Below are positions 1-64,000 of a stretch of 64,000 bases of DNA, piece after piece. The number at the start of each line of letters is the position of its first letter. Position 1 is the first letter of the stretch. The position numbers and the translations under genes were made by a program. The stretch is from Sphingorhabdus sp. GTDB lineage: Bacteria; Pseudomonadota; Alphaproteobacteria; Sphingomonadales; Sphingomonadaceae. The notes under the pieces were generated by a model. That model was not told where the DNA came from. It did not search any database and saw only the letters and a program-made list of their open reading frames with translations. The stretch is taken from the NCBI RefSeq assembly GCF_029865925.1, contig NZ_JARXAI010000060.1:1-64000 (forward strand), given 5' to 3'.

Positions 1-1143
1 CTGACCAACGGGCTTGCCGTAGCTGTTACTGCCTATCAGCGCTGCATTGACCCCAAGATACGGAACGAAGCTGGCCATCACCAACTCGCTGGCAGACGCG
101 GTGGCGCCTGTGGCGATGAACGCAATTCTGACCGGCGAGACCGATTGTGTTTGTGGCGCAAATCTCTTGGTTTCATTATTTGACGCCTTTGAGGCACGGA
201 AGCGGGTCACAGAGAATATATCGCTGCTAAAGCGGTTGCCAGCAAGCAAGTCGCCCATGACCTCAGCCGTAGAGACCAATCCGCCACCATTATAGCGGAA
301 GTCGATGACAAAGTTCGTGATCCCCTGCGCGCGGAAATCCGCAAAAGCCGTGCGCAACTGATTATCAGCGGTCGAAATGAATGTGCGCATGTTAATATAC
401 CCGACGCGCTGTCCGCCGCCATTATCAATGACCTTCACCCCATAACGCGATGATAGCGGGTCGATGTTATAATCTGCCTTGGCAACGGTGATGTTGCGTG
501 CACCCGATGCATCACTGATACGCAAAACTCGGCTTGTACCAACCGTGTTTGGACCCAAGGCGCTCGAGATGCCCGCAGAGCCTTGTGTGGCCAATATGTC
601 AGCCACAGAAACCAGGTTTGACGTATTCGTTCCTATCGCCAGAATTTCGGTGCCACGGTCGATACCTGCTGCAAGCGCAGGCGCCCCTTCAAACGCCTCA
701 ATTACGAAAATGCGGCTGCCTTGATAAGCAAGTCGCACTCCAAAGCCTGCCGTAGCACCCGAGGCGTAATAGGCATTTTCTTCCTGAATTGAAGTGACAT
801 AGGTGAAGTACCGGTCGCGACCCTGCCCGCGAGCTGTGGCAGTCAATGCGTTGATATAGGCCTGGACTGAAGTGTAGGCTGCTGGGTCTAAAGCCGACGG
901 TAAGGTTTCAGGAAAAAGATACCATTCGTTCAGAACGGACGCAGCAAAATTCTGCCGGTTGACCAAGCTGCAGGTGGTCGACGATGGGGGTGAAGGCGGC
1001 GGCGTTGAACTTGTTGGTAGCACGACATCCGTTCCGCCTCCGGAACTACTTCCATCACCGCATGCCGACACGCCTGCTGCCAGAATAAGCACGATGCTTT
1101 TTAACGATTGCTTTTTTGCCAATTCCTTATTGTATTCCTTCAT
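1..1143 (-). CDS. S41 family (C-terminal processing) peptidase, lipoprotein, truncated by window edge
   Basis: Minus-strand reading from ATG at 1143: MKEYNKELAKKQSLKSIVLILAAGVSACGDGSSSGG... (lipobox) ...VIDFRYNGGGLVSTAEVMGDLL...FIATGATASASELVMASFVPY; the S41 RYNGGG and ATASASE motifs are visible. Confidence 0.88.
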   Translation of the reverse strand, partial: MKEYNKELAKKQSLKSIVLILAAGVSACGDGSSSGGGTDVVLPTSSTPPPSPPSSTTCSLVNRQNFAASVLNEWYLFPETLPSALDPAAYTSVQAYINALTATARGQGRDRYFTYVTSIQEENAYYASGATAGFGVRLAYQGSRIFVIEAFEGAPALAAGIDRGTEILAIGTNTSNLVSVADILATQGSAGISSALGPNTVGTSRVLRISDASGARNITVAKADYNIDPLSSRYGVKVIDNGGGQRVGYINMRTFISTADNQLRTAFADFRAQGITNFVIDFRYNGGGLVSTAEVMGDLLAGNRFSSDIFSVTRFRASKASNNETKRFAPQTQSVSPVRIAFIATGATASASELVMASFVPYLGVNAALIGSNSYGKPVGQ

Positions 1144-1429
1144 TCGGACTAAGCCTACGATCTCTAATTGCTATGCGCCCACTAGTCACTTGTCCATCCC
1201 AAACCAAAATTTAACAGACCTTGCTTGTAAATTGTTCACGCACATTCATTGCCGAAATATGTTCGACGCCTCATCTAGGCTGCCTATTCCTCTCCAGAGC
1301 AACCAATCTAATACCCTCTGATCAGTTTGCGTCCAAGGGACTGCGTGTCCCGAGCGGACGGCTCTCGCGCATTACGCGATTTGGCAACAGGTATCGCCGG
1401 CAGCATATTGCTGGATGGAGCCTGTGCAT

Positions 1430-3706
<2,277 letters not shown>

Positions 3707-3748
3707 TCAATAACAGATTATAGTCGTTAGTCTAAACTGCTTCGGCGA

Positions 3749-4164
3749 TTATTTGTTGCGGATCCCTTGATCGCTCCTGATGCGCCCCAATCCTTCATGC
3801 TTGGATTCGCCGCCCACCCGCGGCAGGCGCAGGCGGAATTGCAAGGCGGCGGCGCGGACCGAGCGCTGGATGTGCGAGCCATCGGAATATTCACCGAGCC
3901 CTGCGTAATCATCGACCCGATATTCCGGCGCGATGCGGCAGGCGATCAACGCCCAGCCTGGCCTCTCGGCGGTTTGCAAATAGCCCGGCAGTCCGCTGTC
4001 ATGGAGGTCGCGGCGCCACGCAGCGGCATATCGGCGCGCCATTGGGGCCGAACCGACGCGCTTGCTGTCCTCCGGCACGCCCCGATCGGGCGGGCCCATC
4101 TTGCCTTTGCCCGGTTCAGCACCCGAAGCTTGCGCTGTAACTCGCGCTCGTCGTTTTTCGTCAT
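3749..4164 (-). pseudogene. Small unknown gene with apparent frame switch (possible frameshifted gene)
   Basis: Strong SD (GGAAGGAGGTGTTTTCG) precedes ATG at 4164 (MTKNDERELQRKLRVLNRAKA...), but high-GC3 coding character moves to the other frame (MARRYAAAWRRDLHDSGLPGYLQTAERPGWALIACRIAPEYRVDDYAG...) that stops at 3749. Family not recognised. Confidence 0.3.
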
Positions 4165-4462
4165 CGAAAACACCTCCTTCCATCACTGGAATAATGCAAA
4201 AGGTGTCTCGGAAGTCACTAAATGTCTATATTATCGTTGCCATGGGCGAAGGGCAAAGGCTGGCCTGTCGGCTTTTGATCACCTCATCCGGCATTGATAC
4301 GATATCCGATGGTAAATCGCAGCGCGCCGTGCAGTTTGCGCGCTGGCACACGCGGAATCGTTAACAAAAACTCCATTCGTCGAAAAATACTGGTCGTTTG
4401 CAGTTAGTTTCGCCAACAGGTAAACAGAATTCATTTCCGTCCTCTCCCCACTCGGTGAAAAA

Positions 4463-5512
4463 ATGCGCAAACCTATCCTTCTCTCATTGATGTTCTGTGT
4501 TGCAGCATGTGGAAGCGGCAGCGATGAAAAGCGTGAACGCCCTGCGCCATTGGTGACAGTCGGACCGGCAGTCTCAAATCAATTCTCGGATAATTACGTC
4601 GCGATCGGCACAGCTAACGCCAACGAACAAGTGTCCGTGCGCGCACCGGTTACCGAACGGATAACGCAGCTTGGCTTTTCCGATGGGGATTATGTCCAAA
4701 AAGGGCAGATGCTTGCCGTGCTCGCACAAGGTCAGGAAACCGCCTCTCTCGCCAGCGCGCAGGCGCGGGTTCGCGAAACAGAGCAGCAGCTAGCGCGTAT
4801 CACCGAACTCCACCGTCGCGGCTTTGCGACCAACGCAAGTTTGGAGGCACAAACAGCTTCAGCCAGTGCAGCAAAGGCCGTGGCGAATGTGGCACGCGCC
4901 TCGATTGGCGACCGCGTTGTCCGTGCGCCCTTCTCCGGTCAAGTGTCGCTGCGGCGCATATCCATTGGCGCTGTCGTTAGCGCGGGGGACGAAATCGCAG
5001 CTATAAGCGACCTCAGCTCCATAAAGCTGGACTTCACCGTTCCTGAGACCATGCTTGCAAATGTTCAAGTCGGGCAGCAGATTACTGCCAAGGCGTCTGC
5101 CTATCCCGACTATGTCGCATCCGGAAAGATTATGGCAATTGATCCGGTAATTAACCCGCAAACCCGAACAGCTACGTTACGTGCAATATTGCCCAACCGC
5201 GATGCTTTGCTGAAACCCGGCATGCTGCTTTCGGTAACGATCACCTCAAAAACGCGCATCGCCCCAGCGGTTCCGGAACTTTCTTTAGTTCGGGAAGGCG
5301 ACACCAGTTTTGTCTACATCATGGGGGCAGATTTTAAGGTTAAACGCATGCCCGTTAAAACAGGTGCGCGCGATGGAAATCTTGTCGAGATCATTGAAGG
5401 CCTCAAGATTGGCGACCGAATTGTAACCGAGGGCGTCGTGAAGCTTTCTGATGGCGCGACTGTCCGCACGGGCAAAGCCAAAGGCAGCGACACATCGAAC
5501 AAAGCACGTTGA
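4463..5512 (+). CDS. RND efflux periplasmic adaptor subunit (lipoprotein)
   Basis: Lipobox FCVAAC; MFP motifs VRAPVTERITQLGFSDGDYVQKGQMLAVL, VRAPFSGQVSLRRISIGAVVSAG; followed by RND permease. Confidence 0.94.
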   Translation: MRKPILLSLMFCVAACGSGSDEKRERPAPLVTVGPAVSNQFSDNYVAIGTANANEQVSVRAPVTERITQLGFSDGDYVQKGQMLAVLAQGQETASLASAQARVRETEQQLARITELHRRGFATNASLEAQTASASAAKAVANVARASIGDRVVRAPFSGQVSLRRISIGAVVSAGDEIAAISDLSSIKLDFTVPETMLANVQVGQQITAKASAYPDYVASGKIMAIDPVINPQTRTATLRAILPNRDALLKPGMLLSVTITSKTRIAPAVPELSLVREGDTSFVYIMGADFKVKRMPVKTGARDGNLVEIIEGLKIGDRIVTEGVVKLSDGATVRTGKAKGSDTSNKAR

Positions 5513-5524
5513 TGCAGTTCTGAC

Positions 5525-8500
5525 ATGAGCATTTCCGACATCTCCGTCCGCAGACCGGTATTTGCCGGGGTTATCGCCATACTTATGGTGCTGGTCGGGA
5601 TCGTTGGCTTTTTGAATTTGCCGGTGCGGGAATATCCTGACACCGAACCCCCAATCGTATCTGTTGGGACGGCCTACACTGGCGCTGCCGCAAGCGTTGT
5701 TGAAACGCGCGTGACTCAAGTTCTCGAAAACGCGCTTGCCGGAATTGAAGGTATCCAAACCATCACGTCGCGTTCACGTGATGGTCAATCCGAAATCACC
5801 ATTGAGTTTGCGCCCGGTCGCCCCGTCGATAGCGCCGCCAATGATGTGCGCGACCGCGTAGGTGGCGTGGCGGATGATTTGCCTGAAGAGGTTTTGGCAC
5901 CCGAGGTGCGCAAAGTGGACGCCGATGCATCGCCGATCCTGTTCCTCGTTGTATCCAAACCGGGCTGGTCGCGTCTTGAATTAAGCGATTATGTAGACCG
6001 CAATCTCGTCGACCGCTTTTCGGCTATCAACGGTGTAGCCCGCATTTTTGTCGGCGGCGAAGCGCGGCCATCAATGCGTATCTGGCTTCAGCCTGACCGG
6101 CTGGCTGCGCTAGGATTGACCCCGCTCGATGTTGAAAATGCCTTGCGTAGCCAGAATGTCGAGTTGCCCGCCGGGCGTTTAGAATCTACCGACCAAAACG
6201 TCACGCTTCGGGTCAGCCGCCCCTTTGGTAACGAAGCCGAATTTCGGCAGTTGGTGGTCGCCCGGGGCGCTGACGGATCGCTCACCCGGTTATCCGACGT
6301 TGCGCGGGTCGAAACCGGCCCGGAAAACCCTTATGCGGCATTTCGGTTAAATGGCAAGTCGGCCTTAGGCTTAGGTATTGTGCGCCAGTCAGGGGCAAAC
6401 ACGTTGGCCGTGGCCGACAGCGCCAAGGCGCTGGCGGAGAAAATCAAGCCAACACTGCCGCGCGGCATGACGATTTCCGTCGGCTCCGACGATTCGCTGT
6501 TCATCGGCAAGGCTATCAGTGGCGTCTGGATAACTCTAGCTGAAGCAGCAGCACTGGTTGTTCTGGTCATTTTCCTGTTTTTAGGCAGTTGGCGCGCGAC
6601 TATCATTCCGGCGGTTACCGTGCCGATCTGCCTTCTTGCGACCTTTGCTGTGTTGTGGATGTTAGGCTTTTCCATCAACTTACTCACCCTTCTAGCGCTC
6701 GTTTTGGCCATCGGCTTGGTTGTCGACGACGCCATTGTTGTGCTTGAAAACGTCTATCACCGGATCGAACAGGGCGAGCCGCCTTTGGTTGCTGCAGTAA
6801 CAGGTACGCGACAAGTCGCTTTTGCGGTCATTTCGACCACCATCGTCGTTTGCGCGGTGTTTGTGCCGGTGATGTTCCTTGCAGGACAAACAGGCTTGCT
6901 GTTCCGCGAGCTGGCAGGCGCAATGATAGCTGCCGTCGCCTTTTCTGGTTTCGTCGCACTTAGCCTTACGCCGATGCTGTGTTCGAAATTGCTAAAGCAA
7001 GAGAAGCGCGGACGCTTGGCATCATGGGTAGATGACAAGTTTCAGCGGATTGAGCAGAGTTATTCCAACCTGCTTGCGCGCGTCATTGCAAAGCCACTGG
7101 TGGCACTGCTGGGCGTGCTTGTGTTCTTAATGGTCGCCGGGTTCCTGTTTACGACGGTTCAGTCGGAACTAGCGCCGGCTGAAGACGTAGGCATCCTGAG
7201 CGCTAATATCGCCGCGCCCGAAGGTACGAGCTATGAGGCAATGGACAAATATATGCTGCAGGCGTCCGAACCATTGCTCAAATTGCGCGACAAGGGCACC
7301 GTTCGCTCCGTGATCCAGCGGACGCCTGGCGGCTATTCAGCAAGCGATGATTTCAATTCAGGTACGTTCTCGATTTTCCTTAAACCCTGGGAAGAGCGCA
7401 CCGAAAAGACCGAAGATGTCGTTGCACAAGTCAACAAGATTCTTGCCGAACTGCCCGCGGTTCGCGGCAACGGAGCGGCGCGGTCCTCCATCGGGCGCGG
7501 TCGAGGCCAGCCACTGAATTTCGTTATTGCGGGTTCGACCTATGAATCACTAACCGTTGCACGCAACCGCATATTGGCAGCAGCAAGTCAAAATCCCGGA
7601 ATCGTGAACCTCGATTCAGATTATAAAGAAACTAAGCCACAGATGGAGATTCAGGTCGATACCGCGCGCGCTGGCGATTTAGGCGTATCGGTGGCCGATG
7701 TCAGTCAGGCGCTTCAATCGCTGTTGGGGTCGCGCAGGGTATCAACTTATGTGGACCGTGGTGAAGAATATCGCGTCATCATTCAGGCGGACGCGAGAGA
7801 TCGCGCGACAGCGGAAAATCTTGCCGCCATTCAATTGCGAGCGCGCGATGGCGCGCTCGTTTCTTTGGCCAATATGATCAAATATACTGAAACAGCCGGC
7901 GCACGCGATTTGGGCCGCTTCAACAAACTGCGCGCCATTAACCTATCGGGCGGTCTGGCACCTGGCTACTCCATGGGGGAAGCGCTAGCATTTCTGGAAG
8001 AACAAGCTGCTGCATCGCCCGAGGTGTTGGCCGTTGGCTATCGCGGTGAAAGTCAGGCGTTCAAGGAAACGGGTGGTTCCATTATCGTGGTCTTCTTCCT
8101 AACCATTCTTCTCGTCTATCTGGTGCTGGCAGCGCAGTTTGAGAGCTTTGTGCATCCGATCACGATTATCACGACAGTGCCCCTAGCTGTCGGTGGCGGC
8201 ATCATTGGGCTTGCCCTCACTGGGATGACGCTGAACCTATATAGTCAGATAGGTATTGTGATGCTCGTCGGACTGGCCGCGAAAAACGGTATTTTGATTG
8301 TCGAATTCGCCAATCAATTGCGTGACGAAGGTCTGGAAATTCTCGACGCGATTCAACAGGCCGCTGCGCGCCGATTACGTCCAATTTTAATGACGTCCAT
8401 CGCAACCGTGTTTGGCGCGATACCCTTGGCAATTGCCGGCGGTGCCGGCGGCGCGGCGCGGTCCGCAATCGGCGTAGTTATTGTCTTCGGTGTAACGCTC

Positions 8501-8617
8501 GCGACGCTCATCACTCTTGTGCTCATTCCGCTGATTTATGCGCACCTCGCCAAATTTACCGGCTCACCCGAAGCAGTGTCACGCCGACTTGCGCAAGAGA
8601 TGGAAGCGCAAAAGTAG
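5525..8617 (+). CDS. RND efflux permease (AcrB/HAE1-like)
   Basis: 1030 aa; MSISDISVRRPVFAGVIAILMVLVGIVGFLNLPVREYPDTEPPIVSV; GLVVDDAIVVLENVYHRIEQG; duplicated TM architecture. Confidence 0.96.
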   Translation: MSISDISVRRPVFAGVIAILMVLVGIVGFLNLPVREYPDTEPPIVSVGTAYTGAAASVVETRVTQVLENALAGIEGIQTITSRSRDGQSEITIEFAPGRPVDSAANDVRDRVGGVADDLPEEVLAPEVRKVDADASPILFLVVSKPGWSRLELSDYVDRNLVDRFSAINGVARIFVGGEARPSMRIWLQPDRLAALGLTPLDVENALRSQNVELPAGRLESTDQNVTLRVSRPFGNEAEFRQLVVARGADGSLTRLSDVARVETGPENPYAAFRLNGKSALGLGIVRQSGANTLAVADSAKALAEKIKPTLPRGMTISVGSDDSLFIGKAISGVWITLAEAAALVVLVIFLFLGSWRATIIPAVTVPICLLATFAVLWMLGFSINLLTLLALVLAIGLVVDDAIVVLENVYHRIEQGEPPLVAAVTGTRQVAFAVISTTIVVCAVFVPVMFLAGQTGLLFRELAGAMIAAVAFSGFVALSLTPMLCSKLLKQEKRGRLASWVDDKFQRIEQSYSNLLARVIAKPLVALLGVLVFLMVAGFLFTTVQSELAPAEDVGILSANIAAPEGTSYEAMDKYMLQASEPLLKLRDKGTVRSVIQRTPGGYSASDDFNSGTFSIFLKPWEERTEKTEDVVAQVNKILAELPAVRGNGAARSSIGRGRGQPLNFVIAGSTYESLTVARNRILAAASQNPGIVNLDSDYKETKPQMEIQVDTARAGDLGVSVADVSQALQSLLGSRRVSTYVDRGEEYRVIIQADARDRATAENLAAIQLRARDGALVSLANMIKYTETAGARDLGRFNKLRAINLSGGLAPGYSMGEALAFLEEQAAASPEVLAVGYRGESQAFKETGGSIIVVFFLTILLVYLVLAAQFESFVHPITIITTVPLAVGGGIIGLALTGMTLNLYSQIGIVMLVGLAAKNGILIVEFANQLRDEGLEILDAIQQAAARRLRPILMTSIATVFGAIPLAIAGGAGGAARSAIGVVIVFGVTLATLITLVLIPLIYAHLAKFTGSPEAVSRRLAQEMEAQK

Positions 8618-8749
8618 CACTCAGCTTGAGGCTTTCTTGCCGCGAAGCATAGCGAAGTATTTCCAAAACTTCACAGAACATTTCGTCACTTCTTAACATA
8701 TTAGTCCTATCTGCGGCTTTGCCTCGAGCAAAAGACACAGGGACCGGAC

Positions 8750-9112
8750 ATGCGCACTGAAGTTCTGGTAAGTGCCCAGCATCGACAGATGCTGGATCAA
8801 GTGCTGGCGATTAGTCACATCATGCTTACCGACAGCGGCGGCGTTCAAGAAGAGGCACCAGCGCTTGGCAAACCTGTGCTGGTTCTGCGTGACACTACCG
8901 AGCGCCCTGAGGGCATTACCGCAGGCACCGCAAAGCTAATCGGCACTGATAAACACAGGATAATTTTGGAGGTTTCCAATATTTTAGACGATGATGCCGC
9001 TTATTCCGCCATGGTGCGGGCACATAATCCGTTTGGAGATGGGTACGTCAGCCAGCGCATAGCTGAGATTGTCTGGAATGCGCGTCGACAAGATCGTCTA
9101 TTACCTGCTTAG
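8750..9112 (+). pseudogene. wecB: Remnant of UDP-N-acetylglucosamine 2-epimerase (WecB) with large internal deletion
   Basis: [15 protein letters not shown] (N-terminal WecB motif) joins directly to [46 protein letters not shown] (C-terminal WecB motif); only 120 aa versus ~370 aa for the family. Confidence 0.8.
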
Positions 9113-9202
9113 TATCGCAGAGCCGCGCTGCAACACTTGTTCCTGACCAAATAACGTCATAAGGCGCTGCTATTCGACAGCCGTCTGAAAGAGGGATATC
9201 CA

Positions 9203-10504
9203 ATGAAGATTGCAATGATCGGTTCGGGCTATGTCGGCCTTGTGTCTGGGGCGTGCTTTGCGGATTTCGGACATGAAGTTGTCTGCGTAGACAAGGATGC
9301 GACAAAGATCGACCGATTGAACGCAAACATCATGCCGATTTACGAGCCCGGCTTGGACGCATTGGTTAAATCGAACGTAGACGCTGGACGGCTGAGCTTT
9401 TCAACGGATGTCCTGCGGTCGGTCAAAGGGTGCGACGCTGTTTTCATAGCCGTTGGCACGCCGTCGCGCCGTGGCGATGGCCATGCGGACCTGAGCTATG
9501 TCTATGCAGCTGCCGAGGAACTGGCCAGCGCCATTGATCCGCGGACCGTTGTCGTGACAAAATCTACCGTTCCTGTGGGCACTGGCGACGAAGTTGAACG
9601 CATCATTCGCGAAACCAACCCACAGCTTGAGTTTGCAGTCGTATCAAACCCCGAATTCTTGCGTGAAGGCGCTGCCATTGGTGATTTCAAGCGTCCTGAC
9701 CGCATCGTCGTGGGCAGCGACGTTGAATGGGCGCGCGATGTCATGCGCGCTGTGTATCGTCCTCTGTTTCTCAACGAATCGCCTTTATTGTTCACGAGCC
9801 GCCGTTCATCCGAGTTGATCAAATATGCCGCGAACGCATTTTTGGCGACGAAGATCACCTTTATCAATGAAATGGCGGATCTATGCGAGAAACTGGGCGC
9901 CAATGTGCAAGACGTATCGCGCGGCATCGGCCTTGATAATCGCATCGGGTCAAAGTTCTTACACGCTGGTCCTGGCTATGGCGGCAGTTGCTTTCCAAAG
10001 GACACGCTGGCGCTTCTCAAAACCGCTCAGGACCATGAAACGCCCGTTCGGATAGTCGAGGCTGTCGTGCAGGCAAATGACCTTAGAAAGCGTGCTATGG
10101 GCCGCAAGATCATCACCGCGCTGGGCGGTGATGTGCGGGGCATGAAAATTGGTCTACTTGGCCTGACGTTCAAACCCAATACAGATGATATGCGCGATGC
10201 GCCGTCCGTTGCGATTGTTCAGACCTTGCTCGATGCCGGCGCAATTGTGCATGCACATGACCCCGAAGGTATGGAGGAAGCAACAAAAATCCTTCCCGAT
10301 GTCATCATGGCCAGCAGTGCCTATGACGCCGCGCAAGATGCACAAGCGGTGGCCTTGATTACCGAGTGGGACGCATATCGTGCGCTCGACCTCGAGAAAC
10401 TCCACGCCGCGATGGCGGGCGATGTTCTTGTGGATTTGCGCAACATATATGGCACCGAAGAAGCGCAGGCCGCTGGGTTCAATTATGTCAGCGTGGGACG
10501 CTGA
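9203..10504 (+). CDS. ugd: UDP-glucose 6-dehydrogenase
   Basis: MKIAMIGSGYVGLVSGACFADFGHEVVCVDKD; GPGYGGSCFPKDT catalytic Cys motif; FKPNTDDMRDAPS. Confidence 0.95.
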   Translation: MKIAMIGSGYVGLVSGACFADFGHEVVCVDKDATKIDRLNANIMPIYEPGLDALVKSNVDAGRLSFSTDVLRSVKGCDAVFIAVGTPSRRGDGHADLSYVYAAAEELASAIDPRTVVVTKSTVPVGTGDEVERIIRETNPQLEFAVVSNPEFLREGAAIGDFKRPDRIVVGSDVEWARDVMRAVYRPLFLNESPLLFTSRRSSELIKYAANAFLATKITFINEMADLCEKLGANVQDVSRGIGLDNRIGSKFLHAGPGYGGSCFPKDTLALLKTAQDHETPVRIVEAVVQANDLRKRAMGRKIITALGGDVRGMKIGLLGLTFKPNTDDMRDAPSVAIVQTLLDAGAIVHAHDPEGMEEATKILPDVIMASSAYDAAQDAQAVALITEWDAYRALDLEKLHAAMAGDVLVDLRNIYGTEEAQAAGFNYVSVGR

Positions 10505-10518
10505 GGAACATAAGCAAT

Positions 10519-10555
10519 ATTGGAAGTTGGCCGGTTGCAGCCGCAGGCCTCCAAT
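10519..10555. terminator. Hairpin between convergent ugd and acyl-CoA synthetase genes; possible bidirectional terminator
   Basis: ATTGGAagttGGCC...GGCCTCCAAT inverted repeat in the 56 bp gap between convergent stop codons. Confidence 0.45.
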
Positions 10556-10560
10556 AAGCT

Positions 10561-12135
10561 TTAATTCACCTGCCGGTCGTAACCAGCCCAATAAGGCGCG
10601 CGTAAATCCTTGCGGAGTATCTTTCCTGACGCATTGCGGGGCAACGCCGCAATGATGTCGACGGAACGTGGCACCTTGAAACCGGCAATGCGTACGCGGG
10701 CCCAAGCGATTACGCTTTCGGGATCCACCTGAGCACCGGGTTTGGGAACGCATACCGCCTTCACCGCCTCGCCCCATTTTTCATTAGGTACGCCAATGAC
10801 GGCGACCTCCAATATATCGGGATGGCCGTAAATCGCGCTTTCCACTTCCGCAGGATACACATTTTCGCCGCCGGTTATGATCATGTCCTTCACGCGGTCG
10901 TGGATGTACATATATCCGTCTTCATCAAGATATCCGGCATCTCCGGTCTTTATCCAACCACCCTCGGCGACAGTACCCTTCGTGGCATCAGGCAAGTTCC
11001 AATAGCCAAGCATGTTGTTAGATGACCGCGTCCATATCTCGCCGACATCAGCCACAGGAACATCATTCCCCGCCCCATCAACGACGCGTAATTCTACACC
11101 GGGCAGTGGTTTGCCAGCCGAGCGCATCCGTTTATTGCCATTGGGGTCGTGATCCTCAGGCGGCAACATGCAAATGGTGCCCGTCGTTTCCGTCATGCCG
11201 TAGACTTGAATGAACTCGGCGCTGAAAACGTCCATGCACTGGCGCAATAGTTCAAGCGGAATGGGCGCTGCGCCATAGAGGATATATTTGAGCCGGCTAT
11301 AATCGACATCACGGCATCTGGGGTGGTTAACCATCATCTGCAAGGCGGCGGGCACGATGAACAAGCGCGTTGCGCCGCCCTTTTCGATGCCATCAAAGAC
11401 CGAATCTGGCGTAAATTCGGCCTGTACCAGCGCCGGCAGACCAGACACCAGCGCCATAATGCCAAGCCCGGTCCCGCCAATATGCGCGCAGGGCATGGCG
11501 ATAAGGACAACCTCATCATCATCCCACTTGCTATAGGCATGTTCTTCTTCAGCCGCATTTTTGCGCAAGGCAAAGAGGTTTCGGTTGGAGAGCACCGCAC
11601 CCTTGGGATTACCCGTGGTGCCTGACGTATAAAGCTGCAGCGCGGCGTCATCGGCGCCAGCAGCGTCGAACGGCGCACGCGGCGCGGCGTCGATCATCTG
11701 CCGCGCTTCGTCCTCGCCGATTACGCGCTCGACAGTAGCAGTCTGATCGCCAAGCGCCTGAACACCAGCCTCAAACCCTTGTCCTGCAAACAAAACGCGC
11801 GCGCCGGTATCCTTGGCGATATAGGACCATTCGGCGGGCGCCAAACGCCAGCCAATCGGGACCATGACGATGCCTACGCGAGCCGCGCCGTAGAAAAGCG
11901 CAAAATACAGATCGCTGTTCTTGCCAATCCAGGCAACGCGGTCGCCCTTTTTCAAACCCAGCCCAAGCAGCATAGTTGCGATTTTTGCGGTGCGTTCTTC
12001 CAACTGCGCATATGTGAAATGCGCGTTATCTTGTGAGAGCGCAGCCCAATCCGGTCTTTCCGTCGTCCAATGCTTCAAGAAGCCATCGAACGTAAGTATG
12101 TCGTAACCGGCAGCGACCATGTTATTATCTCCCAA
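10561..12135 (-). CDS. AMP-binding acyl-CoA synthetase / ligase (FadD-like)
   Basis: LQLYTSGTTGNPKGAVLSNRNL; VYGMTETTGTICMLP; IKTGDAGYLDEDGYMYIHDRVKDMIITGGENVYPAEVE. Confidence 0.93.
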   Translation of the reverse strand: MGDNNMVAAGYDILTFDGFLKHWTTERPDWAALSQDNAHFTYAQLEERTAKIATMLLGLGLKKGDRVAWIGKNSDLYFALFYGAARVGIVMVPIGWRLAPAEWSYIAKDTGARVLFAGQGFEAGVQALGDQTATVERVIGEDEARQMIDAAPRAPFDAAGADDAALQLYTSGTTGNPKGAVLSNRNLFALRKNAAEEEHAYSKWDDDEVVLIAMPCAHIGGTGLGIMALVSGLPALVQAEFTPDSVFDGIEKGGATRLFIVPAALQMMVNHPRCRDVDYSRLKYILYGAAPIPLELLRQCMDVFSAEFIQVYGMTETTGTICMLPPEDHDPNGNKRMRSAGKPLPGVELRVVDGAGNDVPVADVGEIWTRSSNNMLGYWNLPDATKGTVAEGGWIKTGDAGYLDEDGYMYIHDRVKDMIITGGENVYPAEVESAIYGHPDILEVAVIGVPNEKWGEAVKAVCVPKPGAQVDPESVIAWARVRIAGFKVPRSVDIIAALPRNASGKILRKDLRAPYWAGYDRQVN

Positions 12136-12236
12136 GAATGACCGTATTTTGCAGAGGCCTGATGTGTTTTGTCGAGAGATTATAGCGGCGTGTCAATGCT
12201 GCGATTTGCTAATCCGAGCGAGGACTGAAGTGTCCC

Positions 12237-12866
12237 TCAACGACAGAAAATCAGCGATAGGTTGTTCGACGGCATCGGGATAATCTGATCCAGAGCCAAG
12301 CCGACGTCGCGCGCTTCTTCGGTAATGTCCTCAACATAACGCAGACCCCATTCCGCGTTCTGTTGCCGCAGCGCAGCGTCGAATGACGCGTTACCTTCGG
12401 CTAAGGGGACGTCGCGCTGGCGAAATGGCCCATAGATGAAAAGCGGCGCGGATTGCGGCAAAAGGCGCGCGGCGTTGCGGAGTAACCCGACTGTGGCCGC
12501 CCATGGGCTAATATGCGCCATGTTGATGCAGACAATCGCGTCGGCGTGCGCGATTGTCCAGTCCGCTGAGGCATCCAGCAACATCCCCGGCTGCAGATTC
12601 GGCACGGCATAGTCGGCACGCCATGCATTGATCGATGCAATGGCAATGGGGTCAGGGTCGCTTGGCTGCCACGTAATTGCCGGAAACAGCTGCGCAAAGT
12701 GCACAGCATGTTCGCCAGTCCCGCTGGCTATTTCTAACACCACCCCCTCTGCAGGAAGCACATTCACTAAGGTTTCGGCAATCACATCGCGGTTCCGCTC
12801 GGTCGCGGGCGCGTAGCGTTTGACCTCGACGCCGGCCTCAAACACAAACGGTTGCGGGCCGCTCAC
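12237..12866 (-). CDS. DUF938 family class I SAM-dependent methyltransferase-like protein
   Basis: KRYAPATERNRDVIAETLVNVLPAEGVVLEIASGTGEHAVHFAQLFP; GTG start at 12866 overlaps the gcvPB stop (GTGA). Confidence 0.85.
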   Translation of the reverse strand: MSGPQPFVFEAGVEVKRYAPATERNRDVIAETLVNVLPAEGVVLEIASGTGEHAVHFAQLFPAITWQPSDPDPIAIASINAWRADYAVPNLQPGMLLDASADWTIAHADAIVCINMAHISPWAATVGLLRNAARLLPQSAPLFIYGPFRQRDVPLAEGNASFDAALRQQNAEWGLRYVEDITEEARDVGLALDQIIPMPSNNLSLIFCR

Positions 12867-14434
12867 TCGGCTGCAACCAACTGTTCGGGTTCCCGCCACA
12901 CCAGCACTGGCTTGCGCGCAGCCTGGGTTTCATCAAGGCGACGGCGCGGCGCGTGATGCGGCGCGGACTTCAGCGACGGGTCGCCCGCCTTTGCCCGCTC
13001 CGCCACCGAACGTAGTGCGCCGATGAACTGGTCCAGCGTTGCCTTGCTTTCGGTTTCGGTCGGTTCAACCAACATAGCGCCATGGACCACAAGCGGGAAG
13101 TACACCGTCATCGGGTGATAGCCTTCGTCGATCAGGCCTTTGGCGATGTCGAGGGTGGAAAAGCCGTCGGCCAAGCCGTTATCGCTAAACAATGCCTCAT
13201 GCATACAAGGGCCGCTATGCGCAAATGGCGCCTCAAGCACATCTTCGAGGCTGCGCAAGATATAGTTGGCGTTGAGGACTGCATCTTCGGCCACTTGGCG
13301 CAAACCGTCTGCACCATGCGACATGATGTAAGACAGCGCGCGGGTAAACATGCCCATTTGCCCGTGGAAAGCGGTCATGCGCCCGAAGCTGTGTGGATGG
13401 TATTCCTGAGCGGTTTCTTCCTCTATCAGTGTGTAATGGCCATCAGCATTGCGTGCGGTATAGGGCAAGGGGCCATAAGGCGACAGCGCTTCAGACAACA
13501 CCACCGGCCCGGAACCCGGCCCACCGCCGCCATGCGGGGTGGAGAAGGTCTTGTGCAGGTTGATGTGCATCGCATCGATACCAAGATCGCCGGGACGGAC
13601 GCGACCAACAATCGCGTTGAAATTCGCACCGTCGCAATAGACGTAGCCACCAGCCGCGTGGACGGCATCGGAAATCGCCTTCATATCACGTTCAAACAGG
13701 CCACATGTGTTGGGGTTGGTGATCATAACCCCTGCCACATCAGGACCAAGCCTTGCTGTAAGCGCCGCAAGATCCACGCGGCCTTCGGAGGTTGCCGGGA
13801 TATTCTCAACCGAGAAACCGGCGAAAGCGGCGCTGGCAGGGTTGGTCCCATGCGCGCTTTCGGGAACGAGAATGACGCAGCGTGGGTCACCACGTGCCGC
13901 AAGAGCGGCCTTGATGCACAATATTCCGCACAACTCTCCGTGAGCGCCAGCCTTCGGTGTCATAGCGACCCCATGCATGCCCGTGAGCTGGATCAGCCAC
14001 ATGGCCAGCTCATTAATCACCGCCAATGCCCCCTGCACGGTCTCAACAGGCTGCAGGGGGTGCACATCGGCAAAGCCTGCCATACGCGCGACCTTTTCAT
14101 TCAGCCGCGGATTGTGCTTCATCGTGCAGCTACCCAGCGGGAAGAAGCCCAAATCGATCGCATAATTCTGACGGCTCAAGCGGGTGTAATGGCGGACGGT
14201 TTCAGGTTCCGACAATCCGGGAAGGCCGATGTCGCGATGCCGCTCCAAATTGCCCAAGCGCGCGGCAACCTTCGGCGCGTCGGCAAGATCAACACCGGTT
14301 GTTGCAGCGGTGCCAATTTCGAAAATCAATGCCTCTTCAAGCATCAACGCCTTGTTACCTGTGAAGGTCGCAGGCGCGGTTTCGCCAGCATTGCCCATTT
14401 CAGGTTTCCATCCGCTTTGATTGATTGCGTTCAT
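12863..14434 (-). CDS. gcvPB: Glycine dehydrogenase (aminomethyl-transferring) subunit 2
   Basis: [38 protein letters not shown] (PLP lysine motif); operon context. Confidence 0.96.
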
Positions 14435-15789
14435 GCCAAAATCTCCTGCAAAGCAACCGCGAATGTTTCCACATCCTCACTGGTTACAACCTCAGTAACG
14501 GCGACAACGAGTCCCTTGGAGAGTGCATCCGTCCCCGGATAGAGCCGTCCAAGCGATACGCCTCCTAGAATTTCGTGGTCTGCAAGCGCGCGCACCACTG
14601 GCCGCGCCTCCTTGGGCAGCTTGAGTGTGAATTCGTTGAAGAAGCTGTCATTGACCAATTCGACACCAGCAATCTGGGTTAGCCGATCCGCCGCCTGCAC
14701 CGCGAGCGCATGGTTCAACTGCGCCAATCCGCGCAACCCCTTTTCGCCGAGCAAGGTTAGATGTACACTAAAGGCCAGCGCACAAAGTCCTGAATTTGTG
14801 CAGATATTTGATGTCGCCTTTTCACGGCGGATGTGCTGCTCGCGCGTAGACAAGGTCAGGACAAAGCCGCGCTTGCCTTGCGCATCCACAGTCTCTCCGC
14901 ACAAGCGACCGGGCATCTGGCGAACGAATTTTTCCTTGCAGGCAAATAGGCCAACATATGGCCCACCAAATTGCAGGCCAACGCCAAGCGACTGCCCCTC
15001 ACCCACCACGATGTCCGCGCCCATGTCGCCCGGTGCCTTGATCGCACCCAAAGCAACCGGCTCCGTCACCACCGCGATCAGCAACGCGCCATGCTCATGG
15101 GCTTTGGCAGCGATAGCGGAAAGATCTTCAATCCGCCCCAAGATGTCTGGATATTGCACAACGACACAGCTGGTCTCGCCATCAATGGCGTCGAGCAACC
15201 GCACGCTATCGGTTTTGGCGGACAGGTCCGGCAAGGCGGTATCGAGTGTGTCGCCCGTATATCGCGCCATTGTCTTGGCGACGCTGACATAATGCGGGTG
15301 CAGCCCCGACGACAGCACTGCCTTTGTCCGCTTGGTAATGCGGCCAGCCATGCCGATTGCCTCCCAGCATGCAGTGGAGCCGTCATACATCGACGCATTG
15401 GCAACATCGCATCCGAACAATCGCGCAACCTGCGTCTGGAATTCGAACAGCATTTGTAGCGTGCCCTGCGCGATTTCGGGCTGATACGGCGTGTAGGCCG
15501 TCAGGAACTCGCCGCGCTGGGTGATGTGATCAACACTCGCCGGCACATGATGCTTGTACGCGCCTGCACCCAAAAAGAACGGATGCTGCGACGCCGTCAT
15601 GTTTTTGCGCGCGAGGGTAGAGAAATGCCGCTCCACCGCCATTTCACTGGCATGATTTGGCAGGCCCCGAATTGGCCCGTCCAACCGCGCTTGGGCCGGC
15701 ACATCAACGAACAAATCATCAATCGATTTAGCCCCGATGATGCCAAGCATCGCATGTCGGTCGGAGGGGGTTAGCGGTAAGTAGCGCAT
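14431..15789 (-). CDS. gcvPA: Glycine dehydrogenase (aminomethyl-transferring) subunit 1
   Basis: [86 protein letters not shown]. Confidence 0.96.
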
Positions 15790-15825
15790 GTCAATCTCCA
15801 TAGCCAGCGTCGCGAGCGGATTATC

Positions 15826-16197
15826 TTAAAGCCCGTCGACAAATGCCTGATATGCCGCGGCGTTCATGAGGCTGTCGAGTTCGCTGGTGTCGCTTAAGGT
15901 CAGTTTGAAGAACCAGCCCTCGCCTTCCGGGTCGCTGTTCACAAGCGCAGGGTCGCCTTCAAGCGCATCATTGCCTTCAATGACGGTGCCGCTGACGGGC
16001 GCGTAAACGTCCGATGCGGCCTTCACCGATTCCACAATCGCTGCATCACCGCCTTTTTTCAAGGTTGCGCCTGCCGCCGGAACTTCCGCGAACACGATAT
16101 CCCCCAATTGGCTTTGCGCATAATGTGTGATGCCGACCGTAGCGGTATCGCCGTCAACTTCGATCCACTCATGATCTTCGGTGAAAAAACGGGTCAT
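15826..16197 (-). CDS. gcvH: Glycine cleavage system H protein
   Basis: [56 protein letters not shown] lipoylation motif. Confidence 0.97.
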
Positions 16198-17342
16198 ATA
16201 CTGCCTCCTTTGCGATGATAATGATGTGGGATGAAGGGTAGGCTCGCGACGGTGACGGAAACGCGCTTGCCGCGCACCTCTGCCTCAAGCGCGGTGCCGG
16301 CGGCATTATGGGCGGAATCGACATAGCCCATGGCGATGGGTGCGCCTAAACTTGGGGCAAATCCACCCGAGGTTATAATGCCAACTTGCGCCTCGCCTGC
16401 AAATATCTGCGCGCCTTCCCGCACGGGCATTTTGCCGTCGACCGAAAGTCCAACCAACTTGCGTGCAGGGCCGTTGGCGAGCGCATCCAATATGCGCTCT
16501 GCGCCCGCAAACCCACCTTCGGCGCGGCGGCGTTTCGAGATTGCGAAGGCTACATTGCCTTCGACGGGGTCAACATCTGGGTTCATGTCGTGACCGTAAA
16601 GCGGAAGTCCCGCCTCAAGCCGCAACGAGTCCCTTGCACCAAGGCCGATCGGCCTAACTTCGGGCTGCGCGCTCAGCTGGTCAACCAGCTTTTGTGCATG
16701 GGCCGCGGGCACCGAAATTTCAAAGCCATCCTCACCGGTATAGCCTGAACGGCTGATCCAAAGTGGCTCCGGATCTGTCTTTGGCCCCCAGAAGAAAGAG
16801 CCTGCCTCCATGAAGTACAGCGCGTCAACACCGGGCACAACGCGCTTCAATGCCTCCGCAGCTTTAGGGCCTTGAAGCGCAAATAGGGCGCGGTTTTCCA
16901 TATTGTTGATGGTGATTTCATCGGGCAAATACTCCCTCAGATAGCCCATATCGTCCCATTTTACCGCGCCGTTGACGACAACATACAGCCCCATCGGCAC
17001 AGCTGTGATCATCATGTCATCAAGAACGCCGCCGTCTTCGGCGAGCAAAAGCGAATAACGCATCTTGCCCTCTTGGAGCGCCGAGATATCGCCGGGAACC
17101 AACGCCTCAAGCGCTTCGGCGACGCCGTCGCCCGTCAGCATTAATTGCCCCATATGGCTGACATCAAAAAGCCCGGCATTGTCGCGCGTCCAGATATGTT
17201 CGGCCATAATGCCCTCATATTGGATGGGCATATGATAGCCCGCAAACTCGACCATGCGCGCGCCCTTGTCGCGATGCCATGCGTCGAGCGGCAGCTCCAA
17301 TATTTCGATGGGTTCGAGTTCGAATTCGTCTTCTTCGCTCAT
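16194..17342 (-). CDS. gcvT: Glycine cleavage system aminomethyltransferase T
   Basis: [40 protein letters not shown]; probable start MSEEDEF at 17342. Confidence 0.96.
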
Positions 17343-17392
17343 ATCAGTCCGTTCAAGAGTCGCAGCGACCGACGCCGGTTGGCGCAAGGTCT

Positions 17393-17606
17393 GCTACCCC
17401 CTCTGTCACGGGTACCTGAGAGCTTTATCCGCCTTTGTTGCCGCGAACGGTCACAAAGGCAGGTTACACCTTCGGTGGCATATCTTTAAAAATGGCAAAG
17501 ACATGCGCTTTCCAGAGTGTCGCAAAAGCCGAAGCGGTCCTTTTGCCTGAGAGATTCCGGGGCGGTTGCTCCTTCGGCGGTCCCTATAAGGGACGCTCTC
17601 CCGCTT
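17393..17606 (-). promoter_or_regulatory. Tandem glycine riboswitch (two aptamers) upstream of gcvT
   Basis: Minus strand: GCGGGAGAGCGTCC...CCGCCGAAGGAGCAACCGCCCCGGAATCTCTCAGGCAAAAGGACCGC (aptamer 1, ~17606-17522) then ACTCTGGAAAGCG...CCACCGAAGGTGTAACCTGCC...AAGCTCTCAGGTACCCGTGACAGAGGGGGTAG (aptamer 2, ~17520-17393). Matches the gcvT riboswitch core. Confidence 0.95.
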
Positions 17607-17647
17607 CGTCAGCGACGAATCCGCATTGGCCTTGCCGCCTTGGAGAG

Positions 17648-18304
17648 TCAACCAGCCAGCGCGTTTATCGAATCATTTTCGTGGATAAAAACACCACCGT
17701 CATGTCTGTTTGCGCGCGCCGCAATGGCCTTTGCTACTTTGCAAGACGGCGTAGATGCATATTTCTTCATCCGTCCGAACATCAGCAAATCAGCAATCGG
17801 CGCCAAGAGGATACCGAAGGCCTCGCCTGGACGATGGTCATCACGATGACCGCCTGTCAGCAGGCTGGGTCGCATGATATCAAGACGTTTAAAGCCGATA
17901 TTGCGAAGCCCCTGCTCCATGTCCGCCTTTGTTCTAAGATAAAAACTGCCGCTGGCGGGCATCGCACCTACGGACGATACGGTGAAAAAATGTCGCGTGC
18001 CCGCTTCTTGGCTGGCCTGCGCGAAGGCAAGCACCAGATCATGGTCGACCGCCTTGAAAGCATCCTGCGATCCGGCCTTGCGTATAGTCGTGCCCAAACA
18101 GGAAATGGAACAGTCAGGCTTGATGCGCGCCACAATCTCCGCCCATTCATCGCTTGAGGCGACATGCTCTTTTATGGCAGGCATTGGCAGCGCCGACGGC
18201 CGCCGCGAAACCAAGTGGACCTCATATCCGCTGGCCGCCAAAAAATCCGCGGTTTGTCTGCCAACCAACCCCGAACCACCAGCGATAAGGATTTTTCGCT
18301 TCAT
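17648..18304 (-). CDS. NAD(P)-binding nucleoside-diphosphate-sugar epimerase-like protein
   Basis: MKRKILIAGGSGLVGRQTADFLAASGYEVHLVSRRP (Rossmann GxxGxxG); start at 18304 overlaps the dgt stop. Confidence 0.85.
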   Translation of the reverse strand: MKRKILIAGGSGLVGRQTADFLAASGYEVHLVSRRPSALPMPAIKEHVASSDEWAEIVARIKPDCSISCLGTTIRKAGSQDAFKAVDHDLVLAFAQASQEAGTRHFFTVSSVGAMPASGSFYLRTKADMEQGLRNIGFKRLDIMRPSLLTGGHRDDHRPGEAFGILLAPIADLLMFGRMKKYASTPSCKVAKAIAARANRHDGGVFIHENDSINALAG

Positions 18305-19452
18305 GCCATGTCCCCACATATTTCACGGTACCGGTCAGTAACGAAGCGATCGGTCATACCAGCCAGAAAATCGCCGATGTGGCGGCTGCGCTGTGGGTCG
18401 TGTTCCGGCAAATTTTCGCGCCATTCAAGTGGCAGCAGGCTCACGTCATTGCGATAGGCCACAAACAATTCGCGCACGATTTTCGAGGCACCAACCGCCG
18501 CTTCATTTTGCGTGGGATGATGGTACAGTTTTTCATACATAAATGCCTTGAGCTGGCGTTCGCGCGCCGCCATTTCCGGCGAAAACCCGCCGATCATGAC
18601 GCCTGCCTTGCGCACGTCATCGGCCTTCTTGATGCCCAGTTCTTGTATTCTGCCGCGCGTCGACTCAATCACATCATTGACCATAATACCAATCTGTTCG
18701 CGCGTCAGTTCGCCAATCAACCGGCGCGGACGCACCTCGGGATGGCGAGCCAATATCGCCTCCCAACGCTCCGCCACAAAAGGCAGTTCAAGCAATTGGT
18801 CAATGTCGAGCAAGCCAGCCCGAATGCCATCGTCAATGTCATGATTGTCATAAGCAATATCATCGCTGATCGCCGCAATCTGGGCCTCAAGCGATGGCCA
18901 GTCAGTGAGGCGTAAATCAAAGCCTGCATCCACCTCGGCCAAGGCCCAACCGGGACGTGCGACGGGGCCATTATGCTTGGCCAGCCCCTCAAGCAGTTCC
19001 CAGCTTAGGTTTAAACCCGGCCATGACGGATATGGCGATTCAAGATGCGTTAATGTGCGGAGCGTCTGCGCATTATGATCGAACCCGCCAAAAGGCTTCA
19101 TCGCCGCTTCAAGTGCATCCTCTCCCGCGTGGCCAAAGGGCGGGTGACCAATGTCGTGCGCGAGACATAAGGCCTCGGTCAAATCCTCGTTTAACCCCAG
19201 CGCGCGGGCGATGGTGCGGCCGATCTGCGCGACCTCAAGGCTGTGGGTAAGGCGTACGCGGTAATGATCCCCATCGGGTGAAATGAACACCTGCGTTTTG
19301 TGACGCAAGCGGCGGAAAGCAATTGAATGAATGATGCGGTCGCGATCACGCTGAAAAATATCGCGCGGCCCGCGAATGTCGCTCTTCGGCTCGGCATGAA
19401 GCCGGCCACGACTATGTTCAGGAAAGGAAGCATAAGGAGCCAGTTGCGACAT
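18301..19452 (-). CDS. dgt: Deoxyguanosinetriphosphate triphosphohydrolase (dGTPase) family protein
   Basis: RIIHSIAFRRLRHKTQVF; LTHSLEVAQIGRTIARALGL; LAHDIGHPPFGHAGEDAL HD motif. Confidence 0.93.
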   Translation of the reverse strand: MSQLAPYASFPEHSRGRLHAEPKSDIRGPRDIFQRDRDRIIHSIAFRRLRHKTQVFISPDGDHYRVRLTHSLEVAQIGRTIARALGLNEDLTEALCLAHDIGHPPFGHAGEDALEAAMKPFGGFDHNAQTLRTLTHLESPYPSWPGLNLSWELLEGLAKHNGPVARPGWALAEVDAGFDLRLTDWPSLEAQIAAISDDIAYDNHDIDDGIRAGLLDIDQLLELPFVAERWEAILARHPEVRPRRLIGELTREQIGIMVNDVIESTRGRIQELGIKKADDVRKAGVMIGGFSPEMAARERQLKAFMYEKLYHHPTQNEAAVGASKIVRELFVAYRNDVSLLPLEWRENLPEHDPQRSRHIGDFLAGMTDRFVTDRYREICGDMA

Positions 19453-19491
19453 GTCGCGCTTATGCCGCCAACCGACCTAATTCGAAAGCGG

Positions 19492-21156
19492 CTATTTTGT
19501 TTTCAACGGACTAACGGCCTCGCCAATCTCGCTTTTCCACATGAAAGCATCACCGCCACCCTTTTTATAGTCGCCTTCCCACTTCTTCGCCGCTTTCTGG
19601 TCCGCAAAAGGACCAACCAAAAGCCGATCTGTCTTGCCCCATTCCGCCGTGAACGGATTTCTATTCTTGAGCAATTCCGGATATTTTTTGGCAAATTTGC
19701 GATAGTCAAAGCCAAGCGCACTTGCTTTTCCAGCGGCGATCTGCACCCAATATCGCGCCGGATTATCCTTTTCGAGCTTGGCCTTTGCCGCGATCTTGGA
19801 ATCAACCTTAGCGACCTTGGCGCGCTCTGCTGCCACCTTGGTCATCACAGGTTTCAAACTTTTCAAATCGACCGGAACTTGCGAGGGCAACTGTTCACCT
19901 TTGGGAATTTCGATAGAGGCAACAACCGCACCGAGATCAAAGCCGGATGATGCAACTGCAAGTCCGGTCGGCGCAGATGTCGGCCCCTGCACAGTTACCA
20001 ACGGTGCCGGTGACGATATGGTTGCCCCCATTATGGCGGAAACAACTGCCTTTGTTTCCGCTTGGGCAGTGATAGGAACATTGCTGACAGGACCTGGAAT
20101 AGCAGTTGGGGCTGGGTTCAACGTCGCGGCAGGCTTGGGCGACGCGGGAATATTAGCCACGGCCGTCAGAACCTTTCCGCTCTCATGGGCCTTTCGGTCC
20201 TTCTTAACGTCCGGCGCCTGCGCGATTTTGGTATCGCCGGTTTTTGCAGCCTTCGGACCAAACGGATCGCCCAAGGGAATTAGGCGGTTTTGCGGAGGTG
20301 CAAGGGCAGTTTGCGGAAGCGCTGCTGCAACGCGGCGGACCTGTTCGCTGTCACGCCCGACATATTGGCTCGTTGGAAAATGCCCAAGATGAATGACCGC
20401 CGCCTGCTGCGCGCCTGAAAGGTTGGGCATTAAACGAAAGAACCGCTCCATGCGTTCCGCGGAAGGGCCATCCATAAAGCCTTGCGCGACTTTTGTTGAT
20501 TCACGCAACTCGCCGCGTGCCGCAAGCATGAACGCGCGCGCACGCCAAGCAGAAGCGCTTTTGCGCTCAAGCAGGGGCACCAGCAGAGCATCAGCTTCTC
20601 TATATTGCCCGGCCAAGGCCAAGGATACAGACTGCCGTATAATCAAATCATCTGAGGTAAATGCGGTCCGCGCCAGCTTATAATCCTGCTGTGCGCGACC
20701 AAAATTCCCCAGCAGATCGAACGCCAATGCACGATCAATCGCAATTGAGCGCTCATTCGCGCCCAACCGGACCGCGTCATCAAACAATCGAAGCGCTTCA
20801 AAGGGGTTTTCGGTGCGCACGGTGGCGGTAGCCAGGCCCGAAACGATGCGGCTGTTGCCGGGGCGCAGCGCGTTCGCGCGTGTGAAGAAATTGAGCGCCG
20901 CGTTGGCATCGCCCAAAACTAAAGACGCATTGCCAGCATCCGCCAAAGCATCAGCGTCCGACGGGTTGAATGAAATTCTCCGCATTGCAGAGCGCAGTTC
21001 CACTGCCCCTGCAGGCTCGGATATGACAGGGAGCACTTTAGGAGTTTGTCTGTCAAAAGCTTCAAGTGCGCTTTCGTCAACCGCTTGCGCAAAGGCGCTG
21101 GTTGACATCATAAGCGCGCACAATAGCCCCACGCTTCGTAAAATTGTCACATGCAT
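19492..21156 (-). CDS. TPR and SPOR domain-containing protein
   Basis: Signal peptide; TPR-like ADALADAGNASLVLGDANAALNFFTRANALRPGNSRI; C-terminal SPOR-like RYWVQIAAGKASALGFDYRKFAKKYPELLKNR...LLVGPFADQKAAKKW. Confidence 0.85.
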   Translation of the reverse strand: MHVTILRSVGLLCALMMSTSAFAQAVDESALEAFDRQTPKVLPVISEPAGAVELRSAMRRISFNPSDADALADAGNASLVLGDANAALNFFTRANALRPGNSRIVSGLATATVRTENPFEALRLFDDAVRLGANERSIAIDRALAFDLLGNFGRAQQDYKLARTAFTSDDLIIRQSVSLALAGQYREADALLVPLLERKSASAWRARAFMLAARGELRESTKVAQGFMDGPSAERMERFFRLMPNLSGAQQAAVIHLGHFPTSQYVGRDSEQVRRVAAALPQTALAPPQNRLIPLGDPFGPKAAKTGDTKIAQAPDVKKDRKAHESGKVLTAVANIPASPKPAATLNPAPTAIPGPVSNVPITAQAETKAVVSAIMGATISSPAPLVTVQGPTSAPTGLAVASSGFDLGAVVASIEIPKGEQLPSQVPVDLKSLKPVMTKVAAERAKVAKVDSKIAAKAKLEKDNPARYWVQIAAGKASALGFDYRKFAKKYPELLKNRNPFTAEWGKTDRLLVGPFADQKAAKKWEGDYKKGGGDAFMWKSEIGEAVSPLKTK

Positions 21157-21265
21157 GCACTTCTATTGGAGCAGCCGCTGCCCGACGCAAAGCGCGTTAA
21201 CGCTGTGCTCGGACAAACGGTTGTCTAAAGAGGACGAACTGACGATGCGCTGGATGCGCAACCTA

Positions 21266-22759
21266 TCAGTTGTTCTGCCGATCAAGGAAACGCGGGATAT
21301 TGACGCTGCTAGCGTCATCATCAGCCTTGTTCTCGTCATCGGAGCGCGAAAGACCGCGAGACAGATTGGACATCCGCTCAAACAATGTTCCGCCTGTTGA
21401 AATGCGTGGAACAACGCGCTCAGAAGCCGCAGGCACATCAACTGGGGCTGCAGTAGGTACAGGTACCTCGTCCTCAGCGGGCGTGTTGAGTTCAAGTGCA
21501 TCTGCACCTGCCCACGAGCTTGACGACATGCTGGCTGGAGCAGCAGTCTCCGGGGTGAATGATTCAAATTCTTGATCTGCATCGGTATCTTCGAAATCGC
21601 TGCCGAGGATCAAGCTATCATCTTCAACATCAGTCTCTTGTTCTTCAAAATCGTTCTCTTCTGCGACTGGAGTAGCTGGCGTGCTATCGAACAAAGATGT
21701 TGTAGTGCTGACCGGAGCAACGGGTTCCGCTACCGCTGGACGGCTGAACGAGAAAGGCGTGCGCGATTGTGTCGCAGGCGAAGCGCTCAGGCCTTCATTG
21801 TCAATGCCAGTAGCAACGACAGAAACACGGATTTTTCCGTTCAGATTTTCGTTAAACGCCGAACCCCAGATAATGTTGGCATCCGGATCAACCAATTCGC
21901 GGATATAGTTTGCAGCCTCGTCGACTTCCATCAAGCGCATATCTTCGCCGCCGGTGATCGAGACGATAACGCCCTTAGCACCCTGCATCGAAACGCCGTC
22001 GAGCAGCGGATTGGCAATTGCCTTTTCCGCAGCCTCAAGTGCGCGGTTGTCACCTTCTGCTTCACCAGTACCCATCATTGCCTTACCCATTTCGTGCATG
22101 ACAGAACGAACGTCGGCAAAGTCGAGGTTGATGAGGCCAGGCATGACCATGAGATCAGTGATGCCACGAACACCTTGCTGCAAAACCTCGTCAGCAAGCT
22201 GGAATGCTTCTTTGAATGTCGTGTTGGGATTAGCGACCAAAAACAGGTTCTGGTTTGGAATGACAATCAATGTGTCAACATGCTGTTGGAGCTCGGCAAT
22301 GCCGGATTCTGCCGAGCGCATGCGGCGCGATCCTTCAAAAAGGAATGGCTTTGTGACAACACCAACTGTCAAAATATTCATTTCACGCGCAACTTGGGCA
22401 ATAACTGGAGCAGCACCCGTTCCGGTTCCGCCACCCATACCCGCCGCGATGAAGCACATGTGGCAACCTGCCAATGCGGCCTTCACCTGCTCGATGGTCT
22501 CTTCCGCGGCCGCACGACCAACTTCAGGACGTGAGCCAGCACCTAATCCTTTCGTAATTTCAGGACCGAGCTGGATGCGATATTCAGCTGGCGAAGCGTT
22601 CAGTGCCTGAGCGTCCGTGTTAGCTACAAGGAAATCAACGCCTTCGACCTTCGCACCAATCATGTTTGCAACTGCGTTACCCCCAGCGCCGCCAACCCCA
22701 ATAACTGCGATTTTCGGCTTCAATTCGTCAACCATTGGTGGCCCGATATTGATGCTCAT
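21266..22759 (-). CDS. ftsZ: Cell division protein FtsZ
   Basis: [41 protein letters not shown] (tubulin signature); C-terminal [12 protein letters not shown]. Confidence 0.98.
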
Positions 22760-22863
22760 AATTTTATCCCCTTAGCCCCATCAGCTTGTTCGAAATTTTC
22801 ACGCTTTTGACACAAAAGCAAAAAACGCACACCCCAAAATTACCCGTTTTGCACAGCTTTCTG

Positions 22864-24129
22864 TTAGAAGTTCTCACGAACCGCCCGTTTTATGCGTTCA
22901 ATCAAACTCGGCATCGCCCCGCCAAGCTGTTCAGCGCGCATATGATAGCCGGATTGAAGCTCAAGACGCTCAGAGGCGGCATAATGAATTAAACCGACCA
23001 GTGTCGAAAATGAGGGGCCAGAATGTGCTTCGGGAATACTGGTTAGTCCGGAAGGACGACCGATGCGCACCGTCCGTCCAAGCGCGCTCTGCATATGTTC
23101 GGCGGCACCCTTAAGCTCGGCACCGCCGCCAGTCAGCACCACCTGATGTCCAGACGGTCCAGAAAATCCTAGCGTCTTCAATGCTTGCGCAACATCGGTT
23201 ACAATGCCGTCGACCCGCTGGCAGACCACTGCGTTTAACTGCGCTTTGGTGATGCGTGGCGCTTGGGTTCCGGGTTCAACGCCATTTTCGTCGGGACCGA
23301 TATCAAGAACTTCCTGATAGTCGCGCGGACTGGTTAAGGCAGAACCGTGAAAGCATTTCAATCGCTCTGCCTGCGCCCGGCGAATACCAAAGGCTGAGGC
23401 GATGTCATCGGTAATGTCCGACGCACCCTTTTGAATGGTCTCAAGCCCAACCAACATTCCGCCGATGAACACCGACACATTGGTGACCGCCGCACCGAAT
23501 TCGACCAACGCAACGCCCAGTTCACGTTCCTCTGATGTCAGACACGCAAGGCCAGTTGCAACCGGTCCAACGACTAGCGATTCTACATCCAAATGTGCCG
23601 CGCGGACGGTCATGTCCATATTCCGAACCGGCGATGGATCAGCAAGGATAACATGAACGTCAACGCCCAAGCGATCGGCATGCAGTCCAATTGGGTTTGC
23701 TACGCCGCCAACCCCATCAAGCGAATATAAGGTCGGTTGAATATGCAGCGCCATTTTGCCGCCGGTTTGGATATTGTCGCGTCCAGCCTGCAGCAGTTCG
23801 CCGATATCTTCTTGTGTAATGCGGTCGCCGCCTAATTCGATTTCTACTGGCGCGAGCATACTATCAAGCCCGCCAGCAGACATGCCAACCCAAACGCGGT
23901 CGATGTTGAGGCCAGCGATCCGCTCCGCTTGTTCGACCGCATGGCGCACAGATAGTTCTGCCTGTTCGACATCAGCGATGCATCCGCGCGTAACACCCCG
24001 ACTTTCGCGCTGTCCTGTACCAAGAACAAGCAATTCGCCACTATCGGTTTGACCCGTAATCAACGCGGAAACCTTCGACGAGCCGATATCGATTGCGGAA
24101 ATCAGCCTTTCAACGCGCGTCGTCTTCAT
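22864..24129 (-). CDS. ftsA: Cell division protein FtsA
   Basis: RLISAIDIGSSKVSALITGQTDSGELLVLGTGQRESRGVTRGCIADVEQAE; VVLTGGGAELKGAAEHM. Confidence 0.97.
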   Translation of the reverse strand: MKTTRVERLISAIDIGSSKVSALITGQTDSGELLVLGTGQRESRGVTRGCIADVEQAELSVRHAVEQAERIAGLNIDRVWVGMSAGGLDSMLAPVEIELGGDRITQEDIGELLQAGRDNIQTGGKMALHIQPTLYSLDGVGGVANPIGLHADRLGVDVHVILADPSPVRNMDMTVRAAHLDVESLVVGPVATGLACLTSEERELGVALVEFGAAVTNVSVFIGGMLVGLETIQKGASDITDDIASAFGIRRAQAERLKCFHGSALTSPRDYQEVLDIGPDENGVEPGTQAPRITKAQLNAVVCQRVDGIVTDVAQALKTLGFSGPSGHQVVLTGGGAELKGAAEHMQSALGRTVRIGRPSGLTSIPEAHSGPSFSTLVGLIHYAASERLELQSGYHMRAEQLGGAMPSLIERIKRAVRENF

Positions 24130-25067
24130 GCTGTTTGTCCACTGGTTTTAGAGCTAACTTCGTTGGTTTCCACTTTTTCCACTTTTTCCGTCTTCTCCAC
24201 TTTGGCGGGTTCCACCTTCTGTGCTTTGCGGAAATAGGCGCGATCTGGATCGCGCAGGTCAAAATGGATCAGGTCGCGACCAAGCAAGCGGTGCACACCA
24301 TCCATGCGCGCAAAATTCAGCAACGCTTTAGCTGCGGCGGCCTCTCCTTCTGGCAGCGCAAGCGTTTCGCCAGTTTCGAACTGAATATCCCACCGACGAT
24401 TGCCGACCCAAGTTGCACCGGAAACTTGTGATTTCAGGGCAGACGCTTTGTCGAGTAACGCACTCAGCGCGACCGTGTGCCGGTTGGCATCATTTCCATT
24501 CAGCATCGGCAAGTCACCGCCCTCACCAGGGTGAATATTTTGCAGAACAATCCCCTCTGCGTCGATTAGCGAATATTTCCCGTTGCGTTGCCAAATGGCG
24601 GTCGGCGTGCGCTCGATAATCTCGACGGCAAGCGTATCAGGCAGCCGCCGTGCAACGCGGGCGTCCTTAATCCAGCCATATTGCAAAAGATCCATGCGCA
24701 CTTTGTCGATATTCACCAACGGCATCGCACGGTCTTTTTCGGCGAGCACGAGTTGGTAGACTTTCAACTGGTCGACCCGTTCCATGCCCGTGACCTCAAT
24801 GCGCTGCACCTGAAAACCAGCTTTTGCGGCAAGTGCGGCATATTGTTGATAGGCAGCGGCGGTCAGTCCAGCATATTGCGCAGCGGCAAAGGCAATCGCA
24901 GCAAGCACCGCAACGATAATCCAAGTACTGACGCGCTGCACTTCCTCTTCGGAAAATGGGAGCATGCGCAATACTTTGTCGACACCCGAAATCTGGGAGA
25001 CCTTCTTCCGCGGGCTGGCCGCAGTTGCTTTGCGCTTTGCTGCTGGCTTGCGTGTCGCACCTGCCAT
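24126..25067 (-). CDS. ftsQ: Cell division protein FtsQ
   Basis: POTRA-like KAGFQVQRIEVTGMERVDQLKVYQLV...RRLPDTLAVEIIERTPTAIWQRNGKYSLIDAEG; between ddlB and ftsA. Confidence 0.94.
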   Translation of the reverse strand: MAGATRKPAAKRKATAASPRKKVSQISGVDKVLRMLPFSEEEVQRVSTWIIVAVLAAIAFAAAQYAGLTAAAYQQYAALAAKAGFQVQRIEVTGMERVDQLKVYQLVLAEKDRAMPLVNIDKVRMDLLQYGWIKDARVARRLPDTLAVEIIERTPTAIWQRNGKYSLIDAEGIVLQNIHPGEGGDLPMLNGNDANRHTVALSALLDKASALKSQVSGATWVGNRRWDIQFETGETLALPEGEAAAAKALLNFARMDGVHRLLGRDLIHFDLRDPDRAYFRKAQKVEPAKVEKTEKVEKVETNEVSSKTSGQTA

Positions 25068-25990
25068 TATGCCAACGCCTCTTTCACAATGATGTCGACC
25101 AGCTGTTCATAGCTGATACCAACATGCCGCGCTTGCTCGGGCACGAGGCTTAACGGTGTCATGCCGGGCTGCGTATTGGTTTCCAGAACGAATATACCGT
25201 CCATACCCGCTTCGTCATCCCAACGAAAATCCGTGCGTGAGGCACCTTTGCAGCCAAGCAATTGATGCGCGCGCAGCGCAGTATCCAGCATATATTGCGC
25301 CACATCATCGGGGATTTCTGCAGGGCAGATATGTTCAGTCAGGCCATCGGTGTATTTCGCGTCAAAGTCGTAAAAGCCGCTCTTTGGCTTCAACTCAGTC
25401 ACGCACAACGCCTTGTCACCCAGCACTGCTACCGTCAGCTCGCGGCCTTTGATGAAAGGTTCTGCCAGCAACCGGTCAAATTCCTGCCACGGCCCTTTGG
25501 CATCACGGGCAATCGGATTGCCATAATTGCTGTCATCCGTGACAATTGCCACGCCAACCGAGCTGCCTTCATTCACGGGCTTAAGCACATAAGGCCGCGG
25601 CAGCGGATCAGCCGCATATAGGCTTTCGCTATCAACCATCGTTCCCTTGGGCATAGGAATTCCGGCAGGCACAAGGCACTGCTTGGTCAGTTCCTTATCA
25701 ATCGCAATAACCGACGTCACCATGCCGCTATGCGTATAAGGGATGCCCATGAGGTCCAACATGCCCTGCACTGTGCCATCCTCACCCGGGACACCATGCA
25801 AGGCATTGAATACGACATCAGGACGAAGGCCAGCCAGCACTTGCGCGACATTGCGGTCCATATCGACGCGGCTAACCTGATATCCGACCTTTTCCAAAGC
25901 ATCGGCGACCCCATTGCCGCTCATCAAGGACACAGGCCGCTCGTTCGACCACCCCCCCATCAACACGGCAACGTGAATGTGCTTACTCAT
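25067..25990 (-). CDS. ddlB: D-alanine--D-alanine ligase
   Basis: HVAVLMGGWSNERPVSLMSG; LHGVPGEDGTVQGMLDLMGIPYTHSG; KPVNEGSSVGVAIV. Confidence 0.97.
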   Translation of the reverse strand: MSKHIHVAVLMGGWSNERPVSLMSGNGVADALEKVGYQVSRVDMDRNVAQVLAGLRPDVVFNALHGVPGEDGTVQGMLDLMGIPYTHSGMVTSVIAIDKELTKQCLVPAGIPMPKGTMVDSESLYAADPLPRPYVLKPVNEGSSVGVAIVTDDSNYGNPIARDAKGPWQEFDRLLAEPFIKGRELTVAVLGDKALCVTELKPKSGFYDFDAKYTDGLTEHICPAEIPDDVAQYMLDTALRAHQLLGCKGASRTDFRWDDEAGMDGIFVLETNTQPGMTPLSLVPEQARHVGISYEQLVDIIVKEALA

Positions 25991-26883
25991 TTCGTTTCAC
26001 CCACGCGCTGGATTTCCCATGTTAGTGCCACGCCAGATTGTGCCATTACGCGCGCACGGACTTCTTCGCCAAGCGCCTCAATATCCGCGCTGGTCGCATC
26101 GCCGGTATTAATCAGGAAATTGGTGTGTTTTTCGGACACCCGCGCACCGCCAATCTGAAGCCCGCGGCACCCCGCAGCATCGACCAATTGCCATGCCTTA
26201 TGTCCATCCGGATTTTTGAAGGTCGACCCGCCGGTTTTGGATCGCAATGGCTGCGATGCTTCGCGTGTTGCGCTGATGCGGTCCATCTCGGCTTGAATGG
26301 CTTCCGGTTCCCCGGAACGTCCTTGAAACCGCGCAGCAACCACAATAGCGCCATCAGGCAGTTCGGAATGGCGATAGCTGTAGTGCAGTTCATCCACAGA
26401 CAAGGTCAACAGCGTACCGTCGCGCATAACAATATCGCAATCGCCCAAAATGTCCTTCACCTCGCCGCCATATGCGCCGCCGTTCATGCGAACAAAGCCG
26501 CCGACGGTTCCCGGAATGGAGCGCAGAAACTCAAGACCAGCAATTTTATTGTCACGCGCAGTGGAGGACACCAAAATGCCTGATGCCCCTGCACCGCATT
26601 TCATCGTGACAGCGTCGGTACAAGTGACTTTAGCAAAGGCCTTACCCAAGCGGATAACGACACCCCTGACACCGCCATCTCGGATAATCAGGTTAGATCC
26701 CAAGCCAAGCGCCATGACCGGCGTAGCTTGGTCAAGTTCGCGCAAAAAGGATTGCAGATCGGCGATGTTTTTAGGTTCAAATAGATAATCCGCGCAGCCG
26801 CCAGACTTAAACCAGACCAACGGTGCCAGCGGCGCGGCTTGGGTCAAACGTCCTTGCACCTGCGGCATACACAGCACTGTCAT
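25987..26883 (-). CDS. murB: UDP-N-acetylmuramate dehydrogenase
   Basis: [43 protein letters not shown]; start at 26883 overlaps the murC stop (ATGA). Confidence 0.96.
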
Positions 26884-28298
26884 CCGCGCGCTGCCTGAAT
26901 TGCGTCGGCAAGGCCAGCCGCCCATTTGGTGATGTCGCCAGCTCCCAAGCACACGACCATGTCATCCGCCTGAACAACTTCGGCCAGTTTGCGTGCCAGG
27001 TCATCGGCGTCGGCCACAGTCGCAACCGAACGATGCCCGCGCGCCTTTATGCCATGCACCAGCGCATCTGCATCTATGCCGTCAATCGGACCCTCGCCAG
27101 CTGCATAGACGGGTGAGATGAACACCATGTCGGCATCATTAAAGGCCTGTTGGAAATCATCCATATGGTCGCGCAGCCGGGTGAAACGGTGCGGCTGTGC
27201 CACGGCAATGACTCGGCCCTGCACACCTTCACGTGCAGCCGACAGCACCGCGCGGATTTCGACGGGATGGTGGCCGTAATCATCGATGATTGTAACGACC
27301 CCACCGTCAAGGACAACTTCGCCAACCTTGCTAAAGCGGCGCTTAACCCCACCGAATTTGTCAAAGCCATGCGCAACATCTGCGTCACTCATTCCCATTT
27401 CAAGGCCAACGGCGACCGCAGCCAGCGCGTTCTGGACATTGTGGCGCCCCGGCATGGGAAGCTGAATACCCTCTATCGTCCTCTGCGATCCATCGCGTGC
27501 GCGAACGACCACATCAAAACGGTTACCGCCCGGGTTCGGGGTGACATTTTCGCCGCGGATATCGGCCTGCCCCGAAAAGCCATAAGTGATAATCCGACGG
27601 TCGCGGATCTTGGGCAAAATCGCCTGTACTTCGGGATGGTCGAGACACATGATCGCCGCGCCATAAAAGGGGACGTTTTCGACAAATTCGACAAACGCCT
27701 TTTTGATCGCGTCGAAATCGCCATAATGGTCCAGATGTTCGGGATCGATGTTGGTGACGACCGCCAGCGTGCCGTCAAGCCGCAAGAAGCTGCCATCGCT
27801 CTCATCGGCTTCAACCACCATCCAGTCACTTGCCCCAAGGCGCGCGTTGGAACCATAGCTATTAATGATTCCGCCGTTGATGACCGTCGGGTCAATGCCG
27901 CCATGGTCAAGCATCGCGGCGATCAACGATGTCGTGGTCGTCTTTCCATGCGTGCCCGCCACAGCAACGGTATTTTTCAGCCGCATCAATTCGGCGAGCA
28001 TTTCAGCGCGGCGTACCAAGGGTATCCGCCGTTCCAAAGCTGCATCGCGCTCGGGGTTACCTTCCTTGACGGCAGTCGACGTTACAACGACTGTCGCCTC
28101 GCCCAAATTGTCCGCACTGTGGCCGATCATAACCTTGATGCCGCGTTGGCGTAGGCCATCAATGACATAGCTGTCCGCAATGTCGCTTCCCTGCACGTTA
28201 TAGCCAAGATTATGCATGACTTCAGCAATGCCTGACATCCCTATGCCGCCGATGCCGACGAAATGGACAATGCCAATATCGGTAGGAACACCCTTCAC
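26880..28298 (-). CDS. murC: UDP-N-acetylmuramate--L-alanine ligase
   Basis: [50 protein letters not shown]. Confidence 0.97.
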
Positions 28299-29476
28299 GC
28301 TGCGTTCTCTTTGGCAAGTGCAGGGGACGAACTGAAAGCGCCCCTGTGTTCGGATGGGGACGTTATATGATGCATGATTGGGGCGCGGCCAAAAGACTCG
28401 ACAAGGTCGGCAAGTTCGGCAACCGCATTTGGCCTGCCACAGTTTTTTGCTGCCTTCGCTGCATTTTCCAGCGCACCGGGCTCAAGCGCAATTTTCTCGA
28501 TCTGCTTGGCCAACTCTACCGCGGTGAATGCTGGCTGCGCGATGGCGCGGGCGCCGCCTGCTTGGACCATTTCCTTAACATTATAGCTTTGGTGGTCATC
28601 GGTTGCGCTTGGTAGCGGTACCAATATCGCGGGCCGTCCAGCGCAGGTCAGTTCGGCTATCGTCGACGCCCCTGCCCGCGATATCACCATATGCGCCCAG
28701 CCAAGTCGTTCAGGCAGGTCAGGCAAATAGGTCGCGAGTTCGGCCGGAATGCCGTGGGCGACATATGCTGCGCGTACAGCCTCAATGTCTTCGGCGCGGC
28801 ACTGCTGCGTTACCTGCAACCGACGCCGCAAGTTTAGCGGCAGTTGGGAAAGGCCATCGGGCACAACGTCAGAAAGCACGGTTGCGCCTTGGCTTCCGCC
28901 CGTCACAAGCACGCGGAAAATATCCGCGTCCAAAAGCGAGGAATAGGGTTTGTCGCGCAGGGCAAGCACCTCTTCGCGGATCGGGTTGCCGACAAGATGC
29001 ACCTTGCCTGCGTATCGCAGAGAAAGGCGCAGCACTTCGGGATAGGATGTGGCAATGGCATTCACGTGCCGCGCGGTGAAGCGGTTGACGCGCCCAAGCA
29101 CGGCATTTTGTTCGTGAATAATCGCTGGAATTTTCTCGGCAAAGGCACCCAGAAGCGCTGGGAATGCCGGGTATCCGCCAAAACCAACAACAGCGCTTGG
29201 TTCAAATTTTTCGTATAAGCGGCGCGCCATCTTGCGGCCTTGGGCAATCGCCAGGATCCCCGGAAACCAGCTACTGGGTTTTTTGGTGATCCGGCCAGCG
29301 GGCAGAAAATGGGTTGCCATCTTGTCTGGGCAGCCCGGAATTTTTGCGCCGCGCGCGTCGGTGATTAAAGCTACATGATGTCCGCGGTTTATCAGTTCTT
29401 GCCCCAAGGCAAAGGCAGGGATCAGATGCCCCCCGGTTCCGCCAGCGGCCAATACATAATGCCGAGATATGGTCAT
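28295..29476 (-). CDS. murG: UDP-N-acetylglucosamine--N-acetylmuramyl-(pentapeptide) pyrophosphoryl-undecaprenol N-acetylglucosamine transferase
   Basis: [53 protein letters not shown]. Confidence 0.97.
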
Positions 29477-30693
29477 GGTCGTTGTCCCTTCACCATATAC
29501 AGCGACCGGTCAAGATACGGGTTTCGCTTCGTCAGTGCGAGTATGAGACCGCATGTGATCGAAAGCGCAACTATGGATGATCCGCCATAGCTAATGAAGG
29601 GCAAAGTCATGCCCTTAGAGGGAAAGACGCCTAGGTTAACCGCAATGTTAATCATCGCCTGCCCGCAAAACTGCGCGCCCAGCGCCGTAACCGCCAGCAC
29701 TACAAACTGGTCCTTTTCATCCAACAGGCGAATGATGATGCGCACCAGTATGGCAAAGTACAGTATGGCGATGACCATGCAGGCAAGCAGACCGAATTCT
29801 TCGCCAATCACGGAGAAGATGTAGTCGGTATGCCCCTCAGGCAAAGAATATTTCTTGACCCCAAGTCCTGGGCCAAGGCCAATAAAGCCCCCATTGATTA
29901 ATGTCGCCAGCGCCATCTTGTCATGGGTTAGGCCCTCAGTCCCAAAAATCCAGGCATCGATGCGCTGCGTTGCAACCGGGTAATAATTATAGGCCAGCAC
30001 GATGAATATGATGCCGCTGATGATAAGGCCCCAAAGACGGCTTGCAGGAACGCCAGCGACCATCATCAATGCAAACCATGTGCCCATGAACAATATCGTC
30101 TGGCCAAGGTCGGGTTGCATCAAAAGCAAGATACAGACAGCTGCGGTGACAATGCTGCTGATAATCAAGACTGGCAGAGTCGGGTCTTTCAACCGCCAGC
30201 TGATAATCCATGCCATCGTAACGGCAAAAAAGGGCTTTAGAAATTCCGATGGCTGAAGCCCCGCAAAACCAGGGCCAATCCAGCGGCGCGATCCATTCAC
30301 CTCGCGCCCTAATACGGGCACGAGCACAAGCAGCACGAACACAATGCAGAAACCATAAACGGCAATGCGTCGGGCCTTTTCGCGCGGACACATCGAGATA
30401 AACAGCATGATCGGCACGCCAACAATCACCCACATCAGCTGCCGATAAAAGAAATACAGCGAGGATAACTGTGATGTCGAAGCCGATAGCCGCTGCGCAC
30501 CGGCGGGCGATGCCGCCGCAACCGCAAGCAAGCCAATCGCAATCAACACCATCATCAACGACAACAACACGCGGTCAAGTTCCCAGAACCAGACGCCCAG
30601 CGGCGAACGGTCACCACGGCCCAAACGGTTGGCAAAGCCAATCTTGCCCGTCTTTGCCGCCAATACCCACGGAACATCTTTGCCGTCGCTCAT
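29473..30693 (-). CDS. ftsW: Peptidoglycan glycosyltransferase FtsW (SEDS)
   Basis: NGSRRWIGPGFAGLQPSEFLKPFFAV; MTLPFISYGGSSIVALSITCGLILALTKR. Confidence 0.96.
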   Translation of the reverse strand: MSDGKDVPWVLAAKTGKIGFANRLGRGDRSPLGVWFWELDRVLLSLMMVLIAIGLLAVAAASPAGAQRLSASTSQLSSLYFFYRQLMWVIVGVPIMLFISMCPREKARRIAVYGFCIVFVLLVLVPVLGREVNGSRRWIGPGFAGLQPSEFLKPFFAVTMAWIISWRLKDPTLPVLIISSIVTAAVCILLLMQPDLGQTILFMGTWFALMMVAGVPASRLWGLIISGIIFIVLAYNYYPVATQRIDAWIFGTEGLTHDKMALATLINGGFIGLGPGLGVKKYSLPEGHTDYIFSVIGEEFGLLACMVIAILYFAILVRIIIRLLDEKDQFVVLAVTALGAQFCGQAMINIAVNLGVFPSKGMTLPFISYGGSSIVALSITCGLILALTKRNPYLDRSLYMVKGQRP

Positions 30694-31979
30694 AACGCTT
30701 CCACAATTGCGCGGAATGCGTCGCCGCGCGCTTCAAAATCCTTGAACTGGTCAAAGGACGCGCACGCGGGTGAGAGCATGATAACGTCACCGGGTTGCGC
30801 CTGTGCCGCCGCCGAGTGCACCGCAGTGCCCATCATCTCGCTGCGTTCTACTGGCAAATGGGGGGACAGCAGTTCGTAAAACAGCGGCCCTGCCTCCCCA
30901 ATGGTGTAAGCCTTTACAACATGGCCGAAATTGGGAATGCATTCGTCAAGATTGTCGGTTTTCGGCAAGCCGCCGACGATCCAGTGCACGCGCGGATATG
31001 CCGCCAACGCAGGCGCGGTGGACGCACCATTGGTCGCCTTGCTGTCGTTGATGAACAACACGCCGTTCCGTTCGGCAACAACCTCCATGCGGTGGGCAAG
31101 ACCCTTAAAGGTCCGCATGGCAGGTCGCCATTGCGCTTCGGTCACGCCAAGCGATTCTACGATGGCGATGGCCACTGCTATATTTTGAAGGTTATGTGGC
31201 CCTTGCAGCGACGGCCATTCTTCTTGACCGTTGACCGACTGTGGATCCGCCAAATGCACAAACTCCGCCCCGCGCCGGGTAAGCACGTCGCGATAGACCC
31301 GCTCGGTATCGGCGTCGCCTTTGCCAAAGACCGACGTTTCATGCCCCGTCTGCATTTCGAAAAGCCGCGCTTTCGACGCCATATACCCCTCATAGCCGTC
31401 ATAACGGTCAAGATGGTCAGGCGACAGGTTGATGAGCACCGCAGCGTCGCAGGCGAGCATATGTGTAATGTCGATCTGGTAGCTTGAAAGCTCAAGCACA
31501 TACACGCCGCCTGAGGGCAATGGCGCTTGCGACAATATTGGCAGCCCGATGTTACCACCCATGCGCACCGGCAGCCCTGCGCTTTCCAACACATGATGCA
31601 CAAGTGCCGTCGTGGTAGATTTACCGTTAGTTCCGGTAATGCCGACCACGCGGTGCGGCGGCAAGTTGGGCCGCGCCATCGCAAACAATTCCATGTCACC
31701 AATCAGCGGCAGGCCCTCTTCCTTTGCCTTTTCAGCGATGGGATGACGGTTGATTGGTACGCCGGGTGATACCACAATCGCGTCATAACCGGACAGGTCA
31801 CTCAGCAACGGGTCAGCAATCGTCGCGATGTCAGCGACTTTGGCGCGTGCGGCTTCATCATTGTCCCACGCCAATATCTGCGCGCCACCTGCCACGAGAG
31901 AACGTGCCGCGGACAGACCGGAGCGCGCAAGCCCCAATATAGCGTACTTCCGGTCTTTAAAGGCAGGGGTAGTAATCAT
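30690..31979 (-). CDS. murD: UDP-N-acetylmuramoyl-L-alanine--D-glutamate ligase
   Basis: [53 protein letters not shown]. Confidence 0.96.
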
Positions 31980-33046
31980 CTGAGCTTAAGGGTTGATAGC
32001 CCTGCAAGCGCCAATACGAAAGCCACAATCCAGAACCGAATGACAACGGTCGGCTCAGACCAGCCAAGCTGTTCAAAATGGTGGTGAATCGGCGCCATGC
32101 GGAAAATGCGCTTTCCGGTCCGCTTGAACCAGAACACCTGAATGATGACCGAAAGCGCCTCAATAACGAAAAGTCCGCCGATGATGGCAAGAACAAATTC
32201 ATGATGCGCCACAACGGCAATCGCCCCCAGCGTTCCGCCCAAAGCAAGGCTTCCAGTATCGCCCATGAAAACAGACGCAGGCGGGGCGTTGAACCACAAA
32301 AAGGCAAGGCCGGCGCCGACAATCGCGCCACATAGCATGGCGAGGTCCCCTGCCCCCAAAAAGAACGGAATACCCAGATATGCTGCATATTTGGCATTGC
32401 CGACCATGTAGACGATCAACATAAATGCAATGGAGGCAATGATGACGGGCATTGTCGCAAGGCCATCAAGGCCGTCGGTCAAGTTTACCGCATTGCCGAA
32501 TGAAACAATCACAAACGCACCAAAAGGCACATACCACCAGCCCAAGTCGATCACGGGGCCGTTAACAAACGGCAGATACAAATTGCCACCTGATTGCGCG
32601 ACAATCAGCGATACCGCAACGCCCGCAATCGCAAACTCCCACAACAAGCGGACTTTGCCAGATACGCCCTTGTGGCTGCGTTTCTTGACCTTGTCATAAT
32701 CATCGAGAAATCCAACGGTGCCGAAGCCTACGGTCACAAGCAAACAGGCCCAGACGTAAACATTCTTCAAATCCATCCACAACAGCATGGAAATGCCGAC
32801 CGATACCAATATCATCAGCCCGCCCATTGTTGGGGTGCCCACTTTTGCAAGATGCGATTGCGGCCCATCACTTCGGATGGGCTGGCCCTTGCCTTGGCGC
32901 ACGCGCAGCATGCTAATGAAGCGTGGTCCGATAAGCAGGCCGATAACAAGAGCGGTTGCAACCGCAGCTCCGGAGCGGAAGCTTAGATAGCGAATAAGGT
33001 TAAGTATCCCAGGAAAACCCAGATATTCAGCCAAAACATAAAGCAT
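31976..33046 (-). CDS. mraY: Phospho-N-acetylmuramoyl-pentapeptide-transferase
   Basis: [56 protein letters not shown]; start [11 protein letters not shown] at 33046. Confidence 0.97.
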
Positions 33047-34434
33047 CAGTTTTTCCCACCCGTCAGCGCGCTGACGATGGTGGAAAGTCCCATACTGTTG
33101 GAACCTTTGACCAAAATCGTGTCCGATGCGCAAAGATATTGTTGCAGAAGGGCGAGTGCCTCCTGCGCGGTCGCGCAATGCGCGAATTCCTTCGGTCCCT
33201 CAACCCCTGCTTTCAACTCATCAGCAAGAATTGTCATCTCTTTGCCGACAAGGATAGCAAAATCGACCTTTGCGGCAGCCAAGGGTGCTGCAAGGGCGCG
33301 GTGATAATCATCGCCTTTGTCGCCAAGTTCTTTCATGGATCCCAGCACAGCAATGCGCCGTCCGCCGCCCGACAAGCCCAATTGGCCGATAGTCGCGGCC
33401 ATTGAGGCAGGGTTGGCGTTGTAACTTTCATCGATCAGATGGGCGGCGCCTCCGGCAATCGCAACGTCGTGCCGCGCACCGCGTCCGGCAAGGCCACCCA
33501 TTTCCGCCATTGCAAGACCAGCAGAGGCAAGATCGCCACCCGCTGCCAACACTGCGGCCAAAACCGCCATGCTGTTGCCGATCCAGTGCTGCCCGGGTTG
33601 AGACAGGTTGAAAGACAACATTGCGTCGCACACCTTGGCCGTAATCAGCGTGCTATTATGCACGCTATCCAAATGGTTGATCACGCGGACATCTGCATCC
33701 GCGCTGAAGCCAAAGGACAATATGGCGTTGGTGTGCTGCTCTGCTGCTGCGCGCAAACGCGGATAATGGACATTGTCGGCAGGCAATATCGCCGTGCCGC
33801 CTTCGACCAAGCCTTCGAAGATTTCGGCTTTGGCGTCGGCAATACCGCTTTCGTCCTTGAAGAATTCGATATGTGCAGGTGCAATGGTGGTTATGATGGC
33901 AACATCGGGCCTGACGATATGGCTAAGCGCGCGCATTTCACCAGCGTGGTTCATGCCCATTTCGAAAACGCCGAAGTCGCAATCCGCTGGCATCCGCGCA
34001 AGGCTCAACGGCACGCCTACATGGTTGTTATAGCTTTTGACCGAACGGTGCGCCCGCCCGCGTGAGCAGCGATCAAGCGCGGCAAACAACGCCTCCTTCG
34101 TCCCTGTCTTACCGGCAGAACCGGTAACCCCAATGATTTTCGCCTTAGTCCGCGCGCGTGACGCATGACCAAGCGCCTCAAGCGCTTGCATCGTGTCTGC
34201 CACAAGGATGTGTGGGTACGGAACGGGCTGCGACACAATCGCGCCCGCTGCACCATTGGCAAAGGCCTTGTCTACGAACAGATGCCCGTCGGTCTCTGCA
34301 CCCTTCAACGCCAGAAAGAGGTCGCCTTTGCCGATTTCACGGGAATCAAACGCAACGCCCGTAACGTTAAAATGCCCCGAAGCTGTCCCGCCAGTTGCCG
34401 CCAGCAACTCCTCAAATGTCCATAACACGGTCAT
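33046..34434 (-). CDS. murF: UDP-N-acetylmuramoyl-tripeptide--D-alanyl-D-alanine ligase
   Basis: [60 protein letters not shown]. Confidence 0.96.
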
Positions 34435-35858
34435 GCCGCGCATTCCCTTGCGACTTCGACATCGTCAAAAGGCAGAACGCGGCCCATAATGATCTGCCCT
34501 TGTTCATGGCCCTTGCCCGCAATCAGAACGATATCGTCGGGTTCGGCATGTTCGATGGCAAAGGCGATCGCATAATGCCGGTCGCCAATCTCATGCGCGC
34601 CCTTGGCCCCTGCCATGACGTCAGCGCGGATGAGCGACGGGTCTTCGCTTCTTGGGTTATCGTCAGTGACAATCACAATGTCGGAGTCTGCGACGGCCAC
34701 AGCGCCCATCTCCGGACGCTTGCCTGTATCGCGGTCGCCGCCTGCGCCGAAGACAGTAATTAGCTTACCCTTCGTATGCGGACGCAATGCTGCAATGGCC
34801 GCGCGTAAGCCGTCGGGCGTATGCGCATAATCGACATACACAGGCGCGCCACTTTTGGTGATTACGGCACGCTCCAGTCGTCCGCGCACTGGTTGCAACC
34901 GGGCCAAATGCGACAGCAGGCTCTCCACCTCTCCCCCGCTTGCCATAACTACCCCTGCGGCGACGAGCGCATTTGTGGCCTGATAGGCGCCAATGAGCGG
35001 CAGCTTAACCTTATGCACATCGCCCTGAATACGCAGCTCAAGCGTCTGCCCAAGCTGGGTCGCTTGGCGCGAGACCAGTTGAATGCCCTTGCCCTTTTCC
35101 CCAACGGTGATCAGACGCAATTCGCGTTTGCGGGCACGCGCAATGACTTGGTCAGACCATATATCGTCTGCCCAGATCACGGCGCAGCCATTGGCGTCGA
35201 CGACTTTGTCAAACAGGCGCATCTTGGCCTCAAAATAATTTTCCATCGTCCCGTGATAATCAAGATGGTCACGGCTTAAGTTAGTGAAAGCAGCAACCGA
35301 AACGGGCACGCCTTCACTGCGATATTGGGACAGGCCGTGGCTTGATGCCTCGAATATCGCATGGCTGATGCCTTCGCGCGCGAGACCGGACATGTTGGCA
35401 AGGAAGGTTACAATGTCCGGCGTAGTAAGGCCCGTACTTGCCTGATCCGAAGCTGTTGTAATGCCCAATGTTCCTATAGATGCCGCATTGTGCCCCGACA
35501 TTCGCCACAGCTGCCGCGTAAGCTCAGCAGTCGAAGTCTTGCCATTCGTTCCGGTGACCGCCGCCACATTTTCGGGAAATGGCCGAAAGAATTTTGCCGC
35601 GAGTTCGGCAAATGCCTTGCGCGGGTTGGCGTCGGCAACATGCACAGCGCCCTGCACCATAGCCTCCGGACGCGCGACAACAGCGACTGCACCAGCGGCG
35701 ATTGCAGCGTCGATGAAATCTTCGCCGTTGAATGCGGCGCCCTCAAATGCGCCAAAAACTGTGCCGGGCGCAATTTTCCGATGGTCGATGGCAAAGCCGG
35801 TCACTATGCTGTCGGCCGATGCCATGTCGGCACCGGTTACCAATTGCCCGAGCTTCAC
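34431..35858 (-). CDS. murE: UDP-N-acetylmuramoyl-L-alanyl-D-glutamate--2,6-diaminopimelate ligase
   Basis: VAAVTGTNGKTSTAELTRQLW; FEASSHGLSQYR; VYVDYAHTPDGL; DNPRSEDP. Confidence 0.97.
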   Translation of the reverse strand: MKLGQLVTGADMASADSIVTGFAIDHRKIAPGTVFGAFEGAAFNGEDFIDAAIAAGAVAVVARPEAMVQGAVHVADANPRKAFAELAAKFFRPFPENVAAVTGTNGKTSTAELTRQLWRMSGHNAASIGTLGITTASDQASTGLTTPDIVTFLANMSGLAREGISHAIFEASSHGLSQYRSEGVPVSVAAFTNLSRDHLDYHGTMENYFEAKMRLFDKVVDANGCAVIWADDIWSDQVIARARKRELRLITVGEKGKGIQLVSRQATQLGQTLELRIQGDVHKVKLPLIGAYQATNALVAAGVVMASGGEVESLLSHLARLQPVRGRLERAVITKSGAPVYVDYAHTPDGLRAAIAALRPHTKGKLITVFGAGGDRDTGKRPEMGAVAVADSDIVIVTDDNPRSEDPSLIRADVMAGAKGAHEIGDRHYAIAFAIEHAEPDDIVLIAGKGHEQGQIIMGRVLPFDDVEVARECAA

Positions 35859-37594
35859 TATTGCTCTCCCTTCGCCTTTCGCAATAAAGGCATCAGTTCA
35901 GATACATCAACATCGCGCTTCATGTCAGGTATAATTCCCATCAATGGCCCAATCCGTGTAATTGTCTTACGGACAACGGGCGCAGCGGTATAACCGGCGG
36001 TCCGCTGAAAGCTTGAGGCTTCCGTACCCTGAGGTTCGTCGAGCATCGCAAGCACCACATAACGCGGGTTATCCATCGGGAATGCAGAGGCAAAGGTGGA
36101 GACGACCAGATTGCGGCTATAGCCGCCAACGCCTGGCTTTTCCGCAGAACCCGTCTTGCCGCCAACGCGGTATCCCAGTGCATCGGCTTGGCTGCCCGTT
36201 CCGTCAACGACGATCATGCGCATCAATTGCCGCATCCGTGCACTGGTTGCCGCGGTAAAGACCCGCTTACCAGGAATCTTGGCATCGGCTTTCGTCTTGA
36301 ACATTGTGGCCGGACGATAAATGCCACCATTGACCATCGCGGCATACGCACTCGCCAAATGCATTGGCGTAACCGCGATGCCGTGCCCGAACCCTACAGT
36401 CATATTGGTCAGTCGGCCCCAGGTCTTGGGATATAGCGGCATAGATTTTTCTGCCAGTTCGATATCCGGACGCGCGTTAAAATGCATTGCACGCAACATC
36501 GCGTCCATGCGGACAGCACCCAATTGGTCAGCAATTTGCGCCGTCACAATGTTAGAACTGTGGATGAGCGCCTCTGGTGTATTGATCCAGCGGTTTAATG
36601 GGTGCGAATCCCGTATTTTAAACTTTCCAACTTGAAGCGGCTTGGTGGCGTCATACCGAACGGAAAGGTCGCGCACCGTTCCCGCGTCCAAAGCAGCGGC
36701 AACGGTGAGCGGCTTAAAGGTAGAGCCGAGTTCATATACCCGGTTCGTTACGTTGTTAGTCTGCCGCGAAATAGGATAGCGACCGTCAGTGATCGTCTGG
36801 CCAAGATCGGGGATATTAGCAAAGGACGGCCGGTTCGGGTTGAACGAAGGCAATGTTGCCATGGCTACCACTTCGCCCGTTTGCACATCCAATACGACCC
36901 CGGCAGCACCCTTGGCGGCCGTAGCGGTCATGCCCGACGCCAGTTCGCTCTCCAACGCTGCTTGAACTCGGACGTCCAAGGCAAGGTTCAAAGGGCTCCC
37001 ACGCTTGGCCGGGTCACGCAGATAATTGTTCATTACCCGCTCCATGCCCATCGCGCCTTTGCCGTCACGGTTTACGAAACCGAGGACATGGGCGGCCATG
37101 TCGTGTTGCGGATAAAGCCGTGTAGCCTCGCGCGGGAATTCAATGGCGATTTCGCCAAGATCATGGACCGCGCGGACTTGCTCCGGCAATGCGCGGTTAC
37201 GCAAGTAACTGGGCTTGTCATCGGTCAGTTTTGCATAGAATTCAGCCGCTGGCGTATCCGGAAAAATTGCTGCCAACTGTGTTGCCAATTGCTTGCGGTC
37301 GCCAAGGATGTCGGCAGGCTTCAACCAAATGGCATAGCCATAAATGCTGCGCGCCAGAGGAATGCCGTTACGGTCAACAATATCACCGCGATCTGGCACA
37401 TAGTCTGTGCTGGTCGCACCGTAAGCGCGGCTGCTTTCGAATAAAGCCAAAGTCGCAAGCCGCCCAATGAGCAACGCAACGAACATACCAAATGCAACCA
37501 GCAGAATAAGCATCCGCCAGAACCCATGGGCCGCAAAAGGCGGGGGGTTAACGCCGCTTTTCCGAGTTGTCGTGCGGGCGATTTGCGGAATCAT
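35858..37594 (-). CDS. ftsI: Penicillin-binding protein 3 / FtsI transpeptidase
   Basis: YELGSTFKPLTVAAALDAG (SxxK), SSN motif (HSSNIVTAQIA), GGKTGSAEKPGVGGY (KTG). Confidence 0.96.
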   Translation of the reverse strand: MIPQIARTTTRKSGVNPPPFAAHGFWRMLILLVAFGMFVALLIGRLATLALFESSRAYGATSTDYVPDRGDIVDRNGIPLARSIYGYAIWLKPADILGDRKQLATQLAAIFPDTPAAEFYAKLTDDKPSYLRNRALPEQVRAVHDLGEIAIEFPREATRLYPQHDMAAHVLGFVNRDGKGAMGMERVMNNYLRDPAKRGSPLNLALDVRVQAALESELASGMTATAAKGAAGVVLDVQTGEVVAMATLPSFNPNRPSFANIPDLGQTITDGRYPISRQTNNVTNRVYELGSTFKPLTVAAALDAGTVRDLSVRYDATKPLQVGKFKIRDSHPLNRWINTPEALIHSSNIVTAQIADQLGAVRMDAMLRAMHFNARPDIELAEKSMPLYPKTWGRLTNMTVGFGHGIAVTPMHLASAYAAMVNGGIYRPATMFKTKADAKIPGKRVFTAATSARMRQLMRMIVVDGTGSQADALGYRVGGKTGSAEKPGVGGYSRNLVVSTFASAFPMDNPRYVVLAMLDEPQGTEASSFQRTAGYTAAPVVRKTITRIGPLMGIIPDMKRDVDVSELMPLLRKAKGEQ

Positions 37595-38187
37595 TACCGG
37601 CGGCGTTCGTTAGCGGCCTTAGCCGAAATATCCCGCATGAAGTCGTCGGACAAAAGCTTTTCGTCCATCCGCGCCAGCCGCTCGGTCCGCGTCTGCTCAA
37701 CCTTCGGTGCCGCAGGCTTAGGTGCGGCGCGCTTTACCGGCTCGGCAAAGATCGGCGCCGCAACGGCGGTGGCAATTTCGGTGGATTTTTTAACAACTGC
37801 CTCAATTGTTGGCGCTGGATTGGCTTGGTTCGCGCTTGGCGCAGCGTCAATGTCGGCCGAAGCCATCATCACTGGCTTGGTCGCCTGCAGATCACCCGTC
37901 AGTTCCGCAAGTGCAGCCTCACCGCTAACGAACTGGTTGGCCATTGGTGGTTGATAACCGTACAAAAGCTCGTTCCACTCCTCCAGCTGCTGCAGACTAG
38001 CGCGCGTGCGGATTTCGGCTTGAAGGAAGCTGATTTCACGCTTTGTTTCGAGTATGTTGCGATCAACAGCGACCAGATTGCTGTGCATCGCGGCAACGTT
38101 CAACGACAATGGGTATAACAGGATTGCAACCATGAACACCAAAGCCAGCCAGCCTATATTCTGAAGTCTTTTCATGGCGAGACTCAT
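37594..38187 (-). CDS. FtsL-like single-pass membrane protein
   Basis: Short TM protein with N-terminal TM and coiled-coil [37 protein letters not shown]; position between rsmH and ftsI is typical of ftsL. Confidence 0.7.
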
Positions 38188-39140
38188 GCTGCCAGTCCTC
38201 CTATTGCCCATGCGGGTGCGTGTGTGCGGGTTGCGGAACGTAATGTTGCTGAACGTGACCGTGGATTACGGGCCAACTCGGCGTCCGATGGCCGGACCGC
38301 TTTATCAGCTTTGTCGAAAGTGGGCGCAGGACCGTCATTACCAACCATTGGCACGTGCCGTGACCCTGCGGCTTCTGCGCCACTACGACGGCGCAAGAAT
38401 TGCTTTACGATGCGATCTTCAAGGCTGTGAAAGGTAACGACAGCCAGACGACCGCCGGGCTTCAACATGCGCTCTGCAGCTTCCAGCCCGTCGGTCAACT
38501 CATCCAGTTCGCGGTTTACATGAATGCGGATGGCCTGAAACGCCCGAGTTGCGGGGTCTTTCGGCGCGCCGGGCTTATGGCCAACGGCCTTGCGGACGAT
38601 TGCAGCGAGCTGCGCAGTTGTCGTGATGGGACGCGCAGCCACAATCGAACGCGCGATGCGGCGTGAACGATGCTCTTCGCCATACCGAAAGATGATGTCG
38701 GCAATGTCCGCTTCTTCAGCTTCGTTGACGAAGTCGGCAGCCGACATGCCGTCCTGACCCATGCGCATATCGAGCGGGCCGTCCTTCTGGAAGGAAAAGC
38801 CGCGCTCTGCGCGATCAAGCTGCATCGACGACACGCCAATGTCGAGCACAACGCCATCGACCGACATAACACCATCAGCCATCAGGACATCGTCCATGTT
38901 AGAAAAACAGGCCGAGTAAAGACGCAAAGCACCTTCACTCCGGCCTGCAAGGTCCGCACCTTCGTTAAGTGCATCGGGATCGCGGTCGAACGCATAAACG
39001 CGCGCACCGCGAGCCAGTATCGCTTGGCTGTATCCACCCGCACCAAAGGTACCATCCACGATCTCAGCGCCCGGGGTGATGGGCAGTGCGTGAATCACTT
39101 CATCCAGTAAAACTGGAATATGTGGGGCGAGCGCGCTCAT
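38184..39140 (-). CDS. rsmH: 16S rRNA (cytosine(1402)-N(4))-methyltransferase
   Basis: [75 protein letters not shown]. Confidence 0.97.
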
Positions 39141-39637
39141 TTGTCGCGCTTTGCCTGGGACAGCCAATAATTTAGCTCGTCCTTAATGGAGTTGAACGCT
39201 GCAGGCGCTTCTTTGAGGAAGACATCAGGGTTCCACAGCAAGAAGTGCGTTGTCGCGCCAAAGAAGAAAGCGCGGTCGTTAATGCGACCAAAATGCTTAA
39301 GCATAGGCGAAAGCACGAAGCGGCCACTTGCCTCAAAAGCAGTTTCAAAAATCGAAGAAGCCGAAACGCCAGCCATTTCGCGGTCAAATTCGGTGCCGCG
39401 GTTAACTGCGCTTTGCCATTGCGCCTCAATGTCGGCACGCAGCTTAAGACGCTCGGACCCACCAAAGCCAATGAGGCAAGGTAAGCTGGAATGGCGGGAA
39501 ATACAGACATTGTTGCTGCCGCTCGACTGCTGGACGCTGTCACGCAGCTCGGCGGGAATGGTCGTGCGGCCCTTGGCGTCGACACTCGACACCCCCGAAC
39601 CTGCATAGACGACCAACGCTGACACTGCCTGAACCAC
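39137..39637 (-). CDS. mraZ: Transcriptional regulator MraZ
   Basis: [19 protein letters not shown] and second AbrB-like repeat [39 protein letters not shown] start at 39637. Confidence 0.9.
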
Positions 39638-39747
39638 CCCCCACTAAAGGGTGGAAATTACCAATCATGACGAAACACGCGTCATGCGGACGCCGTAACG
39701 ACCGATAGAATCAGGAATCCACCCCTTGAAATCATGGTCATAACAAG

Positions 39748-39783
39748 GGAATTCATGGATGAAAAGAGGGATTTTATGGGAAT
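39748..39783. promoter_or_regulatory. Candidate MraZ-type box array (phased GGGA(A/T) repeats)
   Basis: + strand GGGAA-TTCAT-GGATG-aaaaga-GGGAT-TTTAT-GGGAA: G-runs spaced about 10 bp (10/11/10), ~110-145 bp upstream of mraZ. Confidence 0.3.
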
Positions 39784-39934
39784 GCTTAATTTTTATGACA
39801 AAATTTACCGAAATTCCGTTGTTTTTATAGTTCCCCCCAAATTGCCATGCGTAATGCACCCCAATATAAGCATCCAAAATCGGCTAAATTGGCGGTCTTA
39901 CAGCGGTGAATTGCATAAAATCCTTCTGCGCCCG

Positions 39935-40762
39935 TCATTTTCCCACAAAATCCCCATTAAGCGCATTATTGGATTTCAACGCCATCAACAGCGCTTCGAC
40001 AAGAGCCAAATTGGCGAACTCGTCACCCCCGGTAAGTATCCGCATCCCCTGTCCTTCCCAAAAGGCGGCGTCTAGCATGTCAGCATCGGCAACCAACACC
40101 GCGCGGCCCGCACCAATCCGGCAATCCGCCAACAGGCCCTTGGCGGAAATACTGCAGCGCGGGCTTATTGTCCCTTTGGGAAGCCATTCGCCGGGCGTTA
40201 CGGTGCGGATATTGAAAGCGCCGATCTTGCGGATAATACGGGGGCTGTCATTGGTAATGGGCAAAACCAGCTCAAGCCCCCAATGTGTGAACAAGGGGGA
40301 GAGCAAAGATGTAAACAACGGGCGCCTCTTATCCCCCAACGGATACAGGCTGCCCCATTGCAAAGCAGGGTCCGCCAGTATCAACAGCCGACCGCCGCTC
40401 CGAACCCAATTGTCCAAGCGCACGAGTTCCGCCGGAGCAAAAGCCCTTGGCTGGGCAAGCAGGAGCAGTTGCCCGTTGCGTGGTTTCCATGTTGTCAGGT
40501 CATCGATGAGGTCAATGTCGTAACGCTGGTCAAGGCGTGCGAAAGCAGGGTGCGGCGCGGCATCTTGGGCAAGGTCAGCTTCAATGCCGCCCTCACTCCA
40601 CTGCAACGGCAATGTCGTCATGAGGGCTAGGGCCGCCTTTGGCCTATCACTTGCTGACCGCGTGAAACCAAGCCCTGCAAACAGCAGCAGGACCAATGAT
40701 ACGGCAAGCAGGACGACAACAAGCCGCCTTGTGCCCCCAAAGCGGGCAAATCTATCAGTCAC
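39935..40762 (-). CDS. GldG/ABC-type uncharacterised transport auxiliary-like membrane protein
   Basis: N-terminal TM then LQWSEGG...RYDIDLIDDLTTWKPRNGQLLLLAQPRAFAPAELVRLDNWVRSGGRLLILADPALQW; GTG start at 40762. Confidence 0.6.
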   Translation of the reverse strand: MTDRFARFGGTRRLVVVLLAVSLVLLLFAGLGFTRSASDRPKAALALMTTLPLQWSEGGIEADLAQDAAPHPAFARLDQRYDIDLIDDLTTWKPRNGQLLLLAQPRAFAPAELVRLDNWVRSGGRLLILADPALQWGSLYPLGDKRRPLFTSLLSPLFTHWGLELVLPITNDSPRIIRKIGAFNIRTVTPGEWLPKGTISPRCSISAKGLLADCRIGAGRAVLVADADMLDAAFWEGQGMRILTGGDEFANLALVEALLMALKSNNALNGDFVGK

Positions 40763-40766
40763 CAAA

Positions 40767-41060
40767 TTACCGCCGCGGCGCGGGTGCGGATTGCCGCGGC
40801 GCTGGCGCAGCTCCATTGGCAGGCTGTTCAGCGGCAGAATCCTTGGCGACCGGCGTGACGCCCAATTCAGCCAGAGGCTCAGCAGGCGTTGAGCCATTGC
40901 CTGCGGTCAATGGAGCAGCCCCTGGCATGCCGCCAGCTTGCTGGGCTGGCCTAACCCGGTCGAGAACCATGCTGGCCAGTGTCACGAACAGCAGCACGAC
41001 GACAAGACCTACGACGCCAACCTGAATACGTTGAACTGCGGATTGCCTTTGCTGGACCAT
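40767..41060 (-). CDS. Small hypothetical membrane protein with Pro/Ala-rich tail
   Basis: MVQQRQSAVQRIQVGVVGLVVVLLFVTLASMVLDRVRPAQQAGG...; one TM; followed closely by the GldG-like gene. Confidence 0.6.
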   Translation of the reverse strand: MVQQRQSAVQRIQVGVVGLVVVLLFVTLASMVLDRVRPAQQAGGMPGAAPLTAGNGSTPAEPLAELGVTPVAKDSAAEQPANGAAPAPRQSAPAPRR

Positions 41061-41090
41061 GTGCTTCCTCCTCTAAACCCGATATTGCCT

Positions 41091-42083
41091 TTAGCTGTCC
41101 ATTTGCCAAGGCATTACGGGAAGGTTTTTACTGCGCATCCATGCGGGATTATAGATGGTGGACAGATACCGAAAACCCGTGTCGCACAAGATGGTAACGA
41201 TGCGCTTGCCCGGCCCCAATTGTTTGCCCAACGCGATCGCGCCTGCCACATTGATGCCGGACGAAAGACCAAGGCAAAGCCCCTCCTCCGCCAACAAACG
41301 GCGGACCCAGACAAGGCCTTCCTCGTCCGAAATGCGGAATTGCGTATCAATCGGCGCACCATCGAGATTGGCCGTGATCCGGCCCTGCCCGATGCCTTCG
41401 GCGACTGAGTTGCCCTCGGAGCTTAATTCACCGCATGCATAATAATTATACAGCGCCGCGCCGTGCGGATCGGCCAAGGCAATGGTGACCGCCTCATCCT
41501 TCGCCTTAAGTCCAAGACCTACCCCAGCGATAGTTCCGCCTGTTCCAGCTGCGCAAATAAAGCCGTCAATGTCACCGCCCATTTGCGTCCAAATTTCCTC
41601 GGCAGTGGTTTCAATATGTGCGCGGCGGTTGGCGATATTGTCGAATTGGTTCGCCCATACCGCGTTTTCGGTTTCCTCGGCCAAGCGGCGTGAAGTGTGC
41701 ACGAAATGGCCGGGGTTCGAATATGGCGCGGCAGGAACGAGCACGAGCTCTGCACCCAAGGCACGTAGCGTGTCCTTTTTCTCCTGGCTCTGCGTTTCGG
41801 GCATGACGATGATCGTCTTATACCCAAGCGCGTTGCAGACCAGCGCGAGGCCAATGCCGGTATTGCCAGCCGTGCCTTCGACAATCGTGCCGCCCGGTTT
41901 AAGCAGCCCCTGCCGTTCGGCATCGCGTAAGATGTAGAGCGCAGCGCGGTCCTTTACCGATGCGCCGGGGTTCACATATTCGCACTTACCAAAAATATCG
42001 CATCCGGCTTCCGCGCTTGGCCCTTTAAGGCGCACCAGCGGGGTGTTTCCAATCAGATCGAGTGTCGAAGCAGTCGTGTTCAT
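41091..42083 (-). CDS. cysK: Cysteine synthase A (O-acetylserine sulfhydrylase family)
   Basis: LIGNTPLVRLKG; CEYVNPGASVKDRAALYI (PLP lysine); VEGTAGNTGIGLALVC; AAGTGGTIAGVG. Confidence 0.9.
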   Translation of the reverse strand: MNTTASTLDLIGNTPLVRLKGPSAEAGCDIFGKCEYVNPGASVKDRAALYILRDAERQGLLKPGGTIVEGTAGNTGIGLALVCNALGYKTIIVMPETQSQEKKDTLRALGAELVLVPAAPYSNPGHFVHTSRRLAEETENAVWANQFDNIANRRAHIETTAEEIWTQMGGDIDGFICAAGTGGTIAGVGLGLKAKDEAVTIALADPHGAALYNYYACGELSSEGNSVAEGIGQGRITANLDGAPIDTQFRISDEEGLVWVRRLLAEEGLCLGLSSGINVAGAIALGKQLGPGKRIVTILCDTGFRYLSTIYNPAWMRSKNLPVMPWQMDS

Positions 42084-42203
42084 ACCACAGACAGCTAGGC
42101 GCGTTCATGGGTAATCGCAAGTCGGTCTGGCCCATGCCATGCCAAAAGACAGCGTATTTGGCGCATTAAAATTAGGCAAACCGCCAAAGTTCAATTTATC
42201 TAT

Positions 42204-42218
42204 TGATATATTATATCA
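42204..42218. promoter_or_regulatory. Perfect 7-1-7 palindrome, candidate Zur/Fur-family operator
   Basis: TGATATA-T-TATATCA, AT-rich, 47 bp upstream of the TonB receptor ATG; outer ATTGAT/ATCAAT (42202-42207 / 42228-42233) also inverted. Confidence 0.45.
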
Positions 42219-42265
42219 TTACTATTAATCAATGCCCTTCTATCTCCCTTGGATGATGCCTTTTC

Positions 42266-44395
42266 ATGAAAACTGTTCCAGTTCGCGCCTTCTCCGCAAG
42301 CATCACCGCTTTATCTCTGGCTTTGGCCGCACCCGCTTATGCCGAGCAAAGCAGGCCAGATTCATCAACGACAGATACAAAGACCGATGATTTTCACAGC
42401 GCCGACGAAATTGTAGTCACCGCGCCTTATGTCGAACGGTTAGACCTTCTGTCGGGCACTTCGGCAGTGACGGGTGATATCCTCGCCGAAAAAACACGCG
42501 CGCAACTGGGCGATATTTTGGCAAGCTTGCCCGGCGTATCGGCCACCAGCTTCTCACCTGGGGCATCGCGGCCTGTCTTACGTGGTTATCAAGGCAATCG
42601 GGTCGCTGTCCTGACGGATGGTATTGGCAACATTGATGCCTCCAACACATCGGCCGATCATGCCGTTACGATCGATACGTTGACGGTTGAGCGGATTGAA
42701 GTGCTCCGCGGTCCTGCGGTTCTCCTCTTTGGCGGTCAGGCCGTTGGCGGCGCAGTCAACGCGCTCGACAAGCGCATACCGCGCGCGGTTCCCGATGAGC
42801 CTGTGCATGTCGATGCATTGGTCGCTTATGGCAGCGCGGCACGCGATTATTCGGGCGGTGCGTCCGTCGATGTGCCTGTGTCCGACCGGATCGTTGTTCA
42901 TGTCGACGGCAGCTATCGCAATACCGACGATACCCGCACGGGCGGATTTGTGCTCGCACCAAGCTTGCGTAGCGAGCTGTTCGATTTCGCAACACGGCAG
43001 GCCGGGGCGGGCAACGCCGCTGGTGCCGCGGAAACGCGCGGCATTGCCAATGAACGCGGTCGCATTCCCAACAGCGCGGTAAAGACATGGACCGCAGCGG
43101 GCGGCGCGGCCTTTATCGATGATGGCGGCAATCTGGGCGTTTCCTATAGTATCTATGATACCCATTATGGCGTCCCTGATCGCCCAGCGACGGCCTTTAC
43201 CGCACCCAGCGGCAGCATCGTTGCCACGCCCGTTACCATTAGCATGCGCCAGTATCGGGCGGACTTTCGTGGCGAAGTGAATTTGGGCGACGGACTGTTT
43301 GATAAATTACGCCTGCGCGCTGGCTACGCCGATTACACGCACACGGAATTTGAAGGTGCCGAAATCGGCACTGTGTTTATCAGCCAAGGGATAGAGGGCC
43401 GGGCTGAGCTAATTCAAAATGACCGGGGCGGCTGGCGCGGCGCGAGCGGCGTACAATATCAAACGCGCGATTTCGAAGCGATTGGCGCTGAAGCTTTTGT
43501 GCCGCCAAACAAAACACGGCAATATGGCCTTTTCAGTTTGCAGGAATATACCACCGGCAATTTGGACGCCGAAGTCGCCGTGCGTTTTGACAATGCCGAA
43601 CTGCGCTCCGACACGCTGGGCCTCGCGCGGTCATTCCAGAATGTCTCTGCCGCATTGGGCGTTGGTTACCATATTGGCGATTTGAAAATCGGGGCCAATG
43701 TTTCGCGCACCGGTCGTGCGCCAGCCATTGAGGAACTGTTTTCCAACGGGCCGCATATTGCCACCCAAGCGTATGAGATGGGCGACCCGAATTTAAAAAG
43801 CGAGCGCGCGTGGAATGGCGAACTCTATGCGCGTTACGACGCGCCCGGTGCGGCGTTGAGTGCGACCCTATACACCAACCGCTTCGACAGCTTCATTTAT
43901 GAGGCCGAAACCGGCGCAGTAGAGGACAATCTGCCCGTGTTCGCATATTTCCAAAAGGATGCCGTGGTCTGGGGTGTCGAATTTCAGGGGTCAAAACGCC
44001 TAGCGAGCTTTGGCGATATGAACCTATCGGTCGATGGCGTTGCCGATTACACCCGCTCCAAAATCTCTTCAGGTGGCGGCAATTTGCCCCGTATTCCGCC
44101 CTTGCGCCTTTTGGGCGGAGCCGAGCTTAGCGGCGGCCAAATTGACCTGCGCGGCGAAGTGGAATGGAGCGATGCGCAGACCAAGACGGCTGCATTTGAA
44201 ACGCCAGCGGCGGGTTTCACATTGGTCAATGCCTCGGCAACATGGCGGCCGTTCGGGCGGGATCAGAATGTCGCAATCATTGCCTCTGCGAATAATATTT
44301 TCGACGTTACTGGGCGGCGTTCTGCATCTTTCACCAAGGATTTCGTCCCCTTAAGCGGGTGCGATTTACGGGTGACTGCACGGGTCAGCTTTTGA
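42266..44395 (+). CDS. TonB-dependent receptor, ZnuD-like
   Basis: Signal peptide; plug domain GDILASLPGVSATSFSPGASRPVLRGYQGNRVAVLTDGIGNIDASNTSADHAVTIDTLTVERIEVLRGPAVLLFGGQAVGGAVN; C-terminal aromatic F. Confidence 0.9.
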   Translation: MKTVPVRAFSASITALSLALAAPAYAEQSRPDSSTTDTKTDDFHSADEIVVTAPYVERLDLLSGTSAVTGDILAEKTRAQLGDILASLPGVSATSFSPGASRPVLRGYQGNRVAVLTDGIGNIDASNTSADHAVTIDTLTVERIEVLRGPAVLLFGGQAVGGAVNALDKRIPRAVPDEPVHVDALVAYGSAARDYSGGASVDVPVSDRIVVHVDGSYRNTDDTRTGGFVLAPSLRSELFDFATRQAGAGNAAGAAETRGIANERGRIPNSAVKTWTAAGGAAFIDDGGNLGVSYSIYDTHYGVPDRPATAFTAPSGSIVATPVTISMRQYRADFRGEVNLGDGLFDKLRLRAGYADYTHTEFEGAEIGTVFISQGIEGRAELIQNDRGGWRGASGVQYQTRDFEAIGAEAFVPPNKTRQYGLFSLQEYTTGNLDAEVAVRFDNAELRSDTLGLARSFQNVSAALGVGYHIGDLKIGANVSRTGRAPAIEELFSNGPHIATQAYEMGDPNLKSERAWNGELYARYDAPGAALSATLYTNRFDSFIYEAETGAVEDNLPVFAYFQKDAVVWGVEFQGSKRLASFGDMNLSVDGVADYTRSKISSGGGNLPRIPPLRLLGGAELSGGQIDLRGEVEWSDAQTKTAAFETPAAGFTLVNASATWRPFGRDQNVAIIASANNIFDVTGRRSASFTKDFVPLSGCDLRVTARVSF

Positions 44396-44536
44396 TTGCT
44401 GGCGCGTGTTCATGAAAGCAGTTGCACCCCATAGTCACCGAGCGACTGCAGGACTTCAAGAATAGGGTAAGCGGAACATTTCCCACCGCCTCACGTTCTT
44501 CATAAGGGCCAATTAAGGTCAAAATTTTTGGAGAAT

Positions 44537-44662
44537 ATGATGCGAAAAATTGCAACGATCATTCTGCTTTCGGCATCTTTGCTGGCCGCAGCCTGCAACA
44601 CCGTTAAGGGCGTGGGCGAAGATATTGAATCGGTCGGCAAAGCTGGCGACCGCGCGATGTAA
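44537..44662 (+). CDS. Entericidin A/B family lipoprotein (not in the supplied ORF track)
   Basis: MMRKIATIILLSASLLAAACNTVKGVGEDIESVGKAGDRAM* (41 aa); lipobox LAAAC, entericidin core NTVKGVGEDIESVG; SD GGAG upstream; terminator downstream. Confidence 0.88.
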   Translation: MMRKIATIILLSASLLAAACNTVKGVGEDIESVGKAGDRAM

Positions 44663-44687
44663 CACTGGTAAATTGAAGTAACATAAC

Positions 44688-44716
44688 GGGCTGGAGGGAA
44701 ATCTCCGGCCCTTTTT
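44688..44716 (+). terminator. Rho-independent terminator of the entericidin gene
   Basis: GGGCTGGAG-ggaaat-CTCCGGCCC-TTTTT (one G-U pair). Confidence 0.85.
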
Positions 44717-44790
44717 GTTTGGGTTCGGTGGGTGCGTTAAGGGTGTCTTGACTTCGCTCGACACGAACGGCTTTTGTCCGTGTGGATAGC

Positions 44791-44853
44791 CTCTGCGTCC
44801 TTTGCGCCTCTGCGTGCAAAATGGACTCACGCAGAGGCGCAAAGGACACAGAG
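44791..44853. repeat. Long intergenic inverted repeat (REP/palindromic-type)
   Basis: CTCTGCGTCCTTTGCGCCTCTGCGTG (44791-44816), 11 nt loop, CACGCAGAGGCGCAAAGGACACAGAG (44828-44853): 25/26 complementary. Confidence 0.85.
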
Positions 44854-45100
44854 AGGCGAGGCAAATCCCCTCGTCATCCTGGAGACGAAGGGGGAGCTGC
44901 ACACACCTCCATCAATCCACCAATAATATCCAACACGCGCATCATTATTTCCTACAAACGTGGCGCGCAGTTTCGCATGCGGGGAAAAAAGGGGACGGCC
45001 GACGCGGAAGCGCTGGTGCTGCTTCCGGCTGATGGTGTTGGTTGATTAAGGCTCGTTTGTTCCATCAGTCTAAGACTCGGAGCCGCCTTTATCTTGGCAG

Positions 45101-45183
45101 GGCTGCTTTCCTTGGGGGTGAAGGTTCCTAAAGACCCCAAGGCCGTCCATCACAGACGGGGCGGTCTCCCGCCACACCCAGCC
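45101..45183 (-). ncRNA. Candidate structured RNA / four-way junction element
   Basis: Closing stem GGCTG(45101-45105)/CAGCC(45179-45183); P2 CCTTGGGG(45110-45117)/CCCCAAGG(45135-45142); P3 CCGTC(45143-45147)/GACGG(45155-45159); P4 GGCGG(45160-45164)/CCGCC(45169-45173), loop GAGA on the minus strand. Strand tentative. Confidence 0.35.
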
Positions 45184-45380
45184 TCTTGTGCGCTGTTCAG
45201 AGCTTGATGCAACAGGCCCTTTTTGAAGGCTGAAGCAAGCACCCTATCGCGCCGGCCGTGCCAGCGAGTTGCCCCGCCAGCGTTCCCATCATCCCGACCC
45301 ACGTTCTAGACCGCAGCCTGAATGACGCGAATCAAATAACCGATATGGTTATCTGTAGGAAAGTGTTTTTTGTGTAAATT

Positions 45381-46148
45381 CTACGTCGCGGCTTCTTCGA
45401 CGCTTGCTGCTTTTTTACGGCGGCGGCGGGTGAACCAAATGGCGATGAGCGCCAGTTCGAACAGCAAGCATAAAGGGATGGCGAGCAGCAGCTGCGACAC
45501 AATGTCGGGCGGGGTCAGGACCGCGGCGATTGCGAACATGCCGACAATCGCATAACGGCGCGCGCCGCGCAGTTGTTCGAGCGTAACCAAGCCAGCGCGC
45601 TCCAACAACATAAGCAACACCGGCAACAAGAAGGAAATGCCAAAGCCGAAAATGAACTTCATGACGAAGCTCAAATAATTGTCGACGCCGGGCAGCGCCT
45701 CTTGCTGGACACCGCCAACTGTGCCGCCAAAACCAAGCAGATATTTCAGCGCGACGGGTATCGCCATATAATACGCCATGGCCGCGCCCAGGAGAAAGAG
45801 CACTGGCGTGGCGAGCAAGAACGGCAAAAACGCGTTTTTTTCCTTATTGTAGAGGCCAGGCGCCACAAAGCGCCACAATTGCGTCGCGAACACCGGAAAG
45901 GAAAAGAAGGTCGCGGCAAAAAATGCGACTTTGATCTCGACAAAAAACGCCTCGAATATCGCAGTATAAATGAGCTTGGTTTGCCCCGATGCGAGCAAAG
46001 GCTGCACCAGAAATCCGAAAATCGGCCGCGCGAAATACAAGCTTGCGGCAAACGCAGCGGCAAGCGCGAGAAAGCTCCAAAGCAAACGCGTGCGCAGCTC
46101 AATCAAATGATCGAGCAAGGGCATTTTGCTGTCGTCGATCTCGCTCAT
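45381..46148 (-). CDS. tatC: Sec-independent protein translocase TatC
   Basis: MPLLDHLIELRTRLLWSFLAL; SFPVFATQLWRFVAPGLYNKEKNAFLPFL. Confidence 0.96.
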   Translation of the reverse strand: MSEIDDSKMPLLDHLIELRTRLLWSFLALAAAFAASLYFARPIFGFLVQPLLASGQTKLIYTAIFEAFFVEIKVAFFAATFFSFPVFATQLWRFVAPGLYNKEKNAFLPFLLATPVLFLLGAAMAYYMAIPVALKYLLGFGGTVGGVQQEALPGVDNYLSFVMKFIFGFGISFLLPVLLMLLERAGLVTLEQLRGARRYAIVGMFAIAAVLTPPDIVSQLLLAIPLCLLFELALIAIWFTRRRRKKAASVEEAAT

Positions 46149-46492
46149 ATCTTGGGGGCCATTTCGGCAGGTGGAGAGTCCGGCGCAGTTTGTTCTACCG
46201 GCGGTCCGGCTTCACCCGAAATACTATCATCGCCCAAAACGTCAGCACGTGGATCAGCCGGATGTTCACGCATGATGCGTTCGTTTTCAGACTTCCACTT
46301 TTTTTCTAGCTCTTCGAGTTCCGATTGACGGATCATCTCGTCAAACCCTGAACGAAAATGCGCCGCAACGCCGCGTGCCTTACCAACCCATTTACCGACG
46401 ACGCGCAACACACGGGGCAAATCCTTTGGCCCGATAACCAGCAACGCCACAAGGACGACAAGCATCAACTCCGACGAAGCAACGTCAAACAC
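46145..46492 (-). CDS. tatB: Sec-independent protein translocase TatB
   Basis: MFDVASSELMLVVLVALLVIGPKDLPRVLRVVGKWVGKAR. Confidence 0.94.
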   Translation of the reverse strand: MFDVASSELMLVVLVALLVIGPKDLPRVLRVVGKWVGKARGVAAHFRSGFDEMIRQSELEELEKKWKSENERIMREHPADPRADVLGDDSISGEAGPPVEQTAPDSPPAEMAPKI

Positions 46493-46539
46493 GTCAGGCC
46501 CCCGATATCGAGGGCAGGTTTGGCCGCGCTATCAATGGA

Positions 46540-46767
46540 TTAGCCTTGGGTCTTGTCTGTCTGCTTTTCGGCGTCGATGACGGTTGTCGCACCAATTTGC
46601 GGCGGCGCCTTGGGCGCTTCTTCGTCTTCGCTCATGCCTTTTTTAAAGCTTTTAATGCCCTTGGCGACGTCACCCATCATGTCGGAAAAACGGCCTTTGC
46701 CGAACAACAGCAACACCAGAATGCCAACAATCAGCCAATGCCAGATGCTAAAACCACCCATTTTCAA
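46540..46767 (-). CDS. tatA: Sec-independent protein translocase TatA
   Basis: [45 protein letters not shown]. Confidence 0.95.
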
Positions 46768-46826
46768 CTCCTAACGAGGTATCCCCCCGATGATGCGAAC
46801 AAAATTCCCGCCTGTCTTTATCTTAT

Positions 46827-47432
46827 CTAGGCGTTGTTTTCGTTAATTTCCAGTTCGCTGTCACTTTCTTCGCCCGTAAACAGCATATCACCCATGGCGC
46901 TGTCGATAGGATCCAGCAAGCCTGCGGCTTTGAGGTCAGCGATCCCCGGCAAATCTTTGCGGCTATTCAGCCCGAAATGCCTCAGGAAACCGGGTGTGGT
47001 CGCGTAGATTAGGGGCCGCCCCGGCACTTCGCGGCGGCCAGCCGGACGCACCCATCCTGCCTCCATCAAGACATCCAGCGTACCCTTTGAAATCTGAACA
47101 CCGCGAATGGTTTCAATCTCGGCGCGGCTCACGGGTTCATGATAGGCGATAATAGCCAATGTTTCCACTGCAGCGCGGCTTAGCTTGCGGCTTTCCTCGC
47201 GCTCACGCCGCAACAAATGGGCAAGGTCAGGCGCGGTTTGAAAATGCCATGCCTTGCCGCGCTGGACAATTTCTATGCCGCGGCCTTGATAATGTGCCGC
47301 AAGTTGCGTGAGCGCTGCAGATACATCCACGCTATCCCCGACATAGCCGCGGATCTGCTCGACAGTCATGGGCTGGTCACTGGCAAACAAGGTCGCTTCA
47401 ACCGCGCGCATATCGGGATCGGTTTCAATCAT
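46827..47432 (-). CDS. scpB: Segregation and condensation protein B
   Basis: VEATLFASDQPMTVEQI; LSRAAVETLAIIAYHEPVSRAEIETIRGVQ. Confidence 0.95.
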   Translation of the reverse strand: MIETDPDMRAVEATLFASDQPMTVEQIRGYVGDSVDVSAALTQLAAHYQGRGIEIVQRGKAWHFQTAPDLAHLLRREREESRKLSRAAVETLAIIAYHEPVSRAEIETIRGVQISKGTLDVLMEAGWVRPAGRREVPGRPLIYATTPGFLRHFGLNSRKDLPGIADLKAAGLLDPIDSAMGDMLFTGEESDSELEINENNA

Positions 47433-48223
47433 GTTGCCTTTTTCCTCAACATCAATGGCGCAAAGGTCGACTCCTGCTGCAAATCAACCAGACCGCGTTT
47501 GGCAAGTTCAAGCGCGGCAACAAAGCTGGAGGCCAATGCCGATTTGCGCAAGGCCGGATCCGCCATCGGGGGCAAAAATGCAGATATGGCGGTCCAGTCG
47601 ATCGCACGGCCAATCATGGCCGACACGCGCTCCAACGCTTGCTCCAAAGTCATGACTTGGCGTTTCTTGACGATATGCATCGCTGGCTGCGTCCGTGCAT
47701 TGATTTGGCCGTAAGCGGTGATCAGTTCAAAATAATCACATTCCCACGCCCGCGCTTTGACCACGCGCAGTTTTTCAGGCGCGCCGCGCAGGAAGACATC
47801 GCGTCCGATCCGGTCGCGCGCCATCAACCGCGCGCCGCTTTCACGCATCGCGTTTAACCGCTCAAGCCGCAATTGCAGCCGCAGCGCCAGTTCCTCAGGC
47901 GATGGGTCAATTGTCGGGTCCTTAGGTAGCAGCAACGCCGATTTGAGATAGGCCAACCACGCCGCCATCACCAGATAATCGGCGGCAAGCTCAAGCTTCA
48001 GCGCGCGCACCTCATCAATGAACACCAGATATTGTTCGACCAAAGCGAGAATGGACAATTGCCGCAAATCGACCTTTTGGGTGCGGGCAAGCGCCAGCAA
48101 CAGGTCCAACGGTCCTTCCCAGCCGTCAATGTCGATGGTCAGGACATTCGGGCCAGGTCCGGCGTCACGCCTGCTCTCATCGCGGAGGGCCTCCTCCTCG
48201 TCAAAGAGCATTGGCCCGTTCAT
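47429..48223 (-). CDS. scpA: Segregation and condensation protein A
   Basis: DIDGWEGPLDLLLALARTQKVDLRQLSILALVEQYL; LAADYLVMAAWLAYLKSALLLP. Confidence 0.95.
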   Translation of the reverse strand: MNGPMLFDEEEALRDESRRDAGPGPNVLTIDIDGWEGPLDLLLALARTQKVDLRQLSILALVEQYLVFIDEVRALKLELAADYLVMAAWLAYLKSALLLPKDPTIDPSPEELALRLQLRLERLNAMRESGARLMARDRIGRDVFLRGAPEKLRVVKARAWECDYFELITAYGQINARTQPAMHIVKKRQVMTLEQALERVSAMIGRAIDWTAISAFLPPMADPALRKSALASSFVAALELAKRGLVDLQQESTFAPLMLRKKAT

Positions 48224-49269
48224 GCCGCGCCAGTTGCTCCATCCGTTAGCTTGGCGCTTGCATCGGCCAGCGCCAGCAATTGGTCGCGCTTATCGAGCAG
48301 ATGAGCCAACCGGTCGGGGTTAAATGCCACCGGCGGCAGGGCCATCGCACGGTCAAGCCGGGTGCGCGCAGCGGCGGTAATTTCTGGAAGATTATTGGCA
48401 ATCGCAACCATCTCGTCAAACCGGCCCCAGCAATTGAGTGCAAGGTCGCAACCGGCCACGACACATTGCAGGGCGCGCGTCGCAACATCGCCCTGCAACG
48501 CGTTCATATCGAGATCATCGCTCATCAACAGGCCGTCGAACCCAAGCTGCGCGCGGATGATCGTGTCGATAACAATGGGTGACATGGTGGCTGTGTGCTG
48601 ATCGTCCCAGACGTCATAAACAACATGCCCTGTCATACCCATTGCGGCGTGATTCAACGCGCGGAAGGGGGCAAGGTCCTGTGCAAGTTCAGCCGCAGTC
48701 GCGGTGACATGCGGCAAATCATGATGGGTGTCGACATTGGCGCGGCCCTGCCCCGGCATATGCTTCACCACGCCAATGACGCCGCCCAAAGCAAGGCCGT
48801 CTAGGATTGCGCGGCCAAGCGCCGCCACGCGCAGTGGTTCACTGCCCAAGGCGCGGTCGCCAATGGCGGAATGTGTTTCGGGCACGCGGACGTCAAGCAC
48901 GGGTAAGCAATCGACGTTGATGCCGACTTCGTTGAGCGACAGCGCAATAGCCTCTGCATTGCACCGCGCGGCCTCAATCGCGGTGATGGGCGCGATGTCG
49001 TACAGCGCGTCGAATGCGCCGCCAGCGGGAAAGTCAGGCCAGACCGGCGGGCGCATACGTGCAACCCGTCCGCCCTCTTGATCAATCAGAATCGGCACCG
49101 TGTCGCGGCCATGCAAGGTCCGCAAGCTGTCGGTCAACGCGCGGACCTGCGCTTTGTCTTCGATATTGCGTTTGAACAGGATGTAGCCTGCTGGCTCGAC
49201 ATCGCGAAACAGGCGTTTTTCGTCATCCGTCAGGGTCAGGCCCGATAGGCCAAAAATTACCGGCTTCAT
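48220..49269 (-). CDS. nagZ: Beta-N-acetylhexosaminidase (GH3)
   Basis: PILIDQEGGRVARMRPP; VGVVKHMPGQGRANVDTHHDLP-like region (IGVVKHMPGQGRANVDTHHDLP); LLMSDDLDMNAL. Confidence 0.94.
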   Translation of the reverse strand: MKPVIFGLSGLTLTDDEKRLFRDVEPAGYILFKRNIEDKAQVRALTDSLRTLHGRDTVPILIDQEGGRVARMRPPVWPDFPAGGAFDALYDIAPITAIEAARCNAEAIALSLNEVGINVDCLPVLDVRVPETHSAIGDRALGSEPLRVAALGRAILDGLALGGVIGVVKHMPGQGRANVDTHHDLPHVTATAAELAQDLAPFRALNHAAMGMTGHVVYDVWDDQHTATMSPIVIDTIIRAQLGFDGLLMSDDLDMNALQGDVATRALQCVVAGCDLALNCWGRFDEMVAIANNLPEITAAARTRLDRAMALPPVAFNPDRLAHLLDKRDQLLALADASAKLTDGATGAA

Positions 49270-49344
49270 GAACAGATTGCTAAGGCCGCTGCTGCCCCAA
49301 GGCAAGCATGGAGCAGAGCACAGCGGCCTTTAACCTGTGTATAA

Positions 49345-49851
49345 TTACCGGATAGCGCCCAAGAAATCGAGCTTGCCCAAGGGCACGCCCTTCATACGCA
49401 GCAATGCGTAGGCCATGCTCAGATGGAAAAAGAAATTGGGGATGGCAAAGCCATGGACATAATTGCTGCCGGTAAAAGGAATGTCGCCGCTTGGGGTCGT
49501 CAGCACGACCGTTGCGTCTTCGCGGCCTTCGAAGCCATCGGGCGATGCGGCTTGCAGAAACGCAATCGCTTTTGCCACACGGGCCTGCACATCGGCAAAG
49601 CTGGCTTCATCATCGGCCCATGGGTCGTTTTCAATCTGGCCAACGCGCACCGCGACGAACTTTGCGGTATCGGTTGTCATCTGCACCTGCTTCGTAAGCG
49701 AGGCCATGTCGTCAATCAGGCGCGCATCCCGCAATTCGGAAAGCTCCATGCCCTGCGCAGCGGCAAAGGTCTTGCCCTTTTCGAGCATGCTGGACAGGTT
49801 TTTCAGACCGCGGATAAAGGTTGGCATGGCGGCGTCATATAAAGCAGGCAT
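49345..49851 (-). CDS. DUF1993 family protein
   Basis: MPALYDAAMPTFIRGLKNLSSMLEKGKTFA...ANFFFH-like tail (HGFAIPNFFFHLSMAYALLRMKGVPLGKLDFLG). Confidence 0.8.
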   Translation of the reverse strand: MPALYDAAMPTFIRGLKNLSSMLEKGKTFAAAQGMELSELRDARLIDDMASLTKQVQMTTDTAKFVAVRVGQIENDPWADDEASFADVQARVAKAIAFLQAASPDGFEGREDATVVLTTPSGDIPFTGSNYVHGFAIPNFFFHLSMAYALLRMKGVPLGKLDFLGAIR

Positions 49852-49923
49852 TTTATTCTCCTCTGGAAGCAGTGCGCCGCATAAGTTGCAATTTAAAACT
49901 ATTCAATCTTTATGCCACCGCGG

Positions 49924-50592
49924 TTAGCGCTCGATTAGGCAGTTTTCGCCTGCAACCCTAAGCTTTGCGCAGAGCTGCTGCGCTTCGGATGAATTGGACG
50001 TAATCGCCTGCAACCGAAACACAGCGCGGCCCCCTTCGACTTTGGCTTCCGCGATTTTGCGGTTCACGCCAGAAAGAAAGCCAAAGCGTTTGTTGAGCGC
50101 AGCCCACGCGCTTTCGGCCTTGGCGGAATCACCAAATGCGCCAAGCTGAACCATCACGACATCGGAAGGCGCGACGTCGGTTTTAACTGGAGCTACCGGC
50201 GCAGCAATGGCAAGTTGAGGTGCAGCATCTGGTACAGTTGGTCGCGGCGCGAGCACGGCGCCCGTTTTTTGGCCTTCGCTTGCGGCAAAGGCGGAATCAC
50301 CTTCGCCTTCGAAGCTTTTACCGCCGGCATCCGCAGGCTTCTCCTTATAGTCGCCCTTTGGCGCAGCGATCAGCGCGCCGTTGCCGTTTGCACCGCGGGA
50401 TTGGCTGTTCTGAAACCAATACGCGCCGCCGGCAATCGCCGCGAGCAGGGCAAGACCAAACACGACCATGAAAACAATCTTCAGCAGCGATCCACCGTCA
50501 GTGCCCTCCTGACCATCAGCAGTTTCAAGCCAAGGCAGACGATTATTGTCGTCGAAATTCAGTCCATCGTCCCTGCTATCCATCATGCCCAT
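49924..50592 (-). CDS. SPOR domain-containing protein
   Basis: TM segment LLKIVFMVVFGLALLAAIAGGAYWF; C-terminal VQLGAFGDSAKAESAWAALNKRFGFLSGVNRKI...VFRLQAITSNSSEAQQLCAKLRVAGENCLI. Confidence 0.9.
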   Translation of the reverse strand: MGMMDSRDDGLNFDDNNRLPWLETADGQEGTDGGSLLKIVFMVVFGLALLAAIAGGAYWFQNSQSRGANGNGALIAAPKGDYKEKPADAGGKSFEGEGDSAFAASEGQKTGAVLAPRPTVPDAAPQLAIAAPVAPVKTDVAPSDVVMVQLGAFGDSAKAESAWAALNKRFGFLSGVNRKIAEAKVEGGRAVFRLQAITSNSSEAQQLCAKLRVAGENCLIER

Positions 50593-50602
50593 TCCTTCTT
50601 CA

Positions 50603-52324
50603 CTACATGTTGTAAGCGGCTTCGACCCCCATCAACCGCAACCCGTTGCGCAAGACTTGCCCGATATTGTGCGCCATGAAAAGCCGTGCGCCCGTCAGTT
50701 CGGGATTTTGTGCCAATATAAAGCGCTTGTCAGGTTGGTCATTGCCCAAGTTCCAATAAGCGTGGAACGCAGCCGATAGATCATTCAAATAAAATGCAAT
50801 TCTATGCGGTTCGCCGGACTTTGCCGAAGCCTCAACTATGCGGGGGAAGTTGGCGGCTTCGCGGATGAGGCCAATCTCTGCGTCGCCCAGCAGCGCAACA
50901 TGCGCGCCGTTGGGGCCAAGTCCCTCAAGCTCCGCCTTGCGCATGGTCGATGCAATCCGCGCATGCGCATATTGCACATAGAATACCGGATTGTCCTTCG
51001 ATGCCTCAACCACCTTGGCGAAGTCAAAATCCATCTGCGCGTCGGATTTGCGCGTCAGCATCGTGAAGCGGACGACGTCCTTACCGACCTCTTCAATCAC
51101 TTCAGCCAGCGTCACAAAGCTACCCGACCTTTTGGACATTTTGACAGGCTCGCCGCCCCGCAGCAGGCGGACCATTTGCACCAGCTTGATATCGAAATCG
51201 ACCTTACCACCGGTCAACGCATTGACCGCCGCCTTGATCCGCTTGACCGTGCCCGCATGGTCAGCACCCCAGATGTCGATCATCGCATCGACGCCTTGGC
51301 TTTTCTGGAAATGATAAGCGAGGTCAGCGCCGAAATAGGTCCAGCTGCCGTTGGATTTCTTGATGGGCCGGTCCTGATCATCGCCAAACTGCGTTGACCG
51401 GAACAAGGGCAACGTCACTGGCTCCCAGTCTTCGATTTCCTTGCCCTTGGGCTTTTCCAGTTCGCCGTCATAGACAAGCCCGCGAGCGCGCAGTTCCTTT
51501 TCCGCGACATCGGCCTTGCCCGCCGCATGCAGTTCGGCTTCGGACGAAAACAGATCATGGTGGATGCCAAGCAAGGCTAAGTCTGCCTTTATCATCTCCA
51601 TCATTTCGGCGACCGCCGCCTTGCGGAACAGCAATAGCCATGCGCTTTCGGGGGCGGCGACATATTCGTCCCCAAAGCGTTCAGCGAGGCTTTGGCCAAC
51701 AGGGATAAGATAATCGCCGGGATACAGGCCTTCGGCGATTTCGATATTTTCGCCCAAGGCCTCACGATAACGCAGATGCGCTGACCGCGCTAGAACATCG
51801 ACTTGGCCGCCAGCATCGTTGATATAATATTCGCGGATCACGCGGTAACCGGCAAATTCCAGCAATTTGGCGAGCGCGTCACCAACCACAGCGCCACGGC
51901 AATGGCCCATATGCATGGGGCCAGTCGGATTAGCCGAAACATATTCGATATTCACCGACTTGCCATCGCCCAGATGCGATCGGCCATAATCGTCACCCGA
52001 CGCCGCAATCGCGCGCAATTCATCCAGCCATGCCGATGCAGCAAGCCGAAGGTTAAGGAAGCCTGGCCCAGCGATTTCAACGCCCGTGACGCCAGCGACC
52101 TTGGCCAGTTCTGCTGACAAAGCCTCAGCCAATACGCGCGGGTTGGTTCCAGCAGGTTTCGCCAGCACCATTGCGGCATTGGTGGAGATGTCGCCATGCG
52201 TCACGTCGCGTGGCGGCTCCACCGTTACATTGCTCCGGTCAATGTCCGCAGGCAGCGTTCCGAGCGCCACAAGTGCATCCAACGCATGGTCGACATGCGC
52301 TGCATATTGTTCAAAAAGGGTCAT
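50603..52324 (-). CDS. argS: Arginine--tRNA ligase
   Basis: VEYVSANPTGPMHMGHCRGAVVGDAL-type HIGH motif (NIEYVSANPTGPMHMGHCRGAVVGDAL); VKMSKRSGSFVTLAEVIEEVG. Confidence 0.97.
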   Translation of the reverse strand: MTLFEQYAAHVDHALDALVALGTLPADIDRSNVTVEPPRDVTHGDISTNAAMVLAKPAGTNPRVLAEALSAELAKVAGVTGVEIAGPGFLNLRLAASAWLDELRAIAASGDDYGRSHLGDGKSVNIEYVSANPTGPMHMGHCRGAVVGDALAKLLEFAGYRVIREYYINDAGGQVDVLARSAHLRYREALGENIEIAEGLYPGDYLIPVGQSLAERFGDEYVAAPESAWLLLFRKAAVAEMMEMIKADLALLGIHHDLFSSEAELHAAGKADVAEKELRARGLVYDGELEKPKGKEIEDWEPVTLPLFRSTQFGDDQDRPIKKSNGSWTYFGADLAYHFQKSQGVDAMIDIWGADHAGTVKRIKAAVNALTGGKVDFDIKLVQMVRLLRGGEPVKMSKRSGSFVTLAEVIEEVGKDVVRFTMLTRKSDAQMDFDFAKVVEASKDNPVFYVQYAHARIASTMRKAELEGLGPNGAHVALLGDAEIGLIREAANFPRIVEASAKSGEPHRIAFYLNDLSAAFHAYWNLGNDQPDKRFILAQNPELTGARLFMAHNIGQVLRNGLRLMGVEAAYNM

Positions 52325-52349
52325 GACTGTGCCTTGAAGTTAACGCGGA

Positions 52350-53000
52350 TCAACGCGTGACATTGTAACGCAGCTGATCTTCGGTCAGCTGAAAGCCGAG
52401 GAGCATTTCATAGCTTGATCGAACAACCGCTGCGCGCACTTCTGGATCGGCCATTGGGTCGAGAGCGGCATCCGGATCACCGGGCTTACGTTTTTTGGTG
52501 ATCTTTTGGACGATTTCGGCGGGCAAGCTTGCCGATGCCTTGTCAATGTAGCTCGCGGCTTGCGCCTGTGCAGACGCACGCTGCTGGCCATCGGCGAACT
52601 GGATTGTGACTTGACCAACACGCTTGGAGATAACGGCACTGCCGCCCTGCACCACGGTGTTGAAATAGGGTAGAGTTACCGTTCGGCTGCCGCTTGCATC
52701 GCTGCGCCGCGCCTGCACGTCAAAGGCTGCCTGCGCATAGATTTTCTGGCCACTTTCGTTGCATGTGGTGCGAACATTGGTCACCGTTGCAACAATATCA
52801 ATGGCGTCCGCGTCTTGGCTGCTCACTGGATTGAAAATCGTAACGTCACCGGTGCCATCGGGCACCGCCACCGTCGGGCAGCCCGAACGCGTCACGTTTA
52901 CGCCGACACCAGCGCCGACATCCAAATCGCCTTCGCGAGAGCAGCCAGCCAAAGCAGCTGCAACAATACCGACGGTCAGGGCTTTGGCGGCAAATTTCAT
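52350..53000 (-). CDS. Hypothetical lipoprotein
   Basis: MKFAAKALTVGIVAAALAGCSREGDLDVGAGVGVNVTRSGCPTVAVPDGTGDVTIFNP...; lipobox LAGC. Confidence 0.8.
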   Translation of the reverse strand: MKFAAKALTVGIVAAALAGCSREGDLDVGAGVGVNVTRSGCPTVAVPDGTGDVTIFNPVSSQDADAIDIVATVTNVRTTCNESGQKIYAQAAFDVQARRSDASGSRTVTLPYFNTVVQGGSAVISKRVGQVTIQFADGQQRASAQAQAASYIDKASASLPAEIVQKITKKRKPGDPDAALDPMADPEVRAAVVRSSYEMLLGFQLTEDQLRYNVTR

Positions 53001-53122
53001 ACAGGCTAATCCTTGGGGTTCTTAAGCTTGGGTCGCGGGCGCGAAACGTGCCTTCGTCCTTATCCGCCCATCGCGGCCTGCGCAACAGGGGAAAGGTCTT
53101 GGCGGATGCAGCGACTTTATCC

Positions 53123-53387
53123 AGGGTCATGACCACTTAAATTCAACTTCGAGGCGTCAAAATGGCAAAGATATCGAAATAAAATGTTCGCCGCAGGCAG
53201 TTATTCTGCCTGCAAGGGCATTTTACTTTGAGATCGAAGCCATTTTGACGTCCTTCGGATTTGACCCATTTTGTCCATTGCATCGTTGGCAAAGCGCGAC
53301 TTAGAAACACTAAGTCTGCACTTTGCCGCCTTGCACTGAACAAAATGGTCTCAAACCTCGGAGTTGAATTTAAGTGGTCATGACCCT
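53123..53387. mobile_element. MITE-like non-autonomous element with 31-32 bp TIRs and two internal long hairpins
   Basis: Left GGGTCATGACCACTTAAATTCAACTTCGAGG (53124-53154) versus right CCTCGGAGTTGAATTTAAGTGGTCATGACCC (53356-53386): 30/31 complementary, plus A53123/T53387. Internal hairpin 1: CGTCAAAATGG(53155-53165)/CCATTTTGACG(53240-53250) with tip GCAGGCAG-ttatt-CTGCCTGC. Hairpin 2: CCATTTTGT(53266-53274)/ACAAAATGG(53340-53348), GGCAAAG/CTTTGCC, tip GACTTAG-aaaca-CTAAGTC. No convincing ORF. Confidence 0.7.
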
Positions 53388-53401
53388 AAAGACCATTACA
53401 C

Positions 53402-54367
53402 ATGACTGAACAATCGCTCCCTAAGAAATCGCTTCGGCTGCTTCTGGCCGCGCCACGTGGATTTTGCGCGGGCGTTGACCGCGCCATCAAGATTGTCGAG
53501 CTTGCGCTCGAACAGCATGGCGCGCCTGTCTATGTCCGACATGAAATCGTCCACAACCGTTATGTGGTCGACAGCCTGAAAGCCAAAGGCGCGATATTTG
53601 TCGAAGAACTCGATGAAGTACCCGATGGCGGCCATGTGGTATTTTCTGCGCATGGCGTGCCAAAATCAGTGCCCGCCAATGCACAACAGCGCGGCCTTGC
53701 CTATTTTGACGCCACATGTCCTCTGGTTTCGAAAGTCCACAAGCAAGCCGAACGGCAAGTTGAAGCCGGCCGTCACATCATCTTTGTGGGCCACGAAGGG
53801 CATCCCGAAGTCATCGGCACATTTGGCCAAGTGCCACCCGGGGCGATGACATTGGTTGAAACTGCCGATGACGCGCGCTTGATTGAACCTGCCGATGCCA
53901 ACAATCTTGCGTTTCTGACGCAAACGACTTTGTCGGTCGATGATACATCAGAAATCGTATCGGTCCTTCAACAGCGCTTCCCCAATATCGTCGGGCCAAA
54001 GGGTGAGGATATTTGTTACGCTACGTCCAACCGCCAAGAATCGGTCAAGGCGATTGCGCATGAATGCGACCTTGTCCTTGTCATCGGCGCACCCAACAGT
54101 TCGAACTCGCAGCGTTTGGTTGAGGTTGCGGCCCGATCCGGCACCAAGGCCTATCTGGTGCAGCGCGCGGAAGAGATTAGCCTGAATTGGTTCGACGATG
54201 TCCGCACGCTCGGCTTGACCGCAGGAGCCTCTGCCCCTGAAGTGTTGGTGCGCGAGATTATTGACGCGCTCGCGCTGCATTTTGACATGGATGAACAGCA
54301 GGTCACAACCGCTGAAGAGACTGTCACGTTCAAACTGCCACGCGAACTGGCTGGCGCGGCGAACTGA
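53402..54367 (+). CDS. ispH: 4-hydroxy-3-methylbut-2-enyl diphosphate reductase
   Basis: [62 protein letters not shown]. Confidence 0.97.
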
Positions 54368-54368
54368 T

Positions 54369-55343
54369 TTGGCGGTTTATACGCAGTTAGGGCCCGAACA
54401 GGTTAATGCATTGCTGGCGCATTATGATGTGGGCGAACTGGTTGCGCTTAAGGGCATTGCCGAGGGCGTCGAAAACAGCAATTTTTTCGTGCAGACCACG
54501 CAAGGCCGCTTCATCCTGACGCTTTATGAAAACCGGGTAAATCCGGATGATCTGCCGTTTTTCTATGCCTTGTTGAAGCATTTGCATGACGCGGGCTGCA
54601 AGGTTCCGCAATTCATGGCCGACCGCAAGGGCGCATGGCTTCAGACCCTGGCTGGCCGTCCTGCTTGCCTTATCGAATTTCTCGACGGCGTGTCGGTGAC
54701 AGAGCCCTCGGCAACGCAAGCATATTCCACCGGCGCGGCATTGGGGCAAATGCACAAGGCACTGGCCGACTTCACTCTGTCGCGACCCAATAGCCTTGGC
54801 GTTTCCGCTTGGCGGCCCTTGGCGATGCGCTGCACGGTCGACGGGCTGGAGGCTACTTCTCAGGGGCTTTCGGCGCGGGTTTTTGCAGAATGCGATTATC
54901 TGGATGCGCATTGGCCAAATGATTTGCCCGTTGCGGCAATCCATGCGGATTTGTTTCCCGACAATGTGCTGATGTTGGGTGACCATGTCGGTGGTCTCAT
55001 CGACTTTTACTTCGCGTGTACCGAAATCCGCGCTTATGATTTGGCGGTGACCCACAGCGCGTGGTGCTTTTCCAACGACGGCGCGGTGTTTGACGCCGAT
55101 GTGAGCGCAGGCTTGCTGGCGGGCTATGCCGATATACTGCCGTTGGACGCAGCGACGCGCGATGCCTTGCCCATATTATTGCGCGGGGCGTGCTTAAGAT
55201 TCCTATTAACCCGTTGTTATGACTGGATTAATACGCCAGCCAACGCGCTTGTGACGCGCAAAGACCCGCTGGCGTTTCTGCGCCGGCTGGAGTTCTACAG
55301 CGACGCTGAAGCGGTCGAAGATATGTTAAGGCATTCTACGTGA
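54369..55343 (+). CDS. thrB: Homoserine kinase (ThrB, APH-type)
   Basis: Probable TTG start at 54369: (M)[66 protein letters not shown]. Confidence 0.93.
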
Positions 55344-55780
55344 AGCAGCTTGAGATTTTCACGGATGGCGCCTGCAAGGGCAATCCCGGCCCTGGCGGTT
55401 GGGGCGCTGTCATCCGTTATGGCAAGCATGAAAAGGAAATTTCGGGCGGCGATCCCGATACGACGAACAACCGGATGGAACTTTCCGCCATCATTCAAGC
55501 GCTTAAAATCCTGATCGAGCCATGCGAGGTCAAATTGCATACGGACAGCCGATATGTCATCGACGGGATCACCAAATGGATTCACGGTTGGCAGCGTAAT
55601 GGATGGAAAAACGCTTCCAAACAGCCCGTCAGCAATGTCGATTTATGGCATGACCTGATTGAGGCCACGGCCCGCCATCAGGTCGAATGGATTTGGGTCA
55701 AAGGGCATAATGGCCATCCCGAAAATGAACGTGCCGACCGGTTGGCAAGCGATGCTGCAGAGGCAATAGCCAAGCCTTAA
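55340..55780 (+). CDS. rnhA: Ribonuclease HI
   Basis: [45 protein letters not shown] start overlaps the thrB stop. Confidence 0.97.
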
Positions 55781-55790
55781 GATTTTAATT

Positions 55791-56900
55791 TTAGTGAAAG
55801 CGCGCCGGTGCGTACACAGCTGCGTCAACGCCTTGCGGTGCGGCGATGTCAGCATCTAGCAACGACGCCGCAAGCTGCGCCGCGGCAGGTGCGGTCTGAA
55901 TGCCAAAGCCGCCCTGTCCTGCAAACCAGAAAAACGCATCATGTGCCCCATCACGGCCAATCACAGGAAGTCGGTCGGGCGCAAAACTGCGTAGCCCCGC
56001 CCATTTGCGCTCCACGCGGCGAATATCCCAGTCGACCACCTGTTGCAGCCGATCAATGGCCATGGCGACGTCGATCTCGTCCGGCGCCGCGTCGCAGGCG
56101 GGGGTTGCCGTTTCATCATGCGGGCTGAGCCATAGCCGTCCGCCAGTGTCGGGTTTGAAATAGAAACTACCATCCAGCCCAATGACCAAGGGCAATTCCG
56201 CCGGAACCTGAGGCGACACAGCCAATTGCGAAATTGTGCGGCGATAGGGTTGGATGCCCAAGGAACCGACCTGCGTAATCTGCGCCACTGCGTCGGCCCA
56301 TGCGCCAGCAGCGTTGATGATGATATTGGCCGAACAGTTCAAGCTGCCGGCGCTGATCTGCCATGTGCCGCTGTGCCACTTTGCGGTATGCAGGCGGCTG
56401 TTGCAGTGCAGTTGCGTGCCGTGTCTTTTGGCTTGGCGCAAATAGGCCCCGTGGAGCGCGGCGACGTCAATATCGCAACACGCCGGCTCCCAAAGCCCGT
56501 GCGTCCAATTTTCACGCAGCCCTGGCACTACTGCCGCGACCGCGCGGCGATCGATATGTTCGATATGCACTCCGCTCGCCGCAAATTCGGCCAGCATATT
56601 GTCGGCCAAAGACAAATGCTCCGCGGTGCCGATGTGCAGCGCTCCGCGTCGGTGCATCAATGGGCCGTCATGGAAATCGGCGGGTGGCATGGCCAGAAAC
56701 GGGCCTGAAGCAGTGGTCAGGGGTTGCACCCCCGGCCCGCCATAGCATTCGACCCAAAAGGCGGCTGACCGGCCGGTCGAATGATAACCGGGATGTGCCT
56801 CTGCCTCAATCAGCAATATCTTGTGGCGCGCAGACAATTGGGCGGCAAGGCTTGCGCCAGCGATGCCAGCACCGATAATGGCAAAGTCAAAGTCGCTCAT
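55791..56900 (-). CDS. FAD-dependent oxidoreductase (DAO family)
   Basis: MSDFDFAIIGAGIAGASLAAQLSARHKILLIEAE; FFWFAGQGGFGIQTAPAAAQLAASLL. Confidence 0.9.
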   Translation of the reverse strand: MSDFDFAIIGAGIAGASLAAQLSARHKILLIEAEAHPGYHSTGRSAAFWVECYGGPGVQPLTTASGPFLAMPPADFHDGPLMHRRGALHIGTAEHLSLADNMLAEFAASGVHIEHIDRRAVAAVVPGLRENWTHGLWEPACCDIDVAALHGAYLRQAKRHGTQLHCNSRLHTAKWHSGTWQISAGSLNCSANIIINAAGAWADAVAQITQVGSLGIQPYRRTISQLAVSPQVPAELPLVIGLDGSFYFKPDTGGRLWLSPHDETATPACDAAPDEIDVAMAIDRLQQVVDWDIRRVERKWAGLRSFAPDRLPVIGRDGAHDAFFWFAGQGGFGIQTAPAAAQLAASLLDADIAAPQGVDAAVYAPARFH

Positions 56901-57853
56901 GTTCGCGGCGCGTGTGCATCCAGAAAGCTATTGATGCGCGCAATGCATTGGTCGCGCACAGGATCGGCTTCACGCAGCAATTCATGCGCAGCTTCTTTGC
57001 CAAAAATCAAGGTTTCGGCATGCGGCAAGCGCTTGCCATCGGCAATGACGCGCGGGGTGCTGACGAGTTGGTCTCCCGTGGTTGCGAGCAACAGGATAGG
57101 TGTTTGCACCGCCTCCAACAGGCCCGGCGCCTCAAGCATACGGATGGATGCAATGGCACGTTCTATCCAGTGCCAGCTCGGCGGGCCCAATTTGACGTTC
57201 GGGCGCAGTTTCCACCATGCAATTTCATCTTCATAGCGATCATCATAATGCGTCAGCATTTTGCCGCGCATGCTCATTGGGGACATGGGCTTCTCACTGA
57301 CTTTCCATGCGGCAACTTCGCCCTTGCCCAAGGTGACCATCAGCTTTGCAAAGGCGTGGTTCCAGCTCAGCGGTAGGCCGCCAGTTTGAATGCTCAGCAT
57401 GGGTGCACTCATGACCACGGCATCGGGGTCAATCGCCTTTTCGACCAGCGCCCGCATCGCCAAATGCCCGCCCATGCTGTGCGCCATAACGACATGAGGC
57501 CCGGGATTTTTCAGTTTCCAGCCGCTCCAGAACATCCGCAAGTCAGCAATCCACGTCGCAAAATCATCGATATGTCCGACTTCACGGTCATCCAATAAGC
57601 GCCCGGACTCCCCCTGCCCGCGCCAATCAATCGCGGTCACGCACCAACCGGCATCGGCATAATAAGCCAAAGTTTCCAAATATTTTTCATAATGGTCACC
57701 GCGACCCGGCAGGAACAATAAGGATCCACGCGGCGGGTTGGCCCCTTGCCAATCGATACGGCGGATCGCCCAGTTATCGGCGGCGTGCCAACGGCTTTCC
57801 GCTGCTTCAGCGGGAATAACACGTCGGTTCATCGGGGTATTTGGTGCGTGCAT
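56897..57853 (-). CDS. Alpha/beta hydrolase (lysophospholipase-like)
   Basis: LLFLPGRGDHYEKYLETLAYYADAGWCVTAIDWRGQGESG; VVMAHSMGGHLAMRALVEK. Confidence 0.9.
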   Translation of the reverse strand: MHAPNTPMNRRVIPAEAAESRWHAADNWAIRRIDWQGANPPRGSLLFLPGRGDHYEKYLETLAYYADAGWCVTAIDWRGQGESGRLLDDREVGHIDDFATWIADLRMFWSGWKLKNPGPHVVMAHSMGGHLAMRALVEKAIDPDAVVMSAPMLSIQTGGLPLSWNHAFAKLMVTLGKGEVAAWKVSEKPMSPMSMRGKMLTHYDDRYEDEIAWWKLRPNVKLGPPSWHWIERAIASIRMLEAPGLLEAVQTPILLLATTGDQLVSTPRVIADGKRLPHAETLIFGKEAAHELLREADPVRDQCIARINSFLDAHAPRT

Positions 57854-57893
57854 AGTTACGATTTGGCAATCTTTCTTAGTTAATACTGCCCAG

Positions 57894-58094
57894 ATGACCA
57901 GTGAGACTCTCGCTTACTTTACCCTTGGCGGCTTGGCAATTGCGCTGTTGGCGTCGATTTACACCGACATCCGATATCGGTTGATTTATATTATGACCAT
58001 TCCACTCATCGTGTTCATTCTGCCGACTTTGTTCATTGTTATTCTTGGGCCAGCTGCTTGCTCGATCAGCGACGCATTTTCAGGTAACAAATAA
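57894..58094 (+). CDS. Small hypothetical membrane protein (66 aa)
   Basis: MTSETLAYFTLGGLAIALLASIYTDIRYRLIYIMTIPLIVFILPTLFIVILGPAACSISDAFSGNK; two hydrophobic stretches. Confidence 0.5.
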   Translation: MTSETLAYFTLGGLAIALLASIYTDIRYRLIYIMTIPLIVFILPTLFIVILGPAACSISDAFSGNK

Positions 58095-58125
58095 ATGGAT
58101 CAGAAAGGATAGCCGATGGGCCACC

Positions 58126-59136
58126 CTATTGGGTCGTGCGTATGCTCTGTTCGATAGCGCCAAATATGCTGTGGCCAGCGTCGTCGAGCACTTCAATCCG
58201 CAATATGTCGCCGCCTTTCAGGAATGGCGTTGCCATCTCGCCAGTCTGTATTTTCTCAACCATGCGCACTTCGGCCAAGCAGCTATAGCCAAGGCCACCA
58301 TCGGCAATGGGTTTGCCGGGACCGCCGTCGGCATCGCGGTTGGACACTGTCCCTGATCCAATGATAGACCCTGCCCCGACACTGCGGGTCTTGGCGAGAT
58401 GCGCGATCAATGTGCCAAAATCAAAGGTGCAATCATCCGACGCGACCGCCCTGCCAAATGGCGCACCGTTAAGGTCAACATGCAACGTCCGGTGCAATTT
58501 GCCATGCTGCCAATAATCCCCAAGGCTGTCAGGCGTGACGAATACCGGAGACAAAGTGCTGGCAGGCTTTGACTGGACAAAGCCAAAGCCCTTTTCCAAC
58601 TCCGCGGGGATCAGGTTGCGCAAGGACACATCGTTCACGAGCCCAATCAGCCGTACGTAAGACAATGCGTCGGCGGCGGATGTTCCCATTGGCACATCGC
58701 CCGTCACAACGACAATCTCCGCCTCAAAGTCGCAGCCCCAATTTGCGTCCGCCAAAGGAATATCGTCGCGCGCGCCCATGAATGCGTCCGATCCGCCCTG
58801 GTATATTAACGGGTCATGCCAGAAGCTTTCGGGCAGCACTGCGCCGCGTACCTTGCGGACTAAATCCACATGGTTCACATATGCCGAACCGTCCGCCCAC
58901 TGATAGGCGCGCGGAAGGGGCGCCGCCGCATCATGTTCGTGGAAGCGTTCGCGCGGGATAACCGCATGTTCCAAGTCGGTCGCCAGTACTTGCAACCGGG
59001 GCGCGACATCGTCCCAATCATCAAGCGCTGCCTGCATCGTTGGAACAATATGCGCTGCGTCCGCATACCAAGCGAGATTGTCCGACACGACAACCAGATG
59101 TCCGTCACGGCCCGACTTCAATGATGCAAGTTTCAT
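58126..59136 (-). CDS. Fumarylacetoacetate hydrolase family protein
   Basis: FMGARDDIPLADANWGCDFEAEIVVVTGDV; GSGTVSNRDADGGPGKPIADGGLGYSCLAEVRMVE; start MKLASLKSGRDG at 59136. Confidence 0.92.
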   Translation of the reverse strand: MKLASLKSGRDGHLVVVSDNLAWYADAAHIVPTMQAALDDWDDVAPRLQVLATDLEHAVIPRERFHEHDAAAPLPRAYQWADGSAYVNHVDLVRKVRGAVLPESFWHDPLIYQGGSDAFMGARDDIPLADANWGCDFEAEIVVVTGDVPMGTSAADALSYVRLIGLVNDVSLRNLIPAELEKGFGFVQSKPASTLSPVFVTPDSLGDYWQHGKLHRTLHVDLNGAPFGRAVASDDCTFDFGTLIAHLAKTRSVGAGSIIGSGTVSNRDADGGPGKPIADGGLGYSCLAEVRMVEKIQTGEMATPFLKGGDILRIEVLDDAGHSIFGAIEQSIRTTQ

Positions 59137-59215
59137 AATCATTCTCCAGATTTGCCTCATCATGCAACCATATTGCAGTTGCGGCAACCGCGACTGTGTG
59201 TCTAGAATTGACCGC

Positions 59216-60163
59216 ATGGGATGGGGGATTGGCAAAATGCGGTTGGCACATTTCGGCGCATTGGCACTTTCGTTTCTTGTCAGCGGTTCTGCCTTCAGCC
59301 AGCAGCAGAGGTTTAACACGATCGAGGCCTCTAAAAATGGGTGGTTTGCCGAGCAAAGCCGGTCGGCAAAATGGTATTTGTCACAGCATAAACGGCTCAC
59401 CACTGCCATTGCCACATTGCAACCGCAACGGCCCGGTGTTGTGGATGCCTATGTTCTTTCCATTGGCCTCGATTCCGACCCTGTATTCACCCGCGAGTCT
59501 TCCGAAGCCGCCAATGTGTTGGCACGGCGCTATGGCGCGGCCGGGCGCACACTTCATCTTGCAGCAGGCGCAGACGACAAGGCCATAGGCCCCGCGCAAG
59601 GGTCACCATCTAACCTGGCCATAGGTCTGGCAGCTATTGCCGCGAAGATGGATCCTAAGGAGGATGTGCTCATCCTGTTTGCCACCACGCATGGCGACCC
59701 TGTATCAGGCCTTGCCTATCGCGACGGGGAATATGCCGGTGGGATGATTGGCCCACAGCGTCTGGCCAATTTGATTGATGGCGTCGGCATTAAACGCCGC
59801 ATGGTGCTGCTGTCGGCATGCTTTTCAGGGATTTTCCTTCCGCTGCTGACCAATGACCAAACCGTCATCGTCACCGCAGCATCATCGCAACGTACATCTT
59901 TTGGATGCGCGCCAGGCAATGATTGGACCTTTTTTGGCGATGCCTTGGTAAACAATGCTCTGCGCAAACCACAGACATTCGACGCCGCTGTGGGGGAAGC
60001 AACACGGTTGATCTATGACTGGGAAGGCCAATTAAGGCTTGTCCCGTCGCGGCCACAGGTTTTTGTCGGTGACAACGCGCGTGTCTGGCTTGATGCGTTG
60101 GAAGACAAGATGCCCAAAACCCCAACCGCCAAAGTTGGCCGTCCTGCGATTAGTTCGGACTAG
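59216..60163 (+). CDS. C13 (legumain-like) family peptidase, secreted
   Basis: Signal peptide FGALALSFLVSGSAFS; DVLILFATTHGDPVSGL and RRMVLLSACFSGIFLPLL match the C13 His/Cys dyad context. Confidence 0.8.
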   Translation: MGWGIGKMRLAHFGALALSFLVSGSAFSQQQRFNTIEASKNGWFAEQSRSAKWYLSQHKRLTTAIATLQPQRPGVVDAYVLSIGLDSDPVFTRESSEAANVLARRYGAAGRTLHLAAGADDKAIGPAQGSPSNLAIGLAAIAAKMDPKEDVLILFATTHGDPVSGLAYRDGEYAGGMIGPQRLANLIDGVGIKRRMVLLSACFSGIFLPLLTNDQTVIVTAASSQRTSFGCAPGNDWTFFGDALVNNALRKPQTFDAAVGEATRLIYDWEGQLRLVPSRPQVFVGDNARVWLDALEDKMPKTPTAKVGRPAISSD

Positions 60164-60606
60164 CCGAGTTCAGTAACCCTTGCACGTAATTGCGCGAGCA
60201 TCACCTCAAGCATCTTCGCCTCGCCGCTGCCCAATATTGTCTCAAGTTCGGCCTCTAAACTAAGTGCCTCAGGTACAATTTGTTCATACAGATCGCGGCC
60301 CGCAGCCGTCAGCGCCAGATGGTGCGATCGCCCGTCCGCTGTATTTGGCACGCGGCTGATCAAGTCCCGTTCCTCCAGCGCCTTGCAGGCCCTATTTACC
60401 GTAACCTTGTCCATAGCGGTTGCAGCAACCAATTGCCGCTGCGTGGCCACATCGCCTTCGCCCAACAGCGCCATTACCCGCCATTCGGGGACCTTAAGAG
60501 CAAATTTGCCCCGATAGGCCCGCGCGATCAGATCGCTCACGGCGTTTGACGTAATCGACAATTGGTACGGAAGAAAGGCACTAAGCCTCAGTTTCTTGGC
60601 AGGCAT
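60160..60606 (-). CDS. MarR family transcriptional regulator
   Basis: EWRVMALLGEGDVATQRQLVAATAMDKVTVNRACKALEERDLISRVPNTADGRSHHLALTAAGRDLYEQI. Confidence 0.9.
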   Translation of the reverse strand: MPAKKLRLSAFLPYQLSITSNAVSDLIARAYRGKFALKVPEWRVMALLGEGDVATQRQLVAATAMDKVTVNRACKALEERDLISRVPNTADGRSHHLALTAAGRDLYEQIVPEALSLEAELETILGSGEAKMLEVMLAQLRARVTELG

Positions 60607-61238
60607 CAGTCCGGCTTCACTTGATCAGGATGTGCAGCGACAAAGGCGGGTAACGCCGTCAGCGCGGCATCAATCCGCATTAATTTTGGAAATTGCGCAA
60701 ATGGCGTGTCGACCCTGCGCGCATTGGCCATTTGCGGCACAAGGCACACATCGGCCAGATTAGGCAGGTCACCGCCGAATAGACCCTCTTCGGGGGCCAT
60801 AGCCTCCAAAGCAGTAAAGCCTTCGATGATCCAGTGTCGATACCATGCGTCCACCGCCTCTTGCGATTGCCCCATCTGCTCCTTCAAATAGCGCAGGATA
60901 CGCAGATTATCGATGGGATGGGTGTCAGCGGCAATAATCAACGCCTGCGCCAAAGTTTTCGCCCGATCCGCCGAGTTCGACGACACCATTGCGGGGGCAG
61001 GATAATTGGCGTCGAGATAATCGATGATGGCAAGGCTCTGCGTCAGATCATGACCGTCAATCGACAGCATGGGCACGAAACCTTGCGGGTTGCGTGCAAC
61101 ATAATCGGGCGCCTTTTGTTCATTGTCCAAGAGGCTTGTCGGCACACGCGTATAGGGCACATTTTTGAGGTTCAGTACGATCCGCACGCGATAGCTGGCC
61201 GAGGAACGCCAATAGTCAAACAGGATAATGTCTTTCAT
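60606..61238 (-). CDS. maiA: Maleylacetoacetate isomerase
   Basis: LFDYWRSSASYRVRIVLNLKNVPYTRV; LTQSLAIIDYLDANYP; GST fold. Confidence 0.94.
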   Translation of the reverse strand: MKDIILFDYWRSSASYRVRIVLNLKNVPYTRVPTSLLDNEQKAPDYVARNPQGFVPMLSIDGHDLTQSLAIIDYLDANYPAPAMVSSNSADRAKTLAQALIIAADTHPIDNLRILRYLKEQMGQSQEAVDAWYRHWIIEGFTALEAMAPEEGLFGGDLPNLADVCLVPQMANARRVDTPFAQFPKLMRIDAALTALPAFVAAHPDQVKPD

Positions 61239-61332
61239 GATCAACGCGATTAGCATGACACACACAAAAGGCAAAAGCATTGCAGCTTACCCCGCAGCCG
61301 TTTATGTCGACCGTAAAGTGAGAGGAAGCCCA

Positions 61333-61752
61333 ATGTATTTCGCGAAAAAATATTTGATTGCCGCATGTATTGTTACAGCCATCCCTGCACAGGCGGCGGC
61401 ACCGATATCCGGCCGCTGGATCACGCAAAGCAAGGATGGCGTAGTTGAGATTTACCAATGCGGCGCGGCATTGTGCGGCAAGCTTGCGAAATTTTTGGTT
61501 AATCCTCCTGCTGGTCCGGGCGCAAAGGACATTAACAATCCCGATAAGACATTACGCAGCAGGACAATTTTGGGTCTAAATGTCCTGACTGGTTTCAAAG
61601 CCGATGGCGACCAATATAAGGGCCAGATTTACGATCCGAAGTCTGGTAAAACCTACCGCTCGATTGTCTACAAAGGCAAATCCGGCAATCTCGTAGTTAA
61701 GGGATGTATTGGACCTTTTTGTCAGGCCCAGACATGGACGCCGGCGGGTTGA
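61333..61752 (+). CDS. DUF2147 domain-containing secreted protein
   Basis: MYFAKKYLIAACIVTAIPAQAAAPISGRWITQSKDGVVEIYQCGAALCGKLAKFL...GQIYDPKSGKTYRSIVYKGKSGNLVVKGCIGPFCQAQTW. Confidence 0.88.
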   Translation: MYFAKKYLIAACIVTAIPAQAAAPISGRWITQSKDGVVEIYQCGAALCGKLAKFLVNPPAGPGAKDINNPDKTLRSRTILGLNVLTGFKADGDQYKGQIYDPKSGKTYRSIVYKGKSGNLVVKGCIGPFCQAQTWTPAG

Positions 61753-61960
61753 ACATCATTTTTGCTGATATGCGATAGAGGCGCATCTGGATTTGGCGTT
61801 GATCGGGGTGCTCGCGCCAATATCCCGATCCTTGCATCTCCTCCAATGACAGCCAAAGCAGTTCACGCGCCGCGATGATTTCGGCGCTATTGCCCTTCAT
61901 TAACGCGGTTTGCAGCTGCACACTTCGGTGCTCCAGCTTGGCCTCTGCCATCATTGTCAT
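61697..61960 (-). CDS. Small hypothetical protein, convergent 3' overlap with DUF2147 gene
   Basis: MTMMAEAKLEHRSVQLQTALMKGNSAEIIAARELLWLSLEEMQGSGYWREHPDQRQ...; plausible coding composition only. Confidence 0.5.
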   Translation of the reverse strand: MTMMAEAKLEHRSVQLQTALMKGNSAEIIAARELLWLSLEEMQGSGYWREHPDQRQIQMRLYRISAKMMFNPPASMSGPDKKVQYIP

Positions 61961-62021
61961 CGTTTTCCCCTTTCGGGAGATTACGACCATCTGCGTACAG
62001 AATTTAGTTTCCGAACATTAG

Positions 62022-62879
62022 TTAAGGGCGCAATTTCCATCCTGAACGGAGGAGGAAATAACAGATAAGCCCAAGCATGGTGTTCAACGCCAGTAGCAAA
62101 AGCGCACCCAAAACAACGGGGCTGTCCGCACTGCCGATGAAGCCATAACGAAAACCCGATATGGCGTAGAAAAACGGATTGGCGTGGCTGATCGCTTGAA
62201 AGGTCGGCGCCAGCTTATCGACCGAGTAGAAGGTACCGGACAAGAGTGCTGCTGGAGTAACAACGAAATTGCTTACCGCGGCGGCATGGTCAAACTTCTC
62301 CGCCCAGATGGATGTCAGGACGCCAATCAGCGCCAGCATCGTCGACCCCATCAAACCAAACCATAACACAGCCCAAAAATGCGCAGGTGTTACATTGACG
62401 CCTGGCCAAATTGCCATGGCGAGCCAGATAGTCGTCCCGACCAGAAATGCCCGCGTCACGGACGCCCCGACAAGCCCCGCCAGCACTTCTGCATTAGACA
62501 AAGGCGGCATCAGATAATCGACAATCGTCCCCTGAACCTTGCCCACAAGCAGCGAAAAGCTGGAATTGGCAAAGGCGTTTTGCATCATACCCATGATGAT
62601 CAGGCCCGGCGCAATGAAATCCGCAAAGGAAACACCCAACACCGTTGGCTTGACCTTGCCAAGCGCGACAGTAAAAATGATGAGGTAGAGCAACGTCGTG
62701 ATGGCAGGTGCCCACACGGTTTGCAGTTGCACCTTAAAAAAGCGGCGTACCTCTTTCATATATAAGGTTTGCAACCCGATCCAGTTTACATTCCGGATAT
62801 GGCGTTCGCCATCAGGCAGTTGCACAACAGGGTGTGCATCCCTATCTTGGCCAGGAGCGCTTTTATGGTGGATAGTCAT
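62022..62879 (-). CDS. ABC-2 type transporter permease
   Basis: ADFIAPGLIIMGMMQNAFANSSFSLLVGKVQGTIVDYLMPPLSNAEVLAG; six TM stretches. Confidence 0.9.
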   Translation of the reverse strand: MTIHHKSAPGQDRDAHPVVQLPDGERHIRNVNWIGLQTLYMKEVRRFFKVQLQTVWAPAITTLLYLIIFTVALGKVKPTVLGVSFADFIAPGLIIMGMMQNAFANSSFSLLVGKVQGTIVDYLMPPLSNAEVLAGLVGASVTRAFLVGTTIWLAMAIWPGVNVTPAHFWAVLWFGLMGSTMLALIGVLTSIWAEKFDHAAAVSNFVVTPAALLSGTFYSVDKLAPTFQAISHANPFFYAISGFRYGFIGSADSPVVLGALLLLALNTMLGLICYFLLRSGWKLRP

Positions 62880-62970
62880 GGCGCAATCGACTATCGGCTT
62901 GCAGCGATAACCGCAAGGCGCAATTGCGCCGCATGCGCGGCATATACAACTAGCTATTGGAATCGAATTT

Positions 62971-63648
62971 ATGTCCTGGACCGACGAGCGGATTGATCAA
63001 TTAAAGGCGCTTTGGGACAAAGGCCTGACCGCGAGCCAGATTGCAGAGGAACTTGGTGGCGTGAGCCGCAACGCAGTTATCGGCAAGGCACATCGCTTGG
63101 GCCTGAAATCCCGCCCTTCGCCTGTTAAGGCCAATGATGCTGACAAGAAAGCTGCGCCTAAAAAGGCTGCGCCTGCCGCGGCTCCAGCCAAAGCGCCTGC
63201 CGCTGCAGCCCCTGCCCGTCCCCGCCCAGCAGCGCCGGCTGCAGAGACTGTTGCGCCCGTACGTGCGGATGACGATACCGCAGAAGCGCCCGCACCGCGC
63301 GTTTCGTCGTCACCACGCGTCGTGTCGATCGGACCCGGCGGTTTCATGCGTCAGGGCCCCGGCGATCAGCAGGCACCCATCCCGCCTGCCCCGCCACGTC
63401 GTCTTGTACCTGCTAAGCCAAGTCCCGAAATGGCGGATAAAACCTCCTTGCTCGATTTGAACGAGCGTATTTGCCGCTGGCCACTTGGCCACCCCGGTGA
63501 GGCAGATTTCCACTTCTGCGGTGTGCCCGTGAACCCTGGCTTTCCCTATTGCGTCGAACATTGCGGCCGTGCCTATCAGGCGCAACTTCCGCGCGGTGTG
63601 CGTCGTCCTCCACCCCCCATGCCATTTGGCGGACCACGGGTTCGTTAA
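62971..63648 (+). CDS. gcrA: GcrA family cell cycle regulator
   Basis: MSWTDERIDQLKALWDKGLTASQIAEELGGVSRNAVIGKAHRLGLKSRPSPV; CRWPLGHPGEADFHFCG; YCVEHCGRAYQ. Confidence 0.96.
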   Translation: MSWTDERIDQLKALWDKGLTASQIAEELGGVSRNAVIGKAHRLGLKSRPSPVKANDADKKAAPKKAAPAAAPAKAPAAAAPARPRPAAPAAETVAPVRADDDTAEAPAPRVSSSPRVVSIGPGGFMRQGPGDQQAPIPPAPPRRLVPAKPSPEMADKTSLLDLNERICRWPLGHPGEADFHFCGVPVNPGFPYCVEHCGRAYQAQLPRGVRRPPPPMPFGGPRVR

Positions 63649-63667
63649 GACAGCGGCGAGATAAAGC

Positions 63668-64000
63668 GTGGATCATCCATTTGCTGATCTCATCGGGTTG
63701 ACTGTAGAACAACAAGACGACGGTAGCAGCACGCTTCTGCTGCCGGTTGATGGCCGACATTTCAATCCGCACGGCGTTGTGCATGGCGCTGTCATTTACG
63801 CGATGGCGGACACTGGCATGGGCGCGGCGCTCTATTCAACGCTTGATGCCGGATATGCCTGCGCTACGGTTGATATCTCGATTAGCTATTTCCGGCCAGT
63901 CGTGGAGGGCCAGTTGCTGTGCCAAACCGTTTTGGATAACAAGGGCCGAACGGTCGCCCATCTAACCGCCCGAATCACACAGAATGACAAGTTGATTGCG
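63668..64000 (+). CDS. PaaI-like hotdog thioesterase, truncated by window edge
   Basis: GTG start at 63668: (M)DHPFADLIGLTVEQQDDGSSTLLLPVDGRHFNPHGVVHGAVIYAMADTGMGAALYSTLDAGYACATVDISISYFRPV. Confidence 0.88.
   Translation, partial: MDHPFADLIGLTVEQQDDGSSTLLLPVDGRHFNPHGVVHGAVIYAMADTGMGAALYSTLDAGYACATVDISISYFRPVVEGQLLCQTVLDNKGRTVAHLTARITQNDKLIA

Follow-up and report, generated by a model that had tools for sequence, protein, structure and literature searches.

MITEs are usually regarded as insertion sequences that have lost internal DNA and whose remaining interior is idle, and REP/RAYT elements are palindromes of 20-40 bp with a tag that are moved by a Y1 transposase. The bacterial MITEs that insert at TA, namely Correia/NEMIS, ERIC/IRU and RUP, are typically about 100-200 bp long with one or few hosts each, and RUP is probably mobilised in trans by IS630-Spn1 (PMC2229807). 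The same review presents the CIR repeats of Caulobacter and Brucella as arms joined by a linker, with a GANTC motif in the loop, and describes no terminal inverted repeats (TIRs) for them. MITEPye1 of Paracoccus yeei (PMC11578231) is 159 bp long, has 4-bp direct repeats and IS1182-type ends, and belongs to one species.

Here, we set these systems beside an element that lies directly upstream of ispH in a window of 64,000 nucleotides (the whole stretch of DNA analysed) from Sphingorhabdus sp. Judged from sequence comparison, positions 53122-53388 of this window hold an inserted mobile DNA transposon of the non-autonomous kind, which is a MITE if that term is used broadly.

The element at ispH and its mobility

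The element occupies 265 bp (53123-53387) and is bounded by TIRs of 32 nt which are complementary at 31 of 32 positions (97%), the left one (53123-53154, plus strand) forming the 5' side of a closed stem and the right one (53356-53387, plus strand) its 3' side. Three arms are predicted to rise from this stem, all read here on the plus strand: arm 1, an imperfect hairpin of 96 nt (53155-53250, pairing 53155-53186 with 53219-53250); a central mini-hairpin of 9 nt, TCC-TTC-GGA (53251-53259), which is helix 5 of the covariation analysis; and arm 2, a second imperfect hairpin of 96 nt (53260-53355, pairing 53266-53282 with 53332-53348), which holds the best-conserved internal-loop segments of the family. 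As single-stranded DNA the two strands fold with energies of -92.9 and -94.3 kcal/mol (z -16.5 and -17.8), as RNA the z-score is -18.2, and none of 200 dinucleotide shuffles folded as well on either strand. Direct sequence comparison and a fold z-score of about -17 thus bear out the original prediction of a 265-bp element with 32-bp TIRs around two long hairpins; its three-stem, Y-shaped architecture holds for the closed stem and the two hairpins but had missed the mini-hairpin as a third arm. The palindrome said to lie in each tip, GGTCATGACC, is indeed found at both ends, but it is a local variant: the left tip reads AGGGTCATGACC where the family consensus is AGGGTCAGGACC, and the family tip is GGTCAGGACC/GGTCCTGACC. 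Likewise the octamer CAAAATGG/CCATTTTG does occur four times within the element but is no class-wide feature, the near-invariant interior positions lying mostly elsewhere and above all in arm 2. Two more one-mismatch tips stand in the window, at 45511-45522 and 49232-49243, and tip matches with at most two mismatches number 12 there against 2.7 expected.

A scan of the interior (53123-53387) gave no credible ORF, and the right end lies 14 nt from the ATG of ispH (53402-54367, plus strand, 321 aa), which is outside the element; both points agree with what had been predicted. The name of the gene follows the original reading of the sequence and its conserved start. The Shine-Dalgarno sequence of ispH is weak, as had been remarked, but the insertion is not the cause, because element-free sister species read TAAAGGC or TAAAGAA at the same place. 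The element is probably part of the ispH mRNA leader as a side effect of its insertion, and given its position a putative effect on ispH expression is plausible.

By DNA similarity, matches were found in 31 of 45 Sphingorhabdus genomes, many of them exactly 265 bp long and about 74-92% identical, with up to about a dozen or more copies per genome that diverge from one another by about 2-14% and that are flanked by unrelated DNA at their other sites. The genome studied here has one full copy, one 46-bp remnant and a few solo tips. The same kind of similarity search found no match in 56 genomes outside the genus. A pattern search of genome contigs with 22 bases of the window TIR gave no match. 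Of the 45 genomes of the genus, 44 have an ispH orthologue. The TA site upstream is empty in 27 of the 29 listed genomes in which it could be read to the TA, including the nearest relative, G017, whose ispH is 98% identical. There and in nearly all the others (G041, G006, G026 and G003 among them) the empty site reads ..TTTATC-TA-AAG.. or a near variant, and the window reads ..TTTATC-CA-[GGGTC..GACCC]-TA-AAG; the element therefore inserted in a TA that was duplicated, and the left copy (53122-53123) has since mutated to CA whilst the right copy (53387-53388) is intact. No target-site duplication had been obvious when the window was considered by itself. The element, then, is short and free of a transposase gene, has TIRs that match those of an autonomous element, a TA duplication, empty sites and dispersed copies in the genus, features by which a MITE is recognised. 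The original prediction of a non-autonomous transposable element is supported by both of the tests proposed with it, which turned up many full-length copies with different flanks in related genomes and a vacant ispH site in relatives down to the nearest. A plausible parental type is an IS5-family insertion sequence with the same ends.

Among the genomes listed, only G034 is also occupied at the ispH TA, by a related copy. Tip changes shared by the two copies speak for a single ancestral insertion followed by many precise losses, but the empty sites in between favour two independent insertions at one TA. Elsewhere, different species carry copies at the same chromosomal site that differ in orientation or length (L039 in G007, L053 in G019 and G026:C23:74280; also L076/L095 and L070/L090/L096), so that one TA may have been hit more than once, or copies may have been inverted via the TIRs. 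Short copies recur at fixed sizes in G034, G003, G010, G015, G023, G008 and G026, at about 205 bp (without most of the arm 1 tip) and also at 179, 184 and 160 bp, as if short forms also spread. In one copy (L082, G037:C309:2814-3078) the inner part of arm 2 appears by eye to be inverted relative to other copies (a reverse match of 144-226), and another (L294, G026:C12) is interrupted, at a TA of its arm-2 loop, by an IS630 element whose ends are ATACCAACC..TTGGTA. The tip AGGGTCAGGACC is found far above chance, often alone as (C)TTAGGGTCAGGACC(C)TA(AG), in G026, G034, G016, G042 and others as well as in the element's own genome (C80:31431-31448), and G026 has 193 exact occurrences of the 12-base tip. 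Such solo tips resemble what nearly precise excision, by deletion between short repeats at both ends, would leave behind, and they also look like a record of earlier insertions.

One layout, differing tips

A pattern made up of the two 12-base tips and their spacing only retrieved at least 120 stretches, all from Alphaproteobacteria among the matches listed, with lengths mostly of 263-270 and a few of 275-279. After removal of the outer 40 bases, 85 of 123 interiors, members of Sphingorhabdus itself included, matched a profile built from the genus with scores above a cut-off that 1% of dinucleotide shuffles reached. Forty members with mutual identity below 80% could be aligned end to end. In these, 90.3% of cells pair on the predicted structure compared with 34-45% in slid controls, 78 of 91 pairs have changed on both sides, and covariation scores 0.646 against 0.09-0.15 for slid and 0.18 for shuffled alignments. 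The structure was derived from the same 40 sequences and is to that extent favoured over its slid versions, but a gap this large, replicated outside the alignment, is more than such a bias would explain. Within arm 2 the stems vary and the near-invariant segments, TTGAAA and TTCCTGC, are partly unpaired. Inspection by eye pointed to a possible loop-loop contact of the two arms (GGAG/CTCC), for which there was no clear covariation.

Further relatives were sought with R1, a covariance model confined to arm 2 and the mini-hairpin and applied at E <= 0.001 per genome, at which fewer than one false genome is expected, the E-values being rough. Matches were obtained in 31 of 385 genomes of the class and in 93 of 399 Pseudomonadota genomes. 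Since neither the tips nor arm 1 are part of R1, their pairing is largely independent evidence, even though the ends were picked as the best inverted repeat near each match; a minority of matches gave no clear inverted repeat at the expected places. Folded individually, the elements have a layout near 32/96/9/96/32 (stem/arm/mini-hairpin/arm/stem) and median z-scores of -11 to -13, and the three-arm junction appears in 33/40, 17/20 and 10/19 members, most of the listed remainder being without the mini-hairpin only. In elements from outside the class, one arm weakly resembles an inverted copy of the other (0.43, compared with 0.32 when shuffled), and one out-of-class element has relatives in Vibrio campbellii and V. 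tritonius. In many of the elements the tips are quite different, examples being TAGGCCATGGACTC, TAGTGTGGTGCGCGG, AGAGCATGATGACACC and ATACCAAAGG within the class and TATACCCAAGT, GGGCGTGTTTATC and CTAGTGTCCCGTC outside it. Some resemble IS630 ends, such as the TAGAGCATGATGATATT in which an IS630 element of G205 ends, but IS630-like tips and the IS630 element were seen in different genomes and not together in one. Going by this comparison of layouts, the ispH element is a member of a large family across Pseudomonadota that shares one layout and has differing tips (IS5-type, IS630-like and others).

Helper transposase and the nature of the constraint

The flanks of 118 class-wide copies give the target consensus Y-TA-R, with CTAG the commonest. 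An element of 836 bp on a viral contig (L297, 1732-2567) has the ends CT|AGGGTCAGGACCTATTAATTT and AACGAGTCCTGACCCT|AG and two overlapping frames that match IS4/IS5-family transposase domains; from these frames and the TA target we judge it to be an IS427-like member of the IS5 family. Its relatives are frequent on plasmids, where they fill 582 records, and come most often from Rhizobium. The copy on pNGR234a has the same tips, that of R. etli a one-base variant, and in G034 a transposase remnant ends in a tip of the AGGGTCAGGACC type. An IS5-family insertion sequence with the same tips and TA target is thus the probable helper of the element. In several genomes rich in copies, transposases of the IS5 type (PF01609) and of the IS630 type (PF13358) are both missing, and the helper there is absent or of another type. 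An IS630 transposase (PF13358) as the helper for the AGGGTCAGGACC tip, by analogy with RUP and Correia, was rejected, because the IS630 of copy-rich G026 has other ends, which the tips of the window element do not match. We also set aside G026:C2:75-1401 as a longer transposon bearing the tips: by eye, its inner frame resembles an oxidoreductase gene and not a transposase. In IMG/VR, a 268-bp element (L298:8316-8583) and the 836-bp insertion sequence are both found on contigs classified as viral, and phages or prophages may be carriers that spread both.

A fold selected as RNA tolerates G.U but not A.C. Class-wide, the two stand at 137:104, and at 75:80 in well-paired columns, whereas RNase P from the same class, treated by the same procedure, gives 293:19. 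Because the two are nearly balanced, the fold is probably constrained as DNA, and the best fit is a constraint that acts on DNA or equally on the two strands. There is a G.U excess in arm 1 (77:36) and in the close copies of the genus (232:42), which could also indicate a role as RNA; over the class as a whole, no excess that would prove an RNA was found.

Taken together, these data lead us to what we consider the probable account: the MITE inserted at the ispH TA would have been helped by an IS5-type transposase, with the fold of its family selected as DNA and its tips changing with the transposase. An IS5-type transposase would recognise the tips and mobilise the element in trans. The fold would be selected on either strand and act whenever the element becomes single-stranded, as it might on the lagging strand or during entry of DNA into the cell. 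Pairing of the two ends in the single strand would create one double-stranded end, and the arms would offer their conserved internal loops to a putative binding protein, a contact that may help the element to transpose or to survive. For the family to persist, its tips would change on both sides at once to fit whichever TA-targeting transposase is present. We put forward more tentatively, and as a proposition less likely than not to hold, that this is a phylum-wide mobile class set by its single-stranded DNA fold (32/96/9/96/32) and not by its ends, the fold being inherited and functional and the ends changing in concert for successive, unrelated TA-targeting transposases of the IS5 and IS630 types. 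The short copies that lack most of arm 1 and recur in several genomes mean that the full fold is not strictly needed for spread.

If the fold had no function, the element could be an ordinary MITE derived from IS5 in which mutation maintains the internal pairing, quasi-palindrome template switching copying arm onto arm. Matched changes affect the two TIRs of even single copies, G.U and A.C are nearly balanced, as would be expected from a DNA-level process, and shortened copies continue to spread, all of which agrees with such an origin. We nevertheless regard it as unlikely, given that the internal loops are unpaired and conserved class-wide, though correction between arms should erase them, and that neither the total length nor that of the arms changes across the phylum despite unrelated tips.

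We find it improbable that the element is instead a mobile structured RNA, transcribed as a leader, a trailer or on its own, with the RNA fold selected, for instance as an RNase III site, a terminator or a protein-binding RNA. The class-wide G.U:A.C ratio is far from that of RNase P, even if the RNA z-score of -18.2 and the excess in arm 1 and in the genus copies are what such an RNA would give. By a simple ORF rule, 104 copies have two flanking genes, of which 44 are between convergent, 49 between co-directional and 11 between divergent genes; the co-directional share of about half and the place of the ispH element at the expected leader position would suit such an RNA, but relative to the co-directional genes 22 copies are on the same and 27 on the opposite strand, with no clear preference, although an RNA read alike from both strands would fit this too. 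Nor is there an Rfam family: at E up to 1 the window gave no credible match, the best being animal miRNA models far below their cut-offs, and at the gathering score the elements of ten other loci gave none.

A cis-regulatory RNA of ispH, fixed at the locus and not mobile, could be argued from the 14 nt to the ATG and the related G034 copy at the same TA, but is refuted to near certainty by empty sites in nearly all other genomes of the genus, the 98% identical sister included, and by copies elsewhere that adjoin unrelated DNA; compensatory changes, named beforehand as its hallmark, are present anyway, since the fold is maintained within the mobile family.

Comparison with known systems

The open-access literature, searched by tip or core sequence, returned nothing relevant, and in what it offers, including the accessible portions of PMC2229807, of the prokaryotic MITE review PMC10969869 and of PMC11578231, we found no description of a phylum-wide MITE family with one measured fold and differing ends. 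The family is apparently undescribed so far; this comparison draws on open-access literature only, so individual members may already bear names.

With the IS5-family insertion sequence (IS427-like; the pNGR234a copy) the element shares the tips AGGGTCAGGACC.. and a TA inside a CTAG-like target, but the former is 836 bp long with a transposase, and there is no sign that the MITE interior derives from it. REP/RAYT appears to differ, judging from the element's 265 bp, long TIRs and TA duplication. CIR is likewise an alphaproteobacterial intergenic repeat of two arms with a conserved fold, but unlike CIR the element has TIRs; MITEPye1 is similarly a gene-free, folding alphaproteobacterial MITE but differs in size, repeats, ends and host range. 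Correia/NEMIS, ERIC/IRU and RUP are also small and gene-free, with TIRs, TA at the ends, a long stem-loop fold and probable mobilisation in trans. Unlike them, the present element has 265 bp and a branched fold whose arm lengths are fixed; its core is phylum-wide, and its tips vary from relative to relative. One covariance model would unite repeats otherwise described genus by genus, and the old question of what purpose the folded interiors of small bacterial repeats serve would become directly testable in laboratory strains. Here it is the interior that is the most persistent part, its length, fold and loop motifs being kept across Alphaproteobacteria and other Pseudomonadota whilst the ends differ.
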